Assembly: GCA_024405735.1 (NCBI GenBank)
Contig: JAKSOF010000011.1
Location: 1 to 64,000, forward strand
Source: Victivallaceae bacterium
GTDB taxonomy: Bacteria > Verrucomicrobiota > Lentisphaeria > Victivallales > Victivallaceae
Direction of reading: 5' to 3'
DNA length: 64,000 bases
Part shown: positions 1 through 64,000 of the stretch, in pieces
Layout of the letters: every line of letters begins with the position of its first letter
Numbering within the stretch: position 1 is the first letter of the stretch
Translations under genes and position numbers: made by a program
The notes under the pieces: model-generated
Told to the model about the DNA's origin: nothing
The model's database searches: none
Seen by the model: the letters and a program-made list of their open reading frames with translations, nothing else

Positions 1-247
1 ATACTCCCCTATAAAAATGGCTATTTATCAACTGTTTGTTGTGACATAGCCAAAATTAAAAAACTACCATACGCGAAGCCGCGAGTACCGGAGCGAAGCG
101 AGGAACGGATGCGCGAGAGCGCGGGGGCTCCCCCGAAAATCGACCAAAGCCGCGAAGCGGGGCGCACCCTCTCATGGGTGCGCAGGAGATTTTAAGGGGG
201 AATCAGCCTCGCTCCCGTTACATCAAAGTGTGTAATACGAAAAGGGC
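1..247. other. Gene-free, hairpin-rich end of window
   Basis: No credible gene lies here; the nearest is the GH36 gene that ends at 248 on the minus strand. The stretch is full of short inverted repeats. TGGCTAT at 18-24 pairs with ATAGCCA at 46-52. CGCG pairs around 72-83, GCGC-gaga-GCGC around 111-122, a run of G then C at 123-134, CCGC-gaa-GCGG around 150-160, and GCGCACCC-6-GGGTGCGC at 162-183. The 162-183 arms are perfect (8 bp) and could end GH36 transcription, but no T-tract follows on either strand. Confidence 0.5.
162..183. repeat. Perfect 8-bp inverted repeat (possible weak terminator)
   Basis: GCGCACCC and GGGTGCGC enclose a 6-nt loop, 65 bp beyond the stop codon of the minus-strand GH36 gene. 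A U-tract is missing, so intrinsic termination is uncertain; transcript protection or a role as part of the surrounding hairpin cluster are alternatives. Confidence 0.45.
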
Positions 248-2359
248 TCAATCTCTTGTCAGCAAAAACGCGGCGCCCTCGAATGCTTCGGGAGAAGTGA
301 ATGTCAATTTTCCGTCGGCGAAACGCCAGTTGAGCGTATTTGAAACAAAAGTGCGTTTGACTTTGAAATTTTCCGGCAAGTCGATCACGACTTTGTCCGG
401 AGGATCGCCGAACGTGTGAAAGACGACGAATTTCGCCGCTTCGTCGCCGCGGACGAGATACTGCCATCCCGTCGGCTTGGCACGGTAATCGCCGATCACG
501 TGCTCAAGGCGGAAACTTCCGCGGTCGAGCAACGGGGTGATCTCCCGGTAAAATTCGACGCCGTCCCTGACGATGGCAAGTTCATCGACCGTCAGTTCAG
601 CGGGTTCTCCGGAAAGACAAAGTCTGCCCATCATTCCGGCGGCGATGCTGTAATGCAGACGCCGGGAACCGTCGTTTTTGCGCAAGACCGCCCAAATCTG
701 ACTTTTTTTCATCGGAACGAGCATCTGGACGTCGAGCGCGATCATCGGCAACTGGGGACACTCGTGCGCATCGGAAAAACTCAGCATATCGGCGAAACCG
801 ATCCAGCCGGGCGTGAGGCGGTGACCGCCGGACGCGCAGACCTCGATGACCAGTTCGGGAAGCGCGGCGCGGATCTCCTGATAAAAGGAAAAGACGCTTT
901 CGGTGTAGCGGCGTTGATTTTCCTGCGGCGTGTCGTCACCGTCGCATCCGCAGGAAATGCAGGAATTGTAATCGATTTTGACATATCCGATCCGATGCCG
1001 TTTGAGAAACGCGATCACACGTTCGCGCAAAAAGTTTCTCGCGTCTTCACGGCGCAAGTCGAGGAAAAGTCTTTCCCCGTTGCAGATCACGTTGCCGTCG
1101 AGCGTCAGGAGATATTCGGGATGCTCTTTGGCGACGCGGGATCTGGTCATCACGGTTTCCATCTCGAACCAGATGCCGGGGATCATATTTTCGCGGCGGA
1201 TCACATCGAGGAAGCGGTCAAAGGACGAGGGATATTTGCTCTCGTCGAGCATCCAGTCGCCCTGCCAGAAATTTTCATTGCGCTGAAACCAGCCGTCGTC
1301 GAGGACGAAATATTTGAGCCCGAGTTCTTTCACGGCGGAAATCTGCGAAAGCAGTTTTTCCTCGCGGGGATCGCCCCACGTGGTGCAAAATTCATTGAAA
1401 AGCACGGGAAGTTCGCGCTCCGCCGCCGCGCGGATCGCGGGGGCGTACTGCATTTTCAACAGCGCGTTAAAAAGATCGAGGATGTCGCCGCGCGCACACG
1501 TGACATTGGCAACCATCGTCGAAAAACTTTCCCCGTCGCCGAGCGTCGCGCTCCAGTTGCAGAATTCGCGGTCGACCTGTCCGCCGGAAAGATTGCAAAC
1601 GTCGCAGAAACGGGCGATTTCCAGTTCCCACGCGCCGAGCGCCTCCAGTTGCGCGCCCCACAGCACGCGGTTGCCCTTGTCCTCCAACGCGGCAAAGGGA
1701 AAATATTTGCGCACGGGCTTGGTGCTGGTCTGTCCGAAGCGGAGACTGCGCACGCCCGCCGCCTGCCACGACATTTCCAGTCCCGCGGCTTCCGCCGAAA
1801 GGATTTCGTGCCGTCCTTCCGCCGCCCAGTTGGACTGGACGCGGTGGATCGCATACTCGTTGGCGCCGTCCTCCCGCTGAAAGGGGGAAAGCATTCCCAA
1901 GGAAAAACTTGCAAGATAATCGAATCTCACGCTTTTTCCGGAAGCATTGCGCACCTCGGTATGGATTTTGACGCCGCCTGAAACCAATTCGGCAATGTGA
2001 TCGAAAAAGAGTCCCTTTTCATACTCGAAACACGTCACGATGCGGTTGTTTTCCGCTTTCTGGTCAAGAAATTTCAACGCCTTGGTGCAAGGGGTGTTGC
2101 GCATCGAACTGCCGGTATCGTTGCAAAAGGGCGTACCGCACAGGTGAAATTGCACCATGCTTTCCGCTTCCAGTGTCGGAAAGACGAAATCGAGCGCTTT
2201 GCAGATGGCGCGCGCGGCGAGCGTATCTTTGATCTTGGTGCGGCGCGCGGTGATCTCCTTTTCCATTTCAGCCGGGATCAGCGTGAAAGCGAAAACATCC
2301 TTGTCCCGGTAGTAGACAAGCAAAAGATTTTCGTGACGGTAAGTGCGGAAAATTTCCAT
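248..2359 (-). CDS. Alpha-galactosidase-type glycoside hydrolase, GH36
   Basis: 703-residue protein expected to release terminal alpha-galactosides, probably from raffinose-type or galactomannan oligosaccharides. No signal peptide is visible, so it should act in the cytoplasm on imported substrate. It has the clan GH-D TIM barrel: VLDDGWF near residue 353, then YVKIDYN near 460, where Asp463 sits at the nucleophile position. VCASGGHRL near 507 follows, then SFSDAHE near 528 with Asp530 at the acid/base position. The last two motifs differ from the textbook GH36 forms, so the exact sugar is uncertain. The start has AAAGGAG eight bases upstream. It is last in the minus-strand run after a sodium symporter; galK at 57.7-58.9 kb could take up its galactose. 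Confidence 0.85.
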   Translation of the reverse strand: MEIFRTYRHENLLLVYYRDKDVFAFTLIPAEMEKEITARRTKIKDTLAARAICKALDFVFPTLEAESMVQFHLCGTPFCNDTGSSMRNTPCTKALKFLDQKAENNRIVTCFEYEKGLFFDHIAELVSGGVKIHTEVRNASGKSVRFDYLASFSLGMLSPFQREDGANEYAIHRVQSNWAAEGRHEILSAEAAGLEMSWQAAGVRSLRFGQTSTKPVRKYFPFAALEDKGNRVLWGAQLEALGAWELEIARFCDVCNLSGGQVDREFCNWSATLGDGESFSTMVANVTCARGDILDLFNALLKMQYAPAIRAAAERELPVLFNEFCTTWGDPREEKLLSQISAVKELGLKYFVLDDGWFQRNENFWQGDWMLDESKYPSSFDRFLDVIRRENMIPGIWFEMETVMTRSRVAKEHPEYLLTLDGNVICNGERLFLDLRREDARNFLRERVIAFLKRHRIGYVKIDYNSCISCGCDGDDTPQENQRRYTESVFSFYQEIRAALPELVIEVCASGGHRLTPGWIGFADMLSFSDAHECPQLPMIALDVQMLVPMKKSQIWAVLRKNDGSRRLHYSIAAGMMGRLCLSGEPAELTVDELAIVRDGVEFYREITPLLDRGSFRLEHVIGDYRAKPTGWQYLVRGDEAAKFVVFHTFGDPPDKVVIDLPENFKVKRTFVSNTLNWRFADGKLTFTSPEAFEGAAFLLTRD

Positions 2360-2403
2360 ATTGATCTCCTTTGACCGCTAAAAAAGCGGGGAAATGAAAT
2401 TTT

Positions 2404-3786
2404 TTACTGCAGAAGTCCCGTCGCCTGCAACAAAACGACGAGCAGACAGGGGATCACGACAACGCTCATACAGAGCTGAAAAAGGTACTCGCGATACCAC
2501 TTTTTGTCCTGCCTGACTTCGCGGGAAAATTTCTCCAGACCGATCACCGAAACGACGAGAATGGTCGTAAAGATCGCCGCGACCGGCATCATCACGTTGT
2601 TGCTGACGAAATCAAGCGTGTCAAGAATATCCATATTCTTGTACTTGTCGATGAAAGCAAGCGGATGAAAATTTTTGAAGACGCTATAGCCGAGTACGGT
2701 GATCACGCCGATCGCAATGATCTCCAAGACGCAGATCGCGATCGCACGCGGACGGGAAACGTGCAATTCCTGACAAACCGTCTGGACGTTGGTTTCCAAC
2801 AGGGAGATCGCGCTGGTCGCCGCCGCCAAAAGAACGAGGATGAAAAAGAAGACTCCGGCGATCCTGCCGCCGGCAAAATTCGCGAAAACCTGCGGCATCG
2901 TCACAAAGACCAATCCGGGCCCGGCGGCTTCCGCCGCCGCCTTGCCGCCGAATGCGACCACCGCCGGAATGATCATCATCCCGGCGAGAAACGCCACTGC
3001 GGTATCGAAAAATTCAACCTGATTGACGTTGGAAACCAGATCGTCCGCCTTGCACATATAGGAGCCGTAAGTGATCGTGATCCCCATCGCGATCGAGAGC
3101 GAGAAAAAGAGCTGTCCCATCGCGGCGACGACGGTCATATAGCTGAATTTCGAGAAATCCGGCTTGAAATAGTAAACAAATCCCTCTTTGGCGTTGGGCA
3201 GAAAGAGGCAGTAAATGCAAATGCCGACGATCATCAGAAAGAGCAAAGGCATCAGAATTTTGTTGAAACGCTCGACCCCTTTTTGCACACCGAATGCGAC
3301 GACGATGACAAGGATCACCATAAAGAGGAGAAAAAAGGCAATCGGCTCCCACGTCGAAGAGATGAAGTTCCCGAAATAAGCGTCGCACGCGGATTTTGAG
3401 GCGAATTTTCCGATCGGGTTCGCCGCCAACGCCACCACGTATTTCGTCACCCAGCCGCCAATCACGCAATAATAAGGTACGATGATCAACGGTACGAGCG
3501 CGTTGATCCAGCCGCCCCACCGGACGCTTTTCATAAATCCGGTACGATCCTTGCAGAAATAGCGGAAACTGCCGATCGGACCGCATCCCGTTATTCTGCC
3601 GATGCCGTTTTCCGCGATCAAAAGCGCATAACCGAAAGTCAACACCAGAATCAGATAAGTGACCAGAAAAATCCCGCCTCCGTGCTTCGCCGCCAGATAA
3701 GGGAAACGCCAAATGTTGCCCAAGCCGACCGCCGCCCCGGCGGCGGCGAGCACATAACCAACCTTGCTGGAAAAACCGTCTTTCAC
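2404..3786 (-). CDS. Sodium-dependent transporter, NSS/SNF family
   Basis: 460-residue inner-membrane protein of the neurotransmitter:sodium symporter (LeuT-like) family, which moves amino acids or related small amines with Na+. The diagnostic GNIWRFPYL motif of TM1 is at residues 23-31, followed by a GGG turn and about eleven hydrophobic segments, the length usual for bacterial members. The start codon is GTG. The gene sits 23 bp after a small lipoprotein gene and 44 bp before the GH36 gene. Its substrate cannot be read from sequence; the sugar hydrolase next door does not imply sugar transport, since this family is not known for sugars. Confidence 0.9.
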   Translation of the reverse strand: MKDGFSSKVGYVLAAAGAAVGLGNIWRFPYLAAKHGGGIFLVTYLILVLTFGYALLIAENGIGRITGCGPIGSFRYFCKDRTGFMKSVRWGGWINALVPLIIVPYYCVIGGWVTKYVVALAANPIGKFASKSACDAYFGNFISSTWEPIAFFLLFMVILVIVVAFGVQKGVERFNKILMPLLFLMIVGICIYCLFLPNAKEGFVYYFKPDFSKFSYMTVVAAMGQLFFSLSIAMGITITYGSYMCKADDLVSNVNQVEFFDTAVAFLAGMMIIPAVVAFGGKAAAEAAGPGLVFVTMPQVFANFAGGRIAGVFFFILVLLAAATSAISLLETNVQTVCQELHVSRPRAIAICVLEIIAIGVITVLGYSVFKNFHPLAFIDKYKNMDILDTLDFVSNNVMMPVAAIFTTILVVSVIGLEKFSREVRQDKKWYREYLFQLCMSVVVIPCLLVVLLQATGLLQ

Positions 3787-3809
3787 GTTACATTCCTGAA
3801 AAATTTGCT

Positions 3810-4238
3810 TTACAAAAATTGAAATTGCAGAAGATGCTCTTTATTGTCCTGCAACTTGCCGGAAACGACGCGGAAAAGCATATCCTGCCGGATCGTTTCC
3901 TTCCCGTCGGAACTCTTGCGTTCGCAATGGATCCGCCACACCGAAAGCGTAAATTTCGGATGCGCGAGATTCATCGCGAATTCATACGCAACGGGTTCCC
4001 CGACCTGTTTGGTCAGCGATTCCCGGGTGGCGCGGAAACTTTTTGCGTCAAAGGTTTCCGAAACTTCACGGGGCAGTTGCGACAAAAAAGCCTCGGCGTC
4101 GTTTTTAACCAGCGCCTGTACCAACGCTTCGCCGACGCGCGGCGCGGCAACGGTTTCATCGGCGGGAGCAACGCTTCGGCACCCCGAAGCATATACCGCC
4201 ATGGCGATCGCCGCACAGCACAGCAAAAGATTTTTCAT
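3810..4238 (-). CDS. Small predicted lipoprotein
   Basis: 142-residue protein with an N-terminal signal sequence ending in Ala-Ser-Gly-Cys, so Cys20 may be lipidated (the lipobox is slightly weak, with Ala rather than Leu at -3). The rest is a compact polar domain with alternating strands and no motif I recognise; a fold like small periplasmic DUF3887/NTF2-type domains is possible but not shown. A GGAG ribosome site precedes the ATG. It lies 15 bp after the secretin gene and is probably co-transcribed, so a role near the secretin (pilotin-like) can be imagined but is speculative. Confidence 0.65.
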   Translation of the reverse strand: MKNLLLCCAAIAMAVYASGCRSVAPADETVAAPRVGEALVQALVKNDAEAFLSQLPREVSETFDAKSFRATRESLTKQVGEPVAYEFAMNLAHPKFTLSVWRIHCERKSSDGKETIRQDMLFRVVSGKLQDNKEHLLQFQFL

Positions 4239-4253
4239 TTCTCCGCCCCGGAT

Positions 4254-5984
4254 TTATTTGTCGCTGTCATCCAGCAAAAGCTGCTGGAAGCCGATCGTGG
4301 ACGCCGGATTCTGAACGCTCTTTTCAACCTTGTCGGTGATCGTTTTTTTCTGGAGTTTGTCCGCTTCCGAAAGCGTGCTTGCCGGCTTGACGACCTCTGC
4401 CGACACGATCACGACGAACTGCGATTTTTTCACCGAATCGGTTTCCGTCGAAAAGAGCCATCCCAATACCGGCAGATCCTTGAGGAAAGGCACCCCGGAA
4501 ACACTGCGGACGACCGAGGTCTTGGTGATGCCGCCGATGACGAAATCGGTCTTCCCCGAGCCGAGCTGGATCTTGGTCGCATAATCCGACGTCGAGAGAC
4601 GCGGAGTGCCGCTGCCGTCCCAGCCGATCAGCGATGTGGAGTTCAGATAAACATCCAGATTCGACGCGCTGCTGTGGACGTCACCCGCGACCGACAGCAC
4701 AAAAAGGTGGTTCCCCGCATAATCCACCGTCTGGGAATTTCCCTCTTGCGTTTTAATCCCTTCAAAGAGCGATTTGATCCCCGCATCGATCAGCGACCGG
4801 ATATTTTTCGCGTAGTTGTTTTCTTCATAATCGTGCGGTTTCGGCGTCATATCCCACGCCGTTTTCGGCTCAAGTTTCCGGATCGCCATTTTGAAAAGAT
4901 CGTCCGCAACCGTCAGCGTGGCACTACCGCCGTCCGCGACGACGAGGCGGCCGCTGGAAACGACGTTCGCCTTGCCGCAGGTGGTCAAAAAGTCGATGTA
5001 CTTCGTATTCCACTTGGGATTGAAGTTGAAATAACTGGCATTGGTGCTGCCGAGATTGGGATGCAGCGTATGATTCCAGTTGTTGACGCCGTAACGGCCG
5101 CCGACCGTAAAGAGGTCGATGCCGTCGTTGTTTTTCCAGCTCTGGAAATCCAGACCGAGTTTCTGGTCGTTTTCCGCATAGACTTCGACGACCCGGTAAT
5201 TGAGTTGGATTTCACCGCTCGGAGTGTCCACTTCCTTGAGGAAACGGAGCGCTTCCGCCATATCGTAGCCGGGCGCGGTCATCACAATAGAGTTGAGTTG
5301 CTTATCAAGCAAGGCGTAATTGAGCTTTTCCGAGGGAACGTGCAACCCGTTGGGATCGTACGTCAACGCCTTGACGGTCATCGAGGCTCCGGTAAAGCCG
5401 ATACCGCTTTCCATCATCATGCTCAAAAGGGCTTCCGCTTTATTGTATTTCGGGAAATACGCCATATCGATCGTGCCGCTGGAGTTGGGCAACCCTTTTT
5501 TATCGAGTCGTGCAACCATTTCGTCGATGCTCATACCGTTGCCGACGTCTTTGAAGCGGTATTCCTCCGCCGAAACGAGCAATATGCCGAGTCCGTCCTG
5601 GTAGGTGATGGTATCGACCGCGACCGGACTGCCCGAGATACCGGCGGAAACAATGCTCATCAAAATGCCGCGCAAAACGAAAGGATCGGCGTTCTTGATC
5701 AGATAGGCTTTAGTGACCGTATTGGGATCGCTGTTGTCGCGGATGAAGCGGACCGCGCCGGTCGAATCCTTGATGTCGACATTCAACTTGGTCTCGACGC
5801 GCGAAGCGTCATAGGCGCCGCCGGGCTGATAACGCAACGGACGCAACGTGCCTTCCGGCGGAACCGGCTGAATCGTGACCGGATCCACGTGATTGGATAT
5901 TTCACCTTTTATCTGAATGGGGTCCGCCTGGGCGGCAACGACAGCACAAACGGCAAGGGAAGCGATGGAAAACTTTTTCAACAT
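4254..5984 (-). CDS. Secretin-type outer-membrane protein (GspD/PilQ-like)
   Basis: 576-residue exported protein with a signal peptide (MLKKFSIASLAVCAVVAAQA). The N-terminal part contains repeated N-domain-like segments around residues 80-290. The C-terminal part has the conserved secretin ending, GVPFLKDLPVLGWLFST followed by a strand-rich VVIVSAEVV segment near residue 525. Secretins form multimeric outer-membrane gates for type II secretion or type IV pili. The usual partners (GspE ATPase, GspF, pseudopilins, prepilin peptidase) are absent from this window. The gene follows a paralogue by 32 bp; both share a motif in the middle (Leu-Gly-[LI]-Asp-Phe/Tyr-x-x-Trp-Lys-Asn). The start has AAGGA upstream. 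Confidence 0.8.
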   Translation of the reverse strand: MLKKFSIASLAVCAVVAAQADPIQIKGEISNHVDPVTIQPVPPEGTLRPLRYQPGGAYDASRVETKLNVDIKDSTGAVRFIRDNSDPNTVTKAYLIKNADPFVLRGILMSIVSAGISGSPVAVDTITYQDGLGILLVSAEEYRFKDVGNGMSIDEMVARLDKKGLPNSSGTIDMAYFPKYNKAEALLSMMMESGIGFTGASMTVKALTYDPNGLHVPSEKLNYALLDKQLNSIVMTAPGYDMAEALRFLKEVDTPSGEIQLNYRVVEVYAENDQKLGLDFQSWKNNDGIDLFTVGGRYGVNNWNHTLHPNLGSTNASYFNFNPKWNTKYIDFLTTCGKANVVSSGRLVVADGGSATLTVADDLFKMAIRKLEPKTAWDMTPKPHDYEENNYAKNIRSLIDAGIKSLFEGIKTQEGNSQTVDYAGNHLFVLSVAGDVHSSASNLDVYLNSTSLIGWDGSGTPRLSTSDYATKIQLGSGKTDFVIGGITKTSVVRSVSGVPFLKDLPVLGWLFSTETDSVKKSQFVVIVSAEVVKPASTLSEADKLQKKTITDKVEKSVQNPASTIGFQQLLLDDSDK

Positions 5985-6016
5985 ATCTTTTATTCCTTTT
6001 TATCAGTATTTCTGCT

Positions 6017-7384
6017 TCACTTTGCCGCCGCCACCGTTTCCGGATGCGTCAGATTGGCTTCGACCGTCACGAAATTATAGACTTTTTCGTGCATCGTCGT
6101 CGTCGTGCCGAAAATATACTTCAAAACCGGCAGCTGGCAGAGAAAGGGAACTCCGGTCGTCTGCTCGACGTCGTGCTCCCGCGAGGACTGCGCCAGTATC
6201 TGCTCTTTGCCGAATTCGATCGTTTTGTGCGTGCTCGCCGAGGAAAAACTAGTGCCGATCTGAACTCCGATGACATTCGCCTCGACAGCATCGTTGGACT
6301 CGACGTCGTAGCCGAAAATCAGACTGCCCTTGTTTTTGGCGTAAAATTCCGGCGTAGAAGGGATCCACCCCATATCGCTGACTTCACTCTTTTCCGTAAA
6401 GAAACAGATAATGGGATCGGTCACTTTTACGGTGTAATCCGCCGCGATCGCCGATGCCTCGACGCGCGAAATAAAATCTTCATCTTTGGTGAGATTGTTG
6501 TAGACCGGGCTGAGCGAAACCACGCCTTCTTTCTGCGCATTGACCACCGTCATCTGCGCCGTCGCGACGACTTTCGCTTCGCCGGACTGCTGGAGCAACC
6601 GGATGAAACTCATATCAAAGGCGGGCGCGGTCATAAAACCGCCGTACGACCAGGAAAAGGCACTGCCGACCTCGGGGATCAGATTGAGCGCCTGCCGGAA
6701 AACTTTGTCCCATTCGAGGCGTCCGGTATTGTACTCCACATCCAGCAGATTCAGACCGGGACCGTTTTTCCACGCCAGATAATCGATGCCGAGGTCGCGG
6801 AGCGTGCTTTCGCGGATCGCGTAGTAACGGAATGTCAGCGTCGCCTGCGGGACCGGACGGTCGAAGTATTTCACCCAATCCAAAGCGTAGTCGATGTCAT
6901 CGATATCGTCTTTGATCCAGAGCGTGTCGTTGATCGCATAGACGTCGCCGTTGCAGGAAAGCATCACATAGGGGGTGACCAGCAGATCGGTCGCGGGACG
7001 GTATTTCGGATAGTAAACTTTCCATTTGTAGCCGACACCGGAAACAGCGGAACCGTATTCATTTTTCGGTGCGGTACGGTCGAGTTTCTGAACCAGATCG
7101 TCCACGTAGGGCAAAAAGGATTCCGCCGTCGTGACGATCAGCGACTGCTGATTGTTTGCGCTGAAATTCAGCGAGCGTACCTGAGAGGTCGCCACGTAAC
7201 GGCGGCAGGCGGCGTCGATGTATGCCGCAATATCGGACGCTTTCAGATTTTTCAGATCGTAGATTTTGGTGGCCATTTTCTGTTGCGCATCGTCCTGGAT
7301 CAGACGAATGGTACGGGTATCTTCCGCCAAAGACGGCAGGACCCCCGCGGCAACAGCGATGAGAAAGACAAGCAGTTTTTTCAT
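6017..7384 (-). CDS. Secretin-like exported protein, paralogue of the next gene
   Basis: 455-residue exported protein. I chose the ATG at 7384 because it begins a clear signal peptide (MKKLLVFLIAVAAGVLPSLA) and has AAAGGGAG just upstream; an in-frame start 81 bases earlier would add an unlikely basic extension. Residues about 30-100 resemble a secretin N0/N1 region (ending at a VxKLDR-type helix). The middle has LGIDYLAWKNGPG, shared with the downstream secretin. The C-terminus has GVPFLCQLPVLKYIFGT, the same signature in weaker form. Either a second secretin or an accessory subunit of the same channel. It heads the operon and has a promoter at 7425-7452. Confidence 0.7.
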   Translation of the reverse strand: MKKLLVFLIAVAAGVLPSLAEDTRTIRLIQDDAQQKMATKIYDLKNLKASDIAAYIDAACRRYVATSQVRSLNFSANNQQSLIVTTAESFLPYVDDLVQKLDRTAPKNEYGSAVSGVGYKWKVYYPKYRPATDLLVTPYVMLSCNGDVYAINDTLWIKDDIDDIDYALDWVKYFDRPVPQATLTFRYYAIRESTLRDLGIDYLAWKNGPGLNLLDVEYNTGRLEWDKVFRQALNLIPEVGSAFSWSYGGFMTAPAFDMSFIRLLQQSGEAKVVATAQMTVVNAQKEGVVSLSPVYNNLTKDEDFISRVEASAIAADYTVKVTDPIICFFTEKSEVSDMGWIPSTPEFYAKNKGSLIFGYDVESNDAVEANVIGVQIGTSFSSASTHKTIEFGKEQILAQSSREHDVEQTTGVPFLCQLPVLKYIFGTTTTMHEKVYNFVTVEANLTHPETVAAAK

Positions 7385-7424
7385 TGAACTCCCTTTAAGT
7401 TTGGTTGTGGAGATGATTTTATTT

Positions 7425-7452
7425 AATATAGCACATTTACCCGCAATCGCAA
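7425..7452 (-). promoter_or_regulatory. Sigma-70-like promoter of the secretin operon
   Basis: TTGCGA (7452-7447), 16 bp, TATATT (7430-7425) on the minus strand, 41 bp upstream of the start of the first secretin-like gene. It has the same -10 hexamer as the other promoters in the window. Confidence 0.6.
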
Positions 7453-7510
7453 TTTTTCTGGGCATTTTTGAAAGCGAAATGACAATTTTTTTACTTTTTC
7501 TTCCGGCAAT

Positions 7511-7536
7511 AAAAAAATCCGCATCTTTTTGCGGAT
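7511..7536 (-). terminator. Intrinsic terminator of the Sel1 gene
   Basis: On the minus strand ATCCGCA-6-TGCGGAT is followed directly by seven T. It lies 42 bp past the stop codon of the zinc-ribbon/Sel1 gene and upstream of the secretin promoter, so it separates the two units. Confidence 0.8.
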
Positions 7537-7577
7537 ATCATTCGTTTACAATGGAACTTTTTTCCGTATTGCGAAAA

Positions 7578-8720
7578 TCAGGGAGCTTTCACTTCGAGCA
7601 ACGCCTTACCGGCGCGTTCATCCCCGTTTTCCCACGCCTGGCGGTACCAGAAACGCGCCCGCGTCGGATTTTTTTTGACGACGATCGCGTTTTCGTAATA
7701 AACCGCCATATTGTACTGGGCGGCGACATTTCCCCGCTCGGCGGCGCTCCGGAAAAAGCGGAATGCCGATGCAAAACTCTGCTTCATACCCTTTCCGGTA
7801 TAGGATGCGGCGCCGCAGTTGAACTGTCCCTCGGCGCATCCGCCGACCGCCGCCCGGTAAAAATATCTTGCCGCCTCGTTTTCATCGCGGGGGACGCCGA
7901 TCCCCAGCGCATAACAGCGGCCGAGATTATTCAATGCGGCGGGATATTCCTGCTTCGCCGCCAAAAGGTAGAATTTTACGGCTTTCTGCGGATCCTGCTC
8001 AACGCCGAAACCGCTTTCATAGCAGGAAGCGAGATTGAATTGCGCCGGAGCATAACCCTGCTCTGCGGCGCGGCTGTACCATTTGACCGCTTCTTCCGGC
8101 TGACTGGCGACGCCGATCCCGGCATCCAGCAGCGAAGCCAATTCATTCTGCGCGACGGGACTGCCCCCTTTCGCCGCCTGAAAATACCAGCGGTACGCCT
8201 GGGAAAGATCCTTTTGCACGCCTTTGCCGTTAAGATAACAATCGGCAAGATTGCATTGCGCGTGGAGATTTCCCGCCAATGCCGCTTCGTGAAACAAGGC
8301 AAACGCCGCCGGCATATCCCGGGCGACGCCGACGCCGTTGAGCAATTTTTCTCCTTCCCGGTTCTGCTGAGCGGCAGGATCCTCCATCACCATACGGGCC
8401 GGGCGTTTTTTCGGCATTGCGGCGCGCTGCTTCTCGCGGTAAACCGCAAACACCGCCAAACCGACGACGGCGATCAGCATGACCGCGATCAGAAAGATCT
8501 GCCAGGGAAGCCGTTTTTTCATAGCGGGATCTTCCGCTTTTTCCGACGCCGCGGAATTGTTTGCGTAAACCGGGGTATCCCAGTTTTTCAGCTGACGATC
8601 CTCCATCCGGACGACAAAAAATTTCCCGCATTTCTCACACTGCGCCGCACAGCCGTTCTGATCTTCCGGCAGTTGCTTTGTATTATGGCAGGTCGGGCAG
8701 ACAACGTCGATCATCCGCAT
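7578..8720 (-). CDS. Zinc-ribbon, membrane-anchored Sel1-repeat protein
   Basis: 380-residue protein. It starts with a CxxC...CxxC zinc ribbon (MIDVVCPTCH, later CEKCGKFFVV), then a polar linker, one membrane helix near residue 85-105 (IFLIAVMLIAVVGLAVFAVY) and about seven Sel1-like repeats (A-x-x-L-G-x-x-Y/C-x-x-G-x-G-V-x-x-D, about 36 residues each). Sel1 repeats are protein-binding helical hairpins; here they would be on the far side of the inner membrane from the zinc ribbon. ATG at 8720 is preferred to the one at 8729 because GGGGA abuts the latter without spacing. It is a single-gene unit with promoter 8758-8786 and terminator 7511-7536. Confidence 0.8.
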   Translation of the reverse strand: MRMIDVVCPTCHNTKQLPEDQNGCAAQCEKCGKFFVVRMEDRQLKNWDTPVYANNSAASEKAEDPAMKKRLPWQIFLIAVMLIAVVGLAVFAVYREKQRAAMPKKRPARMVMEDPAAQQNREGEKLLNGVGVARDMPAAFALFHEAALAGNLHAQCNLADCYLNGKGVQKDLSQAYRWYFQAAKGGSPVAQNELASLLDAGIGVASQPEEAVKWYSRAAEQGYAPAQFNLASCYESGFGVEQDPQKAVKFYLLAAKQEYPAALNNLGRCYALGIGVPRDENEAARYFYRAAVGGCAEGQFNCGAASYTGKGMKQSFASAFRFFRSAAERGNVAAQYNMAVYYENAIVVKKNPTRARFWYRQAWENGDERAGKALLEVKAP

Positions 8721-8757
8721 CTTTTCCATCCCCTATGCATAAATCGTCTCATCTTTT

Positions 8758-8786
8758 ATTATAATGCCATAACGGCGGCGCGTCAA
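8758..8786 (-). promoter_or_regulatory. Near-consensus sigma-70 promoter of the Sel1 gene
   Basis: TTGACG (8786-8781), 17 bp, TATAAT (8763-8758) on the minus strand, about 38 bp before the chosen start. This is the closest to the E. coli consensus in the window. Confidence 0.75.
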
Positions 8787-8824
8787 GTCTCCTTGCCGAT
8801 TTTTATCAAAAAAACAATCTTTTG

Positions 8825-8844
8825 TTACAAAAATACCATTGTAA
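8825..8844. promoter_or_regulatory. Candidate operator of the GH106-like gene
   Basis: TTACAA and TTGTAA form a perfect 6-bp inverted repeat with 8 bp between. The right arm coincides with the candidate -35 hexamer of the plus-strand promoter, where a repressor would block RNA polymerase. The regulator is unknown. Confidence 0.35.
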
Positions 8845-8866
8845 TATCCTTCGATCAGGTTATGTT
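8839..8866 (+). promoter_or_regulatory. Candidate promoter of the GH106-like gene
   Basis: TTGTAA (8839-8844), 16 bp, TATGTT (8861-8866), 34 bp upstream of the ATG at 8901. The -10 box is weaker than those elsewhere in the window. Confidence 0.45.
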
Positions 8867-8900
8867 ATAGGGTAAAGACCGCAGACAACGAGGAAATAAA

Positions 8901-11234
8901 ATGTTTCATTTGCGCGCATTTCAGATGCCGCCGGCGCGTTTTGCGCCGGGATATTTCTGGTTTCTCAACGACCGGCTCGACGACGACAGGCTGATCGATC
9001 AGTTGACGGATATGGCGCAATGCGGCGCCCGGAGCGTCTGCCCGCACCCGATCCCGAAAAACTTCCGCGCCAGTTTCTACTCGACGATGGAGCCGGAATA
9101 CCTCTCGGACAAATTTTTTCAAAAGATCCGGCTGATCGCCGATACCTGCGCGAAACTCAAAATGAATTGCTATCTCTACGACGAGGGCGGCTGGCCCTCC
9201 GGCGGCGCGTGCGGCAAAGTCTACGCCTCGAATCCGGAAAAATTCGCCCGCCGCTATCTCGTACCGGACGGCAAGGGCAAATACAAAGTTCTGATCGACG
9301 CCCCCGGTCCGGCAAACGGCGCGCCCTACCCCGATCTGCTGACGCCGGGGGTGGCGGAAAAATTCATCGAGCTTACCCATCAGCGCTATTTCCGGTATGC
9401 GGGAAAACACTTCGGCAAAAGCATTTATTTCGCCTTTACCGATGAACCGGCGGCGCCCCAGCACCGCATCGACAAACTGCCGTGGACGGAGGATTTTTTC
9501 ACCGAATTTCAAAAGCGAAAAGGTTACGACGTCGAACCGCTCATTCCGGAAATGCTGCGCTTTTCCACGCTGCCTGAAATCGTCACCGCGCTTGCCGATT
9601 ACAGCGACGTCGTTTCCCAACTTTTTACGGAACGCTTCCTCGTACCGTTGCGGAAGTGGTGCCGCGAGCACCGTCTGCTCTCGGGCGGACACTTCAACGG
9701 CGAGGACGAGCCGCAGAACGCGCTTTTTCACCTCCACGGCAATCAATTATTGCGCGCGTTGCGCCATCTGGATATGCCCGGCGTCGACGTGATCTGGCGG
9801 CAACTCTGGCAGGGGGTGCGGCTTCATCCTTTCCCGAAATTCGCCGCGAGCGTCGCGCATCAAAGCGGAAACCGTCACGTTTTGGGCGAAGTTTTCGGCG
9901 TTTACGGTGCCGGAATCACACCGGGGCAGATGAAATTCCTCACCGATTATCTGGCACTATGCGGCGTCAACGCTTTTGTCATCGCGACTTATCCCTTTTC
10001 GACAAGCGGCGACAAAATGCAGGGCGAACGGCCGCTTTTCGGACGTTGCAATCCGCTCTGGCGGCATCTCAAAAGTTATCACGACTACACCGCACGCATC
10101 TCCTACCTCGCGGCGGAGGGCAAGCCCGCCGCCGATACCGCGCTCTTTTTCGATACGGCGACGCTTTCCGAGATCGGCGTGACGCCGCATTACGACGAGC
10201 AGGAAAAAATCGCCGACCGGCTGCTGCAGCAACAAAGCGATTTCGACTACGTCGATTCCGACGCATTGCAGGCGGCAAGGGTCGTCCGCGGCGCGATCCG
10301 AATCGGCAAAATGCGTTACCGGCGGCTTGTTTTGCCGACTGCGGTCAAAATGGATGAAAAAATGCGTTCCGCTTTTGCAAAACTGCGAAAAAAAGGCGCG
10401 GAGATCCTCTCCTCCGATCAAACGCATAAAGTGCCGCCGACGCTGGAAATCTCACCGCGCGACTGGCGTTTCCGCGTCAGCAAGCGGCAACTTGCCGGTG
10501 GTGATGTCCTGTATATGATTTTGAATATTTCCGGAGAAAAGATCTCCGCCCGATTTCAGGCGGAGGAAAAAAATTCCGTCGCTTTCTGCGATGCGGAAAC
10601 GGGAAATCTTTATCAGGCGGGTGTCAACGGCGCGTGGCAATGGGATTTTGAACCCTATGCAAGCGCGGCGTTTCTCGTCGGCAATCAAGCAAACAACGCC
10701 GCGCCGATGCCGCCCTCCCCGGGCAAAGTCGTCAAAAAATTCTCCGGCAAATGGCAGTTGTGCCCTCTCCGGCAGACGCGCGCCTCGGAAAAAGATTACG
10801 AAACGGAACTTTTGGCGGAAGCCCCGCAAAAAGTGTCCCTTGGCGACTGGCGGCGGTCCATCGGGGAAAATTTCAGCGGCGAAGCAAAATACAGCAAGAC
10901 CTTTGACGGCAAAGATCTGGACAACGCAAAATTTCTCGATCTCGGAGAGGTGAAATACGCCGCGCAAGTGACGCTCAACGGCGTCGATCTCGGCACCCGG
11001 CTTTTTCCGCCTTACGTTTTTCCGCTCAAAAATGCGCTCAAAAAGACGCGCAACCATCTTGAAGTCACCGTTATCAACACGCTCGCCAATGCGATTTCCG
11101 GTGACGAAGTCTGGGCGCGCTGGAAAAAACTCCCCTGTGAAAATCCCTACGAGGCGCGGGAACGCTTCTTTGAAAAGGAAAGTCTCGCTTCCGGACTTTT
11201 CGGCCCCGTCGTTTTGAAAGATTCCCGAAGCTGA
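8901..11234 (+). CDS. GH106-like glycoside hydrolase (putative alpha-L-rhamnosidase)
   Basis: 777-residue protein resembling the GH106 family, whose characterised members remove alpha-L-rhamnose. Evidence: an N-terminal PGYFWFLND segment near residue 17, a YDEGGWPSGGACG segment near 94 typical of this family, FTDEPA near 180, an acidic LGEVFGVYGAG stretch in the barrel near 330, and a C-terminal beta-sandwich (DLGEVKYAAQVTLNGVDLGTR near 680) like the sugar-binding domain of GH2-type enzymes. There is no signal peptide. The start has GAGGA upstream. It stands alone on the plus strand. RhaA at 49.5-50.7 kb could use the rhamnose. The precise linkage cannot be told from sequence. Confidence 0.75.
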   Translation: MFHLRAFQMPPARFAPGYFWFLNDRLDDDRLIDQLTDMAQCGARSVCPHPIPKNFRASFYSTMEPEYLSDKFFQKIRLIADTCAKLKMNCYLYDEGGWPSGGACGKVYASNPEKFARRYLVPDGKGKYKVLIDAPGPANGAPYPDLLTPGVAEKFIELTHQRYFRYAGKHFGKSIYFAFTDEPAAPQHRIDKLPWTEDFFTEFQKRKGYDVEPLIPEMLRFSTLPEIVTALADYSDVVSQLFTERFLVPLRKWCREHRLLSGGHFNGEDEPQNALFHLHGNQLLRALRHLDMPGVDVIWRQLWQGVRLHPFPKFAASVAHQSGNRHVLGEVFGVYGAGITPGQMKFLTDYLALCGVNAFVIATYPFSTSGDKMQGERPLFGRCNPLWRHLKSYHDYTARISYLAAEGKPAADTALFFDTATLSEIGVTPHYDEQEKIADRLLQQQSDFDYVDSDALQAARVVRGAIRIGKMRYRRLVLPTAVKMDEKMRSAFAKLRKKGAEILSSDQTHKVPPTLEISPRDWRFRVSKRQLAGGDVLYMILNISGEKISARFQAEEKNSVAFCDAETGNLYQAGVNGAWQWDFEPYASAAFLVGNQANNAAPMPPSPGKVVKKFSGKWQLCPLRQTRASEKDYETELLAEAPQKVSLGDWRRSIGENFSGEAKYSKTFDGKDLDNAKFLDLGEVKYAAQVTLNGVDLGTRLFPPYVFPLKNALKKTRNHLEVTVINTLANAISGDEVWARWKKLPCENPYEARERFFEKESLASGLFGPVVLKDSRS

Positions 11235-11245
11235 ACTCCGACGTG

Positions 11246-11275
11246 CCGGGCATTGAGGAACCTCACGCCGCCCGG
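11246..11275. terminator. Hairpin between convergent genes
   Basis: CCGGGC (11246-11251) pairs with GCCCGG (11270-11275) around an inner TGAG/CTCA stem. It sits between the stop of the plus-strand GH106-like gene (11234) and the stop of the minus-strand small gene (11306). There is no T-tract, so termination would have to be weak or factor-assisted. Confidence 0.35.
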
Positions 11276-11305
11276 AAGTGCCGGAAAAACATTAAGCGCG
11301 CGCAA

Positions 11306-11467
11306 TCAAAACATCTTTTGCTTCAGCGCGTTGAGGCTGAAATCGTATTGCGATTGCGTGATCGCCCCCGTCGCGAGAAAGGTGTCGAGCAACTCCTTTT
11401 GTCTGGCAAAAAGCTTCTGCTTTTTTTCTTCGGGAGAAAGCGCCGACCAGTTTTCCGTTTCCGCCAT
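11306..11467 (-). CDS. Small acidic-basic helical protein, 53 aa
   Basis: A 53-residue protein starting MAETENWSAL. It contains a Pro-Glu-Glu-Lys-rich helix and the segment LLDTFLATGAITQSQYDFSLNALKQKM, which reads like the short SHOCT-type pattern (length around 30, Gly-Ala-Ile-Thr-x-x-x-[YF]-D/E near the end). In known families that motif ends small membrane proteins. GAGG lies six bases before the ATG, and the gene starts 7 bp after the stop of the 64-aa membrane protein, so both are likely translated together. A longer in-frame start at 11497 would overlap the upstream gene and is less likely. Confidence 0.6.
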   Translation of the reverse strand: MAETENWSALSPEEKKQKLFARQKELLDTFLATGAITQSQYDFSLNALKQKMF

Positions 11468-11474
11468 AAGTGCC

Positions 11475-11669
11475 TCAATACCAGCAAAGCGAAACAAGAC
11501 CGGTTCCGACGATCAATAAAGCCGTGATACCGAAAAAGAGCCGCCATTTCCAGTAAAAAAGCTCGGCGCGCATACTTCCGGGAGCAAGCGATTTGCCCGC
11601 AAGCTGGTTGAATCCTCCGGTATGGACATAGCGTTTGACAATGGGTCTTGCGCTGCGCCGCACCGCCAT
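11475..11669 (-). CDS. Small membrane protein, 64 aa
   Basis: A 64-residue basic protein with one hydrophobic helix near the C-terminus (WRLFFGITALLIVGTGLVSLC). It begins immediately after the M42 peptidase stop (TAAATG), a coupling arrangement also seen at 17183. I do not recognise the family. Together with the following 53-aa protein it could make a small membrane complex; a role beside serC or the peptidase is not evident. Confidence 0.6.
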   Translation of the reverse strand: MAVRRSARPIVKRYVHTGGFNQLAGKSLAPGSMRAELFYWKWRLFFGITALLIVGTGLVSLCWY

Positions 11670-12737
11670 TTAGAGCCCCGGGATATAGGATTCGTCGCCT
11701 TTGAGAGAGGCGATCGTTTCAGTTAAAATATCGATTGCCGCTTCCACATCGCGCAAATCGCAGATCTCGACGGGAGAGTGCATATAGCGGTTGGGAATGC
11801 TCAAAAGCGCGGTCGCGACGCCGCTGCGCGTCAACTGGATGCGCGCCGCGTCGGTGCCGCCGGAAGCGCGGTGCGCCGCCCCTTCCTGATAGGGGAAGCC
11901 GTTCTTTTTGGCGACGGCGCGCAGAATTTTGCCGAGCACAACATTGTTGTCGCAACTTCTCGTAAGTTCCGGACCTTTTCCGAGCGCGATGTCGCCCAGT
12001 TGTCTTTTGGGAATGTCCGGCAGATCGGTCGCGAAGCCGACGTCGAGGACAAAAGCCACCTGCGGGTCGATCGCAAAACTGCTCGTCGCCGAACCGCGCA
12101 AGCCGACTTCCTCCTGAACCGTGCCGACGCCGTAGACGGCGACTTTCAATTTTCGTTTGGCAAGGCGTTTCATCACTTCGGCGATGATGAATGCGCCCAC
12201 TTTATCGTCCGTACCCTTGGAGGAAAAGCGGTGTTTCCCGAGAAACTGGAAATTCGCCTTGACGGCAACGGGATCGCCGACGGAAACGAGTTTCTCCGCT
12301 TCCTTTTTCGACTCGGCGCCGATGTCGATCCACATATCCTCCAACTCGATCGCCCGGTCGCGTTCCCCGCTTTTGAGCAAGTGGATCGGCTTTTTGCCGA
12401 TGACGCCGCGCACTCTGCCGTTGGGGGTAAGAATCTCCACTTCGGTCGACGGGACATTCAGTTTGTCAATGCCGCCGTTGGGGCGGAAATAAAGCAATCC
12501 GTCCTCGGAAATATAGACGATCTGAAATCCGATCTCATCGTAATGCCCGGCAAGCATCACCCGCGTTTTCGCCCCCGTATTGAGCGCCGCGACGGTATTT
12601 CCCAGTACGTCGGTCGAAACGAGACAATCCTTTTTGAGGTAGTCGGCGAAACATTTCGCCGCTTCCATCTCGTAGCCGGAGGGACTGGCGCAATTCATAA
12701 AATCCGCCAGAAACTTGAGGCTTGCCTTGCCGAGCAT
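11670..12737 (-). CDS. M42 family aminopeptidase
   Basis: 355-residue cytoplasmic metallo-aminopeptidase of family M42 (FrvX/TET-type), which trims short peptides, usually as a dodecamer with two metal ions per subunit. The dinuclear-site pattern is present: His65/Asp67 in GHYDEIGF, Asp177/Asp178 in KGTDDKVGA, and Glu209/Glu210 in VQEEVGLRG, then a distal His in MHSPVEICD near the end. It lies 15 bp after serC. AAAGGAT precedes the ATG at a suitable distance. Family assignment is firm; the peptide preference cannot be read. Confidence 0.9.
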   Translation of the reverse strand: MLGKASLKFLADFMNCASPSGYEMEAAKCFADYLKKDCLVSTDVLGNTVAALNTGAKTRVMLAGHYDEIGFQIVYISEDGLLYFRPNGGIDKLNVPSTEVEILTPNGRVRGVIGKKPIHLLKSGERDRAIELEDMWIDIGAESKKEAEKLVSVGDPVAVKANFQFLGKHRFSSKGTDDKVGAFIIAEVMKRLAKRKLKVAVYGVGTVQEEVGLRGSATSSFAIDPQVAFVLDVGFATDLPDIPKRQLGDIALGKGPELTRSCDNNVVLGKILRAVAKKNGFPYQEGAAHRASGGTDAARIQLTRSGVATALLSIPNRYMHSPVEICDLRDVEAAIDILTETIASLKGDESYIPGL

Positions 12738-12751
12738 CGTCGAGATCCTTT

Positions 12752-13834
12752 TTACTTGTTGGCGACTTCAAATTTCTTCATGAAGCCGATCAGTGCCTCG
12801 ACGCCTTCGATCGGCATCGCGTTGTAGATGCTCGCGCGGCAACCGCCGACGAGACGGTGTCCCTTGAGGTCGGTCAGACCGTTTTCGCGCGCTTCGGCGA
12901 CGAATTTGGCATCCAGCTCGTCGCTGGGCGTGCGGAAAACGACGTTCATCCGCGAACGGTCCGCCTTGGCGACGGTCGAACGGAAGAAACTGCTCTCGTC
13001 CAGGAAGCCGTAAAGTTTCGCCGCCTTGGCATTGTTGATCTCCTCGATCGCGGCGACGCCGCCCTGCGCCTTGAGCCAGTCGGTGACAAGACCGAGGATA
13101 TAGATCGCAAAGGTCGGCGGAGTGTTGAACATCGAACCGTTTTCGATATAGGTGCTGTAACGGAGCATCGTCGGCACTTTGCTGTTGTCGGTGCGTTCGG
13201 CAAGTTTCGTTTTCAGCACGACGAGCGCGACGCCGCTGGGGCCGAGGTTTTTCTGCGCGCCGGCGTAGATCATCGAGAACTTCGACGCATCGAATTTACG
13301 CGACATGATATCGCTGGACATATCGGCGATCAGCGGCACACCGGCGGGCGCTTCGGGAAGCGTCTGGTACTGCGTACCGGCAACGGTGTTGTTGCTGGTG
13401 ATGTGCATATAACTCGCGCCGGGAGTGAGTTTCCATTCGCTCTGCGCGGGAATATGATCGTATTTGCTCTCGCGGCTCGACGCGACGATGTTGGCGGTGC
13501 CGAACAAGGCGGCTTCCTTTGCCGCCTTGTTGCTCCAGACGCCGGTGTCGACGAAATCCGCGGTCGCGCCGTTGAGGAAGTTCATCGGGATCATCGCGAA
13601 CTGCATGCTCGCGCCGCCCTGGATGAAAAGCACCGAGTATTCATCGCTGAGATTCAAAAGATCGCGCACGTTCTGCGTTGCGTGGTCGATAACCGGCTGA
13701 AAGAATTTGCCGCGGTGCGAAAGCTCCATCACGCCGCTGCCACTGCCCTGAAAGTTGGTGAACTCGGCTTGCGCTTTTGCCATCACTTCCGCCGGCAACA
13801 TCGCCGGCCCCGCTGCGAAATTGTAGATTTTCAT
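12752..13834 (-). CDS. serC: Phosphoserine aminotransferase
   Basis: 360-residue PLP enzyme that makes 3-phosphoserine from 3-phosphohydroxypyruvate and glutamate in serine biosynthesis (and acts in pyridoxal phosphate synthesis in some bacteria). It opens with NFAAGPAMLP, the family N-terminus, has the PLP-lysine segment YAGAQKNLGPSG near residue 190, and ends with a Gly-Gly-Cys-Arg-Ala-Ser-x-Tyr-Asn stretch that matches the family phosphate-binding end. Length is typical. It is first in the unit serC, M42, two small genes, driven by the promoter at 13886-13914. cysK at 45.1 kb uses a product of the serine branch but is not linked here. Confidence 0.95.
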   Translation of the reverse strand: MKIYNFAAGPAMLPAEVMAKAQAEFTNFQGSGSGVMELSHRGKFFQPVIDHATQNVRDLLNLSDEYSVLFIQGGASMQFAMIPMNFLNGATADFVDTGVWSNKAAKEAALFGTANIVASSRESKYDHIPAQSEWKLTPGASYMHITSNNTVAGTQYQTLPEAPAGVPLIADMSSDIMSRKFDASKFSMIYAGAQKNLGPSGVALVVLKTKLAERTDNSKVPTMLRYSTYIENGSMFNTPPTFAIYILGLVTDWLKAQGGVAAIEEINNAKAAKLYGFLDESSFFRSTVAKADRSRMNVVFRTPSDELDAKFVAEARENGLTDLKGHRLVGGCRASIYNAMPIEGVEALIGFMKKFEVANK

Positions 13835-13885
13835 CTTTTACCCCTTGGTTATCAGGTTTGGTTGTTGCAAAAGATATTATTTTAT

Positions 13886-13914
13886 AATATACTCTCAAAG
13901 CTTCCCTTTTTCAA
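13886..13914 (-). promoter_or_regulatory. Promoter of the serC unit
   Basis: TTGAAA (13914-13909), 17 bp, TATATT (13891-13886) on the minus strand. The -35 box overlaps the stop codon of murC (13911-13913), so serC has its own start of transcription directly behind the murC unit. Confidence 0.75.
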
Positions 13915-15158
13915 GAAAAAAGCAAACCGTCGAGCGTTTGATTGACACTTCCGGCGCCGATGACGGCGATGACCAGCGGGCGCGCCGGATTTTTTTTCGC
14001 CGTTGCGGCGATCTCGGAAAAATTGCCGCCGCCGTAAATCGCGCCGGGGATCTTTTCCGCCAACTCTTTGCCGCCGCGCGCGCCCGACTCGCTCCAGGCG
14101 GCGAAAACGTCGGTCACGATCACGGAATCCGCCGTTGAAAGAACGTTGACAAAATCATCGAAATAACGTTCCAGACGCGCATAACGGTGCGGCTGAAAAA
14201 TCAGTTCAAGATGAGCGCCGGGAAATTTTTTCCGCATCCATTCGATCGAAGCCGCGACTTCGACCGGATGATGTGCGTAATCTTCGACGATGGTAACATC
14301 GTTTTGCCGTGCTGCGATGTGCATTCTGCGCTCGACGCCGCCGAAGTCGGCGAGACTTTGGATCGCGAAATCCTCTTTTACGCCGAAAAATTTCGCGCCC
14401 TCGACCGCAAGTTGGGCGTCAATCGCCTGAAATCCCAGAAATCCGGCGAAATCCCCGGCGACCGGCGGGATGAAACGAACGTCGGGATGATCGGCAAAAA
14501 GTTTCCGGCAAAGCGGCGAATCCCCCGAAATCAGATGTTGCGACTTGCGCGCAAACGTGCGGAAGTTTTCCTGCAGTTTTTCCTCGCCGCCGACGCTCCA
14601 CGCGTGATCGCCATCGACATTGGGAACGATCCCGAGATAAGGCGAAAGCCGTGTATGCGTCCCGTCGGACTCGTCCGCTTCGCAGACAAAAATGTCGTCG
14701 CCGAGACCGTTTTCGGCATCGGGCGCGCCGTAGACCTTGGCGCCGATCATCACGCCGGGATGCAAATTTGCGCGGCGCAGAATGTGGCTGAGCATCGCGC
14801 TCGTCGAACTTTTGCCGTGCGACCCCGAAACGGCGGCGACGCGGCGGTAGTTTTCCGCAAATTCCGCGAGGAATTCACCGCGCCGCAGTTGGGGGATATG
14901 GCGTTTCGCCGCTTCCCGGCGCTCCGGGTTTTCCTCCGGCACGGCGGAAGAATAAACGAAAACATCGACTTTTTCCGGCAGATTGGCGGCGGCGTGACCG
15001 ATCAAAATTTCCGCCCCCATTTTGCGCAGTTTTTCCGTGTTGGCACCGGCGATTTCATCGGACCCCGTGACCTGACATTGGCGCGCCAGCAACAATTCGG
15101 CAAGCGGCGTCATTCCGGCACCGCCGATGCCGGAAAAGAAAAAATGCCGTTTCATCAT
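13911..15158 (-). CDS. murC: UDP-N-acetylmuramate-L-alanine ligase
   Basis: 415-residue Mur ligase that adds L-Ala to UDP-MurNAc in the cytoplasm, the first amino-acid step of peptidoglycan synthesis. The N-terminus SGIGGAGMTPLAELLLA is the MurC UDP-binding loop; the ATP P-loop is a variant (SGSHGKSST, where GTHGKTTT is usual); EADESDGT and an H-H pair in EDYAHHPVEV follow in family order. It is a little shorter than most MurC. The start overlaps the ABC transporter stop as ATGATGA; either ATG may be used. The related Mpl ligase is an alternative, but the length and short C-terminus favour MurC. Confidence 0.85.
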   Translation of the reverse strand: MMKRHFFFSGIGGAGMTPLAELLLARQCQVTGSDEIAGANTEKLRKMGAEILIGHAAANLPEKVDVFVYSSAVPEENPERREAAKRHIPQLRRGEFLAEFAENYRRVAAVSGSHGKSSTSAMLSHILRRANLHPGVMIGAKVYGAPDAENGLGDDIFVCEADESDGTHTRLSPYLGIVPNVDGDHAWSVGGEEKLQENFRTFARKSQHLISGDSPLCRKLFADHPDVRFIPPVAGDFAGFLGFQAIDAQLAVEGAKFFGVKEDFAIQSLADFGGVERRMHIAARQNDVTIVEDYAHHPVEVAASIEWMRKKFPGAHLELIFQPHRYARLERYFDDFVNVLSTADSVIVTDVFAAWSESGARGGKELAEKIPGAIYGGGNFSEIAATAKKNPARPLVIAVIGAGSVNQTLDGLLFS

Positions 15159-17182
15159 ACCCGGCTGAACTGCGTATCGTGCAGTTTGCGGTAGAAACCG
15201 TCTTTTTGCAGCAACTCGTCGTGTGTGCCGCACTCCACGATCCTGCCGTGCTCCAAAACGAGGATCTTGTCGGCATTCCGGATCGTGCTCAAACGGTGGG
15301 CGATCGCAAAGACGGTGCGGTTGCTCATCACGCGGTTCAACGCCTCCTGGACGAGCCGCTCCGTAATGGTGTCGAGCGCGCTCGTCGCTTCGTCGAGGAT
15401 CAAAATCGGCGGATTGCGCAGGATCGCCCGCGCGATCGAAACGCGCTGTTTCTCGCCGCCGGAAAGTTTGAATCCTTTTTCGCCGACGACCGTCTGATAG
15501 CCTTCGGCGTGATGACCGTTGACGATGAATTCGTGGGCGTTGGCAAGTTTCGCCGCCGCTTCGATCATTTCCTGCGTCGCATCGCTTTTGCCATAAGCGA
15601 TATTGTTCGCGATCGTATCGTTAAAAAGCAATGCCTCCTGCGTCACAACGCCGATCTGGTCACGGATCGACGCAATGGAATAATCGCGGACGTCGATGCC
15701 GTCGATCGTCACGCGCCCCGAACTCACGTCGTAAAAACGGGCGATCAGATTGGCGACTGTCGTTTTGCCGGAACCGGTTTCGCCGACGACGGCAACCAGT
15801 TGCCCTTTGCCGATGGTGAAACTCAGATCGTCGATCACCGTGGCGGTATCGTAACGGAAAACAACGTGATCGAAGCGGATCTCCGAATGGAAGTCTTTCA
15901 ATTCGACGGCATCGGCTTTTTCCGGCAGACTCGCATCGTGGTCGAGCAATTCAAAATAACGGTCCGCCGCCGCCATCGACTTCTGGATCAGCACGATCAC
16001 CTTGGACAATTCCTTGATCGGACGCGAAGCCAGCGCCGCCGGCGCGAGCAACGCCGTCAACTGCGTGACGGTGATCCCGTCGCTGTAGGAGTAAAAAATG
16101 AAAACAACTACCGCCAGCACCGAGACCAATTCCATCATCGGCGACAGCAACTGCTGATATTTGATCCCGCGGAAAACCTGTTTCAAATAGCTCCGGTTCG
16201 CCTGTTCAAAAACCCTTTCCTCCATCTTCTCCGTATGGTAGGCCTTGACCACCTTGATACAGGAAAACGTTTCGTGCATCCGCGAAAAGACTCCCGCGAT
16301 CCGATCAAAACTTTTGTGGTAGATCTTGCGGATCTTGATGCCGAGGATGCGCAACGGCAGAAAGATCAGCGGCATTCCGACGAAAAGGATGATCGCCAGT
16401 GTGTAGTTGTTGTATTCACGGCAGGCGACAACGATCGCCGTCACACACGCTATGATCTGGATCGGTGCCGCCGTCAGATCTTCGATCGAAGACGAGATCG
16501 AACTTTCCATCGCGTTGGTATCGTTGGTACAGCGGCTGATCAACTGACCGAGATCGCTGTCACCATAGTATGCGAGCGACTGATTGATGAGCCGCTGAAA
16601 GATCTTTTCCCGCAAATCGGCGATCACCTGTGCGCCGACGCGCCGCGTGCAATAACCGTTGGCGAACTTGGCGATGCATTTCACCACCCACGCAAGGAGA
16701 AAAATCAGACCGTAAAGCGCAAAGACCTGCCAGGCGATCCTGCCGTCGCTTTCGAGCAGGGAAAAAGTATATGGTTTCGGCCAGAAAAACCGGATCTCGT
16801 ACCCCTCGATCTCGCAGGGCAGATGCAAAGTGCGCAAAGTCGATTTCGCCTGATTGAGCAGTTTAGTCAACTGCGGATCGGCATCAGTCGGATGCAGGAT
16901 CTCATTCACCGCGTGTTTCTTTTGCGCATCGGTCAAGGTTTCGTCCTGCACGGCGCGGAGGATCTTTTCCGCCGCGACATCCGTTGTGACCGTTGTGCCG
17001 GTAATATTGTTTTCCGCGACGTTGACCAGTTGCGGCAACGCCATCAGCGCGACAAAAATGGAACCGCCCACCAGCACCCCGCAGAGAATGCCGATCGTCA
17101 GCATTTTCCAATAGGGTCTGGCGTAGGAGATCATTCTCCCGTAAGTTTGAAACGCGTGGCGGCGGTCAACTTTTTCGCTCAT
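15155..17182 (-). CDS. MsbA-like ABC exporter (fused permease and ATPase)
   Basis: 675-residue half-transporter, probably a homodimer in the inner membrane. Six membrane helices lie in residues 20-365, with a roughly 90-residue loop between TM1 and TM2 that is longer than in E. coli MsbA. The ATPase half carries Walker A GETGSGKTT, signature LSGGEKQR, Walker B ILILDEATSALD and switch AHRLST. The layout matches lipid A flippases and drug exporters. Its place between a sugar aminotransferase and murC suggests an envelope lipid or glycolipid substrate. Its ATG directly follows the aminotransferase stop (TAAATG). Confidence 0.85.
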   Translation of the reverse strand: MSEKVDRRHAFQTYGRMISYARPYWKMLTIGILCGVLVGGSIFVALMALPQLVNVAENNITGTTVTTDVAAEKILRAVQDETLTDAQKKHAVNEILHPTDADPQLTKLLNQAKSTLRTLHLPCEIEGYEIRFFWPKPYTFSLLESDGRIAWQVFALYGLIFLLAWVVKCIAKFANGYCTRRVGAQVIADLREKIFQRLINQSLAYYGDSDLGQLISRCTNDTNAMESSISSSIEDLTAAPIQIIACVTAIVVACREYNNYTLAIILFVGMPLIFLPLRILGIKIRKIYHKSFDRIAGVFSRMHETFSCIKVVKAYHTEKMEERVFEQANRSYLKQVFRGIKYQQLLSPMMELVSVLAVVVFIFYSYSDGITVTQLTALLAPAALASRPIKELSKVIVLIQKSMAAADRYFELLDHDASLPEKADAVELKDFHSEIRFDHVVFRYDTATVIDDLSFTIGKGQLVAVVGETGSGKTTVANLIARFYDVSSGRVTIDGIDVRDYSIASIRDQIGVVTQEALLFNDTIANNIAYGKSDATQEMIEAAAKLANAHEFIVNGHHAEGYQTVVGEKGFKLSGGEKQRVSIARAILRNPPILILDEATSALDTITERLVQEALNRVMSNRTVFAIAHRLSTIRNADKILVLEHGRIVECGTHDELLQKDGFYRKLHDTQFSRV

Positions 17183-18313
17183 TTATTTCCCCTGGTAAAA
17201 CGCCTTGACCGCATCGACGACCATCTGACGCTGCGACAGCGTGCATTCTCCGTAGATCGGCAAAGCGAGGACTTCCGCGCTGGCTTTTTCCGATTCGGGG
17301 TAATCCCCCGGTTTCCCGCCCAATTCAGCGAAACAGGGCTGAAGATGCAACGAGAGCGGATAGTAGACGGCACAGCCGATCCCCTGCTGATGCAGATAAT
17401 CGCGCAACGCATCGCGTTTGCCGTCGGCGACGCGGATGCAATACTGGTTATAGATGTGGCGCACAACATACGGTGCCTTGGCGGGCAGTGTGATGCGTCC
17501 GTCGGTAAGACCTGCGTCGGCAAACATTTTTTCATAATCGGCGGCATTGCTCTGCCGCGCCGCGCTCCACGAATCAAGTTTGCGCAGTTTGATCGAAAGC
17601 ACCGCCGCCTGCAACGCGTCAAGACGGAAATTGCCGCCGACGTACTCGTGGAAATAGGTTTTGCTCTGCCCGTGGTTGCGCAAAATTTTCACCATATCCG
17701 CCTTGGCGTTATCGGTGCAAGTGACCGCGCCGCCGTCGCCGAAACAACCGAGATTCTTGCTCGGGAAGAAACTGAAAGCACCGTAATCGCCGATGGAGCC
17801 GACGCGCTTGCCGCGATATTCGGCGCCGATCGCCTGACACGCATCCTCAATGACGATAAGACCGTGTTTTCTGGCGATCGCCATAATGGGATCCATATCG
17901 GCGGCCTGCCCGAAAAGGTGGACGGGAATGATGGCGCGCGTTTTTGCCGTCACCTTGGCTTCGATCGCCGCGGGATCGATGTTGAAGGTCACGGGATCGA
18001 TGTCGGCAAAGACCGGTTTCGCGCCGACGCGGACGATCGCGCCGACCGTCGCAAAAAAGGTGAAAGGCGTCGTGATGACTTCGTCGCCGGGACCGATCTT
18101 TTCCGCCATCAAAGCGACAAGGAGAGCATCCGAACCGCTGGTGACGCCGATCGCGCGTTCACTTTGGCAGTAAGCGGCGACTTCCTTTTCAAAGGTTTCG
18201 ACTTTTGCACCGAGGATGAACTGCTGGGCATCGCAGATTTCCGCAATGACGGGAAGCACCTCGTCTTTGAAAGAAGCGTACTGTGCACGAAGATCAAGCA
18301 AGGGAACCGGCAT
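17183..18313 (-). CDS. DegT/DnrJ/EryC1 family PLP aminotransferase
   Basis: 376-residue sugar aminotransferase that puts an amino group on a nucleotide-linked keto-sugar for surface glycans. Family marks: PLLDLRAQY at the start, EDACQAIGAEY near residue 162, and SFFPSKNLGCFGDGG near 185-199 with the PLP lysine. The ATG at 18313 is chosen because AGGAG is seven bases upstream and the protein then starts with the family N-terminus; a longer in-frame start at 18382 would place the promoter inside the gene. It closely resembles enzymes making UDP-3-amino sugars, but the specific sugar is not decided. Confidence 0.88.
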   Translation of the reverse strand: MPVPLLDLRAQYASFKDEVLPVIAEICDAQQFILGAKVETFEKEVAAYCQSERAIGVTSGSDALLVALMAEKIGPGDEVITTPFTFFATVGAIVRVGAKPVFADIDPVTFNIDPAAIEAKVTAKTRAIIPVHLFGQAADMDPIMAIARKHGLIVIEDACQAIGAEYRGKRVGSIGDYGAFSFFPSKNLGCFGDGGAVTCTDNAKADMVKILRNHGQSKTYFHEYVGGNFRLDALQAAVLSIKLRKLDSWSAARQSNAADYEKMFADAGLTDGRITLPAKAPYVVRHIYNQYCIRVADGKRDALRDYLHQQGIGCAVYYPLSLHLQPCFAELGGKPGDYPESEKASAEVLALPIYGECTLSQRQMVVDAVKAFYQGK

Positions 18314-18353
18314 AATCAAAATCTCCTGATTTATAGATGGATCACGTTTATAT

Positions 18354-18382
18354 AATATATCACACCCGCGCGGGATTTTCAC
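18354..18382 (-). promoter_or_regulatory. Promoter of the aminotransferase-ABC-murC unit
   Basis: GTGAAA (18382-18377), 17 bp, TATATT (18359-18354) on the minus strand, 40 bp before the aminotransferase ATG. It lies just past the stop of the kinase gene at 18416. Confidence 0.6.
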
Positions 18383-18415
18383 GCTTCGGCGGAAAAGATT
18401 TTCAAAAAAAATGCA

Positions 18416-20584
18416 CTACGGAGATGGCAGCGTCAGTTTCAGCGGCTCGCCGAATTTGCGCCAGAAATCATCCGGCGCCGATTCAACAGCTCCGGGCGTC
18501 AGCCGTCCGCAGTAAAGCGCATAGTAAAACGCCGCCGGATTTTTCGGGGACTGCCAACCGAGCGAACGCCCGAAAACGCTGAGAAAACGCATCGTTTCGG
18601 CGCGGTGATATTCGTCGAGCGGGAAATCGAATTCGCTTCCGCGGATGGTACGGAAACGCCCCATGCGGGACGGTTCGACCGCCAGAACATAGCAAATGCC
18701 GTGTCCGGGCAGGGAAACGGAGATGCCGAGTTGAGGCAGATTTTTCATCTGCTCCAGAAAACGGACGTATTCGGGGAAAATTTGCCGGAGCGACTGCCGG
18801 TAGCGGTCAAAGAGATCCACGCCCGATTTGACGTCTTTATAGGAAATTTGCGGCGGCAAATCGACCGGACGGGATAATTTCTTTTCAAACCGTGCCGTAT
18901 CACCGCTTTTCGCGCACTCGATGAAATCAAGCAAAAGTTGTTGCGCCGATTTCTGCAACGCGGCGTTAAATCCGGCGATCTTTCCGGCGAGAAGCGCCTG
19001 CTCGGCGCGCGCTTTTTCCTGCTGCTGACGCGCCCATTCCTGCTGACGGCGCTTTTCCGCTTCGGCTTGTTCGCGCTGACGGCGCTGAAACTCCCGTGCG
19101 CGTTCTTTTTCCGCCTCGCGCCGGGCGGCGATCTCATCGGCCTGCCGCTGATAACGCATAAGAAATTGCTGACGCGCGGGCGATTGCCGCAACATTTCGT
19201 CGCATCTGCCCGTCGCCGCGGAAACTTCAAGAAGCAACTTTCTTTCCTTTTCCGTTTCCGGACGGGCATATTTGCGGAAAAAAGCATCGGCATCCTCGAG
19301 CAACGCCATCGAATTTTCGCCGCTTTTCAGCCTTGCCAGCAAAGATTTTCCGGAGCGGAACAACGCTTCGCGTCCGGCGTACTCAACGGGTTTGGCTTTG
19401 GGAACGGGCGGTTTTTCTTTGGGCGTAAAGAATTTTTTCAGCGCGGCGATGCCTTTTTCCTCCTGCAGGCGGCATTGGAGAAAAAATCCGCGTGCGAACT
19501 CCGGCATCTGCGGAGAAGCGGCAAACACGCATCCCGTCACAAAGAGCGCGATGCAAAGGAAAAGCAACACGGCGGCGCTTCCGCCGAAAACGATCCACTT
19601 TTTGCGCCGCGACCAGGGACGGCGGACTTTGACACTGCGCGTTGTCGCCACCACTTCGCCACGGATGAATGCCTCGAGATCGGAAATCAATTCCTGCGGC
19701 GACTGATAGCGTTCTTCGATATTGCGCGCCATCATCTTGAGAATGATGCGGTTCAATTCCTCATTCAGATGATCGTAAACTTCGATCGGCGGCTGCAATT
19801 TGCCCTCGACGTGCATTTGCGTGATCTCATCCGTCGTCGGGGCGACGTAGGGAAAACGCCCGGTCACCAGATGGTAAAACGTCGCGCCGAGACTGTAGAT
19901 GTCGCTACGGACGTCGGTCGGAACTCCGGTCAACTGCTCGGGACTGATGTATTGCGGAGTACCCATCACCTCTTCGGAATTGCATTCGGGATCGCTTCCG
20001 GCACGGCGCGCAAGTCCAAGATCGGCAAGTTTGGCAAAGCCGCTCGCATCCAGCATAATGTTTTCCGGCTTAATGTCCTGATGGACGATTTTCTGCTCGC
20101 TCCATGCGGCGTCAAGCGCACGGGCAACGTCAAGAATGATCTTTGCCGCGTCGTAACCGTCAAGCCGCTTTTTGCGTTTCAGCAGATCCTTGCAGGTCTC
20201 TCCGCGAATGAGTTCCATCGCAAAGAAAAGCACTCCGTCCTCGCGCCCCACCGCATACGCCTGGACGATGTTGGGGTGATTCAATTTCGCCGCCGCGCGC
20301 GCTTCGTGCAAAAGCGATTCCGCCGATTCCGGATCCTGACTGAATTTTTCCTGCAACACCTTGAGCGCGACTTCGCGGTCGAGCGACAACTGCCGGGCGA
20401 CGAAAATTTCCCCCATCCCGCCGGACGTGATCGGTCGTAAAATAAGGAAATCGCCAAGCACGACGCCGGGAGCCGTCAGCGATTCCGGGCGCGGGGACTT
20501 TTTTCCGCACGAGGGGCAAACGGCTTCATTTCCCGGATCGGTCACAGGAAAGATTTTCTGACAATGTTCACAAAAGAGTCTCAT
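18416..20584 (-). CDS. Membrane Ser/Thr protein kinase with N-terminal zinc ribbon
   Basis: 722-residue Hanks-type kinase. Residues 1-30 form a zinc ribbon (CEHC then CPSCGKK), 45-305 the kinase, 330-354 one membrane helix and the rest an outer part with a Glu/Arg/Gln-rich coiled coil near 490-530 and a C-terminal domain I do not recognise. Kinase motifs: glycine loop SGGMGE, Lys75 in VALK, HQDIKPEN at 168-175, DLG at 188-190, GTPQYISPEQ. The Arg before the catalytic Asp is Gln (HQD), and DFG is DLG; the catalytic Lys and Asp residues remain, so it may be active. It starts 3 bp after the peptidyl-prolyl isomerase gene. Confidence 0.88.
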   Translation of the reverse strand: MRLFCEHCQKIFPVTDPGNEAVCPSCGKKSPRPESLTAPGVVLGDFLILRPITSGGMGEIFVARQLSLDREVALKVLQEKFSQDPESAESLLHEARAAAKLNHPNIVQAYAVGREDGVLFFAMELIRGETCKDLLKRKKRLDGYDAAKIILDVARALDAAWSEQKIVHQDIKPENIMLDASGFAKLADLGLARRAGSDPECNSEEVMGTPQYISPEQLTGVPTDVRSDIYSLGATFYHLVTGRFPYVAPTTDEITQMHVEGKLQPPIEVYDHLNEELNRIILKMMARNIEERYQSPQELISDLEAFIRGEVVATTRSVKVRRPWSRRKKWIVFGGSAAVLLFLCIALFVTGCVFAASPQMPEFARGFFLQCRLQEEKGIAALKKFFTPKEKPPVPKAKPVEYAGREALFRSGKSLLARLKSGENSMALLEDADAFFRKYARPETEKERKLLLEVSAATGRCDEMLRQSPARQQFLMRYQRQADEIAARREAEKERAREFQRRQREQAEAEKRRQQEWARQQQEKARAEQALLAGKIAGFNAALQKSAQQLLLDFIECAKSGDTARFEKKLSRPVDLPPQISYKDVKSGVDLFDRYRQSLRQIFPEYVRFLEQMKNLPQLGISVSLPGHGICYVLAVEPSRMGRFRTIRGSEFDFPLDEYHRAETMRFLSVFGRSLGWQSPKNPAAFYYALYCGRLTPGAVESAPDDFWRKFGEPLKLTLPSP

Positions 20585-20587
20585 CGT

Positions 20588-21562
20588 TTACTCCGGGAAA
20601 AAATAACGGATGATCGCCTTGCGGCGCAAGGATTCCACATATTGCTTACGCACCGTTTCGCGCATTTCTTTCTCCAATTTTTCCCGGATCGGCTCTTTGG
20701 ACTGCTCAAATCCGTTTTCGACGGCATTGTGAAACGCGAGCACCTTGAGAAAGGCGATGCCGTCTTTCGTTTGGATCGGACCGTAGATCTTGTCCGCTTG
20801 CGGATCGATGATCGCGCCGACGAATTCCGGACGCAACCGCTTGCGTTCGATCACGCCGAGCGAACCGCCCTTCTCCGCGCCCGGACCTGCGGTATAGCGG
20901 TACGCCAACTCCGCAAAACGCTCCGGCTGTTGTGCGAGCGTTTCCTTGATGTCGGAAACGGCGGCATCGAGATCCTGTCGGTCAGGGGCAAGCAAAATCA
21001 TCGCCAACTCCAGCGATTCCGGCTGAATGAATTCATCCGGATGCGCTTCGTAATATTGATAAATGTCGCGCGGCGTGATCGTGATCCTCGTCGCATACTG
21101 CCGGAAAAGCATCAACTGTACTGCCATATGCTCTTCGAGCTGTTTGCGGAATTCGGTGACCGAAGTGCCGCCTTCCTCCAGTTTCCGGGCAAATTCCAAA
21201 CGACCGCGCACCCCCATTTTCGTCGCGGCGGCATCCATTTCCGACTCGATGTCGCGGTTGGGGATCTTGTATTCCTGCTGCTGATAATCGGCGATGATGA
21301 GTTTACGGTCGATGAGATCGTCGACCGCCTTGCGCCGCACGTTGATGATCGCTTTTTCCAACTCTTTGCCGGAGCGGCCACTGTAAAGCTGATACTCCTC
21401 CGCTCTCGTCTTGCCGATGATGTCGTGCAAAGTGATCGCATCGCCGTTGACGGAGGCAAGCACCGAATCCATCTGCGTTTCCGACGGACGCAAGGCGAAA
21501 TCCGCCGCGAGCGTCATTCCCGCGCAGAAAAAAAGTCCCGCCAATATGCCGATCCGAATCAT
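20588..21562 (-). CDS. SurA-like periplasmic peptidyl-prolyl isomerase
   Basis: 324-residue exported chaperone. It has a signal peptide (MIRIGILAGLFFCAGMTLAA), a SurA N-terminal helical domain (residues about 35-165, starting VLASVNGDAITLHDI) and a single parvulin domain near 175-290 (LELAMILLAP ... GPGAEKGGSLGVIERKRL ... GPIQTKDGIAFLKV). SurA-type proteins fold outer-membrane beta barrels. The ATG at 21562 has AAAGGG ten bases upstream; the in-frame TTG at 21571 touches that site and is less likely. It is the first gene of a unit with the Ser/Thr kinase. Confidence 0.85.
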   Translation of the reverse strand: MIRIGILAGLFFCAGMTLAADFALRPSETQMDSVLASVNGDAITLHDIIGKTRAEEYQLYSGRSGKELEKAIINVRRKAVDDLIDRKLIIADYQQQEYKIPNRDIESEMDAAATKMGVRGRLEFARKLEEGGTSVTEFRKQLEEHMAVQLMLFRQYATRITITPRDIYQYYEAHPDEFIQPESLELAMILLAPDRQDLDAAVSDIKETLAQQPERFAELAYRYTAGPGAEKGGSLGVIERKRLRPEFVGAIIDPQADKIYGPIQTKDGIAFLKVLAFHNAVENGFEQSKEPIREKLEKEMRETVRKQYVESLRRKAIIRYFFPE

Positions 21563-21595
21563 CCGCCGCAATCCCTTTACATTGCCGTTTCACAC

Positions 21596-21624
21596 AATAT
21601 AGCGCATAAAGGGGAAGTTTTCAA
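21596..21624 (-). promoter_or_regulatory. Promoter of the isomerase-kinase unit
   Basis: TTGAAA (21624-21619), 17 bp, TATATT (21601-21596) on the minus strand, 33 bp before the start of the SurA-like gene and directly after the RND terminator. Confidence 0.75.
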
Positions 21625-21634
21625 ATAAAGGGAC

Positions 21635-21668
21635 AAAAAAACGAACCCGCGGCAAATGCGCGGGTTCG
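21635..21668 (-). terminator. Intrinsic terminator of the RND efflux operon
   Basis: On the minus strand CGAACCCGCG, a 7-nt loop and CGCGGGTTCG are followed by seven T. The 10-bp stem is perfect. It starts 19 bp past the RND pump stop codon. Confidence 0.92.
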
Positions 21669-21686
21669 GGATACGGATTTTCCGGC

Positions 21687-24600
21687 TTATTTTTTGCGAT
21701 GCGTCAACTTCGCCGTTGCCGTACGCATTTTTTCGACCATCGAATACAATGCGGGGATGAAAATAATCCCGACGACGGTCGCGAGCAACATCCCGTAAAA
21801 GGTGGTCACACCGATCGCCTGACGGCTGCCGGCCCCGGCGCCGCTGGCGATGACCAGCGGAAAAACGCCGAAAAGGAAGCTCCACGCCGTCATCAGCACG
21901 GCGCGGTAACGCAGATCGGCGCCGTTGACGGCGGCTTCCTCGATCGGAAGTCCGCGTTCGCGCTCCTGCTTGGAAAATTCGACCATCAGAATCGCATTTT
22001 TCGCGGCGAGACCGATCAGCATCACCAGTCCGAGCTGAGCATAGATGCTCAAACTGCCGTTTTTCCAAAAATAGAGCCCGAGCAGAGCGCCGAGCGAAGC
22101 AAAAGCGACCGACAGCATCACCGAAAACGGCATCGTCCAGCTCTCATACTGCGCCACCAGAAAGAGGTAGGCGAAAACAAGCGCCATCGCCAGCAGGAAA
22201 AGGATGCGCCCCTCGTTGGCGCGCTCCTGATAACTGATCCCCGTCCATTCGACGCGGTACTGGTCCTTGGTCTTGACGCTTTCGATGACATTCATCAACT
22301 CGCTGGAAGTGATGCCGGGATTGGCCTGCGCGTTGATTTCGGCGCAGGTCTGACGGTTGAAGCGTTTGATCTGCTTCGGGCCGACGGTGTAGCGCAACGT
22401 CGCCAGCGAAGAAAGCGGCACCATATCGCCCTGATTGTTGTTGACCATAATGCTCAAAATATCTTCCGGTTTCTCACGTTCGTCGGCGGTCGACTGGATA
22501 TTGACGTCAAAGGCATAGCCGAGGATGTTGAAATCGTTGATGTAGAGCGAAGCGAGTTTGCTCTGCAGTGAAGTGTAGATGTTGCTGATCGGCACTCCGA
22601 GCGTTTCCGCTTTTTCCCGGTCGATGTCGAGAAAGAGCTGCGGATTGTCCGCGTTGTAGTTGCTGTTGGCATACATCACCTTGGGATTCTGAAAGAGCGT
22701 GCCGATCATCTTTTTGGTCTCGTTGGAAAGATCGACCGGATCGACTTCGCCGCTGCCGGTGAGCATAAACGTCGCGCCGCCCGTCGCACCGAGCCCCATG
22801 ATCGCGGGGGGCGTAAAGGCGATGACCCGCGCGGCGGGAAGCGTATTGCCGATGCGCTGGATCTTGGAAAGCATCGCGCCGATCTGCATATCGGCAGTGG
22901 TACGCAGATCCCACTTGTCGAGATGGATGATCGCCATTGCGGCGTTTTCCGCAAGACCGTTGAGCATACTGTAACCGGCGACCGTCATCACGCTTTCGAT
23001 GCCGTGCATCCCGATGAGCTGGCTCTCGAATTCCCGCACCGTCTGCAAAGTTCTTGCTTGCGTCGCCCCGGGGGCGAGTTCGATGTTGCACATCACGCAC
23101 GCCTTGTCCTCCTGCGGCAGGAAACTTCCCGGCAGACGGTTGTAGATAAGGTAATTCAAAAAGAGTACAACAACGAAAATGAGAAGCGTGAGAAGCGAAC
23201 GGCGCACGAGCAGTTTCACCACGCTCAAATAGATTTTACGCGAAAAATCCATCCCCTTGTTGAAAGGAGCAAAAATTTTCGGCTTTGTCTTGCTCGGCGG
23301 ACGCATGATCAGACTGCAGACCGCAGGACTCAGCGTCATCGCGACAAACGTCGAGAGGCAGAGCGAAATGCACATCGTAAAGGCGAACTGGATGTAGATG
23401 TTGCCGACCATTCCGCCGTAGAAAGCAAGCGGCAGATAACACGCCACCGTCACCAGCGTCGTCGCGATGATCGCGCCCGTGATCTGTTTCATGCTCTTGG
23501 AAGCGGCCTCCTTGGCGGAAAGCCCTTCGCGCTCCATCAGACTCTGCGTGTTTTCGACGACGACGATCGCATCGTCGACGAGCGAGCCGATCACAAGGAT
23601 CAGTCCGAACATCGTCAGCACGTTGATGCTGAAATTCATCGCGAGCATAAACGGGAAAGTCGCCAGCAGCGACACCGGGATCGCCAGCGTCGGCACGAGC
23701 GTCGCCCGCCAGTCCTGCAAAAACAGATAAGTGATCAGCACGACCAGCAGCAGCGCGACGATCAGCGTTTCGACGATCTCGTGGATCGAAATCGTGATGA
23801 ATTCGGTCGGGTCGTAGGTGATGTCGTAACTGACCCCCTTGGGGAAACGTTTCGCCAGATCGTCCAGGGTCGTGCGGACGCGCCGGATCGTATCAAGCGC
23901 ATTGGCGTCGTCACTGCGGTAGATCGCCATACCGACCCCTTCGACGCCGTTCAAAAAGGCGTGTCCGTAATAATTTTTGGAACCGAGGTCGCACCGCGCG
24001 ATGTCCGAAAGACGGATGATCGTGCCGTCGCCGTTACTGCGCACGACGATATTATTGAATTCCTCCGGGCTCTTGAGCCGGCCCTGGACATTGAGTTTGA
24101 ACTCCATGAAATTGCTGCTGCCCTCGGAGCCGATACTGCCGACGGCGCCCATTAAATTCTGCTTTTTGATCGCATCGACGACTTCGTTGTAACTTACTTT
24201 GAGCGCCGCCATCCGCACGGGGTCGAGCCAGACGCGCATCGCATATTCCTGCGTCGCCATGATGTCGGCATCGGAAATGCCGTCGATGCGGGCGATCGGG
24301 TCGCGGACTTCCGCCGTGACGTAGTTGCAGAGCTGCAAGACCGACATCTCGCTGAAATCGGTTATGAAATTGACCACCGCCAGCATATCGGTCGACCTTT
24401 TGCCGACCTGAATGCCGTAGGCGAGCACTTCCGACGGCAGCGACGGCTCGGCGCGGCGCACCGCATTCTGCACGTTGACCATCGCGATGTCGCTGTTGGT
24501 GCCGCTTTTGAAAGTGATGGTGCAACTGTACATCCCGCTGTTGTCGCTGGTACTGGTGAAGTAAAGCATATCCTCGACGCCGTTGATCTCCGACTCGATC

Positions 24601-24794
24601 GGGAAACCGACGGTGTCGGCGACGACTTCGCAACTGGCGCCGACGTAAAAGGTGCGCACAAAAATCTGCGGCGGCGCGATCTCGGGATATTCCGCGATCG
24701 GGATCTGCCGCAGACAGATCACTCCGAGAAGCACCATCACCAGACTGATGACGAAAGCAAGTTTCGGGCGCTGAATGAAAATCTGGGAAAACAT
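21687..24794 (-). CDS. RND efflux pump, inner-membrane subunit (HAE1/AcrB type)
   Basis: 1035-residue proton-driven drug exporter. It starts MFSQIFIQRPKLAFVISLVM (TM1) and shows the twelve-helix, two-large-loop layout of AcrB. The proton-relay region GLVDDAIVVVEN-like is present as GSLVDDAIVVVEN near residue 405, and the second half has LIGLAAKNAILMVEFSKQ. Length is normal. The gene follows its membrane-fusion partner by 22 bp and is closed by a strong terminator. No outer-membrane TolC-like gene is next to it, so the pump must borrow one from elsewhere. Likely substrates are hydrophobic antimicrobials or bile compounds, not decidable here. Confidence 0.93.
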   Translation of the reverse strand: MFSQIFIQRPKLAFVISLVMVLLGVICLRQIPIAEYPEIAPPQIFVRTFYVGASCEVVADTVGFPIESEINGVEDMLYFTSTSDNSGMYSCTITFKSGTNSDIAMVNVQNAVRRAEPSLPSEVLAYGIQVGKRSTDMLAVVNFITDFSEMSVLQLCNYVTAEVRDPIARIDGISDADIMATQEYAMRVWLDPVRMAALKVSYNEVVDAIKKQNLMGAVGSIGSEGSSNFMEFKLNVQGRLKSPEEFNNIVVRSNGDGTIIRLSDIARCDLGSKNYYGHAFLNGVEGVGMAIYRSDDANALDTIRRVRTTLDDLAKRFPKGVSYDITYDPTEFITISIHEIVETLIVALLLVVLITYLFLQDWRATLVPTLAIPVSLLATFPFMLAMNFSINVLTMFGLILVIGSLVDDAIVVVENTQSLMEREGLSAKEAASKSMKQITGAIIATTLVTVACYLPLAFYGGMVGNIYIQFAFTMCISLCLSTFVAMTLSPAVCSLIMRPPSKTKPKIFAPFNKGMDFSRKIYLSVVKLLVRRSLLTLLIFVVVLFLNYLIYNRLPGSFLPQEDKACVMCNIELAPGATQARTLQTVREFESQLIGMHGIESVMTVAGYSMLNGLAENAAMAIIHLDKWDLRTTADMQIGAMLSKIQRIGNTLPAARVIAFTPPAIMGLGATGGATFMLTGSGEVDPVDLSNETKKMIGTLFQNPKVMYANSNYNADNPQLFLDIDREKAETLGVPISNIYTSLQSKLASLYINDFNILGYAFDVNIQSTADEREKPEDILSIMVNNNQGDMVPLSSLATLRYTVGPKQIKRFNRQTCAEINAQANPGITSSELMNVIESVKTKDQYRVEWTGISYQERANEGRILFLLAMALVFAYLFLVAQYESWTMPFSVMLSVAFASLGALLGLYFWKNGSLSIYAQLGLVMLIGLAAKNAILMVEFSKQERERGLPIEEAAVNGADLRYRAVLMTAWSFLFGVFPLVIASGAGAGSRQAIGVTTFYGMLLATVVGIIFIPALYSMVEKMRTATAKLTHRKK

Positions 24795-24816
24795 CGTTTC
24801 TTACCCTTTCCGCCGC

Positions 24817-25938
24817 TTACTTTGTCACCGGATCGACTTTGGAACCGGGGAAAATTTTATGCATCCCTTCGACAATGACGCGCTCGCCGGTCTTGACGCC
24901 GGAGTGGATCACCTGCAAATCGCCGTTGATCGAACCGAGCGAAACGGGACGCGCTTCGGCGACGTTGTCCTGATCGACGACGTAGACGATCGCTCCGCGC
25001 TGATTGAAAACGACTGCGGTGCGGGGCACCGCCGGAAGTTTTGCCGGATCCTCCTTGCGCAACAGGACGGTCACCGCCGAACCGGGATGCAGGATATAAT
25101 CGGGATTGTCGAATTGCGCCCACACCTGGACGGAGTCGGTATTCTGCACGACGGAAACATTGTCGACGATGGTGATCTTGCCGGGATGCGGATAGATCGT
25201 GCCATCGGCAAGTTTCACCGAAATGCGGCCGTTGGCACGCAGTTTTTCCTCGGTACCGAAAAAGCTCTGCAGATCGCGTTCGCTGACGGCGAAACGCACC
25301 CGCACCGGGGTCGTCGAAGTGACGGTCACCAGTTTCCCGGTCGCGGGCGTGATGTAGTTGCCCGGAGGAAGCGCGCTTTTGCCGGTCTTGCCGTCGTACA
25401 GCGCGTAGATTTTGGTATGGTTGAGATCGTCTTTCGCCAGAGCAAGTTCCGCTTCGGCGGCCTGCAGATTCGCTTCCAAAACGTTGAGGGTGCTCTTGAT
25501 GTTGTCGCGGGTATCCAGCGAAACCGCCTGCTGTTTGAAAAGTTTGTCGTTGCGGTCGAAATTGCCTTTGGCGTATTCGATCTGCGCCTTGATCTGGGCG
25601 ACTTTCGCCTCGGCGGCGGCAACCGCCGCCTGATAACGGACATCCTCGATCTCAAAGAGCAACTGTCCTTTTTTGACCAGTCCGCCGTCGGAAAAGCCCT
25701 GACGCAGAATGTCGCCCGAAACGCGCGGCACCACATTGTAGGTGTCGATCGCCACCACCGTACCGGCGAGGCGGCGGGTCATCGTGTCGGTGCTTTCTCC
25801 GACCGGAGCAACGGTCACTTTTTCAATACGCATGGCGCGCGCCGCGCCTTTCGCGCTTTTATCGGCGGCGCCGAGCGGCGCGCAAACGCCCGCCAGTACC
25901 GCAGTCAACACCAAAATTCTTTTCCAATCGTATTTCAT
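24817..25938 (-). CDS. RND periplasmic adaptor (membrane-fusion protein)
   Basis: 373-residue AcrA-like protein joining the inner-membrane pump to an outer-membrane channel. It has an exported N-terminus (KRILVLTAVLAGVCAPLGAA), a split lipoyl domain around the hairpin (VVPRVSGDILRQGFSDGGLVKKGQLLFEI near 80-105), an alpha-hairpin rich in Ala/Glu/Lys, and a beta-barrel part (PVRVRFAVSERDLQSFF). Unlike many adaptors the signal peptide lacks a lipobox. The ATG at 25938 has AGGAGG seven bases upstream, which settles the start. It lies between marR and the pump in one operon. Confidence 0.92.
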   Translation of the reverse strand: MKYDWKRILVLTAVLAGVCAPLGAADKSAKGAARAMRIEKVTVAPVGESTDTMTRRLAGTVVAIDTYNVVPRVSGDILRQGFSDGGLVKKGQLLFEIEDVRYQAAVAAAEAKVAQIKAQIEYAKGNFDRNDKLFKQQAVSLDTRDNIKSTLNVLEANLQAAEAELALAKDDLNHTKIYALYDGKTGKSALPPGNYITPATGKLVTVTSTTPVRVRFAVSERDLQSFFGTEEKLRANGRISVKLADGTIYPHPGKITIVDNVSVVQNTDSVQVWAQFDNPDYILHPGSAVTVLLRKEDPAKLPAVPRTAVVFNQRGAIVYVVDQDNVAEARPVSLGSINGDLQVIHSGVKTGERVIVEGMHKIFPGSKVDPVTK

Positions 25939-25964
25939 CGCAAACCTCCTGTACAGTATGCTGA

Positions 25965-26417
25965 TTATTTGTTCTTTTCCAGATTCAGACAAAGCTGATC
26001 GAGTACGCGCAAAAACGCGGCGAGATCATCCGCCGGGATGTCCTGCATGATCTCCCGTGAAAGTTCATCAAAAAACGTTTCGATTTTCGAGCGGAATTCC
26101 TCCCCCGATTCCGACAGCGTGATCGAAACGGCGCGCCGGTCTGATTCGGAAACTTTGCGCGACAGAATACCCTGTCTGACCAGTGCATCCACCAGTAAGG
26201 ACACGGCGCCGGGAGTGAGCCGCAATTGCGCCGCGAGATCCTTGAGCATCAAACCGCTTTTCGGCGCCCGGAAGCACTGGTCGATCACCCGCGCCTGGGC
26301 GAGCGTGATGTGCGCGACCATATCGTCGTTGCGCAACACGGCGCTTTTTTCGCCGCGGTTGCGCATCAGAGCCGAAACCTGCCAGAGACCGCGCCAGAGA
26401 TGACTTTCCGCTTTCAT
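25965..26417 (-). CDS. MarR family transcriptional regulator
   Basis: 150-residue winged-helix dimer, probably the local repressor of the RND operon it heads. The DNA-binding part runs from GLMLKDLAAQLRLTPGAVSLLVDALVRQGILSRKVSESDRRAVSITLSESG, with the family Asp-Arg-Arg wing. The start at 26417 follows GAGGAG. A 16-bp partial palindrome sits just downstream of the candidate -10 box of its own promoter, as expected for self-repression relieved by a small ligand. Confidence 0.88.
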   Translation of the reverse strand: MKAESHLWRGLWQVSALMRNRGEKSAVLRNDDMVAHITLAQARVIDQCFRAPKSGLMLKDLAAQLRLTPGAVSLLVDALVRQGILSRKVSESDRRAVSITLSESGEEFRSKIETFFDELSREIMQDIPADDLAAFLRVLDQLCLNLEKNK

Positions 26418-26456
26418 ACCGGGTTCTCCTCTTTTGCAATTGTGTTTTGTTTGTAT

Positions 26457-26472
26457 ATAGTTTAGTCTATAA
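26457..26472. promoter_or_regulatory. Candidate MarR operator
   Basis: TATAG-6-CTATA (tatagtttagtctata) lies immediately downstream of the candidate marR -10 box and 40 bp before the marR start, a normal position for an autoregulatory MarR site. That MarR binds here is inference. Confidence 0.45.
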
Positions 26473-26500
26473 AATAATACCGTTCTCTCCAAAAATCAAG
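26472..26500 (-). promoter_or_regulatory. Candidate promoter of the marR-RND operon
   Basis: TTGATT (26500-26495), 17 bp, TATTTT (26477-26472) on the minus strand, touching the candidate operator. It diverges from the ffh promoter about 80 bp away. Confidence 0.5.
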
Positions 26501-26553
26501 TCAAAACGTCATCTTTTTTACCGTTTTACGCGGCATTTTTAAGGTAGCGGCGC

Positions 26554-26582
26554 TTGAAGTCGGGGGCTTCGCGCGCTATATT
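26554..26582 (+). promoter_or_regulatory. Promoter of the ffh operon
   Basis: TTGAAG (26554-26559), 17 bp, TATATT (26577-26582), 48 bp before the ffh ATG. It is one of the best matches to the promoter type repeated through the window. Confidence 0.72.
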
Positions 26583-26630
26583 ATGTGTATGATATTATTA
26601 TTAATTTCAGTAAGTAAGGGGTTTTTGTAA

Positions 26631-28097
26631 ATGTTTGAGGTCTTGGGAGACAAACTGCACGATGTATTCAAGCGTCTCCGCGGGGAAAGCCGGTTGACGG
26701 AATCCAATATCGCGGACGCACTGAAAGAGATCCGGCTCGCATTGCTGGATGCCGACGTCAATCTGGAGATCGCGACGGAATTCGTCGATTCCGTCCGGGA
26801 GGGATGCCTCGGGAGCGACGTGTTGAGAAGCGTCACGCCCGGTCAGCAGGTCATCAAAATCGTCCACGACAAACTGGTCGAACTGCTCGGCTCCTCCGCC
26901 GCCGAATTGAAACTTGACCGCAAACCGGCGGTCGTGATGCTGGTCGGCCTCCACGGCTCCGGCAAGACGACGACGGCGGGAAAACTGGCGCTTCACCTCA
27001 AAAAGCAGGGCAAAAAAGTCCTGCTCGTGGCGGGCGACGTCTACCGTCCCGCCGCCATCGACCAGTTGGAGATCATCGGCAAGGAAATCGGAGTTCCCGT
27101 CTATTTCGACCGCACCAGCGTCAACGTTGCGGCGATCGCGCTCAACGCGGTGGAAAGCGCCGCCAGAGAGGGTTTCGACGCCGTGTTGGTCGATACGGCG
27201 GGCAGATTGCAGATCGACGATACGATGATCCAGGAACTGGTGCGCATCCGCGGCGCGGTGCGTCCCGACGAAATATTGCTGGTCGCCGACGCCGCGCTCG
27301 GTCAGGAAGCGGTTTCGGTCGCTGAACATTTCCACAAAGCGCTGGATCTGACCGGTTTCATCCTGACGAAACTTGACGGCGACGCCCGCGGCGGCGCCGC
27401 GCTCACGATCCGCAAAGTGACGCAAGTGCCGGTCAAATTCGTCGGTGCGGGCGAAAAACTCGACCAGCTGGAAGTCTTTTTCCCCGACCGCATGGCGGGA
27501 CGCATCCTCGGAATGGGCGACGTCGTTTCGCTCGTCGAAAAGGCGGCGGCGCAAATCGACGAGGCGGAAGCGAAAAAACTGCAGGAAAAACTGCGGAAAA
27601 ATCAATTCGACTACAACGATTTCCTGTCGCAACTCAAACAGCTCGGCCGTCTCGGCGGCGTCGAAGCGCTGATGCGCTTTTTGCCCGGCGGCAGACAGTT
27701 GCAGAATGCGCTTTCGAGCGTCGATATGAAACAATTCGGCAGGATGGAGGCGATCATCCAGTCGATGACCAAGAAAGAGCGCGCCAACCCCGATCTGCTG
27801 GATTTCAGCCGCCGCAAACGCATCGCCAAAGGCGCGGGCGTCCCGGTGGAAACCGTCGGCAATCTCGTCAAACAGTTTGAAACGATGCGCAAAATGATGA
27901 AGCAAACGGGCGCGCTCGGCAAGATGATGACGCCCGGCGCGATGGGGACGATGCCCGCCGCCATGCCCGCGATGCCGGGGATGCGCGGAATGTTCAGCGC
28001 GCCCGGTCAAATCTCCAAAAAAGAGCAGGAACGCCGCAAGAAACTCGCCAAAATGGCACGCAAAGAGCGTCAAAAACAACGCAGGAGAAAAAAGTAA
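26631..28097 (+). CDS. ffh: Signal recognition particle protein
   Basis: 488-residue SRP54 GTPase that binds 4.5S RNA and signal sequences and delivers nascent membrane proteins to FtsY. The N domain is residues 1-95; the G domain has the P-loop GLHGSGKTT (106-114), DTAGRLQID near 187 and TKLDGDARGG near 245. The C-terminal M domain is Met/Gly/Pro-rich with a basic tail ending KRRKK. AAGGGG precedes the ATG. It leads a plus-strand run whose later genes are envelope related; the 2-bp gap to the next gene implies co-transcription. Confidence 0.96.
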   Translation: MFEVLGDKLHDVFKRLRGESRLTESNIADALKEIRLALLDADVNLEIATEFVDSVREGCLGSDVLRSVTPGQQVIKIVHDKLVELLGSSAAELKLDRKPAVVMLVGLHGSGKTTTAGKLALHLKKQGKKVLLVAGDVYRPAAIDQLEIIGKEIGVPVYFDRTSVNVAAIALNAVESAAREGFDAVLVDTAGRLQIDDTMIQELVRIRGAVRPDEILLVADAALGQEAVSVAEHFHKALDLTGFILTKLDGDARGGAALTIRKVTQVPVKFVGAGEKLDQLEVFFPDRMAGRILGMGDVVSLVEKAAAQIDEAEAKKLQEKLRKNQFDYNDFLSQLKQLGRLGGVEALMRFLPGGRQLQNALSSVDMKQFGRMEAIIQSMTKKERANPDLLDFSRRKRIAKGAGVPVETVGNLVKQFETMRKMMKQTGALGKMMTPGAMGTMPAAMPAMPGMRGMFSAPGQISKKEQERRKKLAKMARKERQKQRRRKK

Positions 28098-28099
28098 CT

Positions 28100-28903
28100 A
28101 TGTTCGGATTTCTGGTCGCACTCGCCGTCGCCTGCGCCGCCGCCGCGGCAATGGTGAAAACCCACGCCTGTTCCAACGGCTGGGCGGTATTTTATTCGGT
28201 CGCGCTGCTGCTCGTCGTGCAACTCGTCATCGGGCTCGTCATCCGCCGTCTGATGAAAAGCAAACAGGACGAGATCCAGAACGTGATGCTGAAAGCGCAG
28301 GAAAAGATCAACCGCCAGATCACGATCTTTCAGCGCCGCCAGATGTCGAGTATGAAAGACGCGCAGGAGCAACTTTTCAAAATGCAGAGCGAGGCGGTTC
28401 GCAAAGTCCTCGCCATTCTCGACAAATGCAAATCTCTCACTTACTGGAACTGGATGCTGGAGCGTCAGCTCAACACGATGCGCGTTCAGCTTTATTTCCA
28501 GTTGAAGGAATTCAAAAAAGTCGATGCGCTGTTGCCCAAGTGCATTTTGATGGATCAGCAGACGCTCGCGATCAAACTGGTCCGCCTCTACCGCAACGAA
28601 GATGCGGGGCTTGACCGTTTCTATCAGAAAAAATGCGCCAAGACCAAGAGCGATGCCGCCGCTTTCCTCGCTTCGGTCTACGCGTGGATCAAATTAAAGC
28701 AGAACGACGTTGAAAAAGCGACGCAGGCGCTGGTCGCGGCGCGCAAAAAAAGCGACAACGGCGTCCTCGCGGAAAACTGCGCAAAACTCGTCAACGGCAA
28801 GGCGAAACAATTCAGCAACGCCGGTTTCGGCGATATGTGGTATGCCCTGATGCTGGAAGAACCCAAAATGAAAGTACAGCGTCAGGAGCGTCTCTACCGG
28901 TGA
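28100..28903 (+). CDS. Uncharacterised membrane protein with coiled coil
   Basis: 267-residue protein with two N-terminal hydrophobic stretches (about residues 2-18 and 30-48), a charged coiled coil near 52-100 (KSKQDEIQNVMLKAQEKIN) and an alpha-helical tail that looks like TPR helices (Leu/Ala spacing around 150-240). I do not recognise the family. It sits tightly between ffh and mlaE (2 and 4 bp gaps), so it probably shares their transcript; a function in membrane protein or lipid handling would be a guess. Confidence 0.75.
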   Translation: MFGFLVALAVACAAAAAMVKTHACSNGWAVFYSVALLLVVQLVIGLVIRRLMKSKQDEIQNVMLKAQEKINRQITIFQRRQMSSMKDAQEQLFKMQSEAVRKVLAILDKCKSLTYWNWMLERQLNTMRVQLYFQLKEFKKVDALLPKCILMDQQTLAIKLVRLYRNEDAGLDRFYQKKCAKTKSDAAAFLASVYAWIKLKQNDVEKATQALVAARKKSDNGVLAENCAKLVNGKAKQFSNAGFGDMWYALMLEEPKMKVQRQERLYR

Positions 28904-28907
28904 AAAA

Positions 28908-29714
28908 ATGAAGCACGATGTCAACAGAGGCCTGATCCGGCTCGCACTGCATTACCGGGATTTCCGGGAAAAAATGCGCGCACCGCTCGAATTCATCGGA
29001 GCGGTTTCCGGAGCGCTTCCTTTGCTTTTCCGCAAAAAGGGATTGCGGAAAAAGGAATTCCGCTATTATCTCGACCTCTGCGGCGTACAGTCGCTTCCGA
29101 TCACGCTGCTCATCACATTTTTGATGGGATGCGTCCTCGGCATCCAGTCCGCCTTGCAGTTGACCAAATTCGGCGCGGAAATCTTTACCGCCGACCTCGT
29201 CGGCTTCGCGGTGCTGAAGGAATTCGGTCCGCTGATGGTGGCGATCATCCTGACGGGCCGCGCCGGCTCCGCCTTTGCGGCGGAACTCGGCACGATGAAA
29301 GTCAACGAGGAGATCAGCGCGCTCGAAACGATGGGGATCCGCCCGGTCGGTTATCTGGTGCTTCCCAAATTGACGGCAATGGTGATCGCGATGCCGCTCT
29401 TGACCATCTTCGGTGATGTCGCCGGTATTTTCGGCGGACTTACCATCGGTATCACGCTGATGGATCTGCCCTTTGCCGCCTACTGGTCGCGCACGATCGA
29501 CGTCCTGGACGGCATCACGATGATGCTCGGCGTTTTCAAAAGCGTCGTTTTCGCCGTGCTGATCACGGTTTCCGGCTGTTATTACGGATTCCGCTCGTCC
29601 AGTGACGCGCAGGGAGTCGGACGCAGTGCGACGCAGGCGGTCGTCGCCTCGATCTTTTACGTCATCGTCGCCGATGCCATGCTGACGGTGCTTTACTCTT
29701 TCATCGGGTACTGA
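28908..29714 (+). CDS. mlaE: Phospholipid ABC transporter permease MlaE
   Basis: 268-residue inner-membrane permease of the Mla/Tgt2/MCE type, which moves phospholipids between inner and outer membrane. About five to six hydrophobic segments are present. The conserved ILTGRAGSAFAAELGTMKVNEEISALETMGI (split here for length) begins near residue 116, with Glu-Leu-Gly-Thr-Met-x-Val and a Glu-rich coupling helix diagnostic for MlaE. The operon order permease-ATPase-MCE protein matches classic mlaE/F/D, but the order E-F-D places the permease first. No mlaB or mlaC is nearby. Confidence 0.92.
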   Translation: MKHDVNRGLIRLALHYRDFREKMRAPLEFIGAVSGALPLLFRKKGLRKKEFRYYLDLCGVQSLPITLLITFLMGCVLGIQSALQLTKFGAEIFTADLVGFAVLKEFGPLMVAIILTGRAGSAFAAELGTMKVNEEISALETMGIRPVGYLVLPKLTAMVIAMPLLTIFGDVAGIFGGLTIGITLMDLPFAAYWSRTIDVLDGITMMLGVFKSVVFAVLITVSGCYYGFRSSSDAQGVGRSATQAVVASIFYVIVADAMLTVLYSFIGY

Positions 29715-29716
29715 AA

Positions 29717-30481
29717 ATGGCAGACAATGAAAACATCATCGAAGTCCGCGATCTGGCGATCGGCTACGGTTCGCGGGTGATTATGAAAGAGCTCAATTTT
29801 TCCGTCAAACGCGGCGAAATTTTCGGTTTGCTCGGCGGTTCCGGATGCGGCAAAAGCACATTGATGAAAAATCTGATCGGGCTTTATCCGCCGCTTGCGG
29901 GAGAAATTTTTCTCAACGGGAAAAGTCTGACCCGCGCCGAGGCGAAAGAGCGGCGGGAATTGATGCGCACATTTGGCGTCACCTATCAGGGCGGCGCGCT
30001 TTTCGGCTCGATGACGGTCGCGGAAAACGTCGCATTGCCGTTGCAGGAATTTACCGATTACTCCAAGGAAAAGATCCAAAAAATCGTCCGCGAAAAACTT
30101 GAATTGGTCGACCTCGCCGATTTCGGAGACTTCATGCCGGCGGAACTTTCCGGCGGCATGAAAAAACGCGCCGGGCTGGCGCGGGCGCTCGCATTGGAGC
30201 CGGAGTTGCTCTTTTTCGACGAACCTTCGGCGGGATTGGACCCGCTTGCCTCGGCAAGTTTGGATCGGCTCATCAAATCGTTACGGGATAAATTTCATTC
30301 GACGATCGTCATCGTCACGCATGAATTGGACAGTATTTTTTCGATTGTCGACCGGGTGATCATGCTCGATAAAAATCTCCGGACGGCGGTGGCGGTCGGT
30401 TCACCGCGGGAACTGCGCGATCACACTGATATTCCCTGGGTAAAACAATTTTTGAACCGCGACGGATTAAAAGGAGCATAA
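29717..30481 (+). CDS. mlaF: Phospholipid ABC transporter ATPase MlaF
   Basis: 254-residue ATPase energising MlaE. Walker A is GGSGCGKST near residues 38-46, the signature is LSGGMKKR, Walker B is LLFFDEPSAGLDP and the H-loop is VTHELDS. The GGMKKR form of the signature is characteristic of MlaF-type ATPases. It begins 2 bp after mlaE and ends 4 bp before mlaD. Confidence 0.94.
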   Translation: MADNENIIEVRDLAIGYGSRVIMKELNFSVKRGEIFGLLGGSGCGKSTLMKNLIGLYPPLAGEIFLNGKSLTRAEAKERRELMRTFGVTYQGGALFGSMTVAENVALPLQEFTDYSKEKIQKIVREKLELVDLADFGDFMPAELSGGMKKRAGLARALALEPELLFFDEPSAGLDPLASASLDRLIKSLRDKFHSTIVIVTHELDSIFSIVDRVIMLDKNLRTAVAVGSPRELRDHTDIPWVKQFLNRDGLKGA

Positions 30482-30485
30482 CAAT

Positions 30486-31418
30486 ATGGACGAAAACAAA
30501 CAGAACATCAGACTGGGGATCTTTGTCGCCGGAGGCTTGCTTCTTCTGCTCGCGACGCTTTTTTACCTTGGACTTTCCAGTTTATTCGTCAAAAAAATCA
30601 CCGTCAACACGGCATTCAACGAATCGGTACAGGGGCTGACCATCGGTTCGTCCGTCAAATACCGCGGCGTGCCGATCGGTACGGTTTCCGACATCGTCAT
30701 CGACCCCGAAGACCGCATCATCGAAGTGGAAATGGAGATCCAGTTGAAGAATTTTTCCGCCAATGGCAAAGATGCCTTCACCGGCGATGCGCTGATCCAA
30801 TATCTGAAAAAGGAAATTCACCGCGGGCTCCGCTGCCGGCTTGAATTTTCCGGCATCACGGGGATGAAATACATCGATCTCAACTATGCGGAAAAAATCG
30901 ATCCTAACGCCGTTGTCGCAGAGAGGATGACGCCGGACAGTCAATTATTTCTCCCCTCGCGTCCGTCGAGTTTCACCGACTTGAGCGCGACGATGATCAC
31001 CGCATTGGATACGATTTCCAAGATCCCCTTTGCCCGGATCGGCGAAGATCTGCAGCATTCTCTGGAAAAATTCACCGAAATCGTTTCCGATCCCGCGATC
31101 CGGTCGACGCTCGCGCACATCAGCGAAACCGCCGAACGCGTCGAATCCATGGTCGACAACTTTGCCCGTACCTTTGACGAGCAGGAACTTGCCTCCATCC
31201 GCGAAGAACTGACGGCATCGCTCAAAAGTTTCCGCAAACTCAGCGAGAAACTGGAGGAGCAAAGTCAGCATCTGGACGTCGCCGGAACGCAAAGCGACTT
31301 GCAGTCGCTGATGTTTCAGCTCAAGGAAACGGCGGAATCCATTCAGACCTTGGCGGATTATCTGGAAACCGACCCGCAATCCATTTTGTACGGCAAGAGC
31401 AAGCAGGACCGGGAATGA
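30486..31418 (+). CDS. mlaD: MCE-domain protein MlaD
   Basis: 310-residue single-pass protein anchored in the inner membrane (hydrophobic helix about residues 12-32) with one MCE domain near 38-120 (NESVQGLTIGSSVKYRGVPIGTV), which in known systems forms a hexameric ring carrying lipids. The C-terminal 150 residues are predicted helical coiled coil, longer than E. coli MlaD, like members that form a periplasmic tube or needle. The stop overlaps the next gene as ATGA. Confidence 0.9.
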   Translation: MDENKQNIRLGIFVAGGLLLLLATLFYLGLSSLFVKKITVNTAFNESVQGLTIGSSVKYRGVPIGTVSDIVIDPEDRIIEVEMEIQLKNFSANGKDAFTGDALIQYLKKEIHRGLRCRLEFSGITGMKYIDLNYAEKIDPNAVVAERMTPDSQLFLPSRPSSFTDLSATMITALDTISKIPFARIGEDLQHSLEKFTEIVSDPAIRSTLAHISETAERVESMVDNFARTFDEQELASIREELTASLKSFRKLSEKLEEQSQHLDVAGTQSDLQSLMFQLKETAESIQTLADYLETDPQSILYGKSKQDRE

Positions 31419-31789
31419 CCGCCAAACTCCCCGAATCCGGAACGCTCGCCGCCGACACGCCGCAATATCGAAGCGACGCGTATGATTTCGTCGCCGCCGC
31501 CGTCAATTTCACGGTGGAAAAACTGCCGCGCCGCCGCCACGTTTCGGCGCGGGAATTGCTCGACGGCGCACGGGAATTCGCCGAACGCGAATACGGTGCC
31601 GTCGCGCCTCTTGTCTTGAATGAATGGGGCATTTACACGGCGCACGATGTCGGATTTCTCGTCTACCGGATGATCCGGCACGGGATCCTCGCCGCGGACG
31701 AAAAAGACGATCCGCAGGATTTTGAGATCGACTATTCGTTTTCACAGGAGCCGTTGGATTTTTCCGGCGAAATTCCGAAAATCAGGTGA
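31415..31789 (+). CDS. Minf_1886 family protein
   Basis: 124-residue soluble protein matching the small conserved family named from Methylacidiphilum infernorum. Recognisable parts are YDFVAAAVNFTVEKL near residue 23 and the helix HVSARELLDGAREFAEREYG near 40, then LNEWGIYTAHDVGFLVYRMI and a DF[E/D]IDYSF ending. Function is unknown. The family is common in planctomycetes, verrucomicrobia and lentisphaerae, and it supports the PVC origin. The start overlaps mlaD (ATGA), suggesting translational coupling. Confidence 0.85.
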   Translation: MTAKLPESGTLAADTPQYRSDAYDFVAAAVNFTVEKLPRRRHVSARELLDGAREFAEREYGAVAPLVLNEWGIYTAHDVGFLVYRMIRHGILAADEKDDPQDFEIDYSFSQEPLDFSGEIPKIR

Positions 31790-31793
31790 AAAA

Positions 31794-34289
31794 ATGGATC
31801 TTTTTTGCGATATTGAAACTTTTTCTCTCGCCAACGGCGTGCGTTGCGTCGCCATGCCCCGGCGCGGCTACTCCATCGAATTGCACGTCTTTATCGCTAC
31901 GGGGAGCATGCACGAAGCGGCTTTGCTCGGCAGCGGGACGAGCCATTTCCTCGAACATATGCTTTTTCAGGGATGCGACGGTTTTCCCAACCGCTCCGCC
32001 GGAGAAAAGATCCAGCGTCACGGCGGCGACATCAACGCCTACACCACTTTTGACCGCACCGCCGTCACCGCGCACATCGCGCCCGACCGCTTCGCCGAAT
32101 CGATGGCAATTCTCGCCGCGATGGTGCGCTCGACCGAAGTTTCCGCCGCGCGGTTTGAAGAAGAGCGGAAAGTCATCTTGCGCGAATGCAATCTCTACGC
32201 CGACAAGCCATGGTCGCGGCTTTTCGACGCGGCGCGCGCGCTTTCCTTTGACCGGCATCCGGTGCGGGTGCCGGTGATCGGCTATCCGGAACTCGTCGAA
32301 AAACTGACGCGGAAAAATTTGCTCGATTATCACGCGGCACGTTATACGCCGGAGCGGTGCGTCATCGTCGCCGTCGGCAACATTGATCCGGCGCAATTTC
32401 GCGATGCCGCCGAAAACAGCTTCGGCTCCTGGCGACGCGCGGCAATGGCGGAACCGGTTTTCCCGTCCGTCAAGGCGGCATCGGGCAAAGAGGAAACTTT
32501 TTTCTTTCCCGATCCGCAGGAAAGGATTTGGTGGGGAATGCCGCTTTACGGCATCACCGATCGCCGCGCCCCGGCGACGGATCTCCTTTTCGGAATGCTC
32601 GGCGGCGCGGAAAGTTCCTTTTTGCCCGTCAAACTTGAATTGGAGTCTGGCGTTGCCCAAACCGTGCGCAGTTTCTGCGATCCGATCTCTGATTTCGGTT
32701 ACGCCGGATTTTACGCCGCCGCCACGCCGGAAAACTTCGCAAAAACGGACTCCGCGTTGCGGCGCGGGATCAAAAATTTCCTGAATTGCGGCTTGACGGA
32801 AAAGGCGCTCCGGCGCGAAAAGAAACGGCAGTCCGGCAACGAACTTGCCGAAATGAATGATTTTTCCTATCTCGCCGGAATGCTCGGTGTTTCACTGCTT
32901 TCCTGCGGCAGAGCGGATTTTCCCGACATCTACCGCCGCCGCCTCGCGGAAACGACGCTCGACGAAGTGCGGGATATTGCCGCAAATTTACTGGATGAAG
33001 AAAAATTCGACCGGATCCGGCAGAAAAACTTTTCTGCCGCCACACCGCGTATTTGCCGGAAAACTGCGGAAGAAACGCCGCAAATGACATTTCGCGCCGG
33101 ACTCCCCGTCGTTTCGGTCAAAAAAACGCAAAGCCCGATGGACTACGCAACGCTCATTCTCCCCGGCGGCGCCTTTTTTGAAAAAGTTGCCGAACGAGGA
33201 CTTTCGCAACTTTGGAGTCAGCTTTTCCTCTGCGGCGGAAACGGCATCCATGAAACCGATTTCCTGAAAAAACTCGATGATCTGGGTGCGGCGGTCAATG
33301 TCAACGCGGGGATGAATTCACTTGCCATTGAAGTCAATGCGCCGCACGGCACATTTCTCAAAACGCTTGCCGTCGTCGGCAAAGTGCTTGCGGCTCCGGA
33401 TTTCGACGAAACGCAATTTCAACGGGAAAAAACGCGGTTGATCGAAATCATCGAATTGCAGAAAAGCTCTCCCTTGAGTGCGGCGATGCGCCGGGCGCGG
33501 CAACTTTGTTTCGGCAACCACCCTTATGCCGGTACGCCGGAGCGTCAGGCTTTGCAGAAATTGACTTCCGATGCGGCGCGCAAATTCTGGCAAAACCGCT
33601 TTGTGCGATCCCGCGCCGCCGTCGGTTTTTCCGGCTCGGTCGATCCGGAAAAAGCGCTGGAACTTTTCCTCGGAAATGCACCTTGGTGCAACACGCGGCT
33701 CTACGCCGCACCGCAAGCCGTATTCCCCGATGGAGTACATCGCGAAACACTCCCGCTGGAAAGGGAACAGCTTGCCGTGGTCCGCATCCTCCCCGGTGTC
33801 CGCCTCGGCGACGAACGTACCGGCAGGATCTTTTCCCTGCTCCGTCAAAACGAAAACGGGCTTTTTTCCCGTCTTTTTCAGGAAGTGCGCGAAAAAAATT
33901 CTCTCGTTTATTCGGTCGGGATGCGCCTCGACGGCGGATTTCACCGCGGCTCTTTTGCCTTTCACGGGTTGACGCGCCCCGATCAGGGAGAAAAACTTGC
34001 CGCGTTGCTGGACGGGGAGATCAGGCGTCTTGCCTGCAAGGGGATCACCCGGGACGAATTTGCGCTTGCCGTCGAACGGCAGATTTTCGAAAACGGTTCG
34101 CAGACCGAGCATCCAGAAGCGGAACTTTTCGACTTCGCGCTCGACCTTTACTACGGAAAACCGCTTTCGACGGCGCAACGGAAAAATGATTTTTTGCGGA
34201 AACTCTCCCTTAAGGAATTCAACCGTGAACTTGCCGTTGCCTTTGCCGATGCGCCCAAAACCGAAGTCTTTGCCGGAGCGATGCCGTGA
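31794..34289 (+). CDS. M16 family zinc peptidase (insulinase/pitrilysin-like)
   Basis: 831-residue protein with two M16 domain pairs. The inverted zinc motif HFLEH is at residues 51-55 and a downstream Glu pair (EEERKVILRE) near 125 completes the site. The second half (from about residue 430) lacks the motif and is the non-catalytic M16C partner. No signal peptide is visible. The ATG at 31794 follows AGGTGA four bases after the Minf_1886 stop; an earlier in-frame start would overlap that gene by 68 bases. Such proteins degrade short peptides or process exported ones; the substrate is unknown. Confidence 0.9.
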   Translation: MDLFCDIETFSLANGVRCVAMPRRGYSIELHVFIATGSMHEAALLGSGTSHFLEHMLFQGCDGFPNRSAGEKIQRHGGDINAYTTFDRTAVTAHIAPDRFAESMAILAAMVRSTEVSAARFEEERKVILRECNLYADKPWSRLFDAARALSFDRHPVRVPVIGYPELVEKLTRKNLLDYHAARYTPERCVIVAVGNIDPAQFRDAAENSFGSWRRAAMAEPVFPSVKAASGKEETFFFPDPQERIWWGMPLYGITDRRAPATDLLFGMLGGAESSFLPVKLELESGVAQTVRSFCDPISDFGYAGFYAAATPENFAKTDSALRRGIKNFLNCGLTEKALRREKKRQSGNELAEMNDFSYLAGMLGVSLLSCGRADFPDIYRRRLAETTLDEVRDIAANLLDEEKFDRIRQKNFSAATPRICRKTAEETPQMTFRAGLPVVSVKKTQSPMDYATLILPGGAFFEKVAERGLSQLWSQLFLCGGNGIHETDFLKKLDDLGAAVNVNAGMNSLAIEVNAPHGTFLKTLAVVGKVLAAPDFDETQFQREKTRLIEIIELQKSSPLSAAMRRARQLCFGNHPYAGTPERQALQKLTSDAARKFWQNRFVRSRAAVGFSGSVDPEKALELFLGNAPWCNTRLYAAPQAVFPDGVHRETLPLEREQLAVVRILPGVRLGDERTGRIFSLLRQNENGLFSRLFQEVREKNSLVYSVGMRLDGGFHRGSFAFHGLTRPDQGEKLAALLDGEIRRLACKGITRDEFALAVERQIFENGSQTEHPEAELFDFALDLYYGKPLSTAQRKNDFLRKLSLKEFNRELAVAFADAPKTEVFAGAMP

Positions 34290-35395
34290 GTTCGAGCATT
34301 GCCTTTTTACGCGAAAAATATCTGCGCCGCAACAACGCGGCCGCAATTCCCGGTCTGGAAAAATTTTCCCGCGCCGTCGTCATCCCCGCGTGGGATGAGT
34401 TGGACAACTTGCCCGCGACGCTCGACGCTTTAAATTGCGCTGAAAAAGTTTTTCCCGTCGCCACGCTCGTCGTCGTCAATCATCCGCAAGGGAGCGATCC
34501 TGCCCCCAGCGAAAAAACGGTCGAATATCTGCAAAAAAGACAAAAAGAAGATCAAACGCTTTTTATAATCCCGGCATTTGAAATCGACGGCGGCGTCGGC
34601 GCGGCGCGCAAACGTGGTATGGACGCCTTTCTCGCTTCCCGCACGCCCGACGATGACACCGACTGGATTTTTTCCCTCGACGCCGACACACAGGTCTCCT
34701 CCGATTACTTTTTGCGCATCGAGCACGCCATTGCGCAACAAAGCGGCGTTTCCGCGTGGACGCTGCCTTACTTGCACCGCGTGGAAGATCCGTCGCAGGA
34801 AAATGCCGTGCGCCGTTACGAAGCCTACCTTGCGCGTTATGTGGCAAAACTTGCCGCCGCCGGTTCTCCCTATGCGATTTCGACTGTCGGCTCGGCATTT
34901 TGCGTCAGGCTCGGAAACTATCTCAAAGCCAACGGGATGAAAGTCCGGCAGGCGGGGGAGGATTTTTATTTTCTCTGCGAACTGGTCAAAACGGGCAAAG
35001 TCCGCGCCTTGAAAGGCGATGCCGTCGTCTTTCCTTCGGGACGGATTTCGGGACGCACGCCTTTCGGCACGGGCAAGGCGGTCGCCGATCTTCTTGCGGG
35101 CGGGAGTTTGAATGAGATCCCCGATCATGCGTTTGACGAACTTGCGCTCGTATTAACTGCCGCAAAATCGCCGCTTCTGCGCGAAGCGCCGCAAACGTGG
35201 ACGGCTTCGCTTCCTTCCTCGGCGCAGGCGTTTTTTGACGCGGAAAGATTTCTGTCTTTATGGGAAAAAGTCCTGCAAAATACGCCGTGTGACGACAACG
35301 CGGTGCAAAAGGCGTTTCACCGCTGGTTCGACGGATTGAAAACGCTCCGCTATCTTCACTTCGCCAAGTCGATGCGCGGGTCCGCCGCCATATAG
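34286..35395 (+). CDS. Glycosyltransferase family 2-like protein
   Basis: 369-residue cytoplasmic GT-A fold protein. It has the family 2 start (AVVIPAWDELDNLPATLDAL) near residue 30 and a DADT metal-binding motif in FSLDADTQVSSDYF near 130. There is no membrane helix. The GTG start overlaps the M16 stop (GTGA). Its last 40 bases overlap the opposite-strand permease gene. Typical family 2 enzymes add sugars to envelope glycans; donor and acceptor are unknown, and similarity to a sugar-dependent transferase that lacks a clear acceptor motif leaves function open. Confidence 0.75.
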   Translation: MSSSIAFLREKYLRRNNAAAIPGLEKFSRAVVIPAWDELDNLPATLDALNCAEKVFPVATLVVVNHPQGSDPAPSEKTVEYLQKRQKEDQTLFIIPAFEIDGGVGAARKRGMDAFLASRTPDDDTDWIFSLDADTQVSSDYFLRIEHAIAQQSGVSAWTLPYLHRVEDPSQENAVRRYEAYLARYVAKLAAAGSPYAISTVGSAFCVRLGNYLKANGMKVRQAGEDFYFLCELVKTGKVRALKGDAVVFPSGRISGRTPFGTGKAVADLLAGGSLNEIPDHAFDELALVLTAAKSPLLREAPQTWTASLPSSAQAFFDAERFLSLWEKVLQNTPCDDNAVQKAFHRWFDGLKTLRYLHFAKSMRGSAAI

Positions 35396-36369
35396 AGCAA
35401 GTCGGCGATCAGGATGCCGCCGAGCGTCAGCACGCCGGAAAAGAAAAAAATCGCCATCTGCAACGGGTAATCGCGGCTCGACAACGCGAGGATCGACAAA
35501 TTTCCCATGCCCGGAATGTTGAAAATGTATTCGACGATCACGCTTCCCGCGACCAGCGACGGCAAAAGACCGCCGAAAAGGGTGATCAAAGTGATCAGCG
35601 CGTTGCGGAACGCGTGACGCCAGACGACTTCGCATTCGGCAACCCCCTTGGCGCGCGCGCCGCGGACGAAATCGCTGTGAAGCACCTCCAGCATCCCCGC
35701 GCGCGCATAGCGCGACAATCCGGCGAATCCGGCATAGGAAAGGGAAAAGACCGGCAGAATATAGCGGCAGATGCTCTCCCACTGCAATTGCCAGACGGAC
35801 TTTACGCCGTCGTCGACGACTTCCAGTCCCTGCAACGGAAAGAGCGGCAAGACGCCGCCGTCGCACAAAAGCGTCTGCAACAAAAGCCCCACCCACATCA
35901 CGGGCAGTGAATAGAGGAAAAAAAGCACAAATTCGATCGCGCGGTCGGCAACCGTCCCGTTGTGTTTCGCGCTGAAAACGCCGAGCGGGATCGCGAGAAA
36001 ATAGGTGACGAGCACCGCCCAGAAATTCAGCGAGAGCGTATTGGGCAGTTTTTCGGCGATCAGCGCCGTCACCGGACGTCCCGGATCGACCGAAGCGGAA
36101 ACGCCGAAATCGCCGTGAAGCACGATGCCGCCGAGCCAACAGGCGAATCCGACGATGATCGGGCGGTCGAGATGAAGTTCCTTGCGCAACTGCATATTTC
36201 CGGCAAGCCCGGAACGTGCGTCGACGTTTCCGGCGGAAGCGGAACTTTCGAGCATTGCACTGCGCGTCGGGTCGCCCGGCGCCAACCGCAACAGAAAATA
36301 GCTGACAAAAAGGATCGCAAAAAGTGTCAACAACGCAAGCGTCAACCGTTTGGCAAGATAGCAGATCAT
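35356..36369 (-). CDS. ABC oligopeptide-type permease (DppB/OppB family), orphan
   Basis: 337-residue inner-membrane permease for peptide or nickel importers. It begins MICYLAKRLTLALLTLFAILFVSYFLLRLAPGDP, the DppB N-terminus, and has the cytoplasmic EAA-like loop (YARAGMLEVLHSDFVRGARAKG near 240) and the terminal DPRIDLAK pattern. A complete importer also needs DppC, two ATPases and a binding protein, none of which follow; the gene ends against an opposite-strand gene, so the rest must be elsewhere or lost. The start overlaps the chromate-transporter gene as ATGA. Confidence 0.85.
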   Translation of the reverse strand: MICYLAKRLTLALLTLFAILFVSYFLLRLAPGDPTRSAMLESSASAGNVDARSGLAGNMQLRKELHLDRPIIVGFACWLGGIVLHGDFGVSASVDPGRPVTALIAEKLPNTLSLNFWAVLVTYFLAIPLGVFSAKHNGTVADRAIEFVLFFLYSLPVMWVGLLLQTLLCDGGVLPLFPLQGLEVVDDGVKSVWQLQWESICRYILPVFSLSYAGFAGLSRYARAGMLEVLHSDFVRGARAKGVAECEVVWRHAFRNALITLITLFGGLLPSLVAGSVIVEYIFNIPGMGNLSILALSSRDYPLQMAIFFFSGVLTLGGILIADLLYMAADPRIDLAK

Positions 36370-36914
36370 AACAACGCCGAAAGCGCCCCCAGCGCCGCGC
36401 CGCAGACGATCAGACGGAATGCGGAAATTTTACTTTTCAGCATCAAAATAAGCGTTATTCCGAAAACGGCAAGCGAGATCCAGTCGATTTTGAGCGTGCC
36501 TTCTTTTTCCGCGAAAAGCGAAAGCCGCAAAAAGAGCAATGCGGCGTAAGTGATCATCCCGACGGCGGCGGGACGCACCCCCGTCATCAATCCGCGCACG
36601 AAAAAACTGTCGCGGTACTTCCGCAATCCGGCAACGGCGAGCGAGGCGAGAAACAACGTCGGCAAAACGAAACCTGCAGTCGCCGCAAGACTGCCCCATA
36701 CGCCGCCTTCCAGATAACCGCTGTAAGTCGCCGTGTTGATCCCGACGGGGCCCGGCGTCAGTTGCGCGATGGAAACAAGATTGAGAAATTCATTGGCGGC
36801 AAGGATCCCGCGCTGTGTCACCAGATCGGCAAAAAGCAACGGGATCAGAATATATCCGCCGCCGAAGCAAAGCAATGAAAAGCCGGAAAAGCGCAAAAGG
36901 AGCGTCAAAATCAT
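36366..36914 (-). CDS. Chromate transporter family, short form (second half)
   Basis: 182-residue CHR-family membrane protein with about five to six hydrophobic segments. It shows the conserved FxGGGYIxIPL and QLTPGPVGINTATYSG (near residue 50) of CHR domains. Many bacteria encode chromate transporters as two short proteins that act together, and this pair overlaps by four bases. Members export chromate or, more often in anaerobes, an unproven anion. Overlap with the permease start (ATGA) makes a tight operon. Confidence 0.85.
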   Translation of the reverse strand: MILTLLLRFSGFSLLCFGGGYILIPLLFADLVTQRGILAANEFLNLVSIAQLTPGPVGINTATYSGYLEGGVWGSLAATAGFVLPTLFLASLAVAGLRKYRDSFFVRGLMTGVRPAAVGMITYAALLFLRLSLFAEKEGTLKIDWISLAVFGITLILMLKSKISAFRLIVCGAALGALSALL

Positions 36915-37483
36915 TTGCCGTCCTCCTCTTTCATCCGGACGCGCAACGCGAGCATTCCAAGCGGGATCGCGCCGAAAAAGATCCAGACGCTCGGCACATG
37001 AAAGAGGATCAGGACCAACGCCGCCATTGCAAGCGCGATCTCAAACGCCGCGCGGCAGTTTTTCCGGAACATCCGGTATGCCGTACAGACGATCAATGCG
37101 GTCACGGCGGCGCGGACTCCGTTGAAAAGCCCGACAAGAAGCGGATTCTGCGGATCAAGCGAGGGGAAAAAGACCGCGATCAGCAAAATGATGACGAAAC
37201 TCGGCAGCACCGCCCCCGCCAATGCGGAAACCGCGCCGGGAAATCCGGCGACTTTCATCCCGACGTAAACGGCGCAGTTGGCGGCGACGACGCCCGGTAT
37301 CGTCTGCGAAACGGCGACCATATCGAGCACTTCCTCTTCGGAAAGAAGTTTGCGCTTGACGGCAAAGGTCTCCTCGATGACGGGGAGCATCGCCAGCCCT
37401 CCGCCGAGCACGAAAAGCGCGATCCGGGCAAAAGTCCAGAATAAAATCGCGCAACGGCGCAATTTTTCGGACCAATCTGTCAT
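36911..37483 (-). CDS. Chromate transporter family, short form (first half)
   Basis: 190-residue CHR-family partner of the next gene. FVLGGGLAMLPVIEETF near 23 and SQTIPGVVAANCAVYVG near 60 are the diagnostic CHR segments; roughly six hydrophobic stretches follow. The ATG at 37483 is preferred to an in-frame TTG at 37504 because CGGGA lies nine bases upstream. It begins 23 bp after PFOR in the same direction and probably uses its transcript. Confidence 0.85.
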   Translation of the reverse strand: MTDWSEKLRRCAILFWTFARIALFVLGGGLAMLPVIEETFAVKRKLLSEEEVLDMVAVSQTIPGVVAANCAVYVGMKVAGFPGAVSALAGAVLPSFVIILLIAVFFPSLDPQNPLLVGLFNGVRAAVTALIVCTAYRMFRKNCRAAFEIALAMAALVLILFHVPSVWIFFGAIPLGMLALRVRMKEEDGK

Positions 37484-37506
37484 CTTTTTGTTTCCCGTTG
37501 GCAAAA

Positions 37507-40500
37507 CTACTGATTTTCCTCAAGTTTTTTGTAATGCTCGTAACGCTTGGCGGCGTGTTCACTTCCGGCGGCAAAATATGCCGCGGCGTTTTCGGGGAAA
37601 GTGCGCGTCAATGCGGCGTAACGGGTTTCGCCCGCAAGGAAATCGGTATAGGCGCTTTGCGGCGCTCCCGAATCGAGCGTCAGTTTCTTTTCCTTGCGCG
37701 GATCGTAACGGTAGAGCAACCAGTATCCCGCATCGACCGCGCGCTTCATTTCCTGCTGCGTACAGCCCATCCCGCACTTGATGCCGTGCGAAAGACAGGG
37801 CGTATAGGCGATGATGACCGACGGACCGTCGTAGGATTCGGCTTCGCGGATCGCCTTGATCAGCTGATTGGGGTCGGCGCCCATCGCGACTTGGGCGACG
37901 TAGACGTTGCCGTAGGTCATAAAGATCCTGCCGAGATCTTTCTTGGGGCTTTTTTTACCGGCGCTGGCAAACTGGGCGACCGCGCCGAGCGGCGTCGCCT
38001 TGGAGGATTGTCCGCCGGTGTTGCTGTAAACTTCGGTATCGACGATGAAAACATTGATGTTTTCGCCGGAAGCGATCACGTGATCGAGCCCGCCGAAGCC
38101 GATGTCATACGCCCAGCCGTCGCCGCCGAACATCCAGAACGTTTTGCGCGCAAGCATATCGCTGTGCGCCAATGCTTCGCGCACGAGCTTCGCGCACGAC
38201 AGCGTTTCCGGGAGTTTTTTCAATACGGAAACAAGTTCATCGGCGGCGATCCGCGACGCATCGAAATCATCGAAATCCGCCAGCATCCTTTCGATGGCGT
38301 TTTTCGCGTCAAGGGGCAGATCTTCCGCCTCAAGCAACTGCGTGAGAAGCCGTTTTTCGGCATTGCGCTGCTGTTTGACGCTCAACGCCATCCCGAGCGA
38401 AAATTCCGCATTGTTTTCAAAGAGCGAATTGCTCCACGCGGGCCCCCTGCCCGAAGCGTTGACCGTGTAGGGGATCCCCGGCATCGGCGAACCCCACGCC
38501 TGCGAACACCCGGTCGCATTCGCCCAGTAGACGCGGTCGCCGAAAAGCTGGGTCAGAAGTTTCGCGTAAGGCGTTTCGCCGCAACCGGCGCACGCGGCGG
38601 AAAATTCGAGCAACGGAGTCCGGAATTGACTGCCCTTGATGCTCCACGGATCGAAAACGTCGCCTTTCGGAGAAATTTGCTGCGCGTAATCCCAAAGTTC
38701 GCGCTTTTCCCCGACTTCGCGGTAGGGAAGCATCGTCAGCGCCTTTTCTTTGGCAGGACAGTTGTTCGCACACGCGCCGCAACCGGTGCAGTCGGCAAGA
38801 CTTGCGGCAAGCGCAAAGTGCAGATTTTCCTTGCCGCGCACAGGGAGCGTCTGAAATCCTTCCGGAGCCGCGGATTTTTCCGCATCGTTGAGCAGATAAG
38901 GACGGATCACGGCGTGCGGACAGACCAGCGCACAGCGGTTGCATTGCAGACACTTGGAGGCATCCCACACCGGTACGCGCACGGCGATGCCGCGTTTTTC
39001 CCATGCGGTCAACCCCATTTCGACAACGCCGTCCTCGTAGCCCTTGAAGGCGCTGACGGGCAGATCGTCGCCCTGCTGACGGTTGATGGGATCGGCAAGA
39101 CGGCGCACGACATCGGGACGCGCGGGATCATTTTCCGGCGCATCGTCGGCAAGAGAAGCCCACTCGGACGGAATTTCCACCGCGACGAGCGCGTCGGCGC
39201 CCGCGTCGATCGCCGCAAAATTTTTCTGCACGACCTCGTCGCCTTTGGCGAAGTAGGTGCGGCGCGCGAGTTCTTTCATATAGTTGCGCGCTTCTTCAAA
39301 TGGAATGACATTCGCCAAACGGAAAAATGCCGACTGCAGGACTAAATTGTAGTGACTTCCGAGCCCGAGTCTGTCGGCGATGGCGACCGCGTCGATCGTA
39401 TAAAGTTTCGCGTGACGCTGTGCCAAAATGCGCTTGACGCGGCAGGGCAGATATTTTTCCAGCTCTTCCGCGCTCCGCCCGGTGTTGAGCAGCAATGTGC
39501 CGTTTTCCTTCAACTCTCCGGCGACGTCGTACTGCCGGATGTAAGTTTCATTGTGGCACCCGATGAAATCGGCGCGCTTGACGTAATAACTCGAGCGGAT
39601 CAACTGATCGCCGAAACGCAAATGCGACTTGGTGACGCCGAACGATTTTTTCGCATCGTACTCGAAATACGCCTGGGCGAATTTCGCGGTGTGCGCGTTG
39701 ATGATCTCGACCGTGCTCTTGTTGGCGCCGACCGTGCCGTCGGAGCCAAGTCCCCAGAATTTACAGCATATCTGATGCTCGTCGTCGGGGTAAAGCGCGC
39801 CGTTTGTCGTCAGCGACAAATGCGTCACATCGTCGTCGATGCCGATCGTGAAGTTGTTGCGCGGCTCCGCCTGGTTGAGATTTTCAAAGACGGCGGCGAT
39901 CTGCGCCGGATCGACGTCCTTGCTCGACAAACCGTAACGTCCGCCGACGACGGCAACCGGCGCATTGCGCCGCGCGACGACGGTCGCGACATCCTGAAAG
40001 AGCGGCTCTCCGGCACTGCCCATTTCCTTGCAACGGTCGAGAACGGCGATCTTTTCGACGCCCGCGGGGAGCGCGCCGAGAAATGCCTCCGCCGAAAAGG
40101 GACGGAATAAATGCACTTGCAGAAATCCCGTTTTTTCGCCGCGCGCATTGAGGAAATCGACCGTTTCGCGCACCGCTCCGGAAACGGAGCCCATCGCGAC
40201 GATGACGCGCGTCGCATCGGCGGCGCCGTAGTAGTCAAAAAGATGATACTGCCGCCCCGTCACCGCGCCGAGTTTGTCCATATAATCCTGAACGATGCCG
40301 GGAAGCGCGTCGTAAAAGCGGTTGTTCGCCTCGCGCACCTGGAAATAGATGTCGCCGTTTTGCACCGTGGCGCGCAGTTTCGGATGTTCCGGATTGAGCG
40401 CCTGCGCCCGGAATTCGGCGAGTTTTTCACGGTCGAGCAACGCGTCGAAAACCTCGTAGGGGATCGTTTCGACTTTGCTCATCTCGTGCGAAGTGCGGAA

Positions 40501-41028
40501 ACCGTCGAAAAAATGGAGAAAAGGGATCCTGCCCGCCAGTGCCGCCAGGTGGGCGACGGGGGCGAGATCCATGATCTCCTGCGAATTCGCGCTCGACAAG
40601 AGCGCAAAGCCGGTCTGACGGCAATTCATCACGTCGGAGTGATCGCCGAAAATGGAGAGCGCATGCGTTCCCACCGTGCGCGACGCGACGTGAAGCACCC
40701 CCGGCAGTCTTTCGCCGGAAATGCGGTGCATCACCGGGATCATCAGCATCAATCCCTGCGACGAGGTGAAACTTGTCGAGAGCGCGCCCGCTTCCAGCGC
40801 GCCGTGGATCGCCGCCGCCGCTCCGGCTTCGGACTCCATTTCGACGAGCGTCACTTCCTGACCGAAAAGATTCTTTTTGCCTTTCGCCGACCAGGCGTCG
40901 GTCTTGCCCGCCATCGGCGACGACGGCGTGATCGGATAGATCGCGGCGATCTCGGTAAAAGCGTAGGCGACGTAGGCACACGCTTCATTGCCGTCCATCG
41001 TCGCAAAATTCTTTTTGACGGTATCCAT
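37507..41028 (-). CDS. nifJ: Pyruvate:ferredoxin/flavodoxin oxidoreductase
   Basis: 1173-residue single-chain PFOR, which turns pyruvate and CoA into acetyl-CoA, CO2 and reduced ferredoxin in the cytoplasm of anaerobes. Order of parts: TPP/pyrimidine and pyruvate-binding domain (MDGNEACAYVAYAFTEIAAIYPITPSSPMA), gamma domain, two 4Fe-4S motifs (CLQCNRCALVCP near 705 and CTGCGACANNCPA near 762), a third cluster near the TPP domain (CAGCGETPY) and the TPP site (FGGDGWAYDIGFGGLDHVIASG, VDTEVYSNTGGQSSK). Length and all motifs are typical. It follows the acyl-CoA ligase fusion by 21 bp in one operon. Confidence 0.97.
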   Translation of the reverse strand: MDTVKKNFATMDGNEACAYVAYAFTEIAAIYPITPSSPMAGKTDAWSAKGKKNLFGQEVTLVEMESEAGAAAAIHGALEAGALSTSFTSSQGLMLMIPVMHRISGERLPGVLHVASRTVGTHALSIFGDHSDVMNCRQTGFALLSSANSQEIMDLAPVAHLAALAGRIPFLHFFDGFRTSHEMSKVETIPYEVFDALLDREKLAEFRAQALNPEHPKLRATVQNGDIYFQVREANNRFYDALPGIVQDYMDKLGAVTGRQYHLFDYYGAADATRVIVAMGSVSGAVRETVDFLNARGEKTGFLQVHLFRPFSAEAFLGALPAGVEKIAVLDRCKEMGSAGEPLFQDVATVVARRNAPVAVVGGRYGLSSKDVDPAQIAAVFENLNQAEPRNNFTIGIDDDVTHLSLTTNGALYPDDEHQICCKFWGLGSDGTVGANKSTVEIINAHTAKFAQAYFEYDAKKSFGVTKSHLRFGDQLIRSSYYVKRADFIGCHNETYIRQYDVAGELKENGTLLLNTGRSAEELEKYLPCRVKRILAQRHAKLYTIDAVAIADRLGLGSHYNLVLQSAFFRLANVIPFEEARNYMKELARRTYFAKGDEVVQKNFAAIDAGADALVAVEIPSEWASLADDAPENDPARPDVVRRLADPINRQQGDDLPVSAFKGYEDGVVEMGLTAWEKRGIAVRVPVWDASKCLQCNRCALVCPHAVIRPYLLNDAEKSAAPEGFQTLPVRGKENLHFALAASLADCTGCGACANNCPAKEKALTMLPYREVGEKRELWDYAQQISPKGDVFDPWSIKGSQFRTPLLEFSAACAGCGETPYAKLLTQLFGDRVYWANATGCSQAWGSPMPGIPYTVNASGRGPAWSNSLFENNAEFSLGMALSVKQQRNAEKRLLTQLLEAEDLPLDAKNAIERMLADFDDFDASRIAADELVSVLKKLPETLSCAKLVREALAHSDMLARKTFWMFGGDGWAYDIGFGGLDHVIASGENINVFIVDTEVYSNTGGQSSKATPLGAVAQFASAGKKSPKKDLGRIFMTYGNVYVAQVAMGADPNQLIKAIREAESYDGPSVIIAYTPCLSHGIKCGMGCTQQEMKRAVDAGYWLLYRYDPRKEKKLTLDSGAPQSAYTDFLAGETRYAALTRTFPENAAAYFAAGSEHAAKRYEHYKKLEENQ

Positions 41029-41049
41029 ATTTTCTGCCTCTTGATATTT

Positions 41050-43533
41050 TTATTCGGCGACGATGCCTTCCACCCGGGCGATGTGAAGACGTTTCGCGGC
41101 ATCCTCGCGCATTTTGTACTTCAATATCTTGCCCGCCGCATTCTGCGGAAAGGCCTCGACGAAATCGACGTAGCGCGGCACTTTGTGCTTCGCCATATTG
41201 CGCCGGACGAAATCCTGCAATTCCTCCGCCGTCATTTTTTCGCCTTTTTTGAGGATGACGGCGGCGAGGATCTCCTCGCCGAGCGCCTTGTCGGGGATCC
41301 CGATCACCTGCACGTCCTCGACTTTGGGATGCGTGTAGATGAATTCCTCGATCTCCTTGGGATAGATGTTTTCGCCGCCGCGGATGATCATATCCTTGAG
41401 CCGCCCGGTAATGCGGTAATTCCCGTCCGGAGTCCGCATCGCGAGGTCGCCGGTATGAAGCCAGCCCTCGGCGTCGATCGCGGCGACCGTTTCGGCGGGC
41501 ATCTTGTAATAGCCTTTCATCACGTGATAGCCGCGCGTCACAAATTCGCCGACTTCGTTGTCGCCGAGCGTGCGCCCCGTTTCCGGATCGACGATGCGGT
41601 TCTCGATTTCGGGCAGATCGCGCCCGACCGTCGCGACGCGGTCTTCGATCGGGTCGCTCGTCATCGACATCGTACATCCGGGCGAAGCCTCGGTCTGTCC
41701 GTAAACGATCGTGATTTCTTTCATATTCATCTTGCCGATGACGTCGCGCATCACCGAGATCGGACAGGGCGAGCCCGCCATGATCCCGGTGCGCATCGCC
41801 GAGAAATCGGTTCTGGCGAAATCGGGATGCCCGAGCAGCGCGATGAACATCGTCGGCACGCCGTGAAAACAAGTGATCTTTTCCTGATCGATGCAGGCGA
41901 GCGCGGGCTTCGCCGAAAAGTAGGGCAGCGGCAGCAGCGTCGCGCCGTGCGTCATCGACGCCGTCATCGCGAGCACCATCCCGAAGCAGTGAAACATCGG
42001 CACCTGGATCATCATCCGGTCGGCGGTCGAAAGATCCATCCGGTCGCCGATGCATTTGCCGTTGTTGACCACGCCGAGGTGCGTCAGCATCACCCCCTTG
42101 GGGAAGCCGGTCGTCCCCGAAGTGTACTGCATATTGCAGACGTCGTGGATGTCGACCGCCTCGGCGCGACGCCGCAATTCCTCGACGGAAACGCTTTTGG
42201 CGCGACCGAGCGACTGCTCCCACGTCATCGCACCCTCCTGATGATAGCCGACGGTGATCACGTGGCGCAGAAACGGCAGTTTACGCGCATGCAGTTCCTC
42301 TCCGGCGCGGCACAAAGCAAGTTCCGGGCAGAGTTCGGCGATGATCCCGGCGTAGTCGGAATCGCGCCAGCTCTTTTCGAGGATCAGCGTATGCGTGTCG
42401 GACTGCTTCAAAAGATATTCCGCCTCGGCGATCTTGTAGGCGGTGTTGACCGTGACGAGGATCGCGCCGATCTTGGTCGTCGCCCAGAAACTGATGAACC
42501 ACTGGGGCAAATTGGTCATCCAGACGGCGACTTTCATCCCCGGCTTGACGCCGAGCGCGATGAGCGCGCGCGCAAATTCGTCGACGTCGTCGCGGAATTC
42601 CCCGTAAGTGCGGGTATAGTCGAGCGTCGTGTACTTAAAGGCGAGCTGGTCGGGAAATTCCCGCACCATCGTGTCGAGTACCTGGGAAAAGGTCTTTTCG
42701 ATCAGGGTCTCCTTTTTCCAGACGAATTTTCCGGTGTGCGCATTGTTCTCGTAGAGCGCGCTCTTGGCGCGCGCCGTGTCGAAGCGGCTCATAAAGCTGA
42801 CGAAGTGCGGCAACACGATGTCCGCGTCGGCGATCTCGTCCCATTCCGGGTCCCATTCGATCGAAGCAAATCCGTCGTAGTTGATCGATTTCAACGCATC
42901 CATCACCTGACCGAGCGGCAAAGTCCCCTCGCCGACGAGCGAAAACTTTTCGGCGCTCTCGGAGTCCTTGACGTGGACGTGACGGACGTAGGCGCCCAGA
43001 TTTTTGATCGTCGCGGCGGGCGTTTCGTTGCCGATGCGGAAAGGATGGTGCAAATCCCAGAGCGCGGCAAGATGATCGCTGATGAATTCCTCAAACAAAG
43101 CGCGCAGTTTTGCCGTGTCGGCAAAGACGCCGACCGTTTCGATCCAGAGCGGCGTCTTTTCCCGTCCGGCGATTTCAAGCGCCTGACGCAAAAATGCGCG
43201 GACGCGGTCAACGGCGCCGTCGTCGTCCGCCGCCGTGCGGAGGCGGATCCCCGCAGCGTGAAGTTTACGCGCGATCACGGCAAGTTGCGTCAATTCCGCA
43301 AGCGCCGCTTCGGCACTGTCGGCGATGTCGCTCACCAGATCAAGACAGACGATCTGCAAATGCTTTTCAAACGTCCGGCGGCGGAGCGCGGCGAGCGCGG
43401 CTCCGTCGAGACCGCCCAGCATTTTCTGCGCATCGTGGATCTCGATGCCGGCAAAATTGTAACGGGCGGCGAGATCGAAAAATCCATCGACCGAAGAACC
43501 GCGCCAGCGGTTGGTGGAAAATGCCAGTTTCAT
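41050..43533 (-). CDS. Fusion of xylose-isomerase-like TIM barrel and acyl-CoA synthetase
   Basis: 827 residues with two enzymes. Residues 1-270 are a sugar-phosphate isomerase/epimerase-type barrel of the AP-endonuclease-2 superfamily; plausible metal ligands are Glu132 (IETVG), Asp160 and His162/163 (WDLHHP), His185/187 (HVHVKD) and Glu226 (IEWDPE). Residues 285-827 form an AMP-forming acyl-CoA synthetase: YTSGTTGFPKG (470-480), YGQTE (611-615), HTGD (693-696), RGGENIYPKE and the catalytic Lys in GKILK (802). Both halves look complete. It overlaps the LeuA-like gene by four bases and precedes PFOR. Such a fusion is unusual; the substrate is unknown, and a read error joining two genes is unlikely because no stop or frame break occurs. 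Confidence 0.85.
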   Translation of the reverse strand: MKLAFSTNRWRGSSVDGFFDLAARYNFAGIEIHDAQKMLGGLDGAALAALRRRTFEKHLQIVCLDLVSDIADSAEAALAELTQLAVIARKLHAAGIRLRTAADDDGAVDRVRAFLRQALEIAGREKTPLWIETVGVFADTAKLRALFEEFISDHLAALWDLHHPFRIGNETPAATIKNLGAYVRHVHVKDSESAEKFSLVGEGTLPLGQVMDALKSINYDGFASIEWDPEWDEIADADIVLPHFVSFMSRFDTARAKSALYENNAHTGKFVWKKETLIEKTFSQVLDTMVREFPDQLAFKYTTLDYTRTYGEFRDDVDEFARALIALGVKPGMKVAVWMTNLPQWFISFWATTKIGAILVTVNTAYKIAEAEYLLKQSDTHTLILEKSWRDSDYAGIIAELCPELALCRAGEELHARKLPFLRHVITVGYHQEGAMTWEQSLGRAKSVSVEELRRRAEAVDIHDVCNMQYTSGTTGFPKGVMLTHLGVVNNGKCIGDRMDLSTADRMMIQVPMFHCFGMVLAMTASMTHGATLLPLPYFSAKPALACIDQEKITCFHGVPTMFIALLGHPDFARTDFSAMRTGIMAGSPCPISVMRDVIGKMNMKEITIVYGQTEASPGCTMSMTSDPIEDRVATVGRDLPEIENRIVDPETGRTLGDNEVGEFVTRGYHVMKGYYKMPAETVAAIDAEGWLHTGDLAMRTPDGNYRITGRLKDMIIRGGENIYPKEIEEFIYTHPKVEDVQVIGIPDKALGEEILAAVILKKGEKMTAEELQDFVRRNMAKHKVPRYVDFVEAFPQNAAGKILKYKMREDAAKRLHIARVEGIVAE

Positions 43534-44936
43534 TGTTTCGCGCTTTCGTCGTAATAGATTTTATTCAACGCGTCGATGTAGGCGCGGATCCCGGCGCCGA
43601 TGACGTCGGTCGAAATTCCTTTGCCGGAAAAAAGTTTTCCGTTGGAACGCAGCCGCACGATCGCCGAAGCGACGGCTTCGCGCCCCTCGGTCACCGCATT
43701 GATCTTGAAATCGTCCAGCTCAAAGTGGACTCCGAGGACGTTTTCGATCGAGAGGAACGCGGCGTCGATCGGGCCGTCGCCCATACTGAAGCCCTGCACT
43801 TCCTCGTCTTTGCGCAACAGAATGACGTGCGCCATCGAAGTGACGATGTTGCCGCTGGTGATGACGAAACTTTTGAGCTTGAATGTCGGCGGCACCTGCA
43901 TCGCCACGGCGGCGACGATCGCGTCGAGATCCTTGACGCCCAGCGTTTTTTTACTGGCGATCCGCCGGTATTCCTCAAAAACTTTGGCGAGATCGTCGGC
44001 GCTGAGTTCATAACCGAGCTGACTGACGGCGTTGCCGATCTCCGCGATGTCGGCGTCGGGCGTCAACTGCACCGCCTCGCCGACGGCGCTGTTTTCCTCA
44101 CGGTGCGGCACCGCATTGCCGAGCAAAACCGCCGTGATATTGCCGATCAGACGCTCCGCGACGGTGAGATCAAGCGAAGTCGCAAGATCAAGATCACGCC
44201 CTTTGACCCGCAGGAAATCGGCGATCTCTCCGAGCGGCAGCGCATCTTTTGCGGCAACGGCGCACTTGATCTGCGTCGCGCCCGCTTCGACACACCCCAT
44301 CGCGGCGGCGAAGCCGAGATGCAGACCATTGGAACACTCCACGCCGAGCGCGGGAGCATCCTTTTCCGGCAGAAGTTCCGCCACTTCGGCGACAAAATCG
44401 CGCATCTCATCGGGCAACAAAGTCCCGTCGTTGTCGCAGAGCGTCAAAACGTCGGCTTTTTCTTCGCAGACGACTTGGACCGCCTGCGCAAGCGTTTCCT
44501 TTTCGGCTCGGGTCGCGTCGAGCAGAGAAACTTCCACTTCGGCTCCGAAACCTTTCGCCCTGGCGATCCATTTGCGCAACGATTCCAGAAACGCGGGAAC
44601 TTTCTGGTGGCAGAGGTATTCCATCCGGGCGGCGGAAACCGGAGCCATCAGGTGAAGCCGCGGATGTTTCGCCTTGGCAATGGCGTGCCAGCCGCTTTCG
44701 ATCAAAGTTTCATCCAGCGGCAGCGAGCACGAAAGGATGCGTTTTCCCGCAAGCGGCGCGATCGTGTGGAGCAAAAGGATGTCGGATTTGCCGTTGACCG
44801 GCGGCGCGGTCTCGATGATGTCGACGCCGAGCCTTTCGAGCGCCTTGACGATCTCGGTTTTCTCCTTGAAACCCGGCGCGCATTCCGCCGACCCGCCAAG
44901 CCGCAAAGTGGCGTCGGCAATGATGATTTTTTTCAT
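43530..44936 (-). CDS. LeuA/citramalate-synthase-like protein lacking metal ligands
   Basis: 468-residue protein with the DRE-TIM barrel, linker and C-terminal LeuA allosteric domain (345-462: GFSMGDGPIDAAFLSIENV ... STDVIGAGIRAYIDALN). In isopropylmalate, homocitrate and citramalate synthases the barrel opens with DxTLRDGxQ; here it is DATLRLGG (8-15), so the metal-binding Asp is Leu. The metal pair HxH is ECS in GVECSNGLHLG (200-202). The start at 44936 follows GGAGGG. It is first in the operon and is predicted to have lost aldol-condensation activity, perhaps keeping a ligand-sensing role, or to run a different, metal-free reaction. It is otherwise not decayed. Confidence 0.85.
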   Translation of the reverse strand: MKKIIIADATLRLGGSAECAPGFKEKTEIVKALERLGVDIIETAPPVNGKSDILLLHTIAPLAGKRILSCSLPLDETLIESGWHAIAKAKHPRLHLMAPVSAARMEYLCHQKVPAFLESLRKWIARAKGFGAEVEVSLLDATRAEKETLAQAVQVVCEEKADVLTLCDNDGTLLPDEMRDFVAEVAELLPEKDAPALGVECSNGLHLGFAAAMGCVEAGATQIKCAVAAKDALPLGEIADFLRVKGRDLDLATSLDLTVAERLIGNITAVLLGNAVPHREENSAVGEAVQLTPDADIAEIGNAVSQLGYELSADDLAKVFEEYRRIASKKTLGVKDLDAIVAAVAMQVPPTFKLKSFVITSGNIVTSMAHVILLRKDEEVQGFSMGDGPIDAAFLSIENVLGVHFELDDFKINAVTEGREAVASAIVRLRSNGKLFSGKGISTDVIGAGIRAYIDALNKIYYDESAKQ

Positions 44937-44950
44937 ACTGTCCCTCCAGA

Positions 44951-44964
44951 GCCCCTCGCGGGGC
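44951..44964 (-). promoter_or_regulatory. Leader hairpin next to the ribosome site
   Basis: On the minus strand GCCCC-GCGA-GGGGC is a 5-bp stem with a GNRA-type loop, ending a few bases before the GGAGGG ribosome site of the LeuA-like gene. It could modulate translation or only protect the message. Confidence 0.35.
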
Positions 44965-44993
44965 AAAAATTTTTCCGTAAAATAAATTTTTTT

Positions 44994-45022
44994 AATATAC
45001 CGCAAAAACCGCATTCTTGCAA
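44994..45022 (-). promoter_or_regulatory. Promoter of the LeuA-like/PFOR operon
   Basis: TTGCAA (45022-45017), 17 bp, TATATT (44999-44994) on the minus strand, 58 bp before the start. It is divergent from the cysK promoter, 64 bp away. Confidence 0.7.
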
Positions 45023-45085
45023 GTCGGGCGCGCGTTTTTTATACACACTCGCGCGCGATGCTTCGCTTTTTCCCGGAAAAACGGC

Positions 45086-45114
45086 TTGTTTTTTTCTTCA
45101 CTCCCGCCTATATT
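45086..45114 (+). promoter_or_regulatory. Promoter of the cysK-murD unit
   Basis: TTGTTT (45086-45091), 17 bp, TATATT (45109-45114), 33 bp before the cysK ATG, which has AGGAGG upstream. Confidence 0.65.
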
Positions 45115-45147
45115 AGATGACAGATTTTTTTCAGGAGGTCTCTACTT

Positions 45148-46071
45148 ATGAATATCGCGGAAAATGCACTTGAATTGATCGGCAACACTCCGCTGGTCAA
45201 AATCCACAAACTTCACTCCGGCAAAGCGACCGTGCTCGTCAAATTGGAATCGCGCAACCCCGGCGGCTCCGCCAAAGACCGCATCGGCATCGCGATGATC
45301 GAAGGCGCGGAAAAACGGGGCGTCCTCAAAAAGGGCGCGCTCATCATCGAGCCGACGAGCGGCAACACCGGCATCGGACTTGCGCTCGCCGCCGCCATCA
45401 AAGGCTACCGCCTTATTCTGACAATGCCCGACTCGATGAGCGTCGAACGGCGCAAACTGCTCGCCGCCTACGGAGCGGAACTCGTCCTCACAGACGGCAG
45501 ACTTGGGATGTCAGGCTCGATCGCCAAAGCCGAAGAATTGCGCGATCAGAATCCCGGAGCCTGGATCCCCCAGCAGTTTGAAAACCCCGACAACACCGCC
45601 ATCCACCGCGCGACGACCGCCGAGGAGATCTGGCGCGACACCGACGGCAAAATCGACGCTTTTGTCGCGGGCATCGGGACGGGCGGTACTTTCACCGGCG
45701 TCGGCGAAGTCCTCAAGGAACGCAATCCCGGGATCAAACTTTTTGCCGTGGAACCGGCGGATTCGCCGATCCTTTCCGGCGGTCAGGCGGGAGCTCATAA
45801 AATTCAGGGGATCGGGGCGAATTTCATTCCCAAGATCCTCAACACCGAAATCATTGATGAGGTTTGCGACGTGCGCCACCAAGACGCCGGCAAAACCGCC
45901 CGCGAAGCCGCTAAAAAAGAGGGGCTTCTCATCGGGATTTCCGGCGGCGCCGCGCTCTACGCCGCCTTGCAGATCGCCGAAAAGCCGGAATTTGCCGGCA
46001 AAACCATCGTAGCATTGCTGCCCGATTCGGGTGAACGCTACTTGTCAAGCTGGTTGTTTGATGAAGCGTAA
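45148..46071 (+). CDS. cysK: Cysteine synthase
   Basis: 307-residue PLP enzyme joining O-acetylserine and sulfide to make cysteine. It has the PLP-lysine segment [12 protein letters not shown] near residue 42, the phosphate loop [12 protein letters not shown] near 68-79, and [11 protein letters not shown] near the end. The length matches CysK. A strong AGGAGG site and a good promoter precede it. The last ten bases overlap murD, so cysteine and cell-wall genes share the transcript here. Confidence 0.96.
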
Positions 46072-47290
46072 CATCGTCATCCTCGGTGCGGGCGTTTCCG
46101 GCAACGCGGTCAAAAAACTTGCCCAAGTCCTCGGCGACAACGCCAAAATCGTCTGCGACAACGACACCGATCTTTTGCCCGCTTGCGACCTCGTCGTCGC
46201 CAGTCCCGGCGTGCCGCCTTTGAAATCGCACCTTTATCAGCAGGCGGAAAATTCCGGCGTCGAATTGATCGGCGAACTCGAATACGCATTCCGCACTTGC
46301 CGCTTCCCGCTTCTGGCGATCACCGGCACCAACGGCAAGACGACGACGACGGAATTGACCTCTCATCTGCTGAAAAAATGCGGTGTCGACGCCGTTGCGG
46401 CGGGCAATATCGGCCGTCCGCTCGCGGATGTCGTCGCCGACGCGCTCGTTTCCGGCAGAAATCCCGATGCCGTTGCGCTTGAAGTCAGCAATTTCCAACT
46501 GGAAAAAGCCCCGACATTCGCGCCGTTTGCCGCCGCGCTCCTCAATCTTGCAAGCGACCACGAAGACCGCTACCGCGACGGCTTTGCCGGATACTGCCGG
46601 GTGAAAAAGAGCATTTTCGACCGGGTGGACGCCGCGCACCGGGTCTACGGGCTCTCCTTTGCCGATATGCCGCACCGCATCACGCGCTCCGGAAATTCGC
46701 TCTGCGACGGCGACACCGTCTTGCTCAACACCCGGGAAACCGCGCTCGCGGCGCCGCACAATCAGGAAAACCTCGCCGCCGCGCTGGAATTGACACACCT
46801 CTTTCTCGGCAAATACCCCGTTCTCCCCGGTGCGGTCGCCGATTTCCGCCCCGGAGCCCACCGCATCGAGCGCGTCGCGGAGATCGCCGGACGCAGTTTC
46901 ATCGACGATTCCAAAGCGACCAATCCGCACGCCGTTTTTGCCGCGCTCGCCGCAATGCAAAGCCCGGTCGTCCTGCTTCTCGGCGGACTGGACAAGGGGA
47001 TGGACTTTGCGCCTTTCGGCAAACTTGCGCCGCCGGAAATCCGCGCCGTCGTCCTTTTCGGCGAATGCCGGAAAAAAATGCGCGATGCGCTGAAAGGGGA
47101 TTTTCCCGTTTTCGACGGCGGTATGGATTTCGTTGAAACGCTGAAACTTGCGGCACAAGCGTCCCGGCAGGGCGATGCCGTTTTGCTTTCCCCCGGATGC
47201 GCGAGTTTCGATATGTTTCAATCCTATGGCGAACGCGGCGACCGTTTCCGCGAGATCGCGCTTCAACTGACGCGGGATGATTTCCCGTAA
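46061..47290 (+). CDS. murD: UDP-N-acetylmuramoylalanine-D-glutamate ligase
   Basis: 409-residue Mur ligase adding D-Glu to UDP-MurNAc-L-Ala. The N-terminal UDP-binding domain starts [14 protein letters not shown], the ATP loop is [12 protein letters not shown] near residue 93, and [15 protein letters not shown] marks the C-terminal domain. The ATG lies inside the end of cysK; an upstream alternative would overlap more. Its partners murC and mraY are elsewhere in the window. Confidence 0.95.
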
Positions 47291-47306
47291 ACAAAAGGTA
47301 GTCAAG

Positions 47307-48098
47307 ATGTTACTGCAACAGATTTCAGAGCTTGTCCAAATTGCCGGCGACTTTGCCGCAAAACGGCGCAAAGTGTTGTCGTCCAACGAAATCCACACAA
47401 AATCGACCGACACCGATCTCGTCACCGACGTCGACCGCGACGTGGAAGCGCTGATCGTCGAAAAACTCCGCGAATTGACGCCGGAATACGGTATTTTCGG
47501 CGAAGAAACGGGCAAAAGCAACGCCGACGCCCCCTATTGCTGGGTGATCGACCCGATCGACGGGACGACAAGTTTCGTGCGCGACCAGCCGTTTTACTGC
47601 GTTTCCATCGGCTTGCGCCACAACGGGATCGGTATTCTCGGAGCAGTCTACGCGCCGAAACTCGGGGAACTCTTTCTCGCCGAAGCAAAAAAAGGCGCGA
47701 CGTGCAACGGCGAAACCATTTGCGTATCAAAGATTTCCGATCTAAGAAAAGCAGTCGTAGCAACGGGGTTTTCGTGCATCCGCGCCAAGCGGAAATTCGA
47801 CAATATGGCGTTTTTGCCGCAGATCGCACGCGCGACGTGCGCATTCCGCCGTACCGGGAGCGCGGCGATCGATCTTTCCTATGTCGCGGCGGGCAAACTC
47901 GACGCATTTTGGGAATTGGGATTGCAACCTTACGACATCGCCGCCGGAGAAGTCATCGTGCGGGAAGCCGGAGGCATCGTTACCGATTTATCCGGTGCTG
48001 CCGAATATCCGCAAAAGGGACTGCTCGCGGACAATGGCGCAATCCATCAGAATATGCTCTCCTTTTTCCGTCCGGAAACGGGGATCCGGTTTGAATAA
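47307..48098 (+). CDS. Inositol monophosphatase family phosphatase
   Basis: 263-residue metal-dependent phosphatase of the SuhB/IMPase type. Motifs are in order: GEETG near residue 65, VIDPIDGTTSFV near 80, and WELGLQPYDIAAGEVIVREAGG near 205. Such enzymes act on inositol monophosphate, fructose-1,6-bisphosphate, PAP (3'-phosphoadenosine 5'-phosphate) or nucleoside phosphates; downstream of cysK a PAP phosphatase role is possible (CysQ-like), but the motifs alone do not choose. The start at 47307 has AAGGTAG upstream, 16 bp after murD. Confidence 0.88.
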   Translation: MLLQQISELVQIAGDFAAKRRKVLSSNEIHTKSTDTDLVTDVDRDVEALIVEKLRELTPEYGIFGEETGKSNADAPYCWVIDPIDGTTSFVRDQPFYCVSIGLRHNGIGILGAVYAPKLGELFLAEAKKGATCNGETICVSKISDLRKAVVATGFSCIRAKRKFDNMAFLPQIARATCAFRRTGSAAIDLSYVAAGKLDAFWELGLQPYDIAAGEVIVREAGGIVTDLSGAAEYPQKGLLADNGAIHQNMLSFFRPETGIRFE

Positions 48099-48142
48099 CG
48101 GATGCGGAACTGTTTTTTTTGCAATTATTTACAAAAATCCAC

Positions 48143-48171
48143 TTGCTTTTATCGCAAAGCCGTATCATATT
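48143..48171 (+). promoter_or_regulatory. Candidate promoter of the RRM gene
   Basis: TTGCTT (48143-48148), 17 bp, CATATT (48166-48171). With a start near 48178 the leader before the RRM start codon would be about 210 nt. Confidence 0.55.
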
Positions 48172-48388
48172 AACTGAAGAGAGTGAAAAAATGATCCGCC
48201 GTCAACTGGAGCCGGCGGGTTTTACGTTGCGATTTATGACTCCGGCGAACCGATGATCCGCATTTCCCGGACGGAGGAAAAATTTGCAGCGTACAATGGT
48301 AAAAAGAGGGAAAAGCGGATCACCGTGCCGGCGAAAAAAGTCGTCCGGCAGAATGTTTCTTTACAGTTAGAAAAGGATAGAAAAGTTC
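48172..48388 (+). promoter_or_regulatory. Long 5' leader of the RRM gene
   Basis: A roughly 210-nt untranslated or partly translated leader. It holds a small reading frame at 48191-48256 (21 residues, starting MIRRQLEPAG, with GAGAG upstream) whose stop overlaps another ATG at 48253; that second frame would run to 48435, into the RRM gene. Long leaders on bacterial RRM genes are known from cold-inducible Rbp proteins; here the structure is unproven. Confidence 0.4.
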
Positions 48389-48655
48389 ATGAACATCTAT
48401 GTGGGCAATCTGCCCTACAGCACCGACCGGGATGAGTTGCGCGAGATTTTTACCGCCTACGGCGAAGTGAGCGCCGCCCGTATCGTCACAGACCGCGAAA
48501 CCGGTCGTTCCAAGGGTTTTGGTTTTGTCGAAATGCCCAATGACGCTGAAGCCAAAAGCGCGATCGAAGCGCTCAACGGCAAAGAGATCGGCGGCCGCAA
48601 GGCCGTCATCAACGAAGCCCGTCCCCGCGAGGAACGCGCTCCGCGCAAATTCTAA
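48389..48655 (+). CDS. RRM RNA-binding protein
   Basis: 88-residue protein made of one RNA recognition motif plus a short basic tail. RNP2 is IYVGNL at residues 2-7 and RNP1 is KGFGFVEM near 42-49; the C-terminus ends RPREERAPRKF. This is the Rbp/glycine-rich type found in cyanobacteria, planctomycetes and other bacteria, which binds RNA and is often induced by cold. The gene has a promoter 220 bp upstream and a strong terminator after it. Confidence 0.94.
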   Translation: MNIYVGNLPYSTDRDELREIFTAYGEVSAARIVTDRETGRSKGFGFVEMPNDAEAKSAIEALNGKEIGGRKAVINEARPREERAPRKF

Positions 48656-48679
48656 AAATTTTTGATCGTGCTCCAGGAA

Positions 48680-48706
48680 AGCCCCGCAATCCGCGGGGCT
48701 TTTTTT
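48680..48706 (+). terminator. Intrinsic terminator of the RRM gene
   Basis: AGCCCCGC (48680-48687), a short loop and GCGGGGCT (48693-48700) followed by a run of seven T. It begins 25 bp past the RRM stop. Confidence 0.92.
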
Positions 48707-48817
48707 ATCCTTCTGTTTAGAGGGGATAACGGGACGATCCTCATCCCGAATTCAAAAAGGAGGATACTTTGGTAAGAAAAACAGGAAGGTTTGCGGAAGT
48801 GCCTGACGGATGTGGAC

Positions 48818-48852
48818 AAGGCAGGGACAGCCGTGCCGGCTTTCCCCGCCTT
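48818..48852. repeat. Imperfect 15-bp hairpin
   Basis: Left arm 48818-48832 pairs with right arm 48838-48852 with two mismatches and a 5-nt loop. It is not followed by a T-tract. Confidence 0.5.
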
Positions 48853-48872
48853 AACCACCCCTTTCCCCGTGT

Positions 48873-48904
48873 GACCGCAGTCAAGACGGATGTGGATATT
48901 CCTC
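48873..48904. repeat. Direct repeat copy 1
   Basis: A 32-base unit (GACCGCAGTCAAGACGG at its left end) that recurs at 49085-49115 with four differences. The 12 bases GACGGATGTGGA inside it (48885-48896) also occur at 48805-48816. Confidence 0.65.
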
Positions 48905-48989
48905 TTTTATTCCCATACGCCTGCGCTTCGTCGTCGCTTCGTTCCTTGCTCCTTCTCGCTCGCGGCTACCATGCTCGTCTACGGTCGCT

Positions 48990-49011
48990 TGCACAAACAA
49001 CTGTTTGTGCA
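48990..49011. repeat. 9-bp hairpin
   Basis: TGCACAAAC and GTTTGTGCA with a 4-nt loop; perfect stem. Confidence 0.6.
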
Positions 49012-49015
49012 TTTC

Positions 49016-49034
49016 CGCATTGCTTTGCAATGCG
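49016..49034. repeat. 8-bp hairpin
   Basis: CGCATTGC-TTT-GCAATGCG; perfect stem, directly after the previous hairpin. Confidence 0.6.
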
Positions 49035-49084
49035 TAAAATCGCTCCCATCCGACTGCGCGCTCGGCGGCAACCGCCTCGCATCC

Positions 49085-49115
49085 GACTGCAGTCAAAACG
49101 TATGTGGTATTCCTC
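49085..49115. repeat. Direct repeat copy 2
   Basis: Second copy of the 32-base unit of 48873-48904 (GACTGCAGTCAAAACG at its left end), one base shorter. Confidence 0.65.
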
Positions 49116-49389
49116 GGTTTTCGCAGTAGCATCTGCGAGGCTACCCTTTGCGAGGGGAGGTGCGCAGATCAGGCAGTCGGGCGGGCGGCTTGTCACGGCG
49201 TAGCCTTGGCGAAGACGGAAGCGGCAGAGCGGAGCATTAGCCCGCGTGGGACGCCCGTCCTCTTTGCGGTAACAAACAGACGAGCCCGCGGAGATTTGCG
49301 GGGATATTCGTTGAGAGTGCGATAAAAGCGTCAGTCCGCAAATATCTGCGGCAGGTACAGATCCCGCCCGTGGCGGGCGCCTTGGGAGT

Positions 49390-49418
49390 CAAGAGGGCGC
49401 GGCGTGAGCGCCCTCTTG
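49390..49418 (-). terminator. 11-bp hairpin downstream of rhaA
   Basis: CAAGAGGGCGC (49390-49400), a 7-nt loop and GCGCCCTCTTG (49408-49418), perfect. It lies 34 bp past the rhaA stop on the minus strand. No T-tract follows in that direction, so rhaA transcription may end here only weakly. Confidence 0.5.
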
Positions 49419-49452
49419 TTCCAGACCACGCAAAATGCTGTGCTATAAAGAC

Positions 49453-50715
49453 TTACTGCCGTTTCAGCAGGACGTCTTTCTCGTATGCGCCGATCGGACC
49501 GAGGATCTCGGCATCGGTCGGCAAATTGCGCGAAACGCAATAGTAGTTCCAGACGGCGCCCCACGGCAACGATTTCATTTCTTCACGCTTGGCGAAACGC
49601 GCGGTGAAATCGCCGGCGTATTCGGCTTCGCAGAGACCGTTTTTCGGCTCGAGGAGCGCGATCAGCAATGCCTTCTGCCAGTTGCGCGCGCCGATGACCC
49701 ACGCGGCGATGCGGTTGATCGACGCGTCGAAGTAGTCAAGCGTGAAAAAGAGGTTGCTGCCGTTGTCGTTGCGGACGGCTTCGCGGCCGAGGTCGAGCAG
49801 ATCGTCGTTGAGGACGAGAACGTGATCGCTGTCCCAACGGACGCCGCGGCTGATGTGAAGCAAAATCCTGCCCTGCTGACAGCAGATCGCAGAAAGTTTG
49901 TCGGCGATCGATTCGGTCGGGTGGAAGTGCCCGGTGTCAAGGCAGATAAGTTTGTTGTGCTTCGCGGCAAAGGTGAGGTAAAAATCGTGCGAACCGACGG
50001 TATAGGCTTCAACGCCGATGCCGAAAAGTTTGGATTCGACGGCATCGAGCAACTGCGTTTCGGGGATCTCCTTGGCAAAAATTTCTTCCAGGGAGGCAAG
50101 CAGACGTTCGCGCGGAGCGCGGCGGTCCGCCGGAATGTCTTTGAAACCGTCCGGCACCCAGACGTTGCTGACGGCGGGCGTTCCGAATTCACGGCCGAAA
50201 GCGGCGCCGATCTCGCGGCAAGCCTTGGTGTGGTCGATCCAGAAACGGCGGATCCCGGCGTCGGGGTGGGAGAGCGAAAGACCGTGATCGAGTTTGGGAT
50301 GCGAATAGTAGACGGGGGCGATGTCGAGCGCGATGCCGCGCGATTTCGCCCAGTCGATCCAGGAAGCGTAATTTTCGACGGAAAGGGTGTCGCGATCCTG
50401 ACCTTTTTTCATAAAATCGACTTCGTGGCTTTGCAGACAGACGCGGTTCTTTTTGCCGGGCAGAAGTTTCAGCGCGGCATCGAGATCAGAACGCAATTCA
50501 TCGGCAGTGCGGGCGCGTCCGGGATAATTGCCGGTGACCTGACAGCCGCCGGTCAATGCGTGATCCATTTCCTCGAAACCGACGACGTCGTCGCCCTGCC
50601 ACGCATGCAGACTCAACGGGATCTCGTCGAGGCGCGCCATCGCCTTTTGGGGATCGACGCCGCAACTTTGATAGACTTCACTTGCCGCCGCATAAAGTTT
50701 TTCCGTCATACTCAT
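49453..50715 (-). CDS. rhaA: L-rhamnose isomerase
   Basis: 420-residue enzyme turning L-rhamnose into L-rhamnulose in the cytoplasm. Family marks: IPLSLHAWQGDDVVGFE near residue 32, VTGNYPGRARTADELRSDLD near 60, LSLSHPDAGIRRFWIDHTKACREIG near 147, LDTGHFHPTE near 255 (metal site) and HISRGVRWDSDHVL near 287. RhaB and RhaD are not adjacent. GH106 at 8.9-11.2 kb may supply the sugar. AAGGAG precedes the ATG and a matching promoter lies upstream. It is the last gene of the minus-strand run before the gene-free region. Confidence 0.95.
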   Translation of the reverse strand: MSMTEKLYAAASEVYQSCGVDPQKAMARLDEIPLSLHAWQGDDVVGFEEMDHALTGGCQVTGNYPGRARTADELRSDLDAALKLLPGKKNRVCLQSHEVDFMKKGQDRDTLSVENYASWIDWAKSRGIALDIAPVYYSHPKLDHGLSLSHPDAGIRRFWIDHTKACREIGAAFGREFGTPAVSNVWVPDGFKDIPADRRAPRERLLASLEEIFAKEIPETQLLDAVESKLFGIGVEAYTVGSHDFYLTFAAKHNKLICLDTGHFHPTESIADKLSAICCQQGRILLHISRGVRWDSDHVLVLNDDLLDLGREAVRNDNGSNLFFTLDYFDASINRIAAWVIGARNWQKALLIALLEPKNGLCEAEYAGDFTARFAKREEMKSLPWGAVWNYYCVSRNLPTDAEILGPIGAYEKDVLLKRQ

Positions 50716-50758
50716 ATCGAAAATCTCCTTTTTTAAGGTATGAAATATGGAATAGTGT

Positions 50759-50787
50759 AAAATAGCATAAAAGAGAGAAGTTTACAA
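50759..50787 (-). promoter_or_regulatory. Promoter of rhaA
   Basis: TTGTAA (50787-50782), 17 bp, TATTTT (50764-50759) on the minus strand, 44 bp before the rhaA start and directly after the stop of the large secreted protein at 50797. Confidence 0.6.
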
Positions 50788-50796
50788 GTTTTAAGT

Positions 50797-53517
50797 TTAT
50801 TTCTTCTCGATCAACACGATCGTATCTTCTTTTACATCCGTAAGGACATTGCCCTCAACTCCCTTGATCTTCCATCCTTCGGGGAGATCGACGGTGACTT
50901 TTTTCGCCGGATTCCAGAAAAAGAGCGCGCCGCCTTTTTCGCCGATCCAGCTGGTGCCGAAGGGGGTTTCACGGACATAGGGCATTCCGACATTGTCAAG
51001 CGCGTCATTGAAAGGCTTGGCGAGATCCATCGCGCGTCTGCCGCGAGTGAGAAATTCGGGGACGGCGTCGATGTCGAGCAGAATGGGACCCATATTGAAA
51101 CTGACGAAACAGCCGTACATCCCGGTACGAAAAGCGTCGAGCGAAACGCCGCCGCGCAAGTCCGCGCTCGGCGAGGAACCGACGAGGACAAATTCATTGC
51201 CGACGAAATTCTGCGTGTACAAGTGCGCGCGATACCAGTATTCGTCGAGGACAAGGGGATTCTGTCCCTCGATGGAAACGCGCGCGCCCTCATTCTGCAA
51301 AAAGCGGTAGAATTTGATCTGCGACGCCAGTCCGTTGGGGCAATCTTTCGTCGCGTAGTTGACGCATTGCGCCGCCGTACCGTCCATATCGCGGTAAATG
51401 GCGCCGACGCCGCCCTCTTTGATCGCTTTGCTCAAAATGCCGCGATACCAGTCGTAAAATTCCTGATTGTTGACGTCGATGACGGGATAGGTCTTGCCGC
51501 CGTAGCAGAAAATTTTGCCTTTGGGGTCGCGGACGAACCATTCGGGATGCGCGGTATAGATCCAGGTGGTGTCGCCCTGCGTGTAACTTCCGGCAGACCA
51601 GATCCACGGCTTGATGCCGCCGTCGCGCATCGTCTTGTAAACGCCGTTGATGCGGCTATCCGCCGCGATCTTGTCGATGGGGGATTCGGGCATCTGAACG
51701 TGCATATAGCGGTAGCCCTTTTGGACGGCAAGCGCGATGAGTTTTTCCAGTTCGCTCTGGGAGATGTACTCATAACGTGCAGCGGGGACGACGGGAAGTT
51801 CGGCGAGATCCGCCTTTTGCCGCAAGTTGTGACGCTGAAACTGATACATCGCAAGATAGTCGTGATGAGGACGTTCCGCCCCCTTGCCGAACCAGTGCCA
51901 GTAAGGCGCCGTCTCAAAGGGTGCGTAAATGCGTCCGAGCGGCATCGTGCGGATGTTGGTGATCGACTTTGCGCCTTTGGCGCGCTTCATCTGGACGAAA
52001 GTCGCCGCCGGACGATCGACCGCGCCGAAGTAAACGGCGTCCTTGCCGACGAGCATTTCAAAGGGCTGACCGGAGCCGAAAAAACTCCAGTTGGAAGTGT
52101 CGGAAGACACCTTGCCCGACATATCGAAAACGGAATAACCGCGCGGCGGAGAATAGCAGGAAAGGCGGTGCGCATAAAGCGCGTCGGGCATATCGATCTC
52201 GCTATTGAAATCGAGTTGACCGACGGGAATTTCACACGAAACGAGTTTCACCGAGTCGGAAATACCGTCGAAACTTCTGCCGTCCAATTCCATTTTTCCG
52301 GCGACGAAACGCCATTGCATTTCGGCGTTTTCCGCGCGGTAAACGGCGACGGCGGCATTGCCGTCGGCAATCAGCTTGTCAAACTGCCATTTCAGATTCG
52401 CCGCCTTGACGTTTTCGGTGCTGACAGTGCCCTCCGCCGCCGCGACGTCGTAACCGACGCTTTCCGCCGCCGATTTGAAAACGGGGACTTGGAAATTTCG
52501 GACAAGCGGCTGATCCCCGCCATAGTAAAATTCAACGCTGCCGGAGGGAAGGACGCGCACTTTCGCGCCGTTGGCAAAAGTCGCGGTATCGCCGGAAATC
52601 TGCGGCGTCGCGGAAACTTCCGTCACGCCCCAGACGGGCGCGGCGAGCGAAACGGAAACTTCGCCGACTTCCTTGCGTTCCGGGATCGCCGGGATCTTGA
52701 CGATGTGCTTGGCGGCGTCCAGTTTTTTCAACCCGGCGGATTCCTTGCCGATTGCGACAAAAAAGGCGTTGGCATATGCCCAGCCGGAAAACGATTTCAA
52801 ATTCGAGGAATCGACGTCTTTGATGATCGAGCCGTTGAAATAGGTGACGCTTCCCTTGCCGAGTGTGCGGCGGGCGAGAAAGGGGGTAACGGCATCATCG
52901 TCGAGCAGACTCAACGCTTCCGCGCCGGGCAAGAGAGAAACTTCGCGGAAAGCGGGGACGGGAATACGCTCCGGAAAAACGCTGTAATCCTCTCCTGCGG
53001 GACGCTTGGCGTAATGTTTTTCCCAGACCATTCCCCCTGCCATCGTGACCGGAGAAAGTTCACCGAGGGCATCGCAGGTCGTACCGCAAAGGAGGACGTG
53101 TCCGCCGTTTTCAACATACTTTTTCAACGCCGCAACTCGTTCCGGCGTAAAGAGTTTCTGCAAATTCTCCTCCGACATCGACGAAAAGATGACAAGCCGG
53201 TAGGAAAAAAGTTTCTTGAAAGCGGGGGTAATGCCGTCAAAAGGTTTCGGCTCGACCTTGTCCGCCATATGCACGCGGACGGGCGCGCCGCCGAGGCCGT
53301 CGAGATAACGGCCGTCCATCTGCACGATGCGACCGCCGCTCTGGAGAAAAAGTTTGCTGTTTTCCGATGCCTGCCACGGACGGCCGCCGCAGAAAAAGAG
53401 GATGGTGGGGCCGGAATCTCCGACGCGCCGGGGCATTTTGATCTTGTTGGGCGGCTCCGCCGCAAAAAGAAGCGAAAACGCGGCGGCGAAAAAAGCGATG
53501 ATCCATAACTTTTTCAT
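50797..53517 (-). CDS. Large secreted multi-domain protein with TIM-barrel C-terminus
   Basis: 906-residue exported protein. The signal peptide (MKKLWIIAFFAAAFSLLFA) and a GAGGAGG site settle the start at 53517. Residues about 35-170 resemble a GATase-like or ThuA-type alpha/beta domain (GDSGPTILFFCGGRPW, ALKKYVENGGHVLLCG). The middle 180-560 is beta-rich. From about 620 to 860 a TIM-barrel pattern of clan GH-D type appears (DVNNQEFYDWYRGILSKAI, then GAIYRDMDGTA, and a late Trp-rich part). I think it acts on polysaccharide outside the cytoplasm, but I cannot place it in a GH family. The adjacent rhaA hints at a deoxysugar-rich substrate. Confidence 0.7.
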   Translation of the reverse strand: MKKLWIIAFFAAAFSLLFAAEPPNKIKMPRRVGDSGPTILFFCGGRPWQASENSKLFLQSGGRIVQMDGRYLDGLGGAPVRVHMADKVEPKPFDGITPAFKKLFSYRLVIFSSMSEENLQKLFTPERVAALKKYVENGGHVLLCGTTCDALGELSPVTMAGGMVWEKHYAKRPAGEDYSVFPERIPVPAFREVSLLPGAEALSLLDDDAVTPFLARRTLGKGSVTYFNGSIIKDVDSSNLKSFSGWAYANAFFVAIGKESAGLKKLDAAKHIVKIPAIPERKEVGEVSVSLAAPVWGVTEVSATPQISGDTATFANGAKVRVLPSGSVEFYYGGDQPLVRNFQVPVFKSAAESVGYDVAAAEGTVSTENVKAANLKWQFDKLIADGNAAVAVYRAENAEMQWRFVAGKMELDGRSFDGISDSVKLVSCEIPVGQLDFNSEIDMPDALYAHRLSCYSPPRGYSVFDMSGKVSSDTSNWSFFGSGQPFEMLVGKDAVYFGAVDRPAATFVQMKRAKGAKSITNIRTMPLGRIYAPFETAPYWHWFGKGAERPHHDYLAMYQFQRHNLRQKADLAELPVVPAARYEYISQSELEKLIALAVQKGYRYMHVQMPESPIDKIAADSRINGVYKTMRDGGIKPWIWSAGSYTQGDTTWIYTAHPEWFVRDPKGKIFCYGGKTYPVIDVNNQEFYDWYRGILSKAIKEGGVGAIYRDMDGTAAQCVNYATKDCPNGLASQIKFYRFLQNEGARVSIEGQNPLVLDEYWYRAHLYTQNFVGNEFVLVGSSPSADLRGGVSLDAFRTGMYGCFVSFNMGPILLDIDAVPEFLTRGRRAMDLAKPFNDALDNVGMPYVRETPFGTSWIGEKGGALFFWNPAKKVTVDLPEGWKIKGVEGNVLTDVKEDTIVLIEKK

Positions 53518-53542
53518 AAAACCTCCTCGGTTGACGAAATAT

Positions 53543-54577
53543 CTATTTGGATAATTTTTGAACCTTTGCCTCTGCTGCGGCATATCCATTTTCGGCGGCT
53601 TTTTGATACCACTGCAATGCCATTTCTTTATCTGCGTCTACGCCCCAGCCATTTTCATAGCATAAACCAATATTGTATTGGGCTGTCGGAACTTCTTCGA
53701 TCGTTTGAAAAATACGAAATGCTTCAGCGCGATCCTTTTTTACTCCGATTCCGTTTAAATACAGTAACCCGAGATGATTTTTGAAAGCCGGATCGTCGTT
53801 GGTTTCCGAAACTTTTTTCACCAAGGCGAATAAATCGGAATTACGCATAAAAATCTCATTGCCGATGGCAAAGGATGCAAGATAAGCAGCCGCATCTGCA
53901 TTTCCGGCACGTTCGGCAAGATAAGCATAATAAACCGCTTCGCGTCCCATTCCGTATTTCTGATAAAACTGTGATTTTCCCCACAAGTCCTGCGGATCAA
54001 CACCTTCCGCTTCCGCAGAGGGATAATCCAATGCCTCCAGAGCATCACGAAATTCCGCGATGCTGAAAAGGTTTTTCAGCACTTCGCTTTTGTTCGCGGC
54101 ACACTCCTCCGGGGTCGGGCGACGACTGCCCGAAAAACGGCGGCTGTATGCCTGAAAGAAACGCGGCTGGGCACCATTACGCGCAAACAGCTGCCCAAAA
54201 TACACGATCCCCGGAGCCCTTACCACAACAATCATCCGGTTATCCAAATAATAACCGTCTTCACAATCTAAAACCGTCGTCTTGTCTTCAATGATTCTGA
54301 CAATCCGCACATTGTGGTCGTACTGATTATCAAAATCGGCGGAATCAGACAAAATCTTGTAGTGATGCGCGGCAAAAGAAGCTCTCAATAACGCATCTGC
54401 TTCTTTATAAGCGGACGCATGTATTTCAATCGGCGCCATCCGTTTGTATTCTTCTTCATCCACTTGCCCGTAGACGGGAATATCGTACAGATGATCATGC
54501 GTACAACCGGCAAAAAGCACAAGCACTGCGATGGACATCCATAAAAATCCACCGCCGAATAATATATTTTTTTTCAT
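53543..54577 (-). CDS. Sel1-repeat lipoprotein
   Basis: 344-residue lipoprotein. The signal ends in VLFAGC, so the Cys near residue 24 is likely lipidated. Middle residues 60-220 form a mixed domain I do not recognise; the C-terminal part holds two Sel1 repeats (LGLLYLNGIGVKKDRAEAFRIF and IGLCYENGWGVDADKEMALQWY). The ATG at 54577 shares TGATG with the preceding stop; a GTG just before is possible. It is AT-rich and closes the four-lipoprotein operon. Sel1 repeats recruit partners, so this may tie the complex together. Confidence 0.75.
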   Translation of the reverse strand: MKKNILFGGGFLWMSIAVLVLFAGCTHDHLYDIPVYGQVDEEEYKRMAPIEIHASAYKEADALLRASFAAHHYKILSDSADFDNQYDHNVRIVRIIEDKTTVLDCEDGYYLDNRMIVVVRAPGIVYFGQLFARNGAQPRFFQAYSRRFSGSRRPTPEECAANKSEVLKNLFSIAEFRDALEALDYPSAEAEGVDPQDLWGKSQFYQKYGMGREAVYYAYLAERAGNADAAAYLASFAIGNEIFMRNSDLFALVKKVSETNDDPAFKNHLGLLYLNGIGVKKDRAEAFRIFQTIEEVPTAQYNIGLCYENGWGVDADKEMALQWYQKAAENGYAAAEAKVQKLSK

Positions 54578-55980
54578 CACTTCAATTCCTTGAGCATCGT
54601 ATTTTCATCCGCTTTTTTGATGAAGCGATCTGTCAAAACATCACGACATGTCTCCATCGCCTGTCTGGCATTACGTCCCTGTGACATCATCGGCAAATGG
54701 ATGACCTGTAAATTGGCATTGTCTGCAACGGTAATCGTACCGACAGCCATTCCCATGACATCAAAATTATAATAACCCGTCGTCATCAAATTATATGTCC
54801 CGGGAGCAAGTTTCAACGGAATAATATAGAACTTACCCGGCAGATTATGCCAGAATCGACCATCTGCATGCGGATTCATCATACTTCCGATAAGCCATGC
54901 CGTCCCGCCAAGGATAAAACATCCGCCTCCGGAACAAAAAAGCGATAAGCCGACAACATTATTCAAGCCGCAAGTTGCACCGGCAACCATCAGCCCCGTC
55001 CCCGCGATCAGCAAGATATTACGACTGATTTCCATTCCCTTTTTTGCCATCGCCTTATCGGCAAGCACAGTATCCATCAAACGACCGCCGCGAGTGGTCG
55101 CCTGATAATCAATATCAGCCAAGTTATTAGCGGCAAACAACATATTTGAATCGGAAATTTGCAATCCGAGCCGATCAAAGAAATTTTTTCCGCGAACAAT
55201 CGAACGGACTTCCTCATATTCTCCGGTGCAAACGACTTCCGGACCATCGCCGGTCCAGACAACAAGCAACACATTGGGATCAACCTGCGTCAGATGATCA
55301 AAGCAAGTACCGGAAATCCGGTTGCCGTTTTCATCGTTGAGGTTGAAACCGCATTTGGCGATTGCAGCTATCATACTGCGCAAATATTCGGCGGCATCAT
55401 CCTGTCGCCCCGCCTTTATATTGGCAAGATATCCGAGATAGGATAACAATGCGTAATCTTCTACCGCTTCCTCCGAATTGGAGTCGGCATCGGCGAGCAA
55501 GCCGTTTTTTACTGCCCGAATCGCATCGTCATATTCGCCATTCTGAATAAAACTCATGGCAAGAAGCGCATACAAGGTGGCGCGCTCATAGGAATCCCCG
55601 TGATAAACCTTGTTGACTTCACCATGCCACACGCTCATCGCTTTTTCCGCAGCTTCTTTGTCAAAAAGGACTTCCAAATCCTCCTGCAGTTTAATCATAA
55701 GCTCGTGAGCTTCGGCTGTTTTATTCTGCATCAGCAATGTGGAGATCAATTCCAACTGATACAGCGGACGGCTTACAGTCCGTTCCTGACACAAGTTTCT
55801 AATTAATCTTTCAGCTTCAGAGTAATTTCCGCGAACAAACTGCTCGTGTGCGGTTGCATTTTGCTGCTCCATCGCGGCAAGTTCTTCTTCGGATTTCTGG
55901 ACAAAATCGCCTTGATAAGAGTTACACCCGGTTATGATGCAACATATTACCGCGAATATCCCCAAAAGAGATTTACGCAT
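54577..55980 (-). CDS. TPR lipoprotein, COG3014-like
   Basis: 467-residue lipoprotein (MRKSLLGIFAVICCIITGCN; Cys19 lipidated). Residues about 40-200 carry TPR-like helix pairs (EQFVRGNYSEAERLIRNLC, LLAMSFIQNGEYDDAIRAVKNGLLAD). Near 320-375 there are two hydrophobic stretches (NILLIAGTGLMVAGATCG ... CFILGGTAWLIGSMM). In several proteobacteria a COG3014-type lipoprotein is encoded beside YcfL- and LpoB-like lipoproteins; this synteny supports the call. The function is unknown. It lies 2 bp after ycfL-like and overlaps the next start. Confidence 0.75.
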   Translation of the reverse strand: MRKSLLGIFAVICCIITGCNSYQGDFVQKSEEELAAMEQQNATAHEQFVRGNYSEAERLIRNLCQERTVSRPLYQLELISTLLMQNKTAEAHELMIKLQEDLEVLFDKEAAEKAMSVWHGEVNKVYHGDSYERATLYALLAMSFIQNGEYDDAIRAVKNGLLADADSNSEEAVEDYALLSYLGYLANIKAGRQDDAAEYLRSMIAAIAKCGFNLNDENGNRISGTCFDHLTQVDPNVLLVVWTGDGPEVVCTGEYEEVRSIVRGKNFFDRLGLQISDSNMLFAANNLADIDYQATTRGGRLMDTVLADKAMAKKGMEISRNILLIAGTGLMVAGATCGLNNVVGLSLFCSGGGCFILGGTAWLIGSMMNPHADGRFWHNLPGKFYIIPLKLAPGTYNLMTTGYYNFDVMGMAVGTITVADNANLQVIHLPMMSQGRNARQAMETCRDVLTDRFIKKADENTMLKELK

Positions 55981-55982
55981 AT

Positions 55983-56453
55983 TCAATCCCCTAAAACGAT
56001 TTGATAATCGACAGCATTTGCAACCGGACAAACGACCTTGTAGACATAAGTTTCGCCGCGACCGATCGAAATCGTAGAACCATTGGTCTGGTACAATTCA
56101 TTCGAGCGCGATCTCGCACCTTCGTAAAAATGCGTTTGCACCCGCAATTGCAAAATTTCCGGTGCGCGGCAAAACCAGTTAGTCCAACTCACCGGACCGC
56201 GATTGCGAATCCCCGTTTCCACGACCAATTGTCCGGCATCATTCCTGTAGCTTCGTTCATAAGTGATTTCCACATATTCAACAGCTGAAAGAGAACCGAA
56301 TGCGAGAACAAAACGCTTTGGTCTGATAAAAATAATGGAACTTTCCTGATTCAAATCCTCTTCTGTTACACGGTCAACATTTGTCGTTGTTCCGCAACCG
56401 CACAAAACCAGCGCCACAAACCAAAGCACAATAATACGGAAAAATTTTTTCAT
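55983..56453 (-). CDS. YcfL-like lipoprotein
   Basis: 156-residue small lipoprotein. The signal ends in LVLCGCG (two candidate Cys, 19 and 21; lipobox around LCGC). The rest is a beta-rich domain with the YcfL/DUF1425 pattern, which includes a conserved Arg-Gly-Pro-x-x-Trp (NRGPVSWTNWFC) and GxGETYVYK near the end. GGAGG precedes the ATG. In E. coli ycfL sits beside lpoB (ycfM), and here too its gene follows an LpoB-like gene by 18 bp. Confidence 0.75.
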   Translation of the reverse strand: MKKFFRIIVLWFVALVLCGCGTTTNVDRVTEEDLNQESSIIFIRPKRFVLAFGSLSAVEYVEITYERSYRNDAGQLVVETGIRNRGPVSWTNWFCRAPEILQLRVQTHFYEGARSRSNELYQTNGSTISIGRGETYVYKVVCPVANAVDYQIVLGD

Positions 56454-56471
56454 AGGATATTTTCCTCCCGA

Positions 56472-57635
56472 TTAACGGTAAACGCCCGACTGGATGGTAA
56501 CTCTTTTCACTTCGTAGCCGTCTTCCCAAAGGATCTCATTTTCTTCGGGAGAGTTCAGTTGTACACTTATGAGCAGATAATCCTGAGAGATTCCGTTGGC
56601 ACGTTGAGCCAATCCGGAAATTTCCCCGGAAAGGATGAAATCCGCTTTCCCGCTGTTGTCGGAGATGCGCTGATCAATGAGCATCATTTTTTCAAAAACA
56701 GCCAACTTGGTTTTCGCATCGACGAGCATAACATTGAGCCGTTTATTGACATTGGGATTGATCTGCAACGCTTGATTGCGATATAATTCATAGAGATGAG
56801 TTTCAAGGGCTTTGATTTCACCGCCGCTATTGGAAATACTTGTCACATCGACATTATTCTGACTGACAGTCGTGATCTGAGGATTGGATTTCGTGAGAAA
56901 ATCGGTCGCAATCAGTAGCGATTGTCCCGCTTTGACCCGCGCATCGACAACTTTGATGTAATCAGCCAAATTGATGATACCCTCGGTTTTCATCGTTTCG
57001 GCGATAAACTGTCCGGTCAGGTAATAATCGGCTCCAGAGGTTTCTCCTGGCATGAGAAATTGAATTTTTCCATTGGAAGCATTGACCACTTCCGAACGCA
57101 ACATAGCGGTGAAACTATCGCCATTCATATTCACTAAATTCGTATTGAGCGCCGGAACAACCGCAATTTTCAGCGTTTTACCGCTGTTGACAACGGGAGA
57201 GGCGGCCAATGCGGCAGCGACCTCCTGCAATTTTTTTTGCAATTGTTTTTCCTGACGATCCTGCAAAATTTCTCTGCGGGCGGCAGAAGTTTTTTCATTG
57301 TTGCTGAGAAAACGCACCTTGCCGTGACCGAAACGGTTCAATTCCAACCGAAGACGTTTTGCGAAAAGGTTGCGGTCAATAAAAAAACGACTCTCGTTTT
57401 TGAAATCGGCAATCTTTATCATCACCGCGCTGTCCGCAGTCTGAATTTCCGGCAACGCTAAAATTGCCGGCGCCATTTTTGAAGCTACGCTGCGAATGTC
57501 TTCACTGGATATTCCGCAGTCGATCACATCCCGATCAACCGGGATCGCATTGTTTTGCGGTTCAATTCGCGGCGAGGCACACCCCCCAAGAACAACCGCG
57601 ATCACACCACACGCAAGGACATATTTTTGTTTCAT
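56472..57635 (-). CDS. LpoB-like lipoprotein with repeated domain
   Basis: 387-residue lipoprotein, about twice the length of E. coli LpoB (213 residues), which activates penicillin-binding protein PBP1b from the outer membrane. Cys19 (VLGGC) is the lipid site. Residues 40-125 match the LpoB N-terminal half (IADFKNESRFFIDRN ... GKVRFLSNN). Residues 155-225 give a second beginning and ADYYLTGQF. Residues 298-388 hold a further copy of the LpoB end (ADFILSGEISGLAQRANG ... NEILWEDGYEVKRV). GGAG lies six bases before the ATG at 57635. The repeat may be a fused LpoB dimer; a real PBP target is not identified. Confidence 0.75.
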   Translation of the reverse strand: MKQKYVLACGVIAVVLGGCASPRIEPQNNAIPVDRDVIDCGISSEDIRSVASKMAPAILALPEIQTADSAVMIKIADFKNESRFFIDRNLFAKRLRLELNRFGHGKVRFLSNNEKTSAARREILQDRQEKQLQKKLQEVAAALAASPVVNSGKTLKIAVVPALNTNLVNMNGDSFTAMLRSEVVNASNGKIQFLMPGETSGADYYLTGQFIAETMKTEGIINLADYIKVVDARVKAGQSLLIATDFLTKSNPQITTVSQNNVDVTSISNSGGEIKALETHLYELYRNQALQINPNVNKRLNVMLVDAKTKLAVFEKMMLIDQRISDNSGKADFILSGEISGLAQRANGISQDYLLISVQLNSPEENEILWEDGYEVKRVTIQSGVYR

Positions 57636-57688
57636 CATTTTCTCCTTTCATTGGATTTCTATTATTTGGAAAACACTTTGATTGTCGT

Positions 57689-58867
57689 TTATTTTTCCAC
57701 GGGGATCGCGCGCGCGCCGTCGCCGATACTGCAGATGATGATCTCGGGGAAAACTTTTTGCTGCAGTTTGAAAGCTTCGCCGACGCGTTGCGCGTAGACT
57801 TCGGCATCTTCCTCCTTGACGAGATGAATGGTGATGCCGCCGAAACCGCCGCCGGAAAGACGGGCTCCGAGACAGCCGGGGATCGTGTGCGCGAGTTCGA
57901 CGAGGTAATCCAATTCCGGCGAACTGTTTTCAAAGTTGACGCGGCTCGATTCGTGGGAGTCAAAAAGCAGTTGTCCGAAACCCGCGACGTCGCCATTGCC
58001 GAGAAGTTTCTCCGCCTGCATCACGCGGGTGCATTCGCCGACGACGTGCAGGGCGCGGCGGTAGGCGCGAAGCGGGAGTTTCTCCTTGGCGGCGGCAAGT
58101 TGCTCCAGCGACACGTCGCGCAACGCCTTGACGCCGGGATAAAGTTTTTGCAAAATCGCCGCGGCTTCCTCGCAGTCGGCGCGGCGGGTGTTGTATTCGG
58201 AATCGACGAGGTTGTGCTTTTTCATCGAATTGATGACGACGATCGCGTAACCGGGAGGCAACGCAACGGTGCGCAACACTTCGGCGGTGCGGAAGTCGCT
58301 CAAAATCATCGCGTCTTTTTTGCCGAAGATCGAACTGAATTGATCGAGAAGCCCCGTATGCAGTCCGAGGTAGTTGTTTTCGACCCCCTGCCCGGCGCGC
58401 GCCCATTCGACCTTGGGCAGGTCGATCTGAAACGCCTGCGCCAGCGCGTATCCGGCGGCGACTTCAAGCGCCGCGGAACTCGACATCCCGGCGGAAAGCG
58501 GCACACAGCTTTCGATCGCCGCGTCAAATCCGGTGATCGACTTGACGCCGCGTTTGACCAACTCCTTGACCATTCCCTTGATATAGCGGCTACCGTTGCG
58601 GTCGGGCGCGGCATTGAGATCGGAAATGTCAAAAAGCATTCTCGCGTTATCGCGGAAGTCAATCAAACGGCACGTCTTTCCGGGTACGGGACGCAAGGCG
58701 AAACGCGTCGTCTGGGCGACCGCGCAGGAAAGGACGAAACCCTGATTGTAGTCGGTATGATTGCCAAGGATTTCCAGTCTGCCGGGCGCCTGTGCGGCGG
58801 CGGTGGCGGGAACTCCGTAAAAATCCTGAAACTTTTTCAGAAAACTCGCGTTGGTGACTTCAGCCAT
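57689..58867 (-). CDS. galK: Galactokinase
   Basis: 392-residue GHMP kinase that phosphorylates D-galactose. It has the galactokinase signature APGRLEILGNHTDYNQGF near residue 23 (most have GRVNLIGEHTDY), the phosphate loop PLSAGMSSSAALEVA near 125 and GGGFGGITIHLV near 340. The ATP and sugar residues are in place; the first motif is slightly different. It lies 10 bp after lpxK. Together with the GH36 enzyme at 0.2-2.4 kb it fits galactose use through the Leloir pathway; galT and galE are not in this window. Confidence 0.93.
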   Translation of the reverse strand: MAEVTNASFLKKFQDFYGVPATAAAQAPGRLEILGNHTDYNQGFVLSCAVAQTTRFALRPVPGKTCRLIDFRDNARMLFDISDLNAAPDRNGSRYIKGMVKELVKRGVKSITGFDAAIESCVPLSAGMSSSAALEVAAGYALAQAFQIDLPKVEWARAGQGVENNYLGLHTGLLDQFSSIFGKKDAMILSDFRTAEVLRTVALPPGYAIVVINSMKKHNLVDSEYNTRRADCEEAAAILQKLYPGVKALRDVSLEQLAAAKEKLPLRAYRRALHVVGECTRVMQAEKLLGNGDVAGFGQLLFDSHESSRVNFENSSPELDYLVELAHTIPGCLGARLSGGGFGGITIHLVKEEDAEVYAQRVGEAFKLQQKVFPEIIICSIGDGARAIPVEK

Positions 58868-58876
58868 TTTGAACTC

Positions 58877-60046
58877 CTATATAAAACAAATTCGGGAAAT
58901 ACACTGATCGAAACTTTCCTGACCGCTCAAAATGTCGATCTCGATGCGCAAAAAGGCGATCGGCAGTTCGGCGTCGGTGATTTTCGGAATGCGCACGGCG
59001 TCTTTTTCGGTCGTGATGATGCGTTCGGCGCCCTGCGCTTTGGCCTGGCGCATGAAATCGCGGATCTCCTCCTCGGTATAACGGTGGTGATCGGCGTAGT
59101 GGTCGCGCAATTTGATGTCGGCGCCGAATTTTTCCAGAAAGCCCTCGAAACTTGCCGGATTGGCGATCGCCGAAAGCGCGGCGACTTTGGCGTTTTTGAG
59201 ACTTTCCAGCGGAAACTCTTCCCGCGTATCAAGATCGACGAGGTGTTTCGGCTGGTGACAGCACTCGATGATTTCCGCGCGGAGCGTGTGGCGGCGGATG
59301 AAGCGTTTGAGGTGATTGATCTTGTGACTGCCGTCGCTTTTGGTCAGAAAAACGTAATCGGCGCGGCGGATGTTTTTGATCGGCTCCCGCAACGTGCCGC
59401 GCGGCAGGACGTGCCCGTTGCCGAAAGGCGACGTCGAATCGACGAGCGCGATATTGATATGCGGCTTGAGCATCAGATACTGGAAACCGTCGTCGAGAAT
59501 GATGACGTCGGAGTGAAAATGGTCGATCGCGTAAATGCCGGATTTGACCCGGTCTTTGTCGACGACGACGGCGACGCCGGGCAAATTGGAAGCGAGCATA
59601 TAAGGTTCGTCCCCCGCGACGGCGGAATCGAGCAACAGATTTCTGCCGTCGGAAACCACCGCCGGAGGCTGTTCCTCGTATTTCCCGAAACGGCGCGCCC
59701 ATTTTTCGCGGAAAGTCGGCTTCCGGCGGCGGTAGCCGCGGCTCAACACCGCGACGCGCCGTCCCTGGGCGTTGAGCGAACGCGCAAAGACTTCGACGAC
59801 GGGGGTTTTCCCGGTGCCGCCGCAACTTAAATTGCCGATGCTGACGACGAGGCATCCGAGCGCGTGATGACGGATGACGCGCTTGTCGTACATCCAGTTG
59901 CGGAACTGGATCCCCGCGCGGTAAAAACGCGAAGCGATGAACATGAGATCGACCAGCACTTTGTCATACCAGCGGCGTGCCGGCTGAAACATCAGCCGCA
60001 GAAAATACTGCTCAAGGTCTTCCGCTTTGAATTTGAGTGCGTGCAT
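58877..60046 (-). CDS. lpxK: Tetraacyldisaccharide 4'-kinase
   Basis: 389-residue kinase of lipid A synthesis; it phosphorylates the 4' position of the disaccharide at the inner-membrane face. LpxK marks are the single N-terminal hydrophobic segment with P-loop IGNLSCGGTGKTPVVE near residue 72, then SRGYRRRKP near 100, GDEPYMLA near 148, DGFQYLML near 187 and TTEKDAVR near 340. ORF length is normal. It shows that the cell makes a lipid A-type outer leaflet. mraY is 6 bp upstream. Confidence 0.94.
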   Translation of the reverse strand: MHALKFKAEDLEQYFLRLMFQPARRWYDKVLVDLMFIASRFYRAGIQFRNWMYDKRVIRHHALGCLVVSIGNLSCGGTGKTPVVEVFARSLNAQGRRVAVLSRGYRRRKPTFREKWARRFGKYEEQPPAVVSDGRNLLLDSAVAGDEPYMLASNLPGVAVVVDKDRVKSGIYAIDHFHSDVIILDDGFQYLMLKPHINIALVDSTSPFGNGHVLPRGTLREPIKNIRRADYVFLTKSDGSHKINHLKRFIRRHTLRAEIIECCHQPKHLVDLDTREEFPLESLKNAKVAALSAIANPASFEGFLEKFGADIKLRDHYADHHRYTEEEIRDFMRQAKAQGAERIITTEKDAVRIPKITDAELPIAFLRIEIDILSGQESFDQCISRICFI

Positions 60047-60052
60047 AGACTT

Positions 60053-61144
60053 TTATCGCAATTTGAGCGTCGAGAGCGCCAGAAGCGCCAACACGCCGGC
60101 AATGATCCAGAAGCGGATGACGATCTGGCTTTCCGTCCAGTTGAGCCGCTCGAAATGGTGGTGGATCGGCGTACAGAGAAAGACTCTTTTGCCGGTCAGC
60201 CGGAAAGAGGTAACCTGGATCATCACCGAAACCGCCTCCATCACAAAGACCCCGCCGACGACGACCAGCAATATCTCCTGCCGCGTCATCACCGCGAGCA
60301 AACCGATCGCGCCGCCGAGCGCGATGCTCCCCGTATCGCCCATAAACATCGCCGCCGGCTGGCAGTTGTGCCAGAGGAAGCCGATGCAGCTGCCGCAGAT
60401 CGCCGAAGCGAAAACGACCGCTTCCTGCATTCCCGGCACATAGGGGATGTTGAGGTATCCGGCAAAGACCTTATGCCCCATCAGATAAGCGAAGACCGCA
60501 TAGGTGAATGTCGAAAAGATCGCGCATCCGGAAGCCAGCCCGTCCTTGCCGTCGGTCAGATTGACCGCGTGGCTCGCGCCGACGATCGTCAACAGCGCCA
60601 GCAGCCAGCAGAAATACTTCCCGTCAAACGGCTCCTTGCAGAAAGGCACGTAAAATTTGTCGAGCATCACGCCGAGCGGGGAGCAGTAACGCACGACGCA
60701 CCATCCGGCGGCGGCGACGAGCACCGTCAGCAAAAACTTCAGTTTGCCGGGCATCCCGTCGCGGTCGTGATGCGCCGTTTTGATGTAGTCGTCAAAAAAG
60801 CCGATCAGCGAAAAAAGCGCGGTGCAACCGATGAAAACGGGGGCGATCGCGCCGGAAAGATCCGTCCAGAAAATACTCGAAACGATCACCGCGCCGATCA
60901 GGAGCAATCCCCCCATGCAGGGCGTTTTGCTCTTGCGCTTGTCGATGAATTCCTCGGGCACCAGCCCGGCGAGGCGTTCGGCGGAAACCGTATTGAAGCG
61001 GCGCAGAAGCCGGGCGGTCGCGCCGCCGAGCAGGAGTACGAGGAGAAAACTCGTGAGAAACGCGCCGCCCGCGCGGAAAGTCACATAGTCAAACAAACGG
61101 AAAGGTCCGAAAACATCACTGAATTTTGCCAGAAAGCAAAGCAT
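60053..61144 (-). CDS. mraY: Phospho-N-acetylmuramoyl-pentapeptide-transferase
   Basis: 363-residue ten-helix membrane enzyme moving phospho-MurNAc-pentapeptide to undecaprenyl phosphate to make lipid I. The family signatures are here: KTPCMGGLLLIGA near residue 73, the Asp-Asp pair FDDYIK near 117, LTDGKDGLASG near 205 and GDTGSIALGGAIG near 282. Other cell-wall genes murC and murD are far away in this window, so the usual dcw cluster is split. It heads the unit with lpxK and galK. Confidence 0.95.
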   Translation of the reverse strand: MLCFLAKFSDVFGPFRLFDYVTFRAGGAFLTSFLLVLLLGGATARLLRRFNTVSAERLAGLVPEEFIDKRKSKTPCMGGLLLIGAVIVSSIFWTDLSGAIAPVFIGCTALFSLIGFFDDYIKTAHHDRDGMPGKLKFLLTVLVAAAGWCVVRYCSPLGVMLDKFYVPFCKEPFDGKYFCWLLALLTIVGASHAVNLTDGKDGLASGCAIFSTFTYAVFAYLMGHKVFAGYLNIPYVPGMQEAVVFASAICGSCIGFLWHNCQPAAMFMGDTGSIALGGAIGLLAVMTRQEILLVVVGGVFVMEAVSVMIQVTSFRLTGKRVFLCTPIHHHFERLNWTESQIVIRFWIIAGVLALLALSTLKLR

Positions 61145-61172
61145 ATTTCCCTCAAAAATGCGTTTTATTTAA

Positions 61173-61201
61173 ATATAACGCAAGGGGCTTGCTTTTTCCA
61201 G
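61173..61201 (-). promoter_or_regulatory. Promoter of the mraY-lpxK-galK unit
   Basis: TGGAAA (61201-61196), 17 bp, TATATT (61178-61173) on the minus strand, 28 bp before the mraY start. It sits in the short gap after glgB. Confidence 0.6.
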
Positions 61202-61229
61202 AAAAATCCGAGGAAAAATCAGAGGTTTT

Positions 61230-63239
61230 TTATTTTTCGCGTTTCAAAACGAGCGCGGTGCGGCAAGGCAGATAGATTTTGAGAAATTCCCCCTGCTCCC
61301 TCGCCTCCGGAGTCCAGACGAAATCTTTTCCGTGACGGGCAAAACCGTCGAATTCCGCAAAATCGCTGTCGAGCACCAAACGGTATTTGCCCGGCATCAC
61401 CTCAAATTCGTAATCCGGATAAGAGGCACAGCAATTGAAGTTGAAGCAGAACCAGTAGCCGTTGCGCTCAAAGACGATGACCTTGTAGTTTTCGTCCACC
61501 TTGACCGTCTGCACCCGGCTCTGATAAAACCCCGGGCTGTTGGCGATTTCCAGCATCGCGCGGTCGAAGTCGCCGAGCGCCTTGTAATGCAACGCGGGAT
61601 CGTCCGCCAGATGCCACAATCTTCTTGCGTGATGATACGACCAGTTGTTGCCCTCGCGCGGGAAATCGATCCATTCGGGATGTCCGAATTCGTTGCCCAT
61701 GAAATTGAGATAACCGAACCCGGCGGCGGCGCAAGTCGCGAGGCGGATCATCTTGTGAAGCGCGAGCGCGCGGTCGATCGCGCCGTTGTGCGAAAATTTA
61801 TCCATCGCGTCATACATCGCCGCATCCGCGAGCGTGAACATCGCCGTCTTGCCGCCGACGATCGCCTGATCGTGACACTCGACGTAACTCACCGATCTTT
61901 CATCGCGGCGGCGGTTCAGCAATTCGCCGCAGAGATAAAACATATTCCAGTTTTCGTCGGGGATGTCGAAAAGTTTGAACCACATATCGGTAACACCCAT
62001 CGCCATCCGGTAATCGAAACCGATGCCGCCCTCCGCCGCCGGCGCGGCAAGTCCCGGCATCCCGCTGACGTCCTCGGCGATGGTCACGGCGTCGGGACGG
62101 ACGCTGTGGATCACCTCGTTGGCAAGCGCGAGATAGGTGATCGCGTCGGGATCGACGTCGCCGTTGAAATAGTCGTCGTAACTGCAAAAAGCCTTGCCGA
62201 GTCCGTGATGCAGATACATCATACTCGTCACGCCGTCGAAACGGAAACCGTCAAGATGGTATTCATCAAGGTAGAAACGGCAGTTGGAAAGAAGGAAATG
62301 CAACACTTCCGGCTTGCCGTAATCGAAACAGAGCGAATCCCAGTTGCGGTGCTCGCCGCGTTCGCCCTGATGGAAGTAGGCGAAACTTGTCCCGTCGATG
62401 CGGGCGATGCCTTCGACCTCGTTTTTGACCGCGTGCGAGTGGACAAGATCGATGATGACGCGCAGACCGAGCCCGTGCGCCGCATCGACGAGCGCTTTGA
62501 ATTCGTCGGGCGTGCCAAAACGGCTCGCCACTGCGAAGAAATTGGCGACGTGATACCCGAAACTTCCGTAATAGGGATGCCCCATGATCGCCATCAGCTG
62601 GACGGTGTTGTACCCGGCTTTGGCGATGCGCGGCAGGACGTTTTCCCGGAATTCGTTGAACGTGCCGACGCGCAATTCCTCCGTCGCCATACCGACGTGC
62701 GCTTCATAAATCAGCGCCGCATCGGGACGCGCGGGAGAGGCGTTTTGCCACACATAGTTTTTTTCCGGCTGCCAGACGACGGCGGAAAAAAGTCCGGAAA
62801 ATTTGTCCTGTACCACATAGCGCGCATAGGCGGGGATGCGGTCGCCGCCGCCGCCCGGCCACGCGACGTACATCAGATAATGGGTGCCGTGAACCAGTTT
62901 TTCCGCGGGAAGCGTCAATTCCCAGACGCCGCCGGGAAGTTTTTTGAGCGCGTTTTCCGGCAGTTTTTCCCAGTTGGAAAAGTCGCCGTAGAGCGTCACG
63001 CTCGACGCAAAGGGCGCCCATTCGCGGAAAACCCAGTGATCTTTCTCAAAGTGAAGTCCGAAATACTCGTGTCCCGAAGCGAAATCCGCCAGCGGCATTT
63101 TGCCGCCGGTGAGTTTCTGCCGCATCGCGTCGAGCGCGTTTTTACGCGCTTCGAGGATCGGCAAATAGTTGGCAAGATAGGGGTCGCACCCGAATTTCTC
63201 GGGCGCGTTGACGCATTTTTGCCAGTTGCCGGGGATCAT
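61230..63239 (-). CDS. glgB: 1,4-alpha-glucan branching enzyme (eukaryotic-type)
   Basis: 669-residue GH13 enzyme introducing alpha-1,6 branches into glycogen. The CBM48 domain is at the start (FREWAPFASSVTLYGDFSNW near 62), then the barrel: HPYYGSFGYHVANFFAVASRFGTPDEFK, DLVHSHAVKN, FRFDGVTSM with the nucleophile Asp, IAEDVSGMPG with the acid/base Glu and ECHDQAIVGGK. These motif forms match the subgroup GH13_8 of plants, animals and fungi rather than typical bacterial GlgB (GH13_9). I place the start at 63239, overlapping the glgA stop as ATGA; a longer in-frame reading would be an artefact of the opposite frame. Confidence 0.93.
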   Translation of the reverse strand: MIPGNWQKCVNAPEKFGCDPYLANYLPILEARKNALDAMRQKLTGGKMPLADFASGHEYFGLHFEKDHWVFREWAPFASSVTLYGDFSNWEKLPENALKKLPGGVWELTLPAEKLVHGTHYLMYVAWPGGGGDRIPAYARYVVQDKFSGLFSAVVWQPEKNYVWQNASPARPDAALIYEAHVGMATEELRVGTFNEFRENVLPRIAKAGYNTVQLMAIMGHPYYGSFGYHVANFFAVASRFGTPDEFKALVDAAHGLGLRVIIDLVHSHAVKNEVEGIARIDGTSFAYFHQGERGEHRNWDSLCFDYGKPEVLHFLLSNCRFYLDEYHLDGFRFDGVTSMMYLHHGLGKAFCSYDDYFNGDVDPDAITYLALANEVIHSVRPDAVTIAEDVSGMPGLAAPAAEGGIGFDYRMAMGVTDMWFKLFDIPDENWNMFYLCGELLNRRRDERSVSYVECHDQAIVGGKTAMFTLADAAMYDAMDKFSHNGAIDRALALHKMIRLATCAAAGFGYLNFMGNEFGHPEWIDFPREGNNWSYHHARRLWHLADDPALHYKALGDFDRAMLEIANSPGFYQSRVQTVKVDENYKVIVFERNGYWFCFNFNCCASYPDYEFEVMPGKYRLVLDSDFAEFDGFARHGKDFVWTPEAREQGEFLKIYLPCRTALVLKREK

Positions 63240-64000
63240 ATCCGACCTGCGCCGTCGTAAGGCTCGACGATCAGCGGACGCGCCAGCATCGACTCGTAGA
63301 TGTCGATGTAATGCTGGGCGGTCACGTCGTAATTGAAACGCGCTTTCGCTTCTTTCATCACCCGTTTGACCACGGTGTCGCGGAAAGATTCCGGCTTGGC
63401 GAAGAAACGCATCGCCGAATCGATGCCCCATTTCAAGCCGCCGTCGTCGTAGTTGGCAAAGAGGAAGCCGTTGCCGTGCGTCCCGTCCTCGCTCAACTCC
63501 TCGACGCTGTCGTGCAAACCGCCGGTATCGCGCGCCACCGGCAGACTGCCGTAATACTGGCAGGTCATCTGCGGCAGACCGCAAGGTTCAAACCGCGACG
63601 GCATCAAAACGAAATCCGACGCCGCAAAGGCGAGACGCGACAGACTTTCCTCAAATCCGCAGACCGTCACCCGGTCGTAGAAATTGTGGAATTTGACGAT
63701 GTTGCGGAAAATTTCCTGATAACTGCCGTCGGCGACGATCGCGATCTGAAGTTTCTGATCGTAGTACTTATGCACCACGTCGTAGAGGATGTCCGACAAA
63801 AGCGAACACCCTTTCTGGATCGGGTCGAGCCGGTGCGGCCAGAAAAAGATCGGGGCGTGCTGATCGACCATCAAGCCGGTGCGTTCCTGAAACGCGATCT
63901 TGTTGACCTGCTTGGCGAGCCGGTGATTTTCCGCATTGTACTTCATTTCCAGGAAATTGTCGATCTCGGGGTCGCAGGCGGGGTCGGGGCTGTTGAGAAT
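63236..64000 (-). CDS. glgA: Glycogen synthase, C-terminal part (cut by window end)
   Basis: 255 codons of a GT5-type ADP/UDP-glucose glucosyltransferase that elongates glycogen; the N-terminus lies beyond the window. The reading frame is open to base 64000. Motifs include FFWPHRLDPIQKGCSLL and the catalytic MPSRFEPCGLPQMTCQYYGSLPVARDTGGL segment (split here) with Glu and Arg positions typical of GT5. It overlaps glgB by four bases, so synthase and branching enzyme are translated together. Confidence 0.93.
   Translation of the reverse strand: MLNSPDPACDPEIDNFLEMKYNAENHRLAKQVNKIAFQERTGLMVDQHAPIFFWPHRLDPIQKGCSLLSDILYDVVHKYYDQKLQIAIVADGSYQEIFRNIVKFHNFYDRVTVCGFEESLSRLAFAASDFVLMPSRFEPCGLPQMTCQYYGSLPVARDTGGLHDSVEELSEDGTHGNGFLFANYDDGGLKWGIDSAMRFFAKPESFRDTVVKRVMKEAKARFNYDVTAQHYIDIYESMLARPLIVEPYDGAGRI

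Follow-up and report, generated by a model that had tools for sequence, protein, structure and literature searches.

A dispersed, modular and non-coding repeat family at gene 3' ends of a Victivallaceae bacterium, and its association with intrinsic terminators

The window, i.e., the whole stretch of 64,000 nucleotides analysed here (contig JAKSOF010000011.1 of a Victivallaceae bacterium), belongs to a genome of 1.89 Mb in 26 contigs, from an assembly that is 97% complete. This genome is termed G000; other G-numbers denote related genomes and L-numbers denote loci. As claimed in the original prediction, the region 48707-49452 is without genes, being situated between the end of a gene for an RRM protein (48655) and the stop codon of the convergent gene rhaA (49453). 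The RRM gene appears to have an intrinsic terminator of its own at about 48679-48707 (by eye). The RhaA protein of the window shares 94% identity with those of Lentisphaeria bacterium UBA1791 and of G026, the nearest relative, and the sequences downstream of rhaA in G026 and UBA1791 look alike (by eye). The genes and the parts of the intergenic element are as follows.

48389..48655, + strand: gene for an RRM protein, convergent with rhaA
48768..49422, + strand: copy of the whole element, module A then module B; the shared part is positions 109-763 of the 801-bp query stretch, with ends taken from alignments
48768..49115, + strand: module A, found in other places without B (e.g., L005, L006, L009); genome matches and alignment
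48818..48852, + strand: hairpin AAGGCAGGGACAGCCG...CGGCTTTCCCCGCCTT, with compensatory stem changes between copies (by eye, in the alignment of copies)
48873..48904, + strand: internal 32-base direct repeat, copy 1; self-alignment and shuffle test
48990..49011, + strand: hairpin TGCACAAACAACTGTTTGTGCA, conserved among the A copies (by eye and alignment)
49016..49034, + strand: hairpin CGCATTGCTTTGCAATGCG (by eye and alignment)
49064..49076, + strand: hairpin GGCGGCAACCGCC, which is GTCGGCAACCGAC in other copies (alignment)
49085..49115, + strand: internal direct repeat, copy 2; self-alignment and shuffle test
49172..49422, + strand: module B, the core of the family; alignments and covariance model
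49189..49219, + strand: interchangeable hairpin submodule CTTGTCACGGCGTAGCC..GGCGAAGACGG, whose place is taken in other copies by different small hairpins (alignment)
49286..49301, + strand: left arm of the long B stem (covariation helix 1)
49336..49351, + strand: right arm of the long B stem (covariation helix 1)
49363..49377, + strand: hairpin CCCGCC/GGCGGG, being CCAGCC/GGCTGG in about half of the copies (covariation helix 2)
49390..49418, + strand: terminal hairpin, beside the stop codon of rhaA, which faces it (covariation helix 3)
49453..50715, - strand: rhaA (L-rhamnose isomerase; Pfam RhaA, E 1.8e-166), its 3' end adjoining the element

The repeats and hairpins previously described for 48707-49452 were recovered, including those standing side by side at 48990-49034 (by eye). 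The two copies of the direct repeat (48873-48904 and 49085-49115) aligned at 87.5%, and the highest score for an ungapped direct repeat in the region was 17, as compared with 10.7 on average and 15 at most among 60 dinucleotide shuffles. The 12-base word GACGGATGTGGA occurs twice, exactly, at 48805 and 48885, and the 11-base word CATCCGACTGC at 49047 and 49080. RNA folding of the whole stretch surpassed that of shuffled sequences on both strands (z -4.5 on the + strand and -3.1 on the - strand, with 20 shuffles each).

The region belongs to a family of dispersed, modular, non-coding repeats. A search of the genome for further copies had been set beforehand as a test of the prediction, and the whole block was found to recur. 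At least 65 DNA matches to the 801-bp query were detected in the genome, with identities of 67-100% (40 of 87 first-look candidates having been scored), and a covariance model built on the 3' portion of module B yielded 40 full-length copies above 109 bits, together with weaker ones. The elements measure about 0.25-0.9 kb. Modules A and B were observed together, alone (A only or B only) and in inverted combinations, and entire hairpins were exchanged for other hairpins at the same place in the alignment. Seven contig ends are located within 25 bp of a match; the copies thus break the assembly. With its many non-coding copies, its combinations of modules and its enrichment in convergent intergenic regions (described below), the family is a mosaic repeat of the BOX/BIME kind in the broad sense.

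No conserved coding sequence was evident in the family. The longest open reading frame in the gap (48769-49203, 144 amino acids) had no Pfam match at E 0.001, and in nine other copies its frame closed within 71 codons in six cases and at codon 87 in one (L002), and remained open in two. A coding match, named beforehand as the result that would speak against the prediction, was thus not obtained, and a coding reading was dropped, there being no protein family and a frame lost in most copies. No gene was called inside a copy, save for a single run-on call at a contig edge (L013). Dispersal and a position near gene ends would suit the remnant of a once autonomous protein-coding transposon, but the lack of an internal gene, of a Pfam match and of a preserved frame makes such an origin very improbable, as does the absence from the window copy of terminal inverted repeats. 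None of 12 bp or more (9-base seed) was present in 48600-49600, a search that imperfect short ones would escape, and in this respect the copy also differs from a MITE. The suggestion that the region is a decayed mobile element was consequently borne out as regards a dispersed repeat, and not as regards a decayed protein-coding transposon.

The element likewise did not correspond to a known RNA. In the whole window there were no Rfam matches at the gathering score, and loose thresholds gave nothing credible (E up to 5 for the window copy, and up to 0.05 for L155, L045, L099, L109 and L135). The Acido-Lenti-1 RNA motif of Lentisphaerae, which is named in PMC2864571 and included in Rfam, did not match the element, and a search for tRNA and tmRNA genes gave none. 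No sigma-70-like promoter was found in 48707-49452, and no conserved sequence precedes the element among the aligned copies (by eye).

The stems covary. In an alignment of 45 copies from G000, G026 and G008, 97.2% of the paired cells were standard pairs and 12 of 30 pairs had changed on both sides; as the sequences are paralogous and related, these counts do not represent independent events. The covariation score was 0.244 versus 0.098 in shuffles, none of 500 of which reached the observed value, and slid versions of the structure were only 40-51% paired; the alignment had been fitted to the covariance model and therefore leans toward the structure. RNAalifold, applied to the same alignment, retained 18 pairs, 9 of them with double changes. 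The loop words GTAACAAA and GTACAAA were conserved. The covariation among homologues that had been called for as a test of the prediction is accordingly present.

Such covarying stems and conserved loop words, together with an excess of G-U pairs over A-C cells on the + strand (mostly through a single column), would be expected of a structured non-coding RNA that exists in many copies and is transcribed in the direction from A to B. The absence of conserved upstream sequence, of a promoter-like site in the window copy and of an Rfam match argues against this reading, as do modules that occur separately and inverted, and we consider it improbable. Module B folds more stably on the + strand, but shuffled sequences gave an equal difference, which is thus attributable to composition, and module A showed the opposite preference. 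The original proposal of a structured RNA is therefore upheld for structure and covariation and not for a stand-alone RNA gene. As to its third suggestion, a region of unusual replication, none of the observations made here hinted at one. Overall, its interpretation is partly supported; since the structure and its covariation are real and the block is dispersed, its guess of a mobile element came nearest.

The copies are found at the 3' ends of genes. Among 41 clusters of copies in G000, 20 were convergent, 14 were tandem, none was divergent (0 of the 34 classifiable contexts) and 7 were at contig edges; the convergent regions L033 and L034 are each counted twice in these 41, and L015 may be tandem, because its 3' flank shows a gene start (by eye). 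The proportion of convergent contexts (20/34) exceeded that of the gene pairs elsewhere in the window (2/42; Fisher p 2e-7, and 7e-7 once each doubled region is counted a single time), a baseline that comprises one window. Here, as for the clusters and for the relatives below, genes were called by a home-made codon-usage finder rather than annotated. One other convergent gap of notable length occurs in the window, at 11235-11669 (435 bp), where no element match was listed and where small genes may have been overlooked by the simple gene finder.

In 30 of 35 B copies (37 aligned rows minus the partial L014_1494 and L039), a gene running toward the element has its stop codon no more than 100 nt from the terminal hairpin, while the other five (L004, L013, L015, L024 and L030) had no stop-facing gene within 200 nt. 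Similarly, in 13 relatives the nearest gene on the side of the terminal hairpin presented its stop in 54 of 62 cases and its start in 8, with two more matches having no gene in view; this count used 64 of 72 matches, after removal of six duplicate places, one 22.6-bit match and one palindrome echo. For tandem contexts considered separately, a hand count of orientations gave 18 versus 8 to 10, which was not significant (p 0.08 to 0.18).

The distance between stop codon and element was bimodal among the 30 stop-facing copies, with 20 at 1-38 nt and 10 at 56-97 nt. A hairpin followed by TTTT was present in 9 of the 10 long gaps and in none of the 20 short ones. Many of the terminators in the long gaps share a common word, CTGTTGC..GCAACAG. 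Hairpins of this type number 17 in the genome (the reversed control pattern gave 0), and 9 of the 17 lie no further than 150 bp from a copy (binomial p ~1e-12, the copies being taken as 55 places, i.e., the 49 best DNA matches and six others, that occupy 1.5% of the genome). In all nine, according to our own reading of the coordinates, terminal-hairpin sequence was on the terminator side; in one of them (L015) this sequence is an inverted fragment to the left of a module A copy. The terminal hairpin itself carries no U run, and the usual rule would consequently not predict termination by it. Similar CTGTTGC hairpins with varying loops were seen at loci of G021 and G026, and G021 also has GGGGCTGAGCGC... 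Junctions in G021 seem to retain one arm of a terminator (by eye). By analogy with Neisseria, the common terminator word might conceivably serve as an uptake sequence.

Seventeen of the 30 stop-facing gene ends were taken for an ortholog search in G026, and 15 were found. The two species differ in the presence of the element at such ends: in G026, 3 of the 15 carried it (the orthologs of L020, L026 and L028, at 32, 21 and 34 bits), 10 did not and 2 ran into contig ends. For L019 and L027, the G026 end has the terminator without the element, and its homology with G000 extends as far as the T run. At other ends, the G000 copy directly follows the stop codon and G026 has none. In this class G026 has a clear U-run terminator for L021 and L034m (by the detector) and, by eye, for L002; hairpins that lack a U run were present for L025p, L033p (nothing more than a hairpin, at 12 bits) and rhaA, the end of which constitutes a further absence with a GC-rich hairpin; and no terminator of their own was seen for L016p, L007 and L040, the last of which is followed by tRNA-like sequence (by look) and another repeat.

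Beyond G026, the covariance model detected copies in at least 16 of 59 related genomes, all of the same genus (33 members of which were searched), a lower bound because stricter filters were used. A 266-base B query found some match in 27 of the 59, mostly through the hairpin CTTGTCACGGCGTAGCCTTGGCGAAGACGG (window 49189-49219). This hairpin is the most widely matched stretch and recurs in genomes of the order, far beyond the remainder of the element (in relatives, e.g., at L043, L044, L046-L048 and L051-L055); it is probably a repeat unit of its own. Conversely, one subtype of the 3' module was confined, among 137 genomes of the order including G000, to G000, G026 and G008, apart from a single weak match in G032. 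The A-B architecture was recognisable in G026, in a clearly different sequence. Exact searches gave no match to an 18-base core word in viral contigs and none to a 19-base core word in a collection of genome contigs, from which records near the window's genome may be absent; the latter result is consistent with a family that changes rapidly in sequence between species. In G021, near-identical copies occupy different loci: eight loci with different flanks were 94-99% identical over 126-161 bp, and 87-93% identical when 311-414 bp were compared. In five of these eight cases the contig ends no more than 70 bp from the element match.

These comparisons bear on the view that the family is a BIME-like element domesticated at gene 3' ends, selected as a terminator, an mRNA 3' stabiliser or a supercoil site between converging genes and kept similar by gene conversion rather than by movement. 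Placement at 3' ends with none in divergent regions, the 20 of 30 copies in which the terminal hairpin stands where a terminator would be, and compensatory changes are all in keeping with selection, and the sharing of 3 of 15 ends by both species is more than expected if all insertions were recent. On the other hand, the 10 of 15 ends without the element, some of them with a plain terminator only, show that it is dispensable at those sites, and the near-identical G021 copies at different sites also speak against domestication, although gene conversion could give the same. On balance, we consider domestication rather unlikely.

The search for a mobilising enzyme, which covered the Y1 transposase, DDE_Tnp_1 and reverse transcriptase families, identified no candidate that accompanies the element. 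DDE_Tnp_1 was not found in G000, and Y1 transposase was represented there by a broken fragment with two stop codons (L056:1501-1665, i.e., G000:C26:84078-84242; 20.1 bits versus a cut-off of 23). Moreover, in 35 genomes the presence of Y1_Tnp did not follow that of the element, as G009 and G021 have copies without a match and G007 has a match without copies. A REP/RAYT system was rejected, there being no intact Y1 transposase in G000 and a repeated unit of several hundred bp.

Class C group II introns insert just downstream of intrinsic terminators in a fixed orientation. The element shares this preference, and G000 encodes a group II-like reverse transcriptase of 474 amino acids near a contig start (L155:392-1813, on G000:C10; TIGR04416 at 222 bits, cut-off 300; Pfam RVT_1; also matched by the general PADLOC reverse transcriptase model), so that a degenerate group II-type retroelement lacking its reading frame, or a satellite of one, could be envisaged. 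This derivation is nonetheless highly unlikely. Neither the window copy nor L155, L045, L099, L109 and L135 gave a group II match in Rfam at the loose thresholds stated above, no hairpin resembling domain V was seen (by eye), and the enzyme had no maturase domain match. Its gene is about 15 kb from the nearest listed copy in G000, with no copy beside it, and it was not found in G009, G016 and G021, all of which carry copies; the family does not track the element. Thus, the preference for terminators is shared with the class C introns, while group II structure and a linked reverse transcriptase were not found.

Among 73 copies, a flanking duplication was detected once, repeats shorter than about 13 nt being below detection: in G021, the region beside the facing gene is directly duplicated over 75 bp with 92% identity (L105:1195-1269 and 1575-1649), on either side of a copy. 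Other flanking matches resemble internal modules or brief words shared by chance, and within this detection limit no target-site duplication recurred consistently among the copies.

Taken together, it is fairly likely that the family, as a dispersed, non-coding modular mosaic repeat, behaves as a non-autonomous mobile element, which inserts past terminators with a fixed orientation and is able to take their place. The element would move as a unit, with the terminator as its target. It would insert at the 3' end of a gene, often just past the intrinsic terminator and with the terminal hairpin toward it; read from the strand of the gene, this hairpin could become the gene's own 3'-end structure and end its transcripts, and the original terminator would then be lost in many cases as the hairpin took over. 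A stronger version, which is improbable, holds that the element is a protein-free structured entity that seeks terminators, is copied at terminator hairpins and inserts past the T run in one orientation, to take over the 3' end. Recognition or copying might then occur at the RNA or single-strand level, perhaps by a host or trans-acting enzyme, and terminators and elements would turn over together across the genus.

Among known systems, the family most resembles the BOX elements of Streptococcus pneumoniae. The sections of Croucher et al. 2011 (PMC3049150) that deal with them describe composite, intergenic elements with predicted stem-loops in RNA, over-represented between convergent genes and presumed to be non-autonomous and mobile or parasitic. 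As far as those sections go, composite modules, predicted stem-loops, intergenic location and convergent enrichment are common to both families, whereas sequence and phylum differ, and the present elements are distinguished by their larger size, their exchangeable hairpins and their close tie to one type of terminator. BOX elements are also slightly over-represented between divergent genes and their ends have been likened to an insertion sequence (PMC3049150); here divergent contexts are lacking and no link to an insertion sequence was found. In the parts of the same paper on SPRITE, another hairpin repeat of S. pneumoniae, strong enrichment between convergent genes is combined with a terminator-like form and a long U-rich tract; the enrichment and the terminator-like form are shared by our element, and the tract is not. 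REP/BIME repeats, according to the pertinent text of PMC3733652, are palindromic, often in opposite pairs, mobilised by RAYT, and mostly situated after coding sequences, where the neighbouring genes converge or run in one direction. Their placement resembles that of the element, but REPs are 20-40 bp long and carry a GTAG or CGTC tag.

Among the open-access papers listed for Lentisphaerae, Victivallis or Lentisphaeria, none deals with a repeat of this sort, and the family is apparently undescribed, as judged from open-access literature searches only. With it, poorly studied gut bacteria (Lentisphaeria) gain a repeat family that is large, modular and associated with terminators. If the association with terminators reflects targeting, the family would provide a natural system for the spread of protein-free DNA in bacteria and for terminator replacement in evolution, and if terminators are indeed actively sought, it would in effect be a bacterial counterpart of a SINE, aimed at the end of transcription. 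The modular architecture extends to the nearest relative in a further form: at L045:700-1700 of G026, a block resembling module A is tandemly duplicated ahead of a single B (by eye).

Follow-up and report, generated by a model that had tools for sequence, protein, structure and literature searches.

In E. coli, the lipoprotein LpoB is an activator of PBP1b, a cell-wall enzyme, and the known contact of LpoB is the UB2H/GTase region of the class A PBP. The E. coli protein is a single-domain LpoB with a proline-rich N-terminus, its gene is adjoined by the preceding ycfL, and neither a COG3014 gene nor a counterpart of the fourth gene described below adjoins this pair. In other bacteria class A PBPs are regulated by the TPR proteins LpoP, LpoA, and CpoB, of which LpoP of Pseudomonas aeruginosa is an outer-membrane lipoprotein linked to wall synthesis (PMC7267771). 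In the literature covered, which excludes subscription papers, no paper was found for COG3014 itself and a single one for DUF1425, the family of YcfL. The protein families are not new; what the same literature was not found to contain is a compact transferable operon of this kind, an LpoB with a domain inside its own domain, or LpoB genes in genomes that systematically lack class A PBPs.

The window analyzed here, a 64-kb stretch of the genome of a Victivallaceae bacterium (G000), contains four consecutive genes arranged head to tail (Table 1). All four products carry a signal peptide and a lipobox Cys, which bears out the four lipoproteins named in a preliminary description of this DNA. Outer-membrane sorting was judged by the absence of Asp after the lipobox Cys, a rule taken from E. 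coli. Shine-Dalgarno-like motifs precede the LpoB gene (AGGAGA) and the YcfL gene (GGGAGG). The start of the COG3014-like gene given in the ORF list (56031) lies upstream of the likely ATG, and the end at 55980 was used instead. As in E. coli, the two families LpoB and YcfL are adjacent; the cassette differs in its doubled LpoB and in having a host without a class A PBP.

Table 1. Features of the four-lipoprotein cassette, in positions of the 64-kb window.
Feature	Position	Strand	Basis
LpoB-like, long, 388 aa	56472-57638	-	PF13036
YcfL/DUF1425-like, 156 aa	55983-56453	-	profile comparison and operon context
COG3014-like, 467 aa	54577-55980	-	profile comparison and operon context
Fourth lipoprotein with Sel1 repeats, 344 aa	53543-54577	-	PF08238
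Presence/absence segment	53531-57709	.	flanks joined in sister G026, ~35 bp between galK and next gene

The AT-rich island that had been noticed at this position holds on the scale of the whole four-gene unit, with 46.1% G+C for 53543-57638 vs. a mean of 56.3% (sd 1.5) when 4-kb stretches from the rest of the window are measured (z = -6.8). The hand counts given earlier for two 60-nucleotide stretches proved exact when recomputed (35% for 54241-54300 and 70% for 58441-58500). Codon composition is not uniform across the neighborhood either, the GC3 of the island genes being 0.45-0.51 vs. 0.62-0.78 for the remaining genes of the window (YcfL was not scored). The maximum-scoring low-GC segment of the window (53489-57696) has edges that coincide with those defined by synteny. 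No RNA element was found, and a promoter scan returned no more sites than in shuffled sequence. Elsewhere in the window, 35501-37500 and 27501-29000 show a strong AT skew (up to +0.28) at normal G+C.

The long LpoB matches Pfam PF13036 (E 1.2e-14, 54.9 bits, cut-off 22.3) in two separated pieces, and all 16 long LpoB homologues match this family. Against the NCBIfam equivalog TIGR02722, which stands for functional LpoB, the window protein scores 48.5 bits, below the cut-off of 110.55, and its match to the single sequence of E. coli LpoB is limited to the signal region. The outer LpoB domain comprises approximately aa 45-126 and 332-388, and a second, diverged LpoB-like domain lies between them (~aa 155-328, with a poorly ordered stretch at ~aa 221-292), so that some 180-200 residues interrupt an otherwise normal LpoB domain. 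When joined, the outer pieces match a profile of single-domain LpoB proteins that contains E. coli LpoB over its full length (188 columns, 100%, E 2.5e-41). The insert aligns with the leading two thirds of this profile at 96.9% (E 1.4e-10) and also with the outer LpoB domain itself (96.0%, E 4.5e-9), and a further weak match piece lies where the last strands are expected. Consistently across genomes, single-domain relatives match the long-LpoB profile at 5-126 and 324-381 only. The AlphaFold2 model (mean pLDDT 71.5, pTM 0.51) has an order of strands and helices that fits two domains. Its best Foldseek match in the PDB is the C-terminal domain of LpoB (4q6l, E 2.6e-4) with poor superposition (rmsd 25), and its neighbors are LpoB, CsgG, GNA1162, and PelC; a PDB sequence search with the long-LpoB profile gave no match. 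Because outer pieces and insert both match the LpoB profile and the order of elements agrees, these comparisons at the level of sequence show that a paralogous LpoB domain sits within an LpoB domain. The repetition of domains reported in the preliminary description is thus upheld, not as a simple tandem but as a second domain interrupting the first. A domain inserted in its own paralogue is an unusual evolutionary object.

The YcfL-like protein of the window has no Pfam match, and none of 14 YcfL members of the cassettes passes the PF07233 cut-off. A profile of 15 such members nevertheless matches DUF1425/YcfL members (92.6%, E 4.6e-7) and the YcfL family of the sister species (97.1%, E 6e-11), of which the tested member passes the DUF1425 cut-off; by profile comparison the window protein is a diverged DUF1425 relative. 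The COG3014-like protein likewise has no Pfam family match of its own; its label was taken over from the preliminary description, and homologues were assigned by their sequence and their place in the operon. Its AlphaFold2 model (pLDDT 85.9, pTM 0.81) predicts a TPR superhelix followed by a beta domain with a hydrophobic helical hairpin (~aa 301-367) and then by a C-terminal part, and most of its PDB matches are TPR proteins. The hairpin consists of two long helices with glycine/alanine-rich hydrophobic stretches that are conserved in an alignment of 20 homologues; its hydropathy peaks of 1.67 and 1.59 are moderate, and several homologues show strong hydrophobicity in just one of the two stretches. 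The protein shares its TPRs with LpoP, from which it differs in the remaining domain make-up and in that LpoP acts on PBP1B, missing here. The C-termini of the COG3014 proteins at loci L009, L013, L071, and L072 bear EF-hand-like repeats (DxNGDGELS, DxNGDGRLS), a hint of calcium binding. In the fourth protein, Sel1 repeats (PF08238, E 2.2e-17) come after a conserved N-terminal domain (~aa 1-180), which matches the fourth genes of other cassettes at 97-99% in profile comparison. This Sel1 tail is found in the window and in G111 and is absent from several other cassettes. An LpoB-like nature of the fourth gene was also considered and found no support, its matches being mostly limited to the signal peptide.

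The search for homologous clusters showed that the four genes do not occur independently in related genomes. The order long LpoB-YcfL-COG3014-fourth gene is kept in 12 genomes (G000, G110, G111, G117, G074, G075, G034, G107, G313, G297, G272, and G345) with differing flanking genes, and the operon recurs in other Lentisphaeria and in other lineages of the phylum. Among the loci inspected, the full order is seen in the window and at L009, L013/L082, L031-L035, and L069-L072, the first three genes at L008 and L014, and LpoB-YcfL only at L036 (at a contig end) and L073. Across the 137 genomes of the order, ten have a full long LpoB, ten a cassette-grade full-length COG3014, and nine have both (hypergeometric p ~3e-12, uncorrected for relatedness), both exceptions lying at contig ends. 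A Geobacteraceae bin carries the operon without the fourth gene on a contig that also has glnE (PF03710), a gene not known to be typical of Lentisphaeria, though a small chance of a binning error is left. A concatenated tree of the cassette rejects the family of the window as one clade (p 4e-6). It also rejects a joint placement of carriers from other classes apart from the order (p 7e-6), two of which, G313 and G297, form a nested sister branch to the cassettes of the window, G111, and G117. The conflict of this tree with taxonomy means that the operon has been transferred horizontally.

Transfer was also suggested by the comparison with G026, a sister species whose MraY is 91% identical and which is the closest relative compared. 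The flanking genes are conserved in G026 (81-87% identical DNA) and are only ~35 bp apart there, which makes for a clean presence/absence difference of 4.2 kb. The insertion site showed no integrase, tRNA, repeats, target-site duplication, or mobile element. The congener G022, whose genome is fragmented, carries COG3014, the fourth gene, and the end of YcfL at a contig end beside a valyl-tRNA-synthetase-like ORF, i.e., at a different site; identity with the window is 51-54% for COG3014 and YcfL and 27% for the fourth gene. Since G022 holds cassette genes beside the window genome, at least two of the 34 genomes of the genus carry the cassette, at different sites; the long LpoB was found in no other member of the genus among these 34. 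On the basis of the empty site and the tree conflict, which support the transfer proposed in the preliminary description, we infer that the cassette was probably acquired recently and by horizontal transfer, as a gain rather than through repeated loss in relatives. The alternative of vertical inheritance, with loss in most relatives, a low G+C due to relaxed selection, and no recent transfer, could draw on the fact that the nearest cassettes come from G111 and G117 of the window's own family (LpoB 59% and 56% identical), and on a tree of MraY which places G000 in one clade with these two. A test of G000, G111, and G117 as a group in that tree carries no weight, since the group as tested did not include the cassette-free G026. 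It is improbable in view of the clean empty site in so close a sister, of the G022 cassette, which lies elsewhere and is no closer in sequence despite the shared genus, and of the lineages from other classes nested among the cassettes of the order. Composition also speaks against it: the cassette of the window is 10.2 points poorer in G+C than its flanks, whereas in 13 other carriers the difference ranges from -6.2 to +4.2 points with a mean of about -0.3. Weak selection, which had been offered to explain the low G+C, is an unlikely cause, since the cassettes of these carriers follow their flanks. With a G+C of 36% and 46% for the cassettes of G111 and G117, the simplest reading is a donor of moderate G+C within the family of the window.

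It should be noted that G026, although empty at this site, has a cousin operon elsewhere (L117:5587-11029) which encodes CsgG-like (PF03783, E 1.3e-11), COG3014-like, YcfL (PF07233, E 1.5e-13), and single-domain LpoB proteins (PF13036, E 6.8e-27); similar operons are present in other members of the order (L118-L121). Cousin operon and cassette share the COG3014, YcfL, and LpoB families (97-99% in profile comparison) and differ in that the cousin has a single-domain LpoB placed after COG3014 and YcfL, and extra CsgG- and FlgT-like genes. None of the four window proteins matches CsgG family PF03783. The window LpoB resembles the CsgG/GNA1162/PelC/TolB-N fold proteins in the Foldseek proximity of its predicted model; CsgG is an oligomeric barrel pore, and the likeness is one of predicted fold only. 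The same searches that detect the cousin operon in G026 gave no match to it in the genome of the window, where the acquired cassette may thus have taken its place; displacement of a native operon is consistent with this result, which is no proof of it. Related arrangements were noted at other loci. At L010:10392-11333 (G039) a natural YcfL-LpoB gene fusion lies in a locus of 28% G+C beside separate LpoB, YcfL, and COG3014 genes. A CsgG/LpoB-like gene adjoins a COG3014-like gene on two plasmids (L046:3963-7341, Sphingomonas NZ_CP117027; L047:4331-5431, Marinobacter NC_017507), the COG3014-like genes of both being annotated as hypothetical or unannotated.

The function of the cassette was considered in relation to class A PBPs, a PBP1b-like partner having been proposed. 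No match to GT51 (PF00912) was found in the genome of the window (97% complete, 26 contigs), whose wall synthases are three SEDS proteins and two class B PBPs, nor was GT51 found in G026. Within the order GT51 occurs in 27 of 137 genomes, with no enrichment among carriers of the cassette (2/10 vs. 25/127; Fisher p = 1.0). Further evidence comes from family f25 of the same phylum, where all nine genomes with a single-domain LpoB, three of them single-contig, are without GT51. In the five f25 genomes inspected COG3014 lies beside or close to LpoB in every case and a YcfL-like gene was recognized in four (all but L074); these operons resemble the cassette in the adjoining LpoB, YcfL, and COG3014 genes and the missing GT51, and differ in that their LpoB has no second domain and no fourth gene was recognized. 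A PBP1b partner for the window LpoB was therefore rejected, there being no GT51 in its own genome or in most carriers, and as far as can be judged from the genome sequences a class A PBP for LpoB to activate is absent here. The cassette might still encode a classical PBP1b activator if the enzyme had been missed in the assembly, which is not entirely complete, or were supplied by a diverged glycosyltransferase, and some carriers do have GT51 (G074, G075, G272, G345, G297, and the Geobacteraceae genome). This explanation is largely refuted and very improbable, given that eight of the ten carriers in the order and the f25 genomes lack GT51 in a search that was positive in 27 genomes of the order and in 10 control genomes.

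Any action on wall synthesis would thus have to run via the SEDS proteins or class B PBPs. A reading in which the lipoproteins span the peptidoglycan to stimulate these synthases, replacing the missing class A pathway, is in line with membership in the LpoB family, with the presence of both kinds of enzyme in the genome, and with the precedent of LpoP, LpoA, and CpoB. We consider it rather unlikely, as the contact known for LpoB is on a class A PBP, wall genes are not consistently linked to the cassette in the neighborhoods of carriers, and the cassette is missing from nearly all species of the genus, in which the wall gene mraY was found in all four members tested. The compact, patchy, and horizontally spread nature of the island could also suit defense or phage-related cargo, for which there is the slightest likelihood of all: a PADLOC search gave no match above noise, and a defense-system identity was rejected on that ground; PHROG profiles matched in the Sel1 region only; the long LpoB was not found in phage or plasmid records, nor COG3014 in viral contigs.

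The reading that we prefer, to which we give about an even chance, is that of a horizontally spread complex of four outer-membrane lipoproteins with a COG3014 scaffold, a doubled-LpoB adaptor, and a target outside the class A PBPs. A compact operon would have been inserted between galK and the next gene, and its four products would assemble into a single complex at the periplasmic side of the outer membrane, as suggested by operon conservation only. The scaffold role would fall to the COG3014 protein, whose TPRs would offer a docking surface and whose hydrophobic helical hairpin would dip into the membrane. The doubled LpoB may act as an adaptor with two heads, standing in for the separate LpoB/CsgG-fold proteins that the cousin operon of the sister species encodes, and YcfL may be a small companion of LpoB, since ycfL adjoins lpoB in E. 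coli. The target could be outer-membrane transport or assembly of the CsgG type, or else a SEDS/class B PBP synthase, of which the former is slightly favored because cousin operons hold CsgG-like genes.

Genes such as these are labeled "penicillin-binding protein activator LpoB" in databases, and here, as throughout family f25, the same partners are present and the enzyme is missing. We suggest tentatively, at somewhat less than even probability, that LpoB, YcfL, and COG3014 are the core of an outer-membrane lipoprotein system that is both older and more widespread than the regulation of PBP1b and has no need of class A PBPs, that E. coli LpoB is a derived offshoot of it, and that the doubled-LpoB operon is a self-contained transferable version which displaced the native operon in this bacterium. 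The f25 genomes are a natural experiment in which the LpoB set exists without the textbook enzyme. With LpoB occurring beside its usual partners and without that enzyme, it becomes directly testable what the LpoB-YcfL pair and the COG3014 lipoproteins originally did.
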